From: a virus
Reading direction: 5' to 3' (one strand)
Virus record (IMG/VR): IMGVR_UViG_3300042987_000953
Location: 1-37,023 of that record
DNA length: 37,023 bases
Part shown: positions 1 to 37,023 of the stretch, in pieces
Layout: the number at the start of each line of letters is the position of its first letter
How positions within the stretch are numbered: position 1 is the stretch's first letter
Position numbers and translations under genes: made by a program
Notes under the pieces: model-generated
What the model saw: the letters and a program-made list of their open reading frames with translations, nothing else
The model's database searches: none
What the model was told of the DNA's origin: nothing

Positions 1-2270
1 CCATCGGGGTCTGCGATGAGGTTGTAGTCTTCGGCGAAGCCCCAGAGGTGGCAGGAGAGGGCTCGGACCTTCGTCATCGCCACCCCGCCAGAGGAATAGT
101 CAATGCCGTGCTTCACGGCAGCCTGGAGCCCCTCCAGCAGCCACAGCAGGAAGGCGGGGGCCAGTTCCCTGGTAATGAAGTCCGGGTCGTCCTTGAATCG
201 AGGGTCAGCCTGCAATTCGTCGGGCTTGGTGGGGCTGCTGGTGAAGGTCTTGCCGAACTCGCAGACGTACCAGCGGGTGCGGACGGCTTCATCGGCACCG
301 GAGAGGAGGGGCGGCTTGTTGCAGTTGAACACCAGCAGGCAGGAGGGGATGAACGATTCCTCCTGGCAGCCCTTCACTTCCCACGACAGCGGGTCGCCGC
401 TGATGGCGGACTTCACCGACTGAAGGTCGTCCACCGAGACGAACTCAGTGTTCTCCGAAGGCCAGTTCAGCGAGGAATCGCGCAGCGGGGCGAGAGGGAA
501 CTTCCGTCCCTGGTCGTACTGCCGGAAGTCGGACATCGAGCAGATGGTCGCCTTGCGGTCACCGAGCGCAGCCTGCATCACACCTCGGATGGTGTCCTTG
601 CCGTTGGAGCCGCCACCGAGCATCAGCAGCGCACGGGGACGACCACGCCTGGCCCTGTACTTCGCGAGGTCGAGGCTGGAGCCCAGAGCCCGCTGAATCG
701 TGGTGCGCTGGTCATCGTTGAGGGCTGCCAGCAGCTGGCTCATCGGCTCCCGGTCGATGTCGGGCTTGTAGTCGTACCCCGTGACGTAGGTGAACACCCT
801 GGCGGGGCTGTGAGCGTCGAAGGAGACCAGCAGGTCGTCGCCGTCCCAGGACCAGCTAACAACACCGTTGCGGCAGTTGATGGCGTTCGCCGGATTGGCC
901 TCGGCTTCCCCCAGCTTCTGGCGGAACCACTCCAGGGACTCGCGGACGTAGCGGGGCCGGGCGAAGGGGTGCGTCACCTCACCAACACCGGACGACGGGA
1001 CGACAGCCAGCTGCTCAAGGAACTCCGCGATAGCGGGTGCCGCCTGACTGTCTTCGACCAATTCGTAGTGAGTGCCACACCAGCGGTAGAGCTTGTCTTC
1101 GACGCAGACCCAGGGAGTTTCCGGCCACTTGAAGACGTAGCGCAGCACCAGCGGCAGGAAGTCGGAGTTCTTCGTCAGCGACGACAGCAGCACGGTGCTG
1201 GGACGCTCAACGTCGCCGTCGTCATCGTCATCGTCGTTAAGGTCCTCGTCGGGCCCCGAGGGGGGCACGGAGGCCGTTCGGGGGCGGTCTGGGAGGGTTT
1301 GTACCATCCGACGTTGCCAGGGGTCTTGCCAGCCGTTTTCACGGGCGATGCCGATGATGGTGCCCCCGTCAGAGCGGATGGAGCCCATCTCGATGATGGA
1401 GCGGATTTTCGCCGGGATGCTCCAGCCGTTGCGCGGGTCTGATGGCGACCAGCGTTCGGCGATGGCTTCCGCATCGGCGGGGCCGAATTCCTTCACTAGG
1501 GCGCACAGCACCCGGAAGGCGTTCGGGTAGCCGCCGTCGCCAGCCTTGCCACGGGGTGGAACGTGCTCCAGGGCACTCAGGTAGCGTTCACGGGTCGCGT
1601 CTGGGTCGTGCGTCCGAGGGGCGAGGGGAACCACCTTCTCGGGTTCCTGCACGGCGGGCAGGCAGGCTTCAATCTGGCCGGTGGTGAACATCTCACCCGT
1701 CATCGACACGATGCGGGCCATGCGTCGAGTCTTCGGGTGCCACGTCCCTGCCAGCCGCAGCACCTGATTGGGTTTCACCAGTGAGTTGTCGCTCTCCCCG
1801 GCCAGCAGGTCGTGCAGCAGCCGTTCCTGACGCTTGCGCCATTGGGTCGGGTCGTCGCCCTGCACCAGTCGGAAGTACTGGTGGACGGACTTGCCGCCCG
1901 TCTCCACCTGCAATGTCGGGTGCGGCAGGTCAAAGGTCCGCCACGCCTCAAGCTGCTGCTCGGGCGGGATGTTGTCGAACTCAAAGAAGTGAGCCCGGCA
2001 CTCACGGATGTGCGAAATCTTGGTGCCGCCAGGGTTCACGACGAACCCGATGGAATAGTGGGGGCGGTCGCGGATGAGTGACTCCAGTTCGCGCCAGTCG
2101 ATGTCATCCACGTCGTAGACCCGGTGGTAGCACCGCTGGCCTAGTTCGGGAGGATAGATGGCGATAACGACGGTCTCTGACGGCATATAGCCGACCGCCG
2201 CCAGGTGCTGAAGTGCAGCATCACGGTCAATCTCAGGCCACTGAAGGGGTGCGGTCTGTACGTGTTGCAT
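1..2270 (-). CDS. Primase-helicase (RepB-like AEP primase plus SF3 helicase), 3' end outside window
   Basis: The frame is open from an ATG at 2270 to the left edge (756 codons), so the C-terminus is missing. The N-terminal part resembles RepB-type archaeo-eukaryotic primases: an acidic FFEFD motif near residue 95, SVHQYF near 128 and a conserved RLAG-type motif further on. An acidic Asp-rich linker lies near residues 342-357. The C-terminal half is a D5/SF3 helicase with Walker A GGGSNGKDT (about 552-560), a Walker B-like SVDD (about 611-615) and a sensor-type FNCNKPP (about 647-653). Such proteins make primers and unwind DNA at phage replication forks. It is the last gene of the leftward replication operon. 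The domain assignment is firm for the helicase and good for the primase; the origin it acts on is not visible. Confidence 0.9.
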   Translation of the reverse strand, partial: MQHVQTAPLQWPEIDRDAALQHLAAVGYMPSETVVIAIYPPELGQRCYHRVYDVDDIDWRELESLIRDRPHYSIGFVVNPGGTKISHIRECRAHFFEFDNIPPEQQLEAWRTFDLPHPTLQVETGGKSVHQYFRLVQGDDPTQWRKRQERLLHDLLAGESDNSLVKPNQVLRLAGTWHPKTRRMARIVSMTGEMFTTGQIEACLPAVQEPEKVVPLAPRTHDPDATRERYLSALEHVPPRGKAGDGGYPNAFRVLCALVKEFGPADAEAIAERWSPSDPRNGWSIPAKIRSIIEMGSIRSDGGTIIGIARENGWQDPWQRRMVQTLPDRPRTASVPPSGPDEDLNDDDDDDGDVERPSTVLLSSLTKNSDFLPLVLRYVFKWPETPWVCVEDKLYRWCGTHYELVEDSQAAPAIAEFLEQLAVVPSSGVGEVTHPFARPRYVRESLEWFRQKLGEAEANPANAINCRNGVVSWSWDGDDLLVSFDAHSPARVFTYVTGYDYKPDIDREPMSQLLAALNDDQRTTIQRALGSSLDLAKYRARRGRPRALLMLGGGSNGKDTIRGVMQAALGDRKATICSMSDFRQYDQGRKFPLAPLRDSSLNWPSENTEFVSVDDLQSVKSAISGDPLSWEVKGCQEESFIPSCLLVFNCNKPPLLSGADEAVRTRWYVCEFGKTFTSSPTKPDELQADPRFKDDPDFITRELAPAFLLWLLEGLQAAVKHGIDYSSGGVAMTKVRALSCHLWGFAEDYNLIADPD

Positions 2271-2293
2271 AATGGCTTGGGAAGAATTCAACG

Positions 2294-2323
2294 AACGCCC
2301 ACCGACGCTCCCCGGTGGGCGTT
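2294..2323. terminator. Strong hairpin between two replication genes
   Basis: An 11-bp perfect stem (AACGCCCACCG with CGGTGGGCGTT) and an 8-base loop fill the gap between the 64-codon gene and the primase gene. There is no good T-run on the minus strand, where the flanking genes are read; the plus strand has only TTTCGGATTTT. It may attenuate or stabilise the transcript, or act as a weak terminator for plus-strand read-through. Confidence 0.45.
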
Positions 2324-2330
2324 TCGGATT

Positions 2331-2525
2331 TTAGGGCTGCTTCGCTAAGTCCCGCACGCGGGCGACGGTCCGTTCTGCGGTGAGAAAGTCCCAGCAGTAG
2401 TAACGAATCTGGTGCGTGGCCCAGGCTTCGATGTTCCGAGCCCAGGCGCGGGCTGCTACCTCGGTATGGTCACCCTCGTACCGGACGTGGGTGAGGGTCA
2501 CGAACAGTTCGGCAAGGGGCGACAT
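2331..2525 (-). CDS. Small unknown protein, 64 aa
   Basis: I do not recognise this protein. It begins MSPLAELFVTLTHVRYEG and is rich in Trp, Tyr and Ala, without a signal peptide or membrane segment, so it is probably a small soluble helical protein. The ATG at 2525 is chosen because it overlaps the TGA stop of the upstream gene in a TGATG junction, the coupling style used repeatedly in this genome; an in-frame TTG six bases upstream is less likely. It sits between the nuclease-side genes and the primase, which suggests a helper role in DNA metabolism, but nothing in the sequence proves it. Confidence 0.6.
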   Translation of the reverse strand: MSPLAELFVTLTHVRYEGDHTEVAARAWARNIEAWATHQIRYYCWDFLTAERTVARVRDLAKQP

Positions 2526-2806
2526 CAGCAATCCTCCAGAGCGGCGATGAGGTCGTCGATGCGGTCGCGACCGACGACGTAGACGACGTGTGCGCTGAAT
2601 CGATTGAGTTCGCGGAACCGGTCGATATCGCCACGGGTGACATTGAACCGCACGATGGCGACCGGCTCACCGCAGAACGGACTGCCCGGCTTCCACTTCC
2701 AGTCGTCGCGGATTTCAACCCAGGCGATGGCGTTCGGGTTGAGGTAGCACAGCCACATATCGGGCGCGGCTTGGGTCAGGTCTTTGGCGCAGAGAATCTT
2801 GATCAC
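2525..2806 (-). CDS. Unknown protein in replication operon, 93 aa
   Basis: I do not recognise the family. The protein starts MIKILCAKDLTQAAPDMW and looks like a compact mixed alpha/beta soluble domain with many aromatic residues in its first half and a helical C-terminus (RDRIDDLIAALEDC). Its start overlaps the stop of the VRR-NUC gene by four bases and its stop overlaps the next start by one base, so the three genes are translationally coupled. Because it lies between a Holliday-junction-type nuclease gene and a primase-helicase gene, a part in replication or recombination is a reasonable guess only. Confidence 0.65.
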   Translation of the reverse strand: MIKILCAKDLTQAAPDMWLCYLNPNAIAWVEIRDDWKWKPGSPFCGEPVAIVRFNVTRGDIDRFRELNRFSAHVVYVVGRDRIDDLIAALEDC

Positions 2807-3162
2807 GGTTGGTACTCACTAATTAGATTGAGGGCTTGCTGAGGGTTCCGAACAACACCGGCAATGCCACCGGAGTTGCGGACTGCGTCGATGAACGCTT
2901 TCTGCTGACAGGTGGCCCGGCCAGTCGCTGTCTTGATTTCCAGGGCTGTAAACACAGCAACCCGGCAACCAACGTCTTCGGGGGCGATGACGTATTCGGT
3001 CCAGCCGATGAGGTCAGACGAACCGGGGCAGAGTCCGAACTTGATGAAACGACCGTCTTTTGTGGCAGCCGTCCCGACGTTGTTTCGGAACACCCGGATG
3101 CCCGGCAGGTGGCCGATGGTGGACCAGACAGCAGCCTGGATGTGGCTCTCGGGATTGCTCAC
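2803..3162 (-). CDS. VRR-NUC domain nuclease
   Basis: This is a 119-residue single-domain nuclease of the VRR-NUC branch of the PD-(D/E)XK superfamily. Visible elements are the metal-binding Asp in SSDLIGW (about residue 50), the E-x-K pair in ALEIKTATGR (about 75-77) and a following QQKAFIDAV helix with the typical Gln. Family members cut branched or flapped DNA, and phage copies usually sit beside helicases, as here. The start chosen is a GTG at 3162 that overlaps the stop of the helicase gene (TAGTG), giving MSNPESHIQ; an in-frame GTG at 3171 is the alternative. The length is normal for phage VRR-NUC proteins. Confidence in the fold is high; the DNA substrate is inferred. Confidence 0.85.
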   Translation of the reverse strand: MSNPESHIQAAVWSTIGHLPGIRVFRNNVGTAATKDGRFIKFGLCPGSSDLIGWTEYVIAPEDVGCRVAVFTALEIKTATGRATCQQKAFIDAVRNSGGIAGVVRNPQQALNLISEYQP

Positions 3163-4574
3163 TACGCCCACCCCACAGCGGCGCGACTGCGGCGTGCGCC
3201 ATAGACGTGCTGCGCCCAGGCGACGGGGTTCTTGTATCCCCGCTGCCGACCCAGCTGAATCAGCTGCTCCAAGGTCTGAGCAGAGCCCTGTTCCCGACGA
3301 CGCTGGCGGGCGACCATCGTCCGGTCGAGTTCGATTAACTCCCCGGCGACTTCCTGAATCTCCCGCCGCTCACCGACGTACTGATGCCCGCAGGCAGGGC
3401 AGTTCGGAGCGGGCAGGTGAGCAGCAAAACACTTCGGGCACTGACGCACCGAAGGCGCTTTCTTGCCTTCCCGCTTCTTCTTCCCGTCGAGACTCCACTC
3501 GCGGTCTTCCTCGGGCAGACCGTGGGTGAGAACGTTCCCGACGTGGTCGAGGATGATGGCGCGGCTCTTGCCATCAGCAGGACGCAGCACCCGGCCCACC
3601 TGCTGGAGGTAGAGACCCTCAGACTTCGTGGGACGGAGCAGAATCGCCGCCGTCACCACCGGGATGTCGGTGCCCTCGCTGACGATTTCGCAGGACGTGA
3701 GGACGTTAAGGCGACCGCAGCCCAGGTCATCAATCAGCCGGGCGCGGGTGCTGCTGTCCATCGAGCCGTCCAGAGACTCGGCCCGGAAGCCAGCAGCACG
3801 GAACTGCTCGGCGACGTGCTTGGCGTGGTCCACGGTGGCGCAGAACGCGATAGCCGGGACGCCGGGGCAGATGCGGCGATAATGCTCGACCGCGTCACCC
3901 GTGATGGACGGGGCGTCCATCGCCTCGGCCACCTGCTTGATGTCGTAGTCGCCGCCACGGGTGCGGATGCCTTTGAGGTTCAGCTTCGTCGGCGGCGCAT
4001 AGATGCGCGTCGGACTGAGGAACCCCATCGCGGTCAGGTCGGCGATAGTCGGCCCGATGACCATCGAGTCGAACACATCCTTCAGCCCCTTGCCGTCAAG
4101 GCGCACCGGAGTCGCGGTGACGCCCAGCAGCTTGGCACCGCTGTAGTGTTCAATGACCTTGCGCCAGGAGCCTGCAACAGCGTGGTGGGCTTCATCGATG
4201 ATGATGAGGTCCGGTTGCCAGGGCAGCCTGTCCATCCGTCGCACCAAGGTCTGCACGGATGCGACCTGCACGGAGTACGGAGCGAACCGGCACCCAGCGG
4301 CAATCAAGCCATGCTGAACCCCGAGACGGTCCAGAGCAGCGGAACACTGCTTCAGCAGTTCCTGCCGGTGGACCAGCACCAGAGCCCGGCGACCTTTGGC
4401 GGAAGCTTGTTCTGCGACGTAGCAGAAGCAGACAGTCTTGCCGCCCCCGGTGGGCAGCACAAGCAGCGGAGCCTTACGACCCTGGGCGAACGCACCCCGG
4501 ACCTGCTCCACAGCACTCTGTTGGTAATCCCTAAGTACAACTCTCATTTGCCATTCACGGTTGACCCCGCTCAC
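3162..4574 (-). CDS. Superfamily 2 DEAD/DEAH-type DNA helicase
   Basis: This 470-residue SF2 helicase has Walker A LPTGGGKTV (about residues 40-48), a DEAH box in IIIDEAHHAV (about 123-132), a SAT-like motif III (GVTATPVR) and motif VI QQVGRVLRP (about 323-332). After the second RecA-like domain there is a four-cysteine zinc ribbon, CPKC-x10-CPAC (about 378-395), probably for DNA binding. It resembles the ComFA/UvsW-like phage helicases that remodel replication forks and recombination intermediates. The start is a GTG at 4574; an ATG at 4547 (MRVVLRDYQQ) keeps all the motifs and is an equally good candidate. It is the first gene of the leftward operon and overlaps the VRR-NUC gene. Confidence 0.92.
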   Translation of the reverse strand: MSGVNREWQMRVVLRDYQQSAVEQVRGAFAQGRKAPLLVLPTGGGKTVCFCYVAEQASAKGRRALVLVHRQELLKQCSAALDRLGVQHGLIAAGCRFAPYSVQVASVQTLVRRMDRLPWQPDLIIIDEAHHAVAGSWRKVIEHYSGAKLLGVTATPVRLDGKGLKDVFDSMVIGPTIADLTAMGFLSPTRIYAPPTKLNLKGIRTRGGDYDIKQVAEAMDAPSITGDAVEHYRRICPGVPAIAFCATVDHAKHVAEQFRAAGFRAESLDGSMDSSTRARLIDDLGCGRLNVLTSCEIVSEGTDIPVVTAAILLRPTKSEGLYLQQVGRVLRPADGKSRAIILDHVGNVLTHGLPEEDREWSLDGKKKREGKKAPSVRQCPKCFAAHLPAPNCPACGHQYVGERREIQEVAGELIELDRTMVARQRRREQGSAQTLEQLIQLGRQRGYKNPVAWAQHVYGARRSRAAVGWA

Positions 4575-4713
4575 CTTGGGTTGTAACCCAACAGTGGCGG
4601 GCGTTACCGCTGATTATTGCATAAGTTACGGGAATTACTCGGAACTCCAAGTAATTCCGATGAACTTTAGGGAAGTTCCGTGATATCGTGACAGGGAAGC
4701 GTTCTAGGGAGCT
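4575..4713. promoter_or_regulatory. Divergent control region between replication and recombination operons
   Basis: This 139-base gap separates two diverging operons, so it should hold promoters for both. It is visibly richer in A and T than its surroundings. Inverted repeats include GGAATTACT (4631-4639) with AGTAATTCC (4650-4658), and CGGAACT (4640-4646) with AGTTCCG (4674-4680), so the two pairs are interlocked. I could not find a convincing -35/-10 pair on either strand. A TAGGGAG ribosome binding site (about 4705-4711) precedes the rightward gene. The promoter function is inferred from geometry. Confidence 0.55.
4576..4591. promoter_or_regulatory. Perfect palindrome at the start of the leftward operon
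   Basis: TTGGGTT-GT-AACCCAA is a 7+2+7 palindrome lying directly beside the GTG start of the helicase gene. Its position suits an operator that would block transcription or translation of the replication genes, or a hairpin in the leader. No repressor gene is identified in the window, so its partner is unknown. Confidence 0.4.
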
Positions 4714-5499
4714 ATGAACAACACCGAGTACCACTCGCACCCAGCGGTATCGAAGAGCCACCTCGATCAGGTGGCCCGGTCGCCGCTCCACTATTGGTCC
4801 CGGTACGTGGCCGAGGACCGGGTCGTTCCCGACCCCACCCCCGCGATGATGCTGGGGACTGCTCTCCACGCTCGGGTGCTGGAACCCGAGCTATTCGCTG
4901 CCGAGTATGCTCTGGCCCCGGCAGTGGACCGCCGCACCAAGGCAGGGAAAGACGCCTGGGCGGAAGCCGAGGCCGAGGGGAAGACACTGCTGTCTGCTGC
5001 CGATTGGGCGCAGATTGACGGCATGGCAGCAGCGATTGAATCCCACCGGGGGGCATCGAAGCTGCTGGCCCAGCAGGGTCTGACCGAGGCGTCTTTGTTC
5101 TGGACGGACGACGCTACTGGCATCGAATGCAAGTGCCGCCCAGACCGCACAATCAGCGACGAATGGATTCTCGACCTGAAGACCACCGAGGATGCCAGCC
5201 CTGCCGGGTTCGCGAAGTCGGCGTGGAACTTCCGGTATCACGTCCAGGCCAGCTGGTATCTCGATGGCGTTCGCTCATATGGCGGCCAGCCCCAGGGCTT
5301 CGTCTTCATCGCTGTTGAGAAGAAGCCGCCCTACGCGGTTGCCGTCTACCTTGCCGACCCTGAAATGGTTGCCGCCGGGGGGCGGGAAGCCCGTCGCTGT
5401 CTCAATCTGATTGCCGAATGTCGCGCCACCGGCAAGTGGCCCGGCTACGGTGACACCGCGCAAGTTCTGTCTCTGCCCAAGTGGGCGAAGGATTCCTGA
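4714..5499 (+). CDS. RecE/exonuclease VIII-like PD-(D/E)XK exonuclease
   Basis: This 261-residue protein matches the phage exonuclease family related to RecE (DUF3799 type). Motifs are GTALH with His52, the acidic residue in CRPDR (Asp144), LDLKTT with Asp154 and Lys156, and a downstream Gln/Tyr helix (HVQASWYLDG, about 176-185). The enzyme would degrade the 5' strand of double-stranded DNA ends to expose single strands for the annealing protein encoded immediately downstream. A clear ribosome binding site, TAGGGAG, precedes the ATG, and its TGA stop overlaps the next start (TGATG). The family assignment is strong; use in repair, replication or concatemer formation is inferred. Confidence 0.88.
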   Translation: MNNTEYHSHPAVSKSHLDQVARSPLHYWSRYVAEDRVVPDPTPAMMLGTALHARVLEPELFAAEYALAPAVDRRTKAGKDAWAEAEAEGKTLLSAADWAQIDGMAAAIESHRGASKLLAQQGLTEASLFWTDDATGIECKCRPDRTISDEWILDLKTTEDASPAGFAKSAWNFRYHVQASWYLDGVRSYGGQPQGFVFIAVEKKPPYAVAVYLADPEMVAAGGREARRCLNLIAECRATGKWPGYGDTAQVLSLPKWAKDS

Positions 5500-6158
5500 T
5501 GTCTGATATCGTTCGTGTCGAGTCCGCTCCGATGGGTACCCAGGGTGGAGCGTTCGCCTCTGCCGGGTCGTTCGAGTTGGCCCAGCGGATGGCGAAGTGT
5601 CTGGCGGCATCGGACCTTGTGCCGCCCCAGTACCGCAACAACGTCAGCAACACGATGCTGGCCCTTGAGATTGCCCAGCGCATCGGCGCATCACCGCTGA
5701 TGGTGATGCAGAACCTCAACATCATCCACGGCAAGCCCAGCTGGTCCAGCCAGTTCATCATCGCCGCCATCAACTCCTGCGGTCGGTTCGGCCCCCTGCG
5801 GTTCCGGGTCGAGGGTGAGGGCGACGGTCGAGTTGTGACAGCCTACGCCCCCGAGAAGGGGACCGGCGAAATCCTGGAGGGTCCGCCGGTCAGCATCGCG
5901 ATGGCGAAATCCGAGGGCTGGTTGGCGAAAAGTGGCAGCAAATGGGTGACGATGCCCGACCTGATGCTGCGATATCGTGCTGCTGCCTTCTTTGGCAGGC
6001 TGTACGCCCCGGACGTTTTGATGGGCGTCTACACGGCTGATGAGATTGTCGAAATCGACGCAGCCGAAGTGCCCGTGCAGCGGGCAATCCCGACCGCATC
6101 GGTCGAAGAACTCAATCAGGTGATTGTAGAGGAGTCCAATGACACCGATCCGTTCTGA
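5499..6158 (+). CDS. RecT-family single-strand annealing protein
   Basis: The 219-residue protein has the conserved RecT core: an Ala/Leu-rich helix (MLALEIAQRIGASPLM), the following QNLNIIHGKPSW strand-turn, FIIAAINSCGRF, and a late LRYRAAAFFGRLYAPD segment typical of the family. RecT proteins anneal complementary single strands and work with a partner exonuclease, here encoded directly upstream with a TGATG overlap. The ATG at 5499 is preferred to an in-frame GTG at 5481 because GAAGGA lies upstream of it and the overlap style recurs here. The acidic C-terminal tail (EESNDTDPF) may contact other proteins. This pair is a complete two-gene recombination system. Confidence 0.9.
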   Translation: MSDIVRVESAPMGTQGGAFASAGSFELAQRMAKCLAASDLVPPQYRNNVSNTMLALEIAQRIGASPLMVMQNLNIIHGKPSWSSQFIIAAINSCGRFGPLRFRVEGEGDGRVVTAYAPEKGTGEILEGPPVSIAMAKSEGWLAKSGSKWVTMPDLMLRYRAAAFFGRLYAPDVLMGVYTADEIVEIDAAEVPVQRAIPTASVEELNQVIVEESNDTDPF

Positions 6159-6342
6159 GCCCGAGTATCTGACAGTCAAAGAACTGATTGGCCGGTGGCG
6201 CGGGCAGATTTCCGCCACCACCCTGGCGAACTGGCGCAGCGAGAGGAAGGGACCAGCCTTCATCAAGATTGGTGGGCGTGTTCTGTATCCGCTGGCCGAT
6301 GTCATCGCCTATGAAACGCAGAGCCGTCGCAGCAACGGCTAA
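6139..6342 (+). CDS. Small helix-turn-helix protein, excisionase/MerR-like
   Basis: The 67-residue protein is a single winged-helix domain of the excisionase/HTH_17 kind: LTVKELIGRW begins the first helices, TTLANWRSERKGPAF is the recognition helix region, and KIGGRVLYPLADVIAY is the wing and final strand-helix. Such proteins bind DNA as excisionases or as small regulators. No integrase gene is visible, so regulation of the recombination operon is more likely than excision. It overlaps the end of the RecT-like gene by 20 bases and has a GAGGAG ribosome binding site. Confidence 0.75.
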   Translation: MTPIRSEPEYLTVKELIGRWRGQISATTLANWRSERKGPAFIKIGGRVLYPLADVIAYETQSRRSNG

Positions 6343-6399
6343 CCTCCCCCGGCCCGGCTCCGAGGCCGCAGTATCGGGCAGTTGTTACTCAGCGAAATC

Positions 6400-6804
6400 A
6401 TGAAAATCTCTGCCGCACTCTTCCACCAAACCGCAGCCGACATCCAGGCCCGCCTGGGTGACCGGTTCAACCCGGCTACGAACTACCCGGCCTACGACGG
6501 CGTGATGTCGGTCCCCGCCACCCTGGTCCCTGAACTCATCGAGTACCTGACCGCAGCCCAGCCGAACGACCGGGGCGAGATTCCCCTGAAGCTGGCGGGC
6601 TGGAAGAAGACTTCCAACGCTGGCAAGACGTACCTGTCCATTCAGGTCAGCGAGGACTACAAGACCGCCAAGGCCATCGAGGCTGCTCGGGCCGCGCAGG
6701 CTGCTGCCGCCCCCGCTCCCAGCCCCGTTGCCGCCGCTGCCCAGCAGCTGGCCGCCAACTTCGGCGGGCAGGTCGTCCCCGCCGAAGAAGACGTTCCGTT
6801 CTAG
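6400..6804 (+). CDS. Putative SSB-like protein with acidic PF tip
   Basis: The 134-residue product has a compact beta-rich region with LKLAGWKKTSNAGKTYLSIQV (about residues 67-87), a flexible Ala/Pro tail, and ends EEDVPF. That tip matches the C-terminal peptide by which bacterial SSB proteins recruit repair and replication enzymes, and the layout of core, disordered linker and acidic tip is that of an SSB. The position just after the RecE- and RecT-like genes fits single-strand handling. I chose the ATG at 6400; a TTG 18 bases upstream is possible. It is not a recognisable classical OB-fold sequence, so SSB function is inferred from the tail, the region and the context. Confidence 0.6.
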   Translation: MKISAALFHQTAADIQARLGDRFNPATNYPAYDGVMSVPATLVPELIEYLTAAQPNDRGEIPLKLAGWKKTSNAGKTYLSIQVSEDYKTAKAIEAARAAQAAAAPAPSPVAAAAQQLAANFGGQVVPAEEDVPF

Positions 6805-6810
6805 AACGGA
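6795..6810. repeat. 16-bp perfect palindrome at two convergent stop codons
   Basis: TCCGTTCTAGAACGGA spans the TAG stop codons of the SSB-like gene (plus) and of the small minus-strand gene, which share CTAG. Because of the symmetry both proteins end in Pro-Phe. There is no T-run, so it is not a classical terminator. Confidence 0.6.
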
Positions 6811-7052
6811 GCCTTCCCGCCGTAGACATCGGCGAGACCGGTGAACAGACCGTGCATCGGGTGGCTGGGGTCGTGGCGTCCGTCGAGGGCGTACCACTTC
6901 TCCAGCCGCCCGGGCCGCGCCACCTGCTCAGCCAGGTCCCAGCCACCGGCGACGTGTTCCAGGCTGGCGGCGACCGCCTCGCGAACCTCGGCTTCAGTCG
7001 GGGTCCAGTAGTAGGCCGGGCCAGTCGGGGTCTGATATTCGTGTCGGATCAT
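6801..7052 (-). CDS. Unknown 83-aa protein read against its neighbours
   Basis: I do not recognise this protein. It begins MIRHEYQTPTGPAYYW, contains a helical EAEVREAVAASLEHV segment and ends GGKAPF. Its composition looks like real protein, and it is the only minus-strand gene inside the rightward block. The ATG at 7052 is favoured because the longer frame upstream runs through the probable control region. It converges on the SSB-like gene, with the two stop codons overlapping. A small regulator or takeover protein transcribed separately is possible; this is inference. Confidence 0.5.
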   Translation of the reverse strand: MIRHEYQTPTGPAYYWTPTEAEVREAVAASLEHVAGGWDLAEQVARPGRLEKWYALDGRHDPSHPMHGLFTGLADVYGGKAPF

Positions 7053-7174
7053 GGCGCAATGCAATGCTGCGGGACCATTGTGCCATCCTCGGACTGTGTT
7101 ACGGATTGTTACGAACAGTTGCACAGTCGGAACGCTACCTGCAAGAATACGGTCATTGAGTTTGAGATTCATTG
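7053..7174. promoter_or_regulatory. Divergent intergenic region with repeats
   Basis: This gap lies between a minus-strand gene and the small-gene cluster on the plus strand. It holds an inverted repeat GACTGTG (7092-7098) / CACAGTC (7122-7128), and between the arms two direct copies of TGTTACG ten bases apart. That arrangement looks like an operator with promoters nearby, but no clear -35/-10 pair was found. Confidence 0.4.
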
Positions 7175-7321
7175 ATGTCCGTCACTGCCACTCTGTTTCG
7201 CTCCTGGCTTGCCCACGTTCAGGGAGCTCAGTCCCCCGAGCGCTTCTGGGCCGCCCTGACCAACACCGAGTACCCCGGCTGGGACTGGGTTATCGCGATT
7301 GATGAATCGCTCCTCGACTAA
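7175..7321 (+). CDS. Small unknown protein, 48 aa
   Basis: The product starts MSVTATLFRSWLAHVQG and ends WDWVIAIDESLLD; it is acidic and Trp-rich with no signal peptide or motif I recognise. It is the first gene of the rightward small-gene cluster, just after the repeat-containing control region. The ribosome binding site is weak. The coding call rests on uninterrupted frame, plausible protein composition and tight packing with following genes; other reading frames here look worse. Confidence 0.5.
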   Translation: MSVTATLFRSWLAHVQGAQSPERFWAALTNTEYPGWDWVIAIDESLLD

Positions 7322-7348
7322 CACCGCAAACACCAACCGAGAACATTC

Positions 7349-7639
7349 ATGTCTGAACGCATCCCTGGTCGTGTCTACAACGTTTCCAACTACATGATGA
7401 TGGTCGTCCCTGAGTGGTTCGGCATCGACGAACGCAACGGCAGCGCAGTCGCTGTCCTGGGCGAAGACTTCGACGCCATCACCATCTCCAGCCAGCTTGC
7501 AGGTGTCGCCGAGCATGGCGACGAACTGCGGTGGTGGAAGAGCCCGACTGGTCTTGCCGGTCTGCTGGTGAAGGCCAGCGGTGAGCAGATTTCACTGCTC
7601 GGCGACGACGAAGAACCTGTCCACCTCTATCTGGCGTAG
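7349..7639 (+). CDS. Unknown acidic protein, 96 aa
   Basis: The family is not recognised. The protein begins MSERIPGRVYNVSNYMMM and appears beta-rich and acidic, ending GDDEEPVHLYLA. A stretch GLAGLLVKASGEQISLL could form a small core. No cysteines, signal peptide or membrane segment are present. It follows the 48-residue gene with 27 bases between them and is followed after two bases by the next start, so it belongs to the same transcription unit. Small acidic phage proteins of this kind are often early host-takeover factors, but there is no direct evidence here. Confidence 0.6.
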   Translation: MSERIPGRVYNVSNYMMMVVPEWFGIDERNGSAVAVLGEDFDAITISSQLAGVAEHGDELRWWKSPTGLAGLLVKASGEQISLLGDDEEPVHLYLA

Positions 7640-7641
7640 CG

Positions 7642-7803
7642 ATGTTTGACTTCATCGAGCAAGTCCGGGTCCGCTACCGTCTGGGCCGACTGGTGCAGGC
7701 GATGGTAGCTGAAGGCCAATCGGTTCAGGCAGCACTCGACGCCATCGAACGGGCACTGGAAAACAAAACGCTGAGGTTTCTGGAAGAAGAATGGCTTTCG
7801 TAG
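7642..7803 (+). CDS. Small helical protein, 53 aa
   Basis: The frame begins MFDFIEQVRVRYRLGRLV two bases after the preceding stop and ends FLEEEWLS. It is predicted to be almost entirely helical, with alternating charged and hydrophobic residues and no signal or metal motif. Its last codons overlap the start of the next gene by 13 bases and carry that gene's GGAAGAAGA ribosome binding site. The function is unknown; a DNA- or protein-binding helical hairpin would fit. Confidence 0.55.
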   Translation: MFDFIEQVRVRYRLGRLVQAMVAEGQSVQAALDAIERALENKTLRFLEEEWLS

Positions 7804-8009
7804 TCCGCATCCAGTTCCCAGGTGCCCGAGCCTACCTCAACAGGAAGCTGAATGACACGACCTACAGCATCAAACTCGCCGCCGTGTTCGCCACGGAGGA
7901 AGAAGCCAAAGCCGCCAAAGCCCGTGCCGATTTTCCATTCGGCCTCGCCTCTGTGGCCCCTCTTCCTGCTGATAATGGCCGTCGCACTCGCCGCGACACC
8001 GACGCCTAA
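7791..8009 (+). CDS. Unknown basic protein, 72 aa
   Basis: The protein starts MAFVVRIQFPGARAYL after a strong GGAAGAAGA ribosome binding site. The first two thirds look like a beta-beta-alpha unit with a helix TEEEAKAAKARADF, and the C-terminus is basic (NGRRTRRDTDA). The family is not recognised. The last 86 bases are shared with an overlapping frame that encodes a signal-peptide-like peptide, so this stretch is under dual constraint if both are real. Confidence 0.6.
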   Translation: MAFVVRIQFPGARAYLNRKLNDTTYSIKLAAVFATEEEAKAAKARADFPFGLASVAPLPADNGRRTRRDTDA

Positions 8010-8058
8010 CATCCCCTACTGCGTTCCCCACCACCTGGGTGGTGTCACCTGCAAATGA
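7924..8058 (+). CDS. Overlapping small secreted peptide, 44 aa
   Basis: In a second frame, a GTG at 7924 opens a 44-codon frame whose product has a hydrophobic PLWPLFLLIMAVALAA stretch followed by a short polar tail with two cysteines (IPYC, VTCK). This looks like a signal peptide with an ALAA cleavage site and a mature peptide of about 24 residues. Its TGA overlaps the ATG of the next gene (ATGA at 8055-8058), the junction used throughout this genome, which argues that it is real. It overlaps the 72-codon gene out of frame, as Rz1-type genes do, but there is no lipobox. The start codon is uncertain. Confidence 0.45.
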   Translation: MPIFHSASPLWPLFLLIMAVALAATPTPNIPYCVPHHLGGVTCK

Positions 8059-8300
8059 ACAAGAACAAGTCCAATGCCGAACGACAGAGACTGTGGCGAT
8101 TGCGCCATTCTGGCGAACTGCCACCTTCCCCTCGGTGTCCGCAGTGCGGTCGCCGAATGTACGGAGAAGACGGTCCCTACAGCGGGCATGGCATCTGCTC
8201 CCGCTGCTGGGTAAAAACTCCCGATGGCCAGGAGTACGAACGCCGGAAGGCCCGTGACCGAATGCGGGCCGCCCGCGCCAGGAAGAAGGCCGATGGGTAA
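8055..8300 (+). CDS. Zinc-ribbon protein, 81 aa
   Basis: The product has a four-cysteine zinc-ribbon motif CPQC and CSRC separated by about 18 residues (about 28-52), flanked by strongly basic arms (ERQRLWRLRH at the start, KARDRMRAARARKK at the end). This arrangement suggests a small nucleic-acid-binding protein. It begins at an ATG overlapping the stop of the secreted-peptide frame and has no evident ribosome binding site, which supports translational coupling to that upstream frame. The exact family is not recognised. Confidence 0.7.
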   Translation: MNKNKSNAERQRLWRLRHSGELPPSPRCPQCGRRMYGEDGPYSGHGICSRCWVKTPDGQEYERRKARDRMRAARARKKADG

Positions 8301-8478
8301 CTACGAAATCAGCCGAGATGGAGACCTTTGGGTTCTCCGCAGCCTGTGCCCGCCGCGCCGCCTGTTCGCCTACGAACACTGGTCCGACGCATTTGTAGAC
8401 CTAGCAATTCTCAACGATGAAACGCCTATCCGTTCTGATGACCGCAGCCCTCGCACTTCTTCAGCCGACCATCGCTGA
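8293..8478 (+). CDS. Unknown 61-aa protein
   Basis: The frame begins MGNYEISRDGDLWVLRSL, eight bases inside the end of the zinc-ribbon gene, and extends 62 bases into the RlpA-like gene. The first 45 residues look like a small beta-rich domain (GDLWVLRSLCPPRRLFAYEHW); the last part, read over the signal-peptide codons of the next gene, is polar and low in structure. No family is recognised. The compact overlapping arrangement and good start argue for a real gene. Confidence 0.55.
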   Translation: MGNYEISRDGDLWVLRSLCPPRRLFAYEHWSDAFVDLAILNDETPIRSDDRSPRTSSADHR

Positions 8479-8761
8479 CGCCCATCACGGCGGTCGCCAC
8501 GTCACCGCGACTGTCTACCACAGCTGGTTCCACGGTCGCCCCGATGCCTGCGGTGGCACCTACAGCGACCACCGAGTCAGCGCCGCCCACCCGTGGCTGC
8601 CCTGCGGCACCCGCGTCCGCGTCACCCATCGGGGTCGGTCCTTGGTGGTGCCCATCACCGACCGCTGCGCCTGCGAGTCCATCGACCTCAGCTACGAAGC
8701 CGCCCGCCGTCTCGGTGTCCCGACTGACGGCATCGCCACTGTCCGTATTCAGGAGCTGTAG
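8417..8761 (+). CDS. Secreted RlpA-like double-psi beta-barrel protein
   Basis: The 114-residue protein has a signal peptide (basic MKR, then VLMTAALALLQ, cleavage near residue 21-23) and a double-psi beta-barrel domain like RlpA. Recognisable are TATVYHSWFHGR, GTRVRVTHRGRSLVVPITDR and IDLSYEAARRLGV, close to the RlpA consensus with its conserved Asp residues. Four cysteines suggest disulfides and an extracytoplasmic location. Bacterial RlpA cleaves denuded peptidoglycan glycans or binds the cell wall; a phage copy among early genes could remodel the envelope or hinder other phages. It lacks the SPOR domain. The fold is confident; activity is not shown. Confidence 0.8.
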   Translation: MKRLSVLMTAALALLQPTIADAHHGGRHVTATVYHSWFHGRPDACGGTYSDHRVSAAHPWLPCGTRVRVTHRGRSLVVPITDRCACESIDLSYEAARRLGVPTDGIATVRIQEL

Positions 8762-8763
8762 TG

Positions 8764-9003
8764 ATGAACCGTTACGACGCCTTCTTTGACTGGTGGGAAG
8801 CCAATCGGGAGATTTATCGCAGTTATGACAGCGCAATAAAGGTTGCCTACGGAACGTGGGCAGCAGCGCTGAACTGGAACGACGCCCACGCAGCGCGGCA
8901 GCAGCTGCGTCAAGAACTGAAGTCTGAGCTTGACAAGTGCGTCGATGGCTTCTGCCCGGTGTCACTGTTCCAGCCCATCGATGACACGGAGGGGAGTGCA
9001 TGA
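8764..9003 (+). CDS. Unknown helical protein, 79 aa
   Basis: The product begins MNRYDAFFDWWEANREIY and is Trp- and Ala-rich and mostly helical (NDAHAARQQLRQELKSELDKC), with two cysteines near CVDGFC. The sequence resembles many small phage proteins of unknown role; I cannot assign a family. The ATG at 8764 follows an in-frame GTG at 8761 and is preferred. Its stop overlaps the next start by four bases (ATGA). Confidence 0.6.
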   Translation: MNRYDAFFDWWEANREIYRSYDSAIKVAYGTWAAALNWNDAHAARQQLRQELKSELDKCVDGFCPVSLFQPIDDTEGSA

Positions 9004-9434
9004 GCAGCATCCCCGTCCGGGTGCTGGAAACCGGCCAGTCGTTCCCGAGCCTCCCAGCCGCCATCGCGGCGCTTTTCCATCGCCGCAGGACTGGCCGGGA
9101 CTACATGAACTTTGACGAGGGTAAGCCCATCAGCGGGCTGCACATCTACCCCGCCGACGAAGACCCGAAGGTCTGGTTTCAGCCCCCGCCACCACCTGGC
9201 CAGAGCCAGGGTCGCCGCACCCCGGTGCGCTGCATCGGCACCGGCATCATCTACCCCTCGATGGCGGAAGCAGGTCGCGCCAACCACGTCGCCCCGGCAG
9301 CCATCTACCAAGCCATTCACAAGCGCGGCAGATGCTGCGGTCACTACTGGGAGTACGCCAATGGACACGAAGCAACAGCCCGACAACATCAAGCACCCGC
9401 CGCACTACACACAAGGCAGCATCGAGTGCATTGA
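9000..9434 (+). CDS. Freestanding NUMOD1-type repeat protein, 144 aa
   Basis: Residues about 75-120 match the NUMOD1/IENR-type DNA-binding repeat: a strand (VRCIGTGIIYPS), two helices (MAEAGRANHVAPAAIYQAI) and a closing GHYWEYA. The N-terminus (VRVLETGQSFPSLPAAIAAL) looks like a diverged first copy. In known proteins these repeats form the DNA-recognition arm of HNH or GIY-YIG homing nucleases; here no nuclease domain is present. The last 24 codons overlap the DUF3310 gene and look unconstrained. It probably binds DNA or RNA; a paralogue with two clear repeats lies at 9935. Confidence 0.65.
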   Translation: MSSIPVRVLETGQSFPSLPAAIAALFHRRRTGRDYMNFDEGKPISGLHIYPADEDPKVWFQPPPPPGQSQGRRTPVRCIGTGIIYPSMAEAGRANHVAPAAIYQAIHKRGRCCGHYWEYANGHEATARQHQAPAALHTRQHRVH

Positions 9435-9600
9435 CGCCATCGAGCAGGTGGTAGCCCACTACCCGCCCGATATGGCCTACCACGTCGGCTGCATCCTGAA
9501 GTACCTGTGGCGGGCTCCCCACAAGGGCACCTTCGTTCAAGACCTGAAGAAGGCCCACTGGTATCTGGAACGTGCCCTGGAGACGACCGCAGAATGGTGA
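9361..9600 (+). CDS. DUF3310 family protein
   Basis: The 79-residue product matches the phage DUF3310 family (often annotated nucleotide kinase-like): HPPHYTQGSIECIDAIE at the front, a central ILKYLWRAPHKG and DLKKAHWYLERAL at the end. The family is widespread in phage nucleotide-metabolism and accessory regions, but its biochemical role is not established. The length is typical. It starts at an ATG inside the end of the NUMOD1-type gene and its stop overlaps the next gene by seven bases. Confidence 0.88.
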   Translation: MDTKQQPDNIKHPPHYTQGSIECIDAIEQVVAHYPPDMAYHVGCILKYLWRAPHKGTFVQDLKKAHWYLERALETTAEW

Positions 9601-9992
9601 ACTGTCGTGAGTGCGGCAAGCGGTCCTACGGCGGCACCGAAGCCCGCAAGCAGGCCCAACTCTGCTACGACTGCTGGCGCAGCACCGTCGAGTGCCGCAT
9701 CAAGGAGTCCGGTCGCCGCCGGAAGAACTTCACCGGGGCGCGTTCCATCTGCGACCTCGCCCCTGGATGCCGGGTCCGCAAGGTCAAGATCGAACTCTTC
9801 AACAACCGCACCCCGCCCGAGGAGGGCACAATCGTCAGCGCACCCGTTCTGGTCGGTGGTAACTGCTGGCGAGTTGAAGTCCACTGGGATGGCCGCCCAT
9901 CCCCCCAAGCTGTTGACGTTCGTCGTGTCTCCCTATGCCCAATCCCCGACCCGTCCTGTGCGTCGAAACAGGAATCGTTTACCGCTCAATGA
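9594..9992 (+). CDS. Zinc-ribbon protein with C-terminal beta domain, 132 aa
   Basis: The N-terminus carries a treble of metal-ligand pairs, CREC (residues 4-7) and CYDC (about 24-27), typical of a small zinc ribbon, followed by a basic helix (RIKESGRRRKNF). The C-terminal half looks like an SH3-type beta barrel (GCRVRKVKIELFNN, EEGTIVSAPVLV, CWRVEVHWDG). That combination suggests binding to nucleic acid or to ribonucleoprotein. The ATG at 9594 is chosen because it overlaps the previous stop. The zinc ribbon resembles that of the gene at 8055, so the two may be distant paralogues. Confidence 0.65.
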   Translation: MVNCRECGKRSYGGTEARKQAQLCYDCWRSTVECRIKESGRRRKNFTGARSICDLAPGCRVRKVKIELFNNRTPPEEGTIVSAPVLVGGNCWRVEVHWDGRPSPQAVDVRRVSLCPIPDPSCASKQESFTAQ

Positions 9993-10279
9993 CCGAGGCT
10001 GCCCGCGCCGTCCACGTCTGCTGGTCCGGGGTTAGCCATGCCGTCCGAGGGGGCCATGCTGCCGGTGGGTATATGTGGCGCTACGCCGATGGCACCGTCC
10101 CACCGACCGCCAAGCCCCGCCGATATCGCCGCCTGCGCCGCGTCGAGCGTGAGGATGGCGTCGTGTTCGACTCAGCCAAGGCTGCCGCCCGCAGCGTCGG
10201 GGTCCACGTCCAGACCATCTACAGTGCCGTCTCGAAGCACCAGACCGCTGGCGGCTACTACTGGAGGTACGTCCAATGA
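9935..10279 (+). CDS. Double NUMOD1-type repeat protein, 114 aa
   Basis: Two tandem repeats make up nearly the whole protein. Repeat 1 (about 6-52) runs VLCVETGIVYRSMTEAARAV to GGYMWRYADG; repeat 2 (about 70-113) runs VEREDGVVFDSAKAAARSV to GGYYWRYV. Both have the strand-helix-helix-GGYxWRY pattern of NUMOD1/IENR repeats. A short basic linker (PRRYRRLRR) joins them. No catalytic nuclease domain is present. The gene overlaps the zinc-ribbon gene before it by 58 bases and the next gene by four (ATGA). A sequence-specific binding protein without nuclease activity is the simplest reading. Confidence 0.72.
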   Translation: MPNPRPVLCVETGIVYRSMTEAARAVHVCWSGVSHAVRGGHAAGGYMWRYADGTVPPTAKPRRYRRLRRVEREDGVVFDSAKAAARSVGVHVQTIYSAVSKHQTAGGYYWRYVQ

Positions 10280-10455
10280 AGCGACTGGTTGGCCCACCCC
10301 CAGGCTGGGCAAGCGAAGGCTACGGAGCCCAGTGGGGACCGCGTGGGTTCCGAGCCTGGACACTCCATGACCGCGAAGTAACGTGGCTGGACTGGCACCC
10401 GGAACTGATAGTCGCCTTGGACCAGGCCGAGGAGTTCTACCATGTAGCAACCTAG
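10276..10455 (+). CDS. Small Trp-rich protein, 59 aa
   Basis: The last gene of the rightward cluster begins MKRLVGPPPGWASEGYG and ends EEFYHVAT. It is rich in Trp, Gly and Pro and has no motif I recognise. Its start overlaps the previous stop (ATGA), and a good terminator follows 18 bases after its stop codon, which supports its being the true end of the operon. Confidence 0.6.
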   Translation: MKRLVGPPPGWASEGYGAQWGPRGFRAWTLHDREVTWLDWHPELIVALDQAEEFYHVAT

Positions 10456-10472
10456 TGACTGCGTCTTGCGCT

Positions 10473-10500
10473 GCCCCGGCCTCGGTCGGGGTTTTTCTTT
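10473..10500 (+). terminator. Rho-independent terminator of the rightward operon
   Basis: A GC-rich hairpin (CCCCGGCC / GGTCGGGG, with a small loop and one G-U pair) is followed by TTTTTCTTT. It sits just after the last plus-strand gene. Confidence 0.85.
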
Positions 10501-10613
10501 GGGGGCATGGTGGGGACACGGCCCAGTCCGGCCAGCACCCGCGGCGATGCTACAATCGGGCACCCGGTCGGGTCCTGTCTAGCTTCGGTGATAGCCGAAA
10601 GGAAAAGTCAGGT

Positions 10614-10690
10614 CGGCCCCCGACTGGGCCATTTGTGGGATCGCCCGTTAGCATCAAACCCCGTTGCCGCTCATCCGGCCCCCGACTGGG
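10614..10690. repeat. 15-bp direct repeat pair
   Basis: CGGCCCCCGACTGGG occurs exactly at 10614-10628 and again at 10676-10690, 62 bases apart. The core GACTGGG of the first copy extends to GACTGGGCC, complementary to 10520-10528. Confidence 0.75.
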
Positions 10691-10704
10691 TTACAATCAC
10701 GAGC

Positions 10705-10762
10705 GCCAAGGCTTTCCAATAACCGCCAGCGTAACTGGCATTGGGAAACTGACACCCTTGGC
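10705..10762. repeat. Nested three-stem hairpin
   Basis: Three stems are stacked: GCCAAGG with CCTTGGC (7 bp), TTTCCAAT with ATTGGGAAA (8 bp with one bulged G) and GCCAG with CTGGC (5 bp) around a CGTAA loop. Together they give about 20 paired positions in 58 bases, far more than chance would normally supply. Confidence 0.7.
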
Positions 10763-10805
10763 AGCGGTTCACGGGCTGTCGAAATCCGGGGGGCCGCATT
10801 TTTAT

Positions 10806-10836
10806 TGACACGTCAGTAAGTTATGGACGTGTCCAT
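10806..10836. promoter_or_regulatory. Two palindromes 19 bp apart, operator-like
   Basis: TGAC-AC-GTCA (10806-10815) and ATGGAC-GT-GTCCAT (10823-10836) have centres 19 bp apart. GACACGTC and GACGTGTC (10807-10814, 10826-10833) also form a longer 8-bp inverted repeat. A TTGACA at 10805-10810 overlaps the first but lacks a matching -10. A dimeric DNA-binding protein is the likely partner. Confidence 0.45.
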
Positions 10837-10865
10837 ATCGCGTTCATAAATCCGCCACCACAACC

Positions 10866-10900
10866 AAAAAACCCCGAGGGTAGGAGGACACCTCGGGGTT
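10866..10900 (-). terminator. Terminator of the late operon
   Basis: AACCCCGAGG pairs with CCTCGGGGTT (10-bp perfect stem, 11-base loop). On the minus strand the stem is followed by TTTTTT, so it ends the leftward late transcript after the dCTP deaminase-like gene. Confidence 0.88.
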
Positions 10901-10947
10901 CTTCGGACTTTCTGACCCAGCAGTTCTGGCCGCTGTGCCAGACCATT

Positions 10948-11454
10948 CTAGCCCTTGCTGGCAGCGACGGACCGGTCTTGGTTGTAGCGGCCCGTCTCGC
11001 GGTAGGAACGCTCACAGGGTTCCAGCATCGCGTCGAACGCCAGCTGCCCAATCTTCAGGCCGGGGTACAGCGGCAGGTCTGACCAGACCAGAGCGTTCTT
11101 CAGTTCCAGCGTCAGACGGCTGCCGTGCCAGCCTGGGTCGCAGTACCCGGCCAGCATATGCTGATAGCCCTCGCGGCCACGGGATGATTTCAGCTTGAAT
11201 ACCGCTGCCACGTTGTCAGGCAGGCTGAAGAACTCCTGCGTCTCGGCAAGGCAGAACTCACCAGGGGCCAGCCAGTAGGGGCTGTCGTAGGTGGCCTCGC
11301 TGATATCAATCTCGCGGAACCCCATCTTCTCTTCCAGCAGGATGGTGCTGCCAAGGGTCACGTCATACGACGCGGGATTCAGTTGGGACTCGCGGTAGGG
11401 GGAAATCATGCCCTCTAGGGCCAGCTGACGAATGCGGTGGTCAGGGAGTCTCAT
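10948..11454 (-). CDS. dcd: dCTP deaminase / dUTPase-superfamily enzyme
   Basis: The 168-residue protein matches dCTP deaminase: KSSRGREG (about residues 89-96) as the serine/arginine signature, HGSRLTLELKN with the catalytic Glu117, LYPGLKIGQLAF (129-140) and the late YRETGRYNQDR nucleotide-binding segment. The enzyme converts dCTP to dUTP (some members go on to dUMP), feeding thymidylate synthesis for phage DNA. Both trimer-fold strands and length fit. It is the last gene of the late operon, just before a strong terminator, an unusual place for a nucleotide enzyme. Mono- versus bifunctional activity cannot be read from sequence alone. Confidence 0.88.
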   Translation of the reverse strand: MRLPDHRIRQLALEGMISPYRESQLNPASYDVTLGSTILLEEKMGFREIDISEATYDSPYWLAPGEFCLAETQEFFSLPDNVAAVFKLKSSRGREGYQHMLAGYCDPGWHGSRLTLELKNALVWSDLPLYPGLKIGQLAFDAMLEPCERSYRETGRYNQDRSVAASKG

Positions 11455-11650
11455 GCAGGGTCAGAACGTGTAGACGGTATCGCTCCTGAAGCTGCTCCTG
11501 ACTCACTCCAGCCATTGCAGCAGCGTCGGGCAGGTTGATTTTACCGCCGTCGAGCAGGGGGAACACATGAGCCCGGATACGGATCCACTGCCGTGCCGAT
11601 TCCGAGATGCTGCTCAGGGGTTCATTGGGAGCCGGGGGGAGGGGGGTCAT
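11441..11650 (-). CDS. Small unknown protein with helix-turn-helix-like C-terminus, 69 aa
   Basis: The product starts MTPLPPAPNEPLSSIS and contains INLPDAAAMAGVSQEQLQERY (about 38-58), which resembles a short helix-turn-helix or terminase-small-subunit-like helix pair. No other motif is present. It overlaps the dCTP deaminase-like gene by 14 bases and the upstream membrane-protein gene by 29 bases. A DNA-binding role is possible but weakly supported. Confidence 0.55.
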   Translation of the reverse strand: MTPLPPAPNEPLSSISESARQWIRIRAHVFPLLDGGKINLPDAAAMAGVSQEQLQERYRLHVLTLHETP

Positions 11651-11819
11651 TGCTACCTCGGGGTGACATCAGGGCGAACATCGAGCCGGTGTAGAGCAGC
11701 ACTAGGTCCATGAACTTCTCGCGGACCTTGGTGTCGTAGAGCGACAGCCACCCGGCGATGACCACCATCAAGGTCAGCAGCATCGCCAGGATGCGGAAGC
11801 GTTCCGGGTTAGAACTCAT
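11622..11819 (-). CDS. Small membrane protein, holin candidate
   Basis: The 65-residue protein has two hydrophobic segments, FRILAMLLTLMVVIAGWLSL (about 8-27) and FMDLVLLYTGSMFALM (about 36-51), with a short charged turn (KVREK) between and a polar Pro-rich tail. It lies directly after the lysozyme gene and overlaps it by 11 bases. Size, two-segment topology and lysis-gene setting fit a class II-type holin, which would open the inner membrane to release the cytoplasmic endolysins. Holins share little sequence, so this is by context. Confidence 0.6.
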   Translation of the reverse strand: MSSNPERFRILAMLLTLMVVIAGWLSLYDTKVREKFMDLVLLYTGSMFALMSPRGSNDPPPPGSQ

Positions 11820-12240
11820 CCTTGCCCGTCCGCATCATCCGGGCCAGTCGCCTCGCTCTCTCGCCCACCTGCGCAGCCCAGCGGCTGCTCAGCATTTCCG
11901 TGGCAGCCCGGTCATAGTCGCCGCTGGCGACCGCCGCGAGGGTCTGCTTGAACGCCAGCAGCCCGTCGATGCCCAGGTTGAAGCACATATCCACCAGCAC
12001 CCGCTGCCGGATGTTGTCGAGTCGGTCAAACCACGGCAGTTCGGCCCGCACAGCAGACAGGGCTCGGGCGATGTCATTGCGGAGCAGTAGCAGGGCTTCA
12101 TCCTGGCTGATGCCGACATCATCGAGGTTCCTGCCGATGCCGATGGTGAGCCTCCCAGCGGTGCAGCGGTATGGCTTCAACCGGACACCTTCATGTAGGA
12201 CCAGTTGCTTCTGGAGCAACGACAGGCTGACAGCGTCCAT
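11809..12240 (-). CDS. GH24 T4-type lysozyme endolysin
   Basis: The 143-residue enzyme has the phage lysozyme catalytic array Glu17 (LHEGVRL), Cys26 (YRCTAG) and Thr32 (LTIGIGRNLDD), i.e. spacing E-8-C-5-T. In T4 lysozyme the middle residue is Asp20; phage members with Cys at this place are known to be active. It would cleave the glycan strands of peptidoglycan. There is no signal peptide or signal-anchor helix, so it needs a holin to escape. The start is the ATG at 12240 in a TGATG overlap with the M15 peptidase gene; the longer in-frame TTG start at 12252 is unlikely. Confidence 0.9.
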   Translation of the reverse strand: MDAVSLSLLQKQLVLHEGVRLKPYRCTAGRLTIGIGRNLDDVGISQDEALLLLRNDIARALSAVRAELPWFDRLDNIRQRVLVDMCFNLGIDGLLAFKQTLAAVASGDYDRAATEMLSSRWAAQVGERARRLARMMRTGKDEF

Positions 12241-12800
12241 CAGTAATCCCAAACGCGACTAGGTCCGAGGTCGAGGTGGGTGAACCCGCGCCCTGAGTTC
12301 TGCCCTCGGCCAACGCCTCCGGGCCAGTTCGCCTCACACCACCGCTCAAGCTCGCGGCCATCGTACCCCAAGGGATAGACATCCGCAGCATGGCCCTGCA
12401 AATGCTGGCTGTTGCTTACTCCGCCCACACGGCGGTTCGTCTCCGGGTCGCGGAACCATGACGTGATGCCCAGCGGGCCAAACCTGTCACGCAGGTCATC
12501 TAGTCGCGTCGCCAGTCGGATGACGTTCGCCTTCACAGCAGCGTCGGCACGGTCGCGACGGTACGGATCCCACTGGAACGCTTCGCCGACTGTGAACCAC
12601 CGGCTGACCCTGCTATTCCAATCGGTCCAGTCCGTTGCCTTGGGGGTATTGATGGCAGGTGTGCGGTAGATGCGGACCCAGTTCGCGTCGTCCGCCAGCA
12701 GCTGCGGCGGCATCGCCTGGGCGAGGTCATCGACGGCAGCCCGGTGCTTCGGGTTCTTGTCGTCGTAGTAGCGGAAGAAGTCGTGCAGGTGGATGGTCAT
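12240..12800 (-). CDS. M15-family peptidoglycan peptidase
   Basis: The 186-residue protein has the M15 zinc-site pattern HLQGHAAD with His133 and Asp140 and a second site His175 in FTHLDLG, preceded by ITSWFRDPETNRRVGG. This is the carboxypeptidase-like fold used by many phage endolysins and by cell-wall DD-peptidases. The N-terminal 100 residues are a Trp-rich region of unknown fold, possibly cell-wall binding. Since the lysozyme gene follows with a one-base overlap, the phage probably makes two endolysins, one for peptide and one for glycan bonds. It could instead act in peptidoglycan passage. Confidence 0.85.
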   Translation of the reverse strand: MTIHLHDFFRYYDDKNPKHRAAVDDLAQAMPPQLLADDANWVRIYRTPAINTPKATDWTDWNSRVSRWFTVGEAFQWDPYRRDRADAAVKANVIRLATRLDDLRDRFGPLGITSWFRDPETNRRVGGVSNSQHLQGHAADVYPLGYDGRELERWCEANWPGGVGRGQNSGRGFTHLDLGPSRVWDY

Positions 12801-13054
12801 TTAGCACCGACCGCCTTCAGTTCGATGTCGCGGACCCTCGTTTCTAACTGGGTTACGCGAGTCTGTGAATCCTTCACGATGTCGAGAAGCCGCGCCTGCT
12901 GGGCTTTGATGTCCGAGATGCTCATCTGAAGCGACCAGAGGAGACCGGCGATGGATAGCGCCGACATGGCAACGATAGTTGGTGCGGCTTCGGCCAGCAC
13001 CCGCTCCAGGGAAATCTGGCGACGGTCAGTCATCGTGAGAACCAATGCTTCCAT
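12797..13054 (-). CDS. Membrane-anchored coiled-coil protein (spanin or holin candidate), 85 aa
   Basis: One hydrophobic segment (TIVAMSALSIAGLLWSLQM, about residues 26-44) is followed by a heptad-like helical region (DIKAQQARLLDIVKDSQTRVTQLETRVRDIELK). This topology suits an inner-membrane spanin subunit or a single-pass holin. It is the first gene of the lysis cassette, overlapping the peptidase gene by four bases. I use the ATG at 13054; an ATG at 13033 (MTDRRQ) is possible. No Rz1-like lipoprotein is found nested within it. Confidence 0.55.
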   Translation of the reverse strand: MEALVLTMTDRRQISLERVLAEAAPTIVAMSALSIAGLLWSLQMSISDIKAQQARLLDIVKDSQTRVTQLETRVRDIELKAVGAK

Positions 13055-13091
13055 TAGATTCTAAAGCCGGGCGAATTATGCCCTTACGGTA

Positions 13092-13115
13092 ACGGGCGAC
13101 CCGAGAGCCGCCCGT
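13092..13115. terminator. Hairpin between tail and lysis genes
   Basis: ACGGGCG pairs with CGCCCGT around a 10-base loop in the gap at 13055-13121. The T-run (AAGTTTTATT) is only on the plus strand, so for the leftward late transcript it is more likely a processing or pausing hairpin than a terminator. Confidence 0.35.
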
Positions 13116-13121
13116 CAAGTT

Positions 13122-13553
13122 TTATTGAGTCTCCAGGGGGATGTGGTTCGCTGTGACCAGTTCACCCAGTTCAGCCTGCTGCTCCTCGCTGAGGGCGTAG
13201 GGTCCTGTCAGGGACGCCAGCAAAGCATTGAACGACGCCTGAATCGCTGGGACATTCACGACCCCCTGACGCGCTAGCCCGAGCGATGCTGCGCAGTCGA
13301 TGTACGCGACGTTCACCGCAAGGTCGAGCCCAGCAGCGGCACGGGCCGCGCCAAACGCACCGCTGACCAGCAGCCCATCATAGAACGCCGCCCAATCAGG
13401 CTGGGGCTCAGGGACGGGTGCGGGTTCGGGAGTGTTGCCCTCGGAGAGCCATGCGAGGTAGGCCGCGTAATCGACGTTTGCCGGGTCGGCGGGGATGAAG
13501 GCGTTATCGCTGAGACGAAGAACGGCTTCAGATGCAGTTAGTTGGTAGGTCAT
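13122..13553 (-). CDS. Tail-fibre-associated protein, 143 aa
   Basis: The N-terminus has the pattern [27 protein letters not shown] with a GNTPEPAP linker, a signature of small phage proteins encoded next to tail fibres. The rest is Ala-rich and helical. The gene lies three bases after the stop of the tail fibre. A role as a fibre component or chaperone is inferred from context. The start ATG at 13553 gives a typical [11 protein letters not shown] beginning. Confidence 0.65.
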
Positions 13554-13556
13554 GAG

Positions 13557-15476
13557 TTACAGCTCGGAGGAGGCGTTAATGTAATTACCACCATTGCGCT
13601 CAATGGCTCCTCGTCCCGCGACGCTCCCCGTACTTAGATCATTGAGATAAAGCCATGCTGCTTGTGTTGTAATGGTAGTTGCTCCGTTGATACTGATGCT
13701 GATTGTGCGATCACCTACCCCTGGATTGATGTAGCGATAGGTGTAGGAGCTTGATATTAAAGAGAAGGTTGGCGCAGTTCGCATTGGTTGCATGAATCTT
13801 AACCCGTAGCTATGCGTTGTGTTGCCTTCCTCAAAGCCAACCATCCCACCACCAAGCTGCTGAAAATACCGCTGGCAAAGCGCCAACTCCAACCCATAAC
13901 TCCTCCGCTCAAACGGAGTCGCCACAGTTCCAGCCTCCAGTTGCACATCACCAATGGTCCATGTCCCGGTCGTCAGCGCACCAACTGACAGGACGATTTC
14001 AATACCAGTAGTGGCGGCGGCGGGGATTGAGATCTGCGCGGAATATCGGGTGATGGTACTGCTGACAGTCCATGACCCAGTAGCGATTTGCGTTTTGGTG
14101 GGGCTGGCAATAGAGCCGAACGCCTCAAAGCTATTGGCGTAATAGGCAGTCCATGCAACAGTCGTTAGCTGGGAGCTAGCCAAATCTGCGCTAAGGGTTG
14201 CAGTTGTACCAGCCAAATCTGCGCTGTTGGCAGATTCAACACGCTGGGCGAATCCAACACCGGAGACCGCCCCGCCGAGACCAGCGAACTGATATCGAAA
14301 TTGACCGTTCGTCGCACCAGCAACCCGCTGCCCGGTGACGTTCGCCCCGGTGCAGTAGGCGTACCAGCGGTCAACGGTGTAGGCCAGGGCTGCACCAGCA
14401 GTGATGGTCTGGGCAGCACCAGCATTGCGCTGGTCGATCATCATCGAGCCATTGATGATGCGATTGCGGGTGCCTGCAATGGGACCACTATTGACCGAGA
14501 TGAGGGCACCCCAATCAGTTCCATAACCCTCAAATTGGTTCAGTGTGCTGTTGTACCGAATCATCCCCGCGGAAGGGCTGCCGGGCCTCTGTGCTGTCGT
14601 ACCGCTGGGTAGCTCCAGATACCCGGTGCCGGTCATGTTGATGTCACCGGCAAACGATGCTGTGCCGGTAAACGACGGGCTGGCGGCGGGGGCTCGACTG
14701 GTATCAGTTGGGTGGATGTGGTCTGCCCTGGCGTAGCGTAGCGATGTACCCACCGTCGCCGTACCATTCATCGCAGGCGACGTGGACGAAGCCTGCCCGA
14801 CCACAAATGCCGTCGTCGCCACCTGCGTCGTGTTGGTGTCAGCAGCGGCGGTAGGTGCCGCAGGAGTGCCCGTGAACGTCGGAGAGGCCAGCGGTGCCCG
14901 GCTGGTGTCGGTGGGGTGAACGTGGTCAGCCCGAGCCCACAGCGTCGACGTACCTGCCGCCTGGGTGCCGTTCATGGCGACGGTGGCTGCGGTGCTGTTT
15001 GCCTGACCGAGAACGAACGCGGTCGTGGCTACCTGAGTGGTGCTGGTATTGACTGCTGCCGTGGGGGCTGTCGGCGTACCCGTCAGGGCTGGAGACGCCA
15101 GCGGAGCAAAAGCCTTGTTGTTGACCCATGCCGCAGTGACGACTTCCGTGCTGACAGCCCCTGGCAATGGGGTTGTCGCTGTGGCTGCCGCCAGGGTGGT
15201 CGCACCAGTCACTGACAGGGTGCCGCCCACCGACGCATTGCCGGTGGTGGTTATCGCCGTGAACGCATAGGTGGCCGACAGCGTGCCCCACGTTGTCCCG
15301 TTGAATTTCTCCCAGCGGTTGTTCGCGGAGTTCCAGCGGATGGCGTTCGTCGGTGGGTTGGTGACCGTTGTGTTGGCAGGGTCAAGTCCGAGCGCTACGT
15401 CGGTGTCGCGGCCCGTCACTTCCGTGAGGAAGTTCGTGTACGTCGAAGTGAGTGTAGGTAACGACCAGTTCGCCAT
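13557..15476 (-). CDS. Tail fibre with HxH repeats
   Basis: The 639-residue protein has a short N-terminal attachment region, two roughly 70-residue repeats (about residues 125-193 and 194-261), and a large C-terminal receptor-binding region. Each repeat begins APLASP and ends with an ADHVHPTDTSR or ADHIHPTDTSR motif; the His-x-His pair is the metal-binding element of phage trimeric fibres. The C-terminal half has GTRNRIINGSMMIDQRN and FERRSYGLELALCQRY, commonly found in fibre or receptor-binding domains of aquatic phages. It follows gpJ by three bases. Confidence in fibre identity is high; the receptor is unknown. Confidence 0.88.
   Translation of the reverse strand: MANWSLPTLTSTYTNFLTEVTGRDTDVALGLDPANTTVTNPPTNAIRWNSANNRWEKFNGTTWGTLSATYAFTAITTTGNASVGGTLSVTGATTLAAATATTPLPGAVSTEVVTAAWVNNKAFAPLASPALTGTPTAPTAAVNTSTTQVATTAFVLGQANSTAATVAMNGTQAAGTSTLWARADHVHPTDTSRAPLASPTFTGTPAAPTAAADTNTTQVATTAFVVGQASSTSPAMNGTATVGTSLRYARADHIHPTDTSRAPAASPSFTGTASFAGDINMTGTGYLELPSGTTAQRPGSPSAGMIRYNSTLNQFEGYGTDWGALISVNSGPIAGTRNRIINGSMMIDQRNAGAAQTITAGAALAYTVDRWYAYCTGANVTGQRVAGATNGQFRYQFAGLGGAVSGVGFAQRVESANSADLAGTTATLSADLASSQLTTVAWTAYYANSFEAFGSIASPTKTQIATGSWTVSSTITRYSAQISIPAAATTGIEIVLSVGALTTGTWTIGDVQLEAGTVATPFERRSYGLELALCQRYFQQLGGGMVGFEEGNTTHSYGLRFMQPMRTAPTFSLISSSYTYRYINPGVGDRTISISINGATTITTQAAWLYLNDLSTGSVAGRGAIERNGGNYINASSEL
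14690..15115 (-). repeat. Tandem fibre repeat, two copies
   Basis: Within the tail fibre gene, two roughly 205-base coding repeats encode APLASP...TGTP...TTQVATTAFV...ADH(V/I)HPTDTSR units; a third start (APAASPSFTG) follows without a complete repeat. Confidence 0.7.
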
Positions 15477-15479
15477 CTC

Positions 15480-20140
<4,661 letters not shown>

Positions 20141-20144
<4 letters not shown>

Positions 20145-20737
20145 ACCGGAACATCCTCAACCGTGATGCCGCCAGAGATGACGGCGGAACCGATAACCAG
20201 CCGACCATAGCCGACCGGTACAGGGTAGCCCTGCGCTGTGGTGTTGACCGGGCCATCGAACAGGTACGAAGCCTTGCGCTCCCGGTCGCCCATGCCCTGC
20301 GGCGTCTCAGGCTGCGGAGCCAGCATCTGGCTGATGCCGCCCAGTACCAGGGCTGCACCGAGGCCACCGACCACGCCCGCCCAGGTGATGCCGCCGATGA
20401 TTGCCGCACCACCGAAGCCACCTGTGGCAATCGTCAGACCGATGAGAGCCACCCCAGCCAGGACCGACCAGAAGCCGCTGCCAGCACCCGCCAGGACGGG
20501 GGTGATGCTGATAGCCTCAGCCCCGAGCGGGTCGTGCAGCTGGTCAGGCTCCACCCGGCGACGGTCAGCCCCGACCCGATAGCGGACCTGCTCAGGGTCG
20601 CTGGTGACCAGATGCTGCTCGAAGCCGGGGAAGTTCGCGCACAGGGCACGGACTGCCTCGGCGGGGGTCTTCACGTCAAACCAGTGGACCCTGCCGAACA
20701 ATTTTCCGAGTTCACCCCGCAGTATCACTTTGCGCAT
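20141..20737 (-). CDS. Tail assembly protein I
   Basis: The lambda gpI-like protein starts MRKVILRGELGKLFGRVHWF, the usual beginning of this family, and has the DVKTPAEAVRALCANFPGF core (about residues 22-40). Its C-terminal half contains a Gly/Ala-rich hydrophobic segment (SVLAGVALIGLTIATGGFGGAA) and a tail shared by the family. Together with K, L and M it builds the tail tip. An upstream in-frame start would lengthen it by 31 codons over the K gene, but MRKV at 20737 is the better match. Overlap with the K gene is 26 bases. Confidence 0.85.
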
Positions 20738-21431
20738 GACGGAGCCGATGGGTGGTGCATTTCCGATAGTATCCGCCATAGACATCCCGACTGGAGAGCC
20801 TGCGTTGCAGGTGATGCAGAACCATGTCATCGCCGAGGTAAACAGCGGCGTGGTTGGGCACCGGGCTACCCAGCTGCATCAGCAGAGCATCGCCCCGGCG
20901 CAGCGGTTCATCCTCGGCCAGCACCCGGAATCCTTCAGCCTGAAAGTTCTGAAGGTATAGGTTCTCGCCCCGGTGCCACCATTCATCCGAACGGCTGTAG
21001 TTCCGCAGGGTCAGGCCCATCTCCTGGGCATACCAGTCGCGCACCAAGCTGTAGCAATCGAGCAGCCCGTGACACCACTCGCGGCCCACCAGGGGGGCAA
21101 CGTAGTCGTCGGGCTCCAGATAGCCCCAATCGCCCGTGAGCGGGTTGCAGATGTACCAAGGCACCCCGGACTGGTTGCAGCCCACCCGGTCCGCCTGTGA
21201 CGGTGTGACAGGCAGCCCTGGATGACTGTGGACAACCGCGATGATTTCGCCCGCGTCGTCCGCCTCGGCGTAGTCCTCGGGGTCGATGACGAAGTGGTCG
21301 GTGCCGTGGCCGATGTTCTGGCAGGGCCAGTACCGCTCCCTGCCGCGCACCACCACCACCAGCCCGCAGCACTCGCGGGGCTGCTCCTTCTGGGCGTGGG
21401 CCATTGCGTCGAGCTTGGTTTCAGCGTTCAT
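20712..21431 (-). CDS. Tail tip protein K (JAB/MPN plus NlpC/P60)
   Basis: The 239-residue gpK-like protein has two domains: an MPN/JAB domain with ECCGLVVV, a metal-site HSHPGLPVTPSQAD (about 89-102), and an NlpC/P60-type domain with the catalytic Cys in LLDCYSLVRDWY and a His in PNHAAVYLG. In lambda the first part probably matures the tail tip while the second is a cell-wall peptidase. The ATG at 21431 overlaps the gpL stop (ATGA); an in-frame longer form is spurious. Two enzyme domains in one tail protein are standard for lambda-like phages. Confidence 0.9.
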   Translation of the reverse strand: MNAETKLDAMAHAQKEQPRECCGLVVVVRGRERYWPCQNIGHGTDHFVIDPEDYAEADDAGEIIAVVHSHPGLPVTPSQADRVGCNQSGVPWYICNPLTGDWGYLEPDDYVAPLVGREWCHGLLDCYSLVRDWYAQEMGLTLRNYSRSDEWWHRGENLYLQNFQAEGFRVLAEDEPLRRGDALLMQLGSPVPNHAAVYLGDDMVLHHLQRRLSSRDVYGGYYRKCTTHRLRHAQSDTAG

Positions 21432-22225
21432 GTGCGGATGAGTCCTGCACTCGGGAATCCACCAAAGGGTAGCTCTGCGTACTGACCGAAGCGCAACTTG
21501 CACGATGACAGGCGCTTTCCGCAGATATCGAGCGCCGGGGAGCCGACCGACTGGTCGTTGGCGTTGAAGTAGCTCGTTCCGCTGTACCCACACTCTGCGC
21601 CGCGATAAACCCACGGACAACTGTTCTGGATAATCTGCCGCCGGGGCAGCTGCACCCCCACAAGGTCGAGCGCAGAAGCCAGCTCAAACTCGACAACGTC
21701 CCGGTTTTCCGCGACCTTGCGGTCCACATAGTAAATCTCGCGGGGGAACTCAGCTGTCGGGTTGGCTGCTGGCTGTCCGTCGAGATACCGGGCCAGGGTG
21801 CGGACACGGGTTAGCTTTGCGCCAACAAGGTCGTTGTACTGGAGCAGCAGTGCCGTGATGGTGCTGAAGATGTTTGACACCCTCAGCGTCGGTCTCGGCA
21901 GGGTGCCGCGCCCGTTGTACTCAAACCCGGACACCTCCAGCGGGAACGGGGTGTAGCTGATGCCCTGGAAGACGATGGGCTGGCTGATGCTGTTGGTGCC
22001 CGCATGGAAATTCAGCGGCTGCGCGACGCCCTGATTGGCAGCATCCAGCTGGAATAGCTCGATGACGGCACTGGGTGCCAGCGACTGGATTTCCGCCGCC
22101 AGGACAAACTCACCCTGGACGTAACCCGTTTCCCAGTAGAGACCGAGAACATAGTACGGGCTGCCGGGATACTCCTCGACAGCGTAGCTCTGCGTCCAGT
22201 AACCGGGCTCGACGTAGTAGGTCAT
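21428..22225 (-). CDS. Minor tail protein L
   Basis: This 265-residue protein matches lambda gpL in order and content. Four cysteines, in NSCPWVY, AECGYSG, DICGKRL and SSCKLRFG (C-terminal 70 residues), are the iron-sulfur cluster ligands known for gpL. The N-terminal Tyr-rich stretch (about 1-37) before VLAAEIQSLAPSAVI is longer than in lambda. It helps form the tail-tip complex at the base of the tail tube. Start ATG at 22225; stop overlaps the K start. Confidence 0.87.
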   Translation of the reverse strand: MTYYVEPGYWTQSYAVEEYPGSPYYVLGLYWETGYVQGEFVLAAEIQSLAPSAVIELFQLDAANQGVAQPLNFHAGTNSISQPIVFQGISYTPFPLEVSGFEYNGRGTLPRPTLRVSNIFSTITALLLQYNDLVGAKLTRVRTLARYLDGQPAANPTAEFPREIYYVDRKVAENRDVVEFELASALDLVGVQLPRRQIIQNSCPWVYRGAECGYSGTSYFNANDQSVGSPALDICGKRLSSCKLRFGQYAELPFGGFPSAGLIRT

Positions 22226-22227
22226 GG

Positions 22228-22842
22228 CTAGCTAATGACGAACCAGTTGGCACCGTCGCTCTGAACCGTGACCCCTTGGTACTGCGTTGAGAGCGTCCGC
22301 GTGGTCACGCCATCAATCGTCTGGGATGACGTGGTAGCGATGGTAATAGCGTTAGCCGAGGCATCAATCTTCTTGATGGAATACATCTGCCCGGTGTTGC
22401 CAACCGCAGTAGGGAGAGTGACGGTGAATGCTGCCGTGGTGGCGTTGCAGATGATGGTGTGGTCCGACGTGGTGGCAGTGTAGGCCGACGTGCGGGTTGT
22501 GATTGCAGCACGCTTCCCGTTCAGCAGCGGGTTCGTCAGCGTCTTGGCCGCCAGTGTCTGCGTTGACGACAGGTCAGCGAACTGAACGGTAGTACCGTTC
22601 TGGCGGAAGAAAAACCCAGTCGTGGTAGACCAGATGTCGCCGTTGACCGGGGTGGTGGGAGCCGCTCCGTGGGGCACCGTGGCACTTGCCGCCCCCGTCG
22701 CGCCGGTCACCAGTACCAGCTTGCCGGTCATGGTGTCGCCAGACTGCTCAATCTTGTCGGCGTTCAGGTTGTTGAAGTTGGCGTCCAGTTCAGTGAACGT
22801 CAGCGGAGAGCCCTTGCCAGCACGGGTAACAATCGTGGACAT
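22228..22842 (-). CDS. Fibre-like structural protein inserted between M and L
   Basis: The 204-residue protein begins MSTIVTRAGKGSPLTFTELD, a common opening of phage fibre proteins, then has DKIEQSGDTMTGKLVL (a trimeric fibre motif with GDTMTG) and a beta-rich C-terminus (TQTLAAKTLTNPLL, SIKKIDASANAITI). Lambda has no gene here; the insertion suggests a side fibre or tip decoration attached near the M-L complex. Intergenic spacing is two to three bases on both sides, so it is cotranslated with the tail tip genes. Confidence 0.75.
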   Translation of the reverse strand: MSTIVTRAGKGSPLTFTELDANFNNLNADKIEQSGDTMTGKLVLVTGATGAASATVPHGAAPTTPVNGDIWSTTTGFFFRQNGTTVQFADLSSTQTLAAKTLTNPLLNGKRAAITTRTSAYTATTSDHTIICNATTAAFTVTLPTAVGNTGQMYSIKKIDASANAITIATTSSQTIDGVTTRTLSTQYQGVTVQSDGANWFVIS

Positions 22843-22845
22843 CAG

Positions 22846-23187
22846 TTACGCCTCAAAGACTTGTCGGAAGTTTGCGCGGATGGTGTTGAGGTTATAGGCC
22901 ACCGGGGTGCGGGTCGGCGGTTCGTCACAGACCACCTTAATCGACGTTGTACCCGTTGGCGGGGTCCAGTCGAATGACTCCACACCCTCCCGTGCCTTGA
23001 GGAAGGCTTCGATAGCGTCGGACTCGGTATTGTCCCGATTCTCAAACGTCAGGCTGTACGTCTCGGCAGTGGTGTTGATGCCGAACCTCACCCGCTGTTC
23101 GTAGCCGTCGCCGAACTGCGTCTTGCGGACATTGAACCGGGTCTCCTTCTGATACCCGTAGTCCGGGATCCATGTGAATGTCGCCAC
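22846..23187 (-). CDS. Minor tail protein M
   Basis: The 113-residue protein matches lambda gpM type: MATFTWIPDYGYQKETRFN opening, FGDGYEQRVRFGIN, a central TYSLTFENRD, and ending FDWTPP...VVCDEPP and NLNTIRANFRQVFEA. It follows the tape measure gene with three bases between. It would join the tape measure to the tail-tip proteins. Confidence 0.87.
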   Translation of the reverse strand: MATFTWIPDYGYQKETRFNVRKTQFGDGYEQRVRFGINTTAETYSLTFENRDNTESDAIEAFLKAREGVESFDWTPPTGTTSIKVVCDEPPTRTPVAYNLNTIRANFRQVFEA

Positions 23188-23190
23188 GAT

Positions 23191-26100
23191 TTACGCTCCA
23201 ACCAGAAGACCGCCGGGCCGCTTCTGGCGGATGAGTTCCGCCTGCACGGCCTGACTGATGACTCGACCCAGCTGCTGCCCGTTGGCGTCGTTGCCTTGGA
23301 CCTGGGTGCCCCTCGCATCGACGTTGACCACGACGCTGGTGCCGCCACCCCCGCCCTGCATGACCACCGGGATGCGGCGACCATCAGGAAGGGGGACGAA
23401 GGCTTCGTTCATCGAGCCCTCGCCGTACAGGGCCAGCTGCGGGCCGGTGGCAATGCCGCCAGCAGCATACTTACGCAGCGGCAACGGGCCATCGGCAGTC
23501 ATGATGCCGCCGTTAGCCATCGGGAAGATGCTGCTGAGGAAGCCGGGCAGGACGTTGCTCAGGACATTCGTGATGGGACGGATGACCATAATCTGGAGAA
23601 TCTGGTTGGCGATTTCGCGCAGGACGCCAGACGCGATTTCCTGAAGCGACCGGCCCCAGTCTTCGGTTCCGTCGATGACTAGATTGAACGCCTGAGTCAG
23701 CCCGTTGCCGATGCTGTTGGCGATGCCGCCCGCCAGTTCCTTGATGCGTTCGTTGCGCTCCTCCAGTTCCTTGGTGGCGACGACAGTCTTCTTCGTTTCA
23801 TCGGTGATGCCCTTCTGCGCACGAATGCGGGCTCTGATGAGGTCCAGCTGTTCCTGACGCTGCTTGCGCTCCTCCTCGCTCATGCTGGTGGAGGCAATTT
23901 TCAGCTGAAGTTCATCCGCCATCCCGGTGAGCTTCTGGCGCTCGGTCTCTGCAATCTTGTCGATGGCGTCGAACTGAGCCTTGAGTTCCGGGGTGATGCC
24001 CTGCGAGAGCAGGTTGAAGTAGTTCTGAGCAGCCGACAGCTGGTCATCCGCCGACTTCTTGGCGTCGTCCAACGGCGCGAAGGTTTCCTTGAGGCTGCCC
24101 TTTAGGTTGTTTAGGGCGGTTTCAAAGTCCTTCGCCTGCGCCTGGGTCTGGAAGGCCTGGAGCCTCTTGATGGCTTCAAGGTCAGCTGCTGCTGCTGCTC
24201 TCAGGGCTGCATTGTCACCGACGTTCCTGGGGATGCTGACCTTCGGCGCATTGGCGGGCCGGGCCGGGCTGGTCGCCTGCGCCCCAGGAGCGCCAGTGAA
24301 TGCCGCGTGGACGTGGTCGTAGTGGTTGCGGTTGACCGCATCACCCCAGAATGACAGCGGAACTCGCTTGCCGTCCTTGATGCCAAACCCCAGCGGCGTG
24401 TAGATGAGTTCCTTCAGCTGGGAGCCGAACTCCTCAGCCATGTAGCGGGCGAACCGCAGCATGTCCTGCGGATTGCCGCCATAATCCTTTGCCTGATTGA
24501 TGCCGTGGTAGCCACGGTCGCCGGGGCGATAGCCGCTGGTGACCACCAGCCCCATTGAGCGGGCGATGGTGGTGAAGGTGTCGAACCCTGCGGCCATTCC
24601 AGATGCTGGGGAGACCAGATCCTTCGCCTGCTCCCGCATGGCCTCCTGCCGCTTGTCGAACAGGTCCTGAAGCTGCTTCTGCTCTGCCTGGAACAGCTTC
24701 TGGTTGTAGGACTGCCGCAGCTGGAAGAGTTCCGCCTCGTCGCGACGACGGCGGTCGTTCAGCCTCTCAAATATCCCGGCAACTTCCTTGCCGCCTTCTC
24801 CCAGACCCGAGACACGGGCCTCTTCGGAGAGCCGGGCCAGTTCGGTGCGGCGGTCGAATTCTTCCTTCTGCCGACGCAGCCGATTCTCAAACAGCTGACG
24901 GTCATACGCCTGCTGGTTGTCGAAGGCTTCCTTCTGGAGCTTCAACATCTTGTTGAAGTAGTCCTGAAGGGCTCTGTCCCTGGCTGCCTTCTTCTCCTTC
25001 TCCTTCTTGTCGTCATCCCCGCCAGACTGGCCGGGCAGGCTCTTCTGGATGTCGTTGCGGTTTGCTTGGTCAAGCAGACGGAGCATTTGGTCGGTCGAGC
25101 CAGCCGTCGCCAGCGGATTGACCAATTGACTGAGAGCAGCCTCTGCCGATGCGGTCCGGTTAGCCTGGACTCGCTGCTGAACTCTTTGGTTGAAGCCGCT
25201 GCCGAGCCCAGCGACGATGTTTCCACCAGGGATGATGCCAAGAAGTGGATTGAGAGACGCTCCCTTCACCCAAGGCGGCAGAGACGCATACCAGTCGTTG
25301 AGCTTCTTCGTGACCCCGGAAAGGATTGACCCGATAACTCCAGGGATATCCCCGAAGATGTTCTTGATGTCTTCCTTGATATCTTTGAATTTCTGCGTGA
25401 CCCTATCAGCCGCGCCTTCGGCGTAACCTTTCAGCGTGTCCATGCCACGCTTCCAGTCTTCGCTGATGATTTGACCGACAGCGTTGACCCAGTCGCGGAA
25501 GTCTTGGTTGTTCTGGTAGAGCGCAACCCCGATAGCGGCCAGCCCAGCGACCACCGCAGCGGTCGCCCCGACAGGGGCAGTCACCGAGATCCAGAACGCA
25601 TCGAAAGCAGCCTTGGCAGCGGGCAGCAGACCGCCCGTAGTCGCAATGGCGGTCGTCAGTCCACCGAACCACGCGACAATCTGGAGCCCCTGAACAGCAG
25701 CCACCGAAACACTGAACAGCTTCCATGCTCCGAGGAAGGCGACCAGCGCAACGGTCGCATCGGTGACCGGCTTCGGTATCGCCTGGAAAGCTGCGACTAG
25801 CTTCTTGCCAGCGTCCACCAGTTTGACGATGGCATCACCTGCGACCCCGAGCAGTTGCACGCCAAAGTCTTGCAGTGCTGCACCAGCGGGGAGCAGTGCT
25901 TGGCCGATTTTCACTTGGAACTGGCTGAATGCCGCGTTGAACCGGCTGCCTGCACCCTCCGCACTCTTGGCGTACTCTTCTAGAGCCTTGATTCCATCCT
26001 TCTGGATGAAGTCGGCGAACTTCAGAAACTGGTCGAGGGTGACTTCGCCTTCTTCCAAGAACTTCGACAGCTGCTTGGTGGTCCAGCCGTTGGCCTGGGC

Positions 26101-27999
26101 GAACTTGACGTAGGCACCGACCAGTCGCTCACCAATCTGGCCCGAGAGTTCTTCAGCCTGGACCTTGCCCTTGGAGAATATCTGGGTCGTTGCGTTCAGG
26201 GCTCCGTTGACCTGTTCCGCAGATCCGCCGAACTTCACGATGGCCCCGGAGATGGCCTCATAGACGCCACGAGCTGTTTCGGTGCTACCTCCAGCCGCCT
26301 TCACCGCAGCGTTCAGCTTCAGGAATTGCTGGGTGGCGTCAGGCAGGGTCTGACCGGTTGAGACAGAGATATTGCGGATGAACTCAAGGTTCTTCGCGTA
26401 CTCCGCCCCGGACTCCTCGGACAGTACCTTGTTGAGGCGGCTGACCTGCGCTGCCAGTTCAGTGGCAGGCATCACCGTCATCTGGAGGGACTGGGCAATG
26501 CCAGCAGCGGCGAACGCCCCGGCCTGACCACCAGCGAGGTAACCAGCACCTGCACCAAGCCCCGAGATGATGCCGCCGCCGAACAGCGAGGTCGCACCGA
26601 GGGCACCAGCAGCACCGAGCAGTCGGCTGCGGATGGCCCCCGGCTGCTCACCGTTGCGGGCCACCTCAAGCTGCTTTTGGTAGGACTGAATTTCTCGCGT
26701 GAACGCCTGATACTTGTCAGACGTGATATCGAGGTCACTCCGCAACTCGCTGAGTCGCTTGATTTCCTCGTTGATCCACCGCTCACTGCCTACGGGGGCT
26801 GGCTTGATGACCTCCTTCAAACCCAGGGCTGCTTCCCGAGCTTCCTTCAGCTGGGTTTCAAGGTCGTTGATTTCCTTCGCTGCCCGAACATAGGAGCCGT
26901 CACTAAAACGGGTGTCCTGAAGCTGCTCTTGCAGGTACTGAATCTGCCTGAGCTTCCCGCCATAGGTGTCGAGTTCCTCGATGGGCACCGGCAGAGCAGG
27001 TAGCTTGGTGCGCTGCGCCAGCAGACGCTCCAATTCCGCCAGACCCTGCATCTCGCCCTGCCGCTGCGGGTCGAAGAAGTCCATGCGGTCCAAGGCATCG
27101 CGGCGGGCCGCAATCTCCTCCCGCATCCCCCGAGGGGTAGACGCCGGGAAGAACTCCTGCGGGTTCTGCGCCTGCCGCAGCTGCTGCTGGTACTGCTTAA
27201 TTTCAGCAGTGAGGCGATGGTACTCCTTGCCGTTGAGTTCTACCTCACGCCGTTCCTGCCGCAGGTAGGCAATCTGGTCTTCAATCTGCTGCTCGGTCTC
27301 GGCGAGGACACCGGGCTCAACAGCGGGCAGCAGCTTCACTCGGGCCAGGCGCTCAAGTTCCCTGCGGGCGACCGCAATCTGCTGGCCGAACTGCTGGAAC
27401 AGTTCACCACCGGAATCAGCCTTCTCGCGGAGAGCCTCAAGTTCCTGCACAGCCTGACGCAGACCGCCCAGGGTGCGAGGGTTGATGGGGTCTTTCTCGG
27501 GTTCCGGCCCCGAGCGCATCTGCTTCAGCTGCTGCTGGTACTGCTGAATCTGCTCACGCAGCTGCGCGTACTCTTTGGTCGCTCCATCGACCGTGTACTT
27601 GAGCCGCTCCAGCCGCTTGATTTCTTGTTCAAGACCTTGCTCTGTCCGCAGCTGCTCGGCAGACAGCGGGTTCGCTAGCCCCTGGGACTGCGCCTCTTTC
27701 AGAGCATTCTGGTATTTGACGATGCTGGCAGTGAGGTTCTGGTAGTCAGCCCCGAGGAACCGCACCTCACCTCGCTGCCGCTCCAGAAAACGGACGTACC
27801 GCTTGATGCCGTTTTCGGTATTGAGGACTGCCTCGTTGAAGTCCTCGATGGTCTCTTCGGCCTTCTTGAAGCCGAACAGTTCCTGAATCGCCTTCTTCGC
27901 TTCGTTGCGAGTGACGGACAGTTCCTTCGACAGGTCGGAGATAGCCTTCTCTCCGACCGTCTTGACCGTCAGTTCGATGAAGGTGCGGTCTAGGGCCAT
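23191..27999 (-). CDS. Tape measure protein, 1602 aa
   Basis: The protein starts with a long helical region of about 450 residues containing seven weak repeats of 55-60 residues (anchors near 86, 144, 201, 260, 315, 370, 430). It continues with a tape-measure N-terminal-type domain (about 516-673), then hydrophobic segments, and a peptidase-like domain at about 1140-1240 with SGYRPGDRGYHG and NHYDHVHAAF. The C-terminus has further coiled coil and Gly-rich stretches. It sets tail length, and at about 1.5 angstrom per residue would suggest a tail near 240 nm. The embedded domain could cut peptidoglycan on entry. Confidence 0.92.
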   Translation of the reverse strand: MALDRTFIELTVKTVGEKAISDLSKELSVTRNEAKKAIQELFGFKKAEETIEDFNEAVLNTENGIKRYVRFLERQRGEVRFLGADYQNLTASIVKYQNALKEAQSQGLANPLSAEQLRTEQGLEQEIKRLERLKYTVDGATKEYAQLREQIQQYQQQLKQMRSGPEPEKDPINPRTLGGLRQAVQELEALREKADSGGELFQQFGQQIAVARRELERLARVKLLPAVEPGVLAETEQQIEDQIAYLRQERREVELNGKEYHRLTAEIKQYQQQLRQAQNPQEFFPASTPRGMREEIAARRDALDRMDFFDPQRQGEMQGLAELERLLAQRTKLPALPVPIEELDTYGGKLRQIQYLQEQLQDTRFSDGSYVRAAKEINDLETQLKEAREAALGLKEVIKPAPVGSERWINEEIKRLSELRSDLDITSDKYQAFTREIQSYQKQLEVARNGEQPGAIRSRLLGAAGALGATSLFGGGIISGLGAGAGYLAGGQAGAFAAAGIAQSLQMTVMPATELAAQVSRLNKVLSEESGAEYAKNLEFIRNISVSTGQTLPDATQQFLKLNAAVKAAGGSTETARGVYEAISGAIVKFGGSAEQVNGALNATTQIFSKGKVQAEELSGQIGERLVGAYVKFAQANGWTTKQLSKFLEEGEVTLDQFLKFADFIQKDGIKALEEYAKSAEGAGSRFNAAFSQFQVKIGQALLPAGAALQDFGVQLLGVAGDAIVKLVDAGKKLVAAFQAIPKPVTDATVALVAFLGAWKLFSVSVAAVQGLQIVAWFGGLTTAIATTGGLLPAAKAAFDAFWISVTAPVGATAAVVAGLAAIGVALYQNNQDFRDWVNAVGQIISEDWKRGMDTLKGYAEGAADRVTQKFKDIKEDIKNIFGDIPGVIGSILSGVTKKLNDWYASLPPWVKGASLNPLLGIIPGGNIVAGLGSGFNQRVQQRVQANRTASAEAALSQLVNPLATAGSTDQMLRLLDQANRNDIQKSLPGQSGGDDDKKEKEKKAARDRALQDYFNKMLKLQKEAFDNQQAYDRQLFENRLRRQKEEFDRRTELARLSEEARVSGLGEGGKEVAGIFERLNDRRRRDEAELFQLRQSYNQKLFQAEQKQLQDLFDKRQEAMREQAKDLVSPASGMAAGFDTFTTIARSMGLVVTSGYRPGDRGYHGINQAKDYGGNPQDMLRFARYMAEEFGSQLKELIYTPLGFGIKDGKRVPLSFWGDAVNRNHYDHVHAAFTGAPGAQATSPARPANAPKVSIPRNVGDNAALRAAAAADLEAIKRLQAFQTQAQAKDFETALNNLKGSLKETFAPLDDAKKSADDQLSAAQNYFNLLSQGITPELKAQFDAIDKIAETERQKLTGMADELQLKIASTSMSEEERKQRQEQLDLIRARIRAQKGITDETKKTVVATKELEERNERIKELAGGIANSIGNGLTQAFNLVIDGTEDWGRSLQEIASGVLREIANQILQIMVIRPITNVLSNVLPGFLSSIFPMANGGIMTADGPLPLRKYAAGGIATGPQLALYGEGSMNEAFVPLPDGRRIPVVMQGGGGGTSVVVNVDARGTQVQGNDANGQQLGRVISQAVQAELIRQKRPGGLLVGA
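26705..27800 (-). repeat. Seven-fold coiled-coil repeat in the tape measure
   Basis: Units near residues 86, 144, 201, 260, 315, 370 and 430 share a pattern like EYxxLxxEIxxYQQQLxxA followed by a helical linker. The spacing is 55-60 residues. Copies 3 and 5 are the most diverged. Confidence 0.6.
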
Positions 28000-28001
28000 C
28001 G

Positions 28002-28690
28002 TCAGTCGTCTCGCCGATTCAGGGCAGTCAGAGCCGCCGCCTCCATCACCTGAAGGTCTTCAAGCATCTGGCGGGGCTGCTCCACATTGTAGAGGCTGAA
28101 CATCCAGGCGACCGCCTGATAGTCCAGCCCCACATAGGCCGCGCCCATCCCACCAGCGACACGCCACTGCGTCTGGATGCGAAGGAACATCTCGACGATG
28201 GGCCAGTTCTCCTCCCAGACCTCAAAGTTGTCCTTGGGAGCAGACGCAGCTATCTTTTCTGCCACCTCCTCTGAGACGCCCAGGACCGCGAGGTCCTCAA
28301 GAGAGCTATCCTCAGCGGTCCCACCGGCCCAGTGGATGGCGGCATCCTCTAGTTTTTTCTCTTGGCACCCGTCAGGGAGTTGAAGAACGCCATCACGATG
28401 GCAGACGCCACCAGCGGCACTTCCAGCAGCTGCGCCAGAGCGGACTGCGAGAACGGGATTTCATCCGTGCCGTCAGAGACGCCAGACCAGCCGACCAGAA
28501 CCTCTTCCGCGATGTCCACGTCGGTCAGTTCGTTGGCTTCAACTGCCGCCGTGATTTCCTTGATGCGGGACTGGGGCAGTCGCTTGAACTCACCGTCGAA
28601 GGTGCTCTTCTCGGTGCGACCGCCATCGACGGGATATTCGACGGTGACCGGCCAAGTGTAGGTGGTGGATTGCTTGAGAACGAAAGACAT
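28002..28690 (-). CDS. Tail assembly chaperone GT, made by -1 frameshift
   Basis: The frameshift product shares 111 codons with G, then enters the -1 frame at A AAA AAC (28352-28358), giving about 229 residues in all. The -1 frame is open from the slip site to the stop at 28002. Its T part begins CTA GAG GAT and contains the DUF1799-type EMFLRIQTQWRVAGG and GLDYQAVAWMFSLY, expected of lambda-type T domains. GT bridges tape measure and tail tube during tail assembly. The T part has no start codon or ribosome site of its own before the GTG at 28265, so frameshifting is the sensible mode of expression. Confidence 0.85.
28349..28690 (-). CDS. Tail assembly chaperone G
   Basis: The 113-residue product starts MSFVLKQSTTYTWPVTVEYP and has EFKRLPQSRIKEITAAVEA and a helical ALAQLLEVPLVASAIVMAFF core; this is the pattern of small tail chaperones between tail tube and tape measure genes. 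Its last sense codons are AGA AAA AAC, then TAG, so its stop lies right after the slip site. The ratio of G to GT matters for tail assembly in lambda. The ATG at 28690 gives a conventional chaperone length; the long upstream frame is not coding. Confidence 0.85.
   Translation of the reverse strand: MSFVLKQSTTYTWPVTVEYPVDGGRTEKSTFDGEFKRLPQSRIKEITAAVEANELTDVDIAEEVLVGWSGVSDGTDEIPFSQSALAQLLEVPLVASAIVMAFFNSLTGAKRKN
28352..28358 (-). other. A AAA AAC slippery heptamer for -1 frameshifting
   Basis: The heptamer is in the correct phase (AG A AAA AAC TAG) with respect to the G frame. The G stop codon follows immediately, which should stall ribosomes. Downstream pairing elements, including AGGACC-TCGC-GGTCCT about 50 bases later, may form stimulatory structure. 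Lambda uses a different heptamer, GGGAAAG, in the same place. Confidence 0.85.
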
Positions 28691-28706
28691 GGGGTGCCTC
28701 TTGTGA

Positions 28707-29654
28707 TCAGGTGAACGCCAGGGAGAACTCGTTGTTACCCGCAGTGGTGGGGAGGAACACCAGAGGGATGTTGAGCATCTGGACGCCATTGTCGTCGGCG
28801 TAGGTCGGATTGATGATATCCGCCTGTGCCGCCGTAAAGGTGACACGGTTGCCAGCCGTGGTCCCGTGCTGCCAAGTGCAGTTGCCGGTGCTGGTGCCCA
28901 GCGCATCGGTGAAGTAGTTCTTGGTCGCCATCGTGACGGCTTCCAGAACCACCGTGCCTTGGGGCTTCCGGTCGATGTACTGGATGTAACGGTTGTTCGC
29001 GGTAGCGCCGTTACTCACCAACTCCCGGTACTGGATGTCAGCTTGCAGGTCGAATTCAAAGGAACTCATGTTCCCTGCATAGGAGTAGAGCTGGAACGCA
29101 GTGGTGTTGGTTGCGTTCACCGGCAGCGGAGTGACCTGGGTGTAGGTCACCGAAGGCACCGCAACGTCGGTCGGAGCGTTGTAAATGCCAGTGAACTGAA
29201 ACCGCAGCACCGGAATCTGCGCCGCAGCAGCGGACATCGAAAACGTGCCACGGCAACCCGTCATCCGGTGCTGCACGCCATCAACGTTGAAGTAGATAGA
29301 GGCAGACTCAAAGCCGCTGCTCACCGGGGCGTAGGTGACCGACGTGGAGGCCACAACGGTCTCAGACAGCCCGCAGGAACGCAGCAGCGCACCGAAGGCG
29401 GGAGCCGTGCCAGCCGCACCAGAACCGGCCAGTTCAACCTCAAACGACACCTGTGCATTGACGGTGGCGATTAGCTGGTCGAAGTTGCCGAGATAGGGCC
29501 TCACGAGGTCGCGGGATGCGATGTTCGCATTCAGCGGAGTGAAGTCGAGATTGCGGCACAGGATCGCGTTGGCGGACCCGGTGGGAACGCTATCCGTTCC
29601 AGAGGTAGTTTCAATTTTCGCCAGAAGCGTCCGGCGACGGCTCAACAGAGGCAT
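28707..29654 (-). CDS. Major tail tube protein
   Basis: The 315-residue protein is beta-rich: LLAKIETTSGTDSVPTGS at the start, a repeated SGAAGTAPAFGALLRSCGL and SASIYFNVDGVQHRMTGCRG, and a late IPLVFLPTTAGNNEFSLAF. This is the usual tail tube (gpV-like) layout; it precedes G and follows the tail terminator, as in lambda. It probably forms hexameric rings of the tail tube. Start overlaps by 44 bases the small gene before it. Length is larger than gpV, suggesting an added C-terminal surface domain. Confidence 0.83.
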   Translation of the reverse strand: MPLLSRRRTLLAKIETTSGTDSVPTGSANAILCRNLDFTPLNANIASRDLVRPYLGNFDQLIATVNAQVSFEVELAGSGAAGTAPAFGALLRSCGLSETVVASTSVTYAPVSSGFESASIYFNVDGVQHRMTGCRGTFSMSAAAAQIPVLRFQFTGIYNAPTDVAVPSVTYTQVTPLPVNATNTTAFQLYSYAGNMSSFEFDLQADIQYRELVSNGATANNRYIQYIDRKPQGTVVLEAVTMATKNYFTDALGTSTGNCTWQHGTTAGNRVTFTAAQADIINPTYADDNGVQMLNIPLVFLPTTAGNNEFSLAFT

Positions 29655-29790
29655 TGGAGATCTCCGTGGTGGGCTGGACTACGGTGTCAGTCGGTTCCTG
29701 AGTCCGTTCAACCAGGGTGCGCTTCCCGGTCTTGGGATTGAGTAGGTAGGAACCTCCGACCCCGTAAAACTCATCGATGGGTTCAGGCAT
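29611..29790 (-). CDS. Small unknown protein between tail terminator and tail tube, 59 aa
   Basis: A frame from ATG at 29790 gives MPEPIDEFYGVGGSYLLN and ends SPDASGEN. It has a KTGKRTLVERT basic patch and a Thr/Pro-rich acidic tail. It overlaps the start of the tail tube gene by 44 bases. I do not recognise the family; similar small genes between U-like and V-like genes occur in other phages, but no function can be stated. Confidence 0.55.
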   Translation of the reverse strand: MPEPIDEFYGVGGSYLLNPKTGKRTLVERTQEPTDTVVQPTTEISNASVEPSPDASGEN

Positions 29791-29802
29791 AGTGTAAAAC
29801 CT

Positions 29803-30225
29803 CTATGCAGTGGTCAGGTCTGTAAGCCGTGTTCGATAACGGACTCGGTAGACCATTGTGGTCACACCGACCGGCTGGTCACCCTCCACCAGTTCAAACT
29901 GAACAGATGCCGGGATGATGTCGAAAGCCAGCCCGCCCAGAGACACGTCTGCGAGTAGCTTACTGTGAGCAGACTCGATAATCGGGTCTGCCAACTGGTC
30001 GGGCACAAGGCCCCGCGTGATGACCGTTACAGCCACCTGCAACGTCCAATCGAGATACGGAACGTTGCGCTCCTCGGCCACGTCGTTCATCGGCTCGACC
30101 ACGATGGCCGGAGCCTCACCCCGAGTCAGCGGCTCGACCCGGCTGCGATAGATGCGGGTGCCGACCCCGGTGGTGCCGGTCAGTGCCGTGCGGATTGCCG
30201 CCAGGATAGACTCACGCCGGGTCAT
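29803..30225 (-). CDS. Tail terminator (gpU-like)
   Basis: The 140-residue protein has a compact alpha/beta outline: RESILAAIRTALTGT (helix), RIYRSRVEPLTRGEAPAIVV, WTLQVAVTVITRG, a helix ESAHSKLLADV, and the end TTMVYRVRYRTRL. That is the usual tail terminator pattern, and the position between neck and tail-tube genes agrees. It would cap the tail and join it to the head. The start overlaps the preceding stop by one base (TGATG). Confidence 0.75.
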   Translation of the reverse strand: MTRRESILAAIRTALTGTTGVGTRIYRSRVEPLTRGEAPAIVVEPMNDVAEERNVPYLDWTLQVAVTVITRGLVPDQLADPIIESAHSKLLADVSLGGLAFDIIPASVQFELVEGDQPVGVTTMVYRVRYRTRLTDLTTA

Positions 30226-30545
30226 CAGGGCATCACCTCCTCGGGCTGGGGCAGCAGCGCCACGGCGTCATCCCAGGGCATCACGTCCACCTGGGCGAAC
30301 AGTTCGGGCGGGAGCAGCGCGAAACCATCGGCGTACATTCCGCCGGGCGCTATCTCGGTGAGCAAATCAGCACAGACCATCCAGCGGCCATCCGTGAGTT
30401 GAACGGGTGCGACGTGGTTCTGCGCATCGGGACGCTGCGCCTGCGCGGCCAGCAGTGCGTCGTAGGGTGCCTGACCGAAGACTAGGGCGAGTTGGCGGGC
30501 GTCTTCGTAGGTCAGAGGTTGGGAGATGAGGTCAGCGAGGGTCAT
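30225..30545 (-). CDS. Unknown protein, 106 aa
   Basis: The sequence starts MTLADLISQPLTYEDARQL and ends WDDAVALLPQPEEVMP. A WMVCADLL and an acidic end are visible, but no family is recognised. It sits between the structural gene and tail terminator with four-base overlaps on both sides, so it belongs to the neck/tail block. It may be a chaperone or minor neck protein, which is inference. Confidence 0.6.
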   Translation of the reverse strand: MTLADLISQPLTYEDARQLALVFGQAPYDALLAAQAQRPDAQNHVAPVQLTDGRWMVCADLLTEIAPGGMYADGFALLPPELFAQVDVMPWDDAVALLPQPEEVMP

Positions 30546-31372
30546 GGAAGTGCGGCTCCGATAGCGTTGACAAGCGTGGTGACGCGAGCATCAAGCAGAG
30601 CGAGGTCTAGGAACTCGCCGATGGAGTAGAAGGCGAGGCGAGCGTTGGAGTAGTATCCCGCTGGGGTCGGACTCACCGCATACAGGAAAATGTTGTTTGT
30701 CGTCGGGGTCTGTGAAGCTGTGGAAGTAGTTACGTTTGTGCCGTTGATCCGCGTGATAAACGCCGTCGCGCTGCTGCGATCCGATGCAGCAAAACCTCCA
30801 AGGAAGCTCAAGCGGTTTGCTCCCGTATTGGCCCGATTTCTAAAAGCGATTGTTTGACTTGTCGTAGAACTCAACATTGAGTTAGTGCCATTTACGACGC
30901 CTCCCCCGCTCATGCAATAGCGAGTGGCATCGTATGTATTTGGCGAAGATACAAATATCGCATTGTGGTTGCTGTCCTGCGGGTCAGCATCATTGGCGCG
31001 ATTGGTATTCAGATACTTTGTGCTTCCATCTCCCACCAACCCCGTCTTGCGGTCGTAATCCCCAGAGACGAAATTGAAGTTCGTAGGAGCAGCACCTACC
31101 AACGGCACCAAGGCACCATTCAGAGTCCGTGCCCCGGCGAGGATGCAGGACGCCTTGATGGCATTCCAGATGCCGTCTGCCTTGCATCCCAGGACAAAGC
31201 TGTCGATGGCAGCCCTTACTGCGTCTTCTAGCTGGGCACCGTCAGCAGACTCTACCGCAGCGATATAGGCAGCCGCATTCGCGTCACTGGGGACGTAGCC
31301 ACGACGCGACGCAATACTGCGCTGAATACTGCGCCGAATTGATGAATTGATGGAAGCGCGAAGAGCTGGCAT
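30542..31372 (-). CDS. Lectin-like structural protein, 276 aa
   Basis: The N-terminal about 70 residues are helical and basic (INSSIRRSIQRSIASRRG), followed by a beta-sandwich-like part with LVGDGSTKYLNTNR, NHNAIFVSSP, and ARLAFYSIGEFLDLALLDA at the end, typical of concanavalin/LamG-like sugar-binding domains found in phage decoration or fibre proteins. Lambda has no counterpart. It lies in the neck region between a small beta protein and an unknown gene. A surface-binding or host-adhesion role is plausible but inferred. Confidence 0.65.
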   Translation of the reverse strand: MPALRASINSSIRRSIQRSIASRRGYVPSDANAAAYIAAVESADGAQLEDAVRAAIDSFVLGCKADGIWNAIKASCILAGARTLNGALVPLVGAAPTNFNFVSGDYDRKTGLVGDGSTKYLNTNRANDADPQDSNHNAIFVSSPNTYDATRYCMSGGGVVNGTNSMLSSTTSQTIAFRNRANTGANRLSFLGGFAASDRSSATAFITRINGTNVTTSTASQTPTTNNIFLYAVSPTPAGYYSNARLAFYSIGEFLDLALLDARVTTLVNAIGAALP

Positions 31373-31704
31373 TACATCTGCCCCACGACGCAGGCGACAC
31401 TGGGAGTCCCGCCAGAAAACGACACCAGTACCAGGCGCACGAACCTGACCGGGCAGGCAGCACCAAGCCCATAACCGTAGGTGCCGTTCGCTGTGATTGT
31501 GTAGTTGGTCCCTGCGTCATTCAGGTTGAAATACCCGACGCCATCCACAGAACCTTCAAGCCGGATGACAACATCCGTGCCGATGCCGGAAACTGTCACT
31601 TGGAAGGTGCTGTTCGTCCCAGATATTTCTAGGGGGTTGGTAGCGCCAACGGCGGTCAGTGTCTGTAAAGACTCAACGACCCAAGCAGAGCGAACAGTAG
31701 CCAT
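31372..31704 (-). CDS. Small beta-rich structural protein, 110 aa
   Basis: The product begins MATVRSAWVVESLQTLT and shows alternating hydrophobic strands (STFQVTVSGIGTDVVIRLEG, NYTITANGTYGYG, VRFVRLVLVSFSGG). It has no signal peptide. This looks like a beta sandwich used for decoration. The ATG at 31704 is preferred over an earlier in-frame start because it overlaps the upstream stop region closely. Confidence 0.6.
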   Translation of the reverse strand: MATVRSAWVVESLQTLTAVGATNPLEISGTNSTFQVTVSGIGTDVVIRLEGSVDGVGYFNLNDAGTNYTITANGTYGYGLGAACPVRFVRLVLVSFSGGTPSVACVVGQM

Positions 31705-31705
31705 A

Positions 31706-31984
31706 TCACACCTTCGACAACGCGATTTCAACAAAAGCACCGTCGTCCAGTAGGCGCGTCTCGCGGACGGTGTACGCGACCCCGGCGACGGTGACGGAGT
31801 CGGCGTACTTCAGGTGGCCGAACTGGTCAGCACGGCAGGTCAAAGCGTAGTCGGTGGACAACACCTGACCTGCTGCAATTATCTCAGTCGGCATATCGAG
31901 AATGCCGAGGCCAGACACGGCCCCGGCAGTCACCGACACGCCGAAGTCAGCGAGGAACACCGATAGGTCTTCACTCAGCGCCAT
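31706..31984 (-). CDS. Head-tail joining protein (FII-like)
   Basis: The 92-residue product begins MALSEDLSVFLADFGVSV and ends RLLDDGAFVEIALSKV, with TEIIAAGQVLSTDYALTCRADQ and a VTVAGVAYTVRETR strand pair. It matches the small head-completion protein family that includes lambda gpFII. It would cap the portal after packaging. The start is the ATG at 31984; it overlaps the upstream gene by 14 bases. Confidence 0.75.
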   Translation of the reverse strand: MALSEDLSVFLADFGVSVTAGAVSGLGILDMPTEIIAAGQVLSTDYALTCRADQFGHLKYADSVTVAGVAYTVRETRLLDDGAFVEIALSKV

Positions 31985-32150
31985 CTTCAGCCGCAGCCTT
32001 TCGTTGACGCTTGGGAGCCTCGGCGGGCTCAACACGCAGGACGTGCAGTTCTGCCTCCTCGGGAGTCAGTTCCACCACGTCGCCGGGACCATAGTTGCGG
32101 TTCTCGTCAAACCAGACGTAGAACCCGTCTCGAACCTTGTATTGCGCCAT
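31971..32150 (-). CDS. Small head-neck protein, 59 aa
   Basis: A frame beginning MAQYKVRDGFYVWFDENRN, with ELTPEEAELHVLRVEP and a basic then acidic tail (KRQRKAAAEDGAE). It is located after the capsid gene and before the FII-like gene. It resembles short head-associated proteins placed here in other phages, without a defined function. Confidence 0.6.
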   Translation of the reverse strand: MAQYKVRDGFYVWFDENRNYGPGDVVELTPEEAELHVLRVEPAEAPKRQRKAAAEDGAE

Positions 32151-32189
32151 GTCAATCAAGGGGCCGGGTGACCGGCCCCTCCTCCGCTA

Positions 32190-34052
32190 CTAGGGGGTCA
32201 GAGCGTCGGTAATCGCGGCGAAGGACTCGGCGCGACGGACGGTGATGTCCACGGTCTGCATGGCACGGATGTCCACGCTGCCAGCGTTGTAGCCAGCACC
32301 GTAGGGGTTCGGCAGGATCTCCAGGCCACCCCACATACCGATGACGAGGTCGTTGAAGTTGCCGAAGATGACAGCAGAGCAGACGCCGCTGCTGGTGCCC
32401 TTGGTCAGGGTGTTGGGAACCTGATTAGTCCGGGCGATGGGGTAGCCGTTGATAGCGCCGCTGATGATGTTGTTCAGCGGGTTATCAGTGCCGTTCCACA
32501 GGTATTCGCCCGTGGTGCTTTTGATTTTCTTGGCGCTGGCGACGACGCGGCTGTTGGTGAGGTAGTAGAGGTTCCCCGCCAGAGCGTTGTCGATGTCGAT
32601 TTCCCGCTCCAGATCGATGAAGTGGTCGATGGAGATGTTGGCACCGTTGGTGCCGCCAACGACAGAGCCGATACCGGAGGTGTTCAGGATGCCACGGGGC
32701 TGGCCGCTGGCACCGGTGCCGGTGATGGCAGCCAGATCGATGCCCAGAGCCATCACAGCAGCGAGGTCATCGCGGACGATGCGCTCAATGTCCGGGGTGG
32801 TCTGTTGCAGAGCCAGACGGGTGTATTGAGACCGTGCGGCAATCTGCTTGGGGGTCAGGGTCACTTGGTCGAAGGTGGCTTCCGATTGGGAGGGAGCGTT
32901 ACCTTCAGTTACCCAGCTAACGGAGGTGGTGGCGTTCTTCCGGGGGATGGCGATGTTGCCCACCAGACCGGTCAGCATGGTCGGGCCAAGCTGCATGATG
33001 GTGGCGCGGTTGCGCAGGATGTCGATGAAGCTCTCGGCCAGCAGCTGAGTTTCAACGAGGTTGCCACCGGTGGCGGCAGCACCGACCGCGTAGGTAGCAC
33101 GCATCTGGAGGTTGGTCGGCATGAAGAAGCCGCTGGTTTCGCGACCGGCTTCACGGGCCAGGGTCTGAGAGACTTCGCGCTCCAGGCCAGCCTTGCTCCA
33201 GTCACCGCTGATGGCAGCGTTGATGGCGCGGACCACGGAGTAGCTGCGCTGTTCCTTAGCGGTCATATCGACTTCGCCGGAACGCTGCTGGATGGGCTGC
33301 TGCTTGGCCCCCATCTTCTCAAGGAAGGCAGCGCGGGCTTCATCGAGGCTGCGGCCAGACTCGATCAGCTGGCGGGCCAGATCGGCTTGGCCGAGTTGGT
33401 CGCCCAGTGCGTTGATGGAGGCGATACGGGTCCGCTCGGCTTCCGCCGCTTCGGCCCGAATAACAGAAACGTCAGGGGTTTCCATGCGTTCGGTTTCCTG
33501 TTGTTCGTTTACATTGTCGGCGGCTGCCGGGGGTTCGTCGTCGGGCTCCACCAGGGGCGTCACCTCAACGTCGGTAGCCTCGCCATCGTCCGACCGACCG
33601 ACACCAATGGTCGGGTCCGCTGGAACGGTAACGAGGCTGATTTCAAAAGCCTCCCAATCGTCTACGCGATAGGAGCCTTTGTCCTGCTCGGTCATTTTGT
33701 TGACCCGATAGCCGAAGCTGACATTTCGAAGAATGCCGTCTTCAACATCGCGCAGAATCTGCTGGGCACGCTCGTTCTGGCTGAATTTCACCGTGGCGTA
33801 ACCACGGGTTCCTTCCAGCCATGCCCGCTCAACCACGCCGATGTAGGTGTCGGCATCGTGGTTGTAGAGCAACGGCGCACCGTCGTTCAGACGGGCGAGG
33901 TTTGCTGCACTGGGGCTGTGAGACAGAACCTCTGTCCCGAACCACCGTTCAACGGGATACTCTGACGAAAACGAGAACGTCATCGTCCGGGTATCGCTAT
34001 CGACTTGCGGCTCGGAAAACGCTGCCGCCCGCGTGAGTTTGCCGAGTTTCAT
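32190..34052 (-). CDS. Fused prohead protease and HK97 major capsid protein
   Basis: This 620-residue protein combines a prohead protease (S78 family; His65 in LLYNHDADTYIG, Ser112 in LRNVSFGYRV, both ATG numbering, and a conserved FEISLVTVPADP) with an HK97-fold capsid domain (from about residue 270; LPNPYG and late TVDITVRRAESFAAI). Between them a helical scaffold-like region (about 190-260) lies. An internal ATG at 33485 (METPDVSV) has a good AGGAAA site eight bases upstream and could give a separate 431-residue scaffold-capsid product. A GTG at 34070 would add six residues. The protein builds the icosahedral head. Confidence 0.9.
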   Translation of the reverse strand: MKLGKLTRAAAFSEPQVDSDTRTMTFSFSSEYPVERWFGTEVLSHSPSAANLARLNDGAPLLYNHDADTYIGVVERAWLEGTRGYATVKFSQNERAQQILRDVEDGILRNVSFGYRVNKMTEQDKGSYRVDDWEAFEISLVTVPADPTIGVGRSDDGEATDVEVTPLVEPDDEPPAAADNVNEQQETERMETPDVSVIRAEAAEAERTRIASINALGDQLGQADLARQLIESGRSLDEARAAFLEKMGAKQQPIQQRSGEVDMTAKEQRSYSVVRAINAAISGDWSKAGLEREVSQTLAREAGRETSGFFMPTNLQMRATYAVGAAATGGNLVETQLLAESFIDILRNRATIMQLGPTMLTGLVGNIAIPRKNATTSVSWVTEGNAPSQSEATFDQVTLTPKQIAARSQYTRLALQQTTPDIERIVRDDLAAVMALGIDLAAITGTGASGQPRGILNTSGIGSVVGGTNGANISIDHFIDLEREIDIDNALAGNLYYLTNSRVVASAKKIKSTTGEYLWNGTDNPLNNIISGAINGYPIARTNQVPNTLTKGTSSGVCSAVIFGNFNDLVIGMWGGLEILPNPYGAGYNAGSVDIRAMQTVDITVRRAESFAAITDALTP

Positions 34053-34090
34053 GGTTTCAGTGTAGGTCACCCGTTGGCACCCTGAATCGG

Positions 34091-35581
34091 TTAGCTGTCA
34101 GAATTTGCGTCCTGACCGACTGCTGCTGGGTCCGGTAAATCCATGTCCGTGTCGAACGACAGGTCGAGTTCTTCGGCCAGATCCAGTTCGCGGCGACGGA
34201 CCTGCATGACATCCTCGATGTCGCCACCGGACTCAGCAATGATTTGGGTCTTCGTTGTGTACCCCGCCTTTTCCGCCTCCTTGTACGCCGCAACTTCCTT
34301 CTGCGGGTCCACCCAAGACCAGCCACGCGGCATCCATCGAGGCTGGCGATATTGCATCGGCGAAACTTCGTAGCGCGGCAGGCTGAGGGTGCCGCTCAGG
34401 ACAGCCATATCGAGCCATCGTTCAAAGATTGGCTGATGCAGGCTGTCGATGAGCCACGATTGCAGGACTCGCCAGTGGTCACGTTCATCCAGCAGCGACA
34501 GCCGCGAGGATGAGTAATTGGTCTGGCTGAAATCCTTGGAAATGGACTCATAGCCGCAGCCGATGCCCGCTGCGACCGCCCGGAGCATCGCCCGCATGAA
34601 CGGGTCGAACTCTCCCCCTGGCCGCTGCATTGTCGGCACTGTCACCTGTTCGCCGGGGTTCAGATACTTGAACACGCCCGGCTCAAACGACGACACCCGC
34701 TGGTCGTTGATGACCCCGTCCCCGTACAACTCACCCTCGGGGCTGGTGATGAAGCCCATGATGCTGCTGGTGGCGCGGGCGGCAACGACCTCGGCCTCTT
34801 CGTACCCAGCCATGTGGTGCAGCCGCTGGATGGCGGACGCGAACCACGTCACCCCACGGGTCTGGCCGGGCCGCTCAATCATGTAGATGTGCAGAATGTC
34901 CCGTGCGGGCACCCGCTGAATCTTCTCGCGGCTGTAGCTCTGGGTTTGGAACTGATAGTCGCCGGGGTGCCGCATCTCATGCGCGAAGTAGTACGCCTGG
35001 GGCCTCCCCCAGCGGTCCACCTCGACACCCATGCGGATTTCATTCCCGTTCTCCGCAGTGCCGTTGTAGTCATCGAGCAGCAGGTCTGCTTCGATGACCT
35101 CCAGTCCGAGAGGAATTGGACTGTCGCCGAACGGCTGCTGCACCATCCGCACAATCACTTCGCCGCTCTCGACGACGCTGCGGATGACCAGTCGCTCGAT
35201 GTCGTTGAAGCACAGCCGCCCACCGACATCGCAGGACTCCCGGCGACACCATTGCCGCCATGCTTCCTCGATGGCTTCGTTGATGGTCTGATTCAGTCCA
35301 CCACCACGCTGCATCCGCACCTGGGACTGGAACCCCACCCCCTGGCCTACGACGTTGTTCTGAATGGCGCGGAGTGCCTGCCGTGCGTAGTCCGAGTCGC
35401 GGACCAGCTGTCGGGCTCGGTCGCGCAGGGTGCGGATGCTGCCCCGGACTTCTGCGTCGGCACTGGTGCCGCTGGTCACCCAGTCGGACGTGAGCCGACT
35501 GAGCATAGCCCCCTGGTAACGACGCACTCGCCGGGGCCGCTCCGGGCGGAATAGTTCACGAATCGCGGAACGCAGACCCAC
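34091..35581 (-). CDS. Portal protein, lambda family
   Basis: The 496-residue protein matches lambda-family portals: SDYARQALRAIQNNVVGQG near the start, GEVIVRMVQQPFG and LGLEVIEADLL, DILHIYMIERPGQTRGV, and SKDFSQTNYSSSRLSLLDE then QPIFERWLDMAV. Portals form the dodecameric DNA gate at one capsid vertex. The GTG at 35581 is used as start because it begins two bases after the upstream gene's stop. The acidic C-terminus (DLAEELDLSFDTDMDLPDP) is long. Confidence 0.92.
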   Translation of the reverse strand: MGLRSAIRELFRPERPRRVRRYQGAMLSRLTSDWVTSGTSADAEVRGSIRTLRDRARQLVRDSDYARQALRAIQNNVVGQGVGFQSQVRMQRGGGLNQTINEAIEEAWRQWCRRESCDVGGRLCFNDIERLVIRSVVESGEVIVRMVQQPFGDSPIPLGLEVIEADLLLDDYNGTAENGNEIRMGVEVDRWGRPQAYYFAHEMRHPGDYQFQTQSYSREKIQRVPARDILHIYMIERPGQTRGVTWFASAIQRLHHMAGYEEAEVVAARATSSIMGFITSPEGELYGDGVINDQRVSSFEPGVFKYLNPGEQVTVPTMQRPGGEFDPFMRAMLRAVAAGIGCGYESISKDFSQTNYSSSRLSLLDERDHWRVLQSWLIDSLHQPIFERWLDMAVLSGTLSLPRYEVSPMQYRQPRWMPRGWSWVDPQKEVAAYKEAEKAGYTTKTQIIAESGGDIEDVMQVRRRELDLAEELDLSFDTDMDLPDPAAVGQDANSDS

Positions 35582-35582
35582 G

Positions 35583-36152
35583 TCAGAACCTCACGAACAG
35601 ATTGTGCGGGTTACCAAAGCCATTGGCGATTAGCTCGGCCCGGCGTTCGCGGGCGACATCAGCCTTCAGCTTCGATTCCAGCGTCAGCAGGTCAGCGATG
35701 GTCATCTTCCACAGTTCACGATTGCCGATGGTGTACCGCTGCACGGCACCACCGGAAATCATCGCCCGCATCGCCGCCTGGACGGCATCGAGATCCTTCT
35801 GCGCCTGCGACCGACCATCGTAGGCACCGGGCTGACCTGAGTAGGCCAGAGACGCCTCGACAGTGAACTGACCAGCCCCCAGCGTCAGGGTCTGTCCAGT
35901 CTTCGTCGCGACAGCCTGGAAGAACCAGACGCCTGGGTCGAAGTTAGCCGAGACGGCAGACGATATGGTCGTCCGCCAGCCCGTTCCATTCGCTGCCGCG
36001 ACCACCGTTGCACCCTCGGACGCAGTGTTCGTCCGCAGGTAGTAGGTCAGCGTGTAGCCGGATGAATCAACGACGTTACCGAGATTGTCTCGGGTGGCTA
36101 CATCGTCCCAGACGACGGTATCGCCAGCCCGCAGTGATGAGGGGATGTTCAT
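35583..36152 (-). CDS. gpW-like head-tail connector with extra N-terminal domain
   Basis: The C-terminal about 70 residues (QAQKDLDAVQAAMRAMISGG, then RYTIGNRELWKMTIADLLTLESKL) look like lambda gpW, which sits in the same place between terminase and portal genes. An N-terminal beta domain of about 110 residues (LRAGDTVVWDD, YTLTYYLRTN, GVWFFQAVATKTG) is added, apparently Ig-like. In lambda gpW stabilises packaged DNA and forms a platform for gpFII. The N-terminal extension may be exposed at the neck. Start overlaps the terminase stop as TAATG. Confidence 0.78.
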   Translation of the reverse strand: MNIPSSLRAGDTVVWDDVATRDNLGNVVDSSGYTLTYYLRTNTASEGATVVAAANGTGWRTTISSAVSANFDPGVWFFQAVATKTGQTLTLGAGQFTVEASLAYSGQPGAYDGRSQAQKDLDAVQAAMRAMISGGAVQRYTIGNRELWKMTIADLLTLESKLKADVARERRAELIANGFGNPHNLFVRF

Positions 36153-37023
36153 TACCAGTTCGTCACGAACGACGGTCCTGTGCTCATGGTACGTCTGGCG
36201 CGAGGCTGCTGCAATCTGGCTTCTGAATCACTGTGATTCATCTTTCCGGCTTCCAGTTCCTCCTGCATCTGCTGCCAGAACGTCTGCCGTGCGTAGCGTG
36301 TATACAGCAGTTGCAGTGCTGAGTAGCTGTAGACAGCGCAGTCGAGCGCTTCGTTCCGCTGGCCGGGCTTCAGGGTCCACTCGCGCACCGGGTAGCCCCG
36401 CTGGTAGCGAACCTTCTGCACTTCGGATGTCAGCTGCTCAAAGTATTCGACGGGCACGTCGGCGTGGAAGTGGAGGAATCCCGGTCCGGGTTCGTTGTGC
36501 CGCAGCCGCCCGTAAATCGTCGATTTCACGGTGTCGGAGCCGACCGGGTACACCTCGGCACCCTTCTTCAGCGACTTGCCCTTGTAGTTGATGTCCACCT
36601 TCGCAGGCTTGCCGATGGGCGGCTTGCCTCGCTGGCTCTGACCCTTCACGGCGATGACGCCCAGGTGCTTCCGCTCCCGCGTGAACTGGTACACCTCAGC
36701 GGTGAAGTGCCCGCCGCTGTCGATGGCGCAGACCCGGACACGAACTGGTGGGCCATCCTCGCGGGGGATGGGACGGTTCAGCATCTCATCTAGCTGCTTC
36801 CACAACTCTGGCCGGGCCGGGTCGCCGAATATCTCGACGTGGTCGAGCAGCCAGCCTTCCTCTTCGTGGCCCCATGCCCAGGTGCTGACAGCGAGACGAT
36901 TGTCCTGCACGTCCACACCCATCGTGACGACGCAGGCACCCTCGGGCAGCCGCCCGGCTCGATAGAACTCGACCCGGTCACGCAGTGCCTCGGCACCGAC
37001 GCGGCCACCGACTTCGTCATCCC
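36152..37023 (-). CDS. Terminase large subunit, C-terminal part (5' end outside window)
   Basis: Only the C-terminal part, about 290 residues, is in the window; the frame is open to the right edge. It has the lambda gpA-type nuclease pattern: TMGVDVQDNRLAVSTWAWG with the first acidic residues, VRVCAIDSGGHFTAEVY, and ALDCAVYSYSALQLLY. Terminase cuts concatemeric DNA and drives packaging into the head through the portal. The ATPase part lies beyond the window, so cos versus pac packaging cannot be judged. The stop overlaps the gpW-like start. Confidence 0.92.
   Translation of the reverse strand, partial: DDEVGGRVGAEALRDRVEFYRAGRLPEGACVVTMGVDVQDNRLAVSTWAWGHEEEGWLLDHVEIFGDPARPELWKQLDEMLNRPIPREDGPPVRVRVCAIDSGGHFTAEVYQFTRERKHLGVIAVKGQSQRGKPPIGKPAKVDINYKGKSLKKGAEVYPVGSDTVKSTIYGRLRHNEPGPGFLHFHADVPVEYFEQLTSEVQKVRYQRGYPVREWTLKPGQRNEALDCAVYSYSALQLLYTRYARQTFWQQMQEELEAGKMNHSDSEARLQQPRARRTMSTGPSFVTNW

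Follow-up and report, generated by a model that had tools for sequence, protein, structure and literature searches.

What kind of element occupies the gap between the convergent early and late operons of the virus recorded as IMGVR_UViG_3300042987_000953? Our analysis covered the whole 37,023-base IMG/VR sequence, of metagenomic origin (hereafter, the window), and followed up an earlier note which had proposed that positions 10501–10806 hold a stand-alone structured RNA. Plus-strand genes for an exonuclease, RecT and small proteins span 4714 to 10455, the late and lysis genes occupy the minus strand from 10948 onward, starting with the dCTP deaminase gene (dcd), and the element lies in the gap between these two operons. 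The closest relatives of the terminase are found in the Synechococcus phages S-CBS3 and S-CBS1 (42.6%), the capsid protein is closest to that of S-LBS1 (38%), and the dCTP deaminase is nearest to those of S-CRES3 and S-CBS2 (~50%); thus, judging from these protein affinities, a cyanobacterial host is probable. The window does not cover a complete genome, because a near relative (G003) carries ~6.3 kb between the stretches that correspond to the end and the start of the window; compared with 3300043442_000708, the ~6.3 kb missing at the record ends (1 and 37,023) includes the rest of the terminase, the small terminase and other genes. Despite this missing part, the order of the genes points to a circularly permuted map. 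Among the early genes, 9935–10279 (plus strand) encodes a NUMOD1-type protein that stands alone, lacks a nuclease domain and matches Pfam NUMOD1, with weak I-TevI/I-HmuI DNA-binding matches in addition; the product of 9000–9434 (plus strand; no family match) resembles it by eye.

Searching with dcd, we found the element in an equivalent position in three records (L002, L003/L082 and L004/L083). L002 nearly duplicates the window, and a single virus accounts for both L003/L082 and L004/L083, so that independent lineages number only two. Conservation between the window and L002 is uninformative as evidence, since their entire neighbourhood is almost identical. In the second lineage (L082/L083), the element adjoins a dcd that is ~75% identical to that of the window at the DNA level. 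Comparison of the two lineages reduces the signal to two compact plus-strand domains, A (10563–10628) and B (10705–10797), set among the following features:

10473–10497, plus strand: intrinsic terminator at the end of the early operon, matched by the scan (8-bp stem, 10473–10492, then TTTTTCTTT).
10551–10556, plus strand: -10-like box TACAAT 5′ of domain A, a putative promoter, 6 nt from the first paired base; TATCAT at equal spacing in L083.
10563–10628, plus strand: domain A hairpin, with basal stem 10563–10572/10619–10628, inner hairpin CTTCGG..CCGAAAG and conserved AGGAAAAGTCAGG.
10614–10628, plus strand: first copy of an exact 15-bp direct repeat, CGGCCCCCGACTGGG, being the 3′ arm of domain A.
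10629–10675, plus strand: lineage-specific insert of 47 nt bounded by the repeat copies, missing from L082/L083.
10676–10690, plus strand: second exact copy of CGGCCCCCGACTGGG, a duplicated domain A 3′ arm.
10692–10700, plus strand: TACAATCAC, conserved -10-like box 5′ of domain B, bordered on either side by DNA that cannot be aligned.
10705–10762, plus strand: domain B hairpin 1, with stems GCCAAGG/CCTTGGC, TTTCCAAT/ATTGGGAA and GCCAG/CTGGC, an RACC bulge and internal loop ACTGACAC.
10764–10797, plus strand: domain B hairpin 2, with stems GCGGTTC/GGGCCGC and CGGG/TCCG and loop CTGTCGAAA.
10798–10806, plus strand: U-rich tail ATTTTTATT, a possible terminator, window lineage only; AGCATTGAA instead in L083.
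10864–10906, no strand assigned: bidirectional terminator-like hairpin separating the element from dcd (16-nt inverted repeat, 88%).

Immediately after the element, at 10803–10837, the window lineage alone carries the paired near-palindromes TGACACGTCA and TGGACGTGTCCA, which could be an operator.

Blocks that hardly differ alternate here with DNA that cannot be aligned at all. The core of domain A (10569–10622) is identical in L083, TACAATCAC is identical across both lineages, and 10704–10798 shows only a handful of differences; upstream of ~10560, in the spacer separating A from B and beyond 10800, the DNA is unalignable, and the stem boundaries fall where the conserved blocks give way to it. 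Mosaicism of this phage pair is strong: 8516–9363, around a lytic-transglycosylase-like (DPBB) protein, is a recently swapped segment in which stretches of identity reach 92 nt, set against the ~75% identity of dcd. Because these phages recently exchanged DNA, such runs occurring in coding genes too, sequence identity alone is weak evidence. What carries the argument is the way in which identical and unalignable blocks alternate, together with the compensatory changes and the polarity of wobble pairs. These observations also bear on the possibility that the element is a boundary, or linker, sequence kept similar by homologous recombination among mosaic phages and not by an RNA function. Such a linker would be expected at a junction of early and late modules, exactly where the element lies, in phages that are indeed mosaic, and the contig of one relative stops at window position 10379, just upstream of the element. 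Recombination, however, predicts neither compensatory changes, nor strand-specific wobbles, nor unalignable DNA between conserved blocks, and we regard this explanation as unlikely.

The same comparison separates the conserved core, which consists of the two hairpin domains, from lineage-specific extras, namely, the repeat, the long-range pair and the second terminator. The strong plus-strand terminator that the earlier note placed before the stretch was recovered by the scan, and the nested hairpin it described is present at 10705–10762, alike in both lineages. The 15-bp direct repeat is likewise real but is not a conserved feature, being a duplication of the domain A 3′ arm that arose in the window lineage and flanks the 47-nt insert. 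Long-range pairing was found between 10520–10531 and 10619–10630 (12 nt, 92%) and between 10673–10683 and 10789–10799 (11 nt, 91%), but the pairings that the repeat enables are lineage-specific. As for the second terminator-like hairpin (10764–10806), its stem is conserved and both stem and tail are present in the window, but it cannot be counted as a conserved terminator because the relative lacks the ATTTTTATT tail.

Does the stretch encode a protein instead? An open reading frame, 10507–10722, runs through it in the window, L004/L083 contains a 60-aa frame preceded by AGGAGG, a good Shine-Dalgarno sequence, and the two share the frame through domain A, so that a short protein spanning this domain in frame GSCLASVIAERKSQVGPR could be envisaged. 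However, the N- and C-terminal parts of the two frames are unrelated, no family match was found (for 10507–10722, no PHROG match), and the stem arms change in pairs. Furthermore, the distance from the domain A core to the TACAAT before domain B is 69 nt in the window versus 17 nt in the relative, and this difference of 52 nt shifts the frame before B, so that A and B cannot belong to one protein. A coding function is therefore highly improbable, and the earlier view that the stretch holds no credible gene stands.

The basal stem of domain A provides the covariation that the earlier note had sought among homologues, albeit in two independent lineages only. Its six outer pairs are CCGGTC/GACTGG in the window versus GCGACC/GGTCGC in the relative, and all six form in both lineages, through three double changes (C-G to G-C, G-C to A-U and U-A to C-G), one single change (G-U to G-C) and two unchanged pairs. 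Hybrid stems combining arms of the two lineages lose pairs (5/6 and 3/6), and in a simulation, an equal number of random substitutions in the 3′ arm restored all six pairs with P ~0.0016. The pair-count tool reports two double changes, because a gap in the MAFFT alignment conceals the third, and the column-shuffle control (121/500) is without power at two sequences. In domain B, the differences in hairpin 1 are confined to the RACC bulge and the apical loop, whereas hairpin 2 differs from that of L083 at two positions, T10785C, where a G-U wobble becomes a G-C pair, and G10793A, where a U-G wobble becomes a U-A pair; the wobbles pair only as plus-strand RNA. With such compensatory changes, seen in two lineages only, the element would be assigned to the general kind of structured noncoding RNAs.

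The polarity of these wobbles also helps in weighing a DNA site, that is, an origin of replication or a site for packaging or recombination, working by way of hairpins or bound protein. This would suit a hairpin-rich intergenic stretch located at a strand switch, with the cumulative GC skew near its minimum, in a virus that encodes a primase/helicase. Yet the skew minimum is expected from gene orientation alone, neither iterons nor an AT-rich unwinding region is seen, the terminase genes are far off, and no tyrosine integrase was found (no PF00589 match in the record, which lacks ~6.3 kb of the genome; the search covered tyrosine integrases only). We consider such a site quite unlikely and favour a small RNA, given the strand-specific wobbles, the lack of a tyrosine integrase and the -10-like boxes.

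Folding energies point to the individual domains. The entire 306 nt fold unexceptionally (z -1.33; 11 of 100 shuffles were equally good), and whole-region folding was accordingly rejected as evidence. On the plus strand, domain A reaches z-scores of -3.5 in the window and -3.6 in the relative, and domain B -2.2 and -3.4, respectively; for both domains in both lineages, the z-scores are lower on the plus than on the minus strand. The plus-strand minimum-energy structure of B is identical between the lineages, whereas those of the minus strand differ. In this GC-rich genome, domain A ranks among the best 1.2% of same-length windows (0.8% when adjusted for GC content), and domain B only among the best 11% (6%).

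Could the element simply be the 3′ end of the early operon? Transcripts that read through the terminator at 10473 would then end in a structured 3′ untranslated region or a processing or stability element, which might shield the early mRNA from convergent late transcription. In both lineages, the element directly follows the last early gene and precedes the convergent dcd, a position compatible with this origin, as is the U-tract that follows B in the window. On the other hand, a strong terminator lies upstream of the element in the window, the U-tract is missing in L083, loop sequences are conserved beyond the needs of a terminator or stabiliser, and the element has -10-like boxes of its own; on balance, this origin appears improbable. 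In both lineages, 6–7 nt separate each box from the first paired base of its domain (7 nt in the case of TACAAT at 10692–10697 and domain B), and of the four TACAAT sites in the genome, two are within this element, both on the same strand. No -35 box is recognisable at the candidate promoters of A and B; -10-only promoters are common in cyanobacteria.

Thus, the reading that we prefer, and judge somewhat likelier to be right than wrong, is a new phage noncoding structured RNA, transcribed from the plus strand between the convergent operons and acting in trans. A promoter of the -10-only type (TACAAT/TATCAT) would initiate transcription at the foot of domain A, and the transcript would continue through B, yielding a candidate structured RNA of ~190 nt in the relative and ~245 nt in the window, which is probably functional; the second TACAAT may give rise to a shorter RNA of ~95 nt containing B alone. 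Downstream of B, no conserved intrinsic terminator is present, ATTTTTATT being confined to the window lineage; the transcript ends are putative. The structure is well supported, we infer transcription and function, and the overall case is suggestive because it comes from just two independent lineages. The earlier proposal of a stand-alone structured RNA thus holds for the plus-strand structure, as borne out by the compensatory changes, the wobble polarity and the block pattern, but not for the features that it stressed most, which are lineage-specific.

How might such an RNA act? The strict conservation of unpaired motifs points to a specific partner and hence argues for action in trans, most likely with the invariant motifs (AGGAAAAGTCAGG in A and, in B, the internal loop ACTGACAC and the loop CTGTCGAAA) displayed to a protein or RNA of the host or the phage. 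More specifically, the RNA might belong to a new family whose invariant loops trap a host component (RNA polymerase, an RNase or a defence ribonucleoprotein, for example), a rather doubtful proposition. A role in transcription control is imaginable, because in the related cyanosiphoviruses S-CBS1, S-CBS3 and S-LBS1 the late genes are followed by a sigma factor gene, whereas a search of this record revealed no sigma region 2 domain; the RNA could be in place of a protein transcription switch. Little is known of structured RNAs in cyanosiphoviruses. An element that is nearly unchanged next to genes at ~75% DNA identity suggests a constrained molecule with a specific partner, and it offers two compact, testable domains along with covariance models for searches of aquatic viromes and metatranscriptomes.

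Our own searches returned the element only from the records described above. The family search advocated in the earlier note gave no match to any Rfam 15 covariance model in the window at the gathering threshold, and relaxed scans produced only sub-threshold hits, such as BMV3_UPD-PK1 (20.9/38 bits) and M23 (15.2/41.2 bits). ARAGORN detected 0 tRNA or tmRNA genes, and a DNA similarity search of phage and plasmid records gave chance matches only. Exact and gapped motif scans of IMG/VR and GTDB genomes recovered the same three virus records, other hits showing no further similarity on inspection, and covariance models R1 and R2 found nothing convincing among 49 related virus records, including S-LBS1, S-CBS1 and S-CBS3 (best E 0.42). 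The best antisense duplexes with the phage, in the record, which lacks ~6.3 kb of the genome, were no stronger than those of shuffled RNA.

Among known systems, the closest parallels in setting are the phage intergenic small RNAs, such as OOP of lambda, sar of P22 and CfrI of cyanophage S-PM2 (reviewed in PMC12197685). OOP, sar and CfrI act, or are thought to act, by pairing with phage transcripts, whereas the candidate has no target above shuffled sequence, and we do not claim its membership in any of these. Like the c4 antisense RNA (RF01695) and the manA and wcaG motifs of cyanophages (RF01745 and RF01761; PMC2864571), the candidate is a structured phage RNA found by comparative analysis but, unlike them, has no Rfam match; moreover, manA and wcaG reside in 5′ untranslated regions, whereas the candidate lies downstream of an operon, with no plus-strand gene after it. 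With OOP, sar and CfrI, it shares being short, phage-encoded, noncoding and located beside or between operons. The candidate is, in short, new as a family and ordinary in kind.
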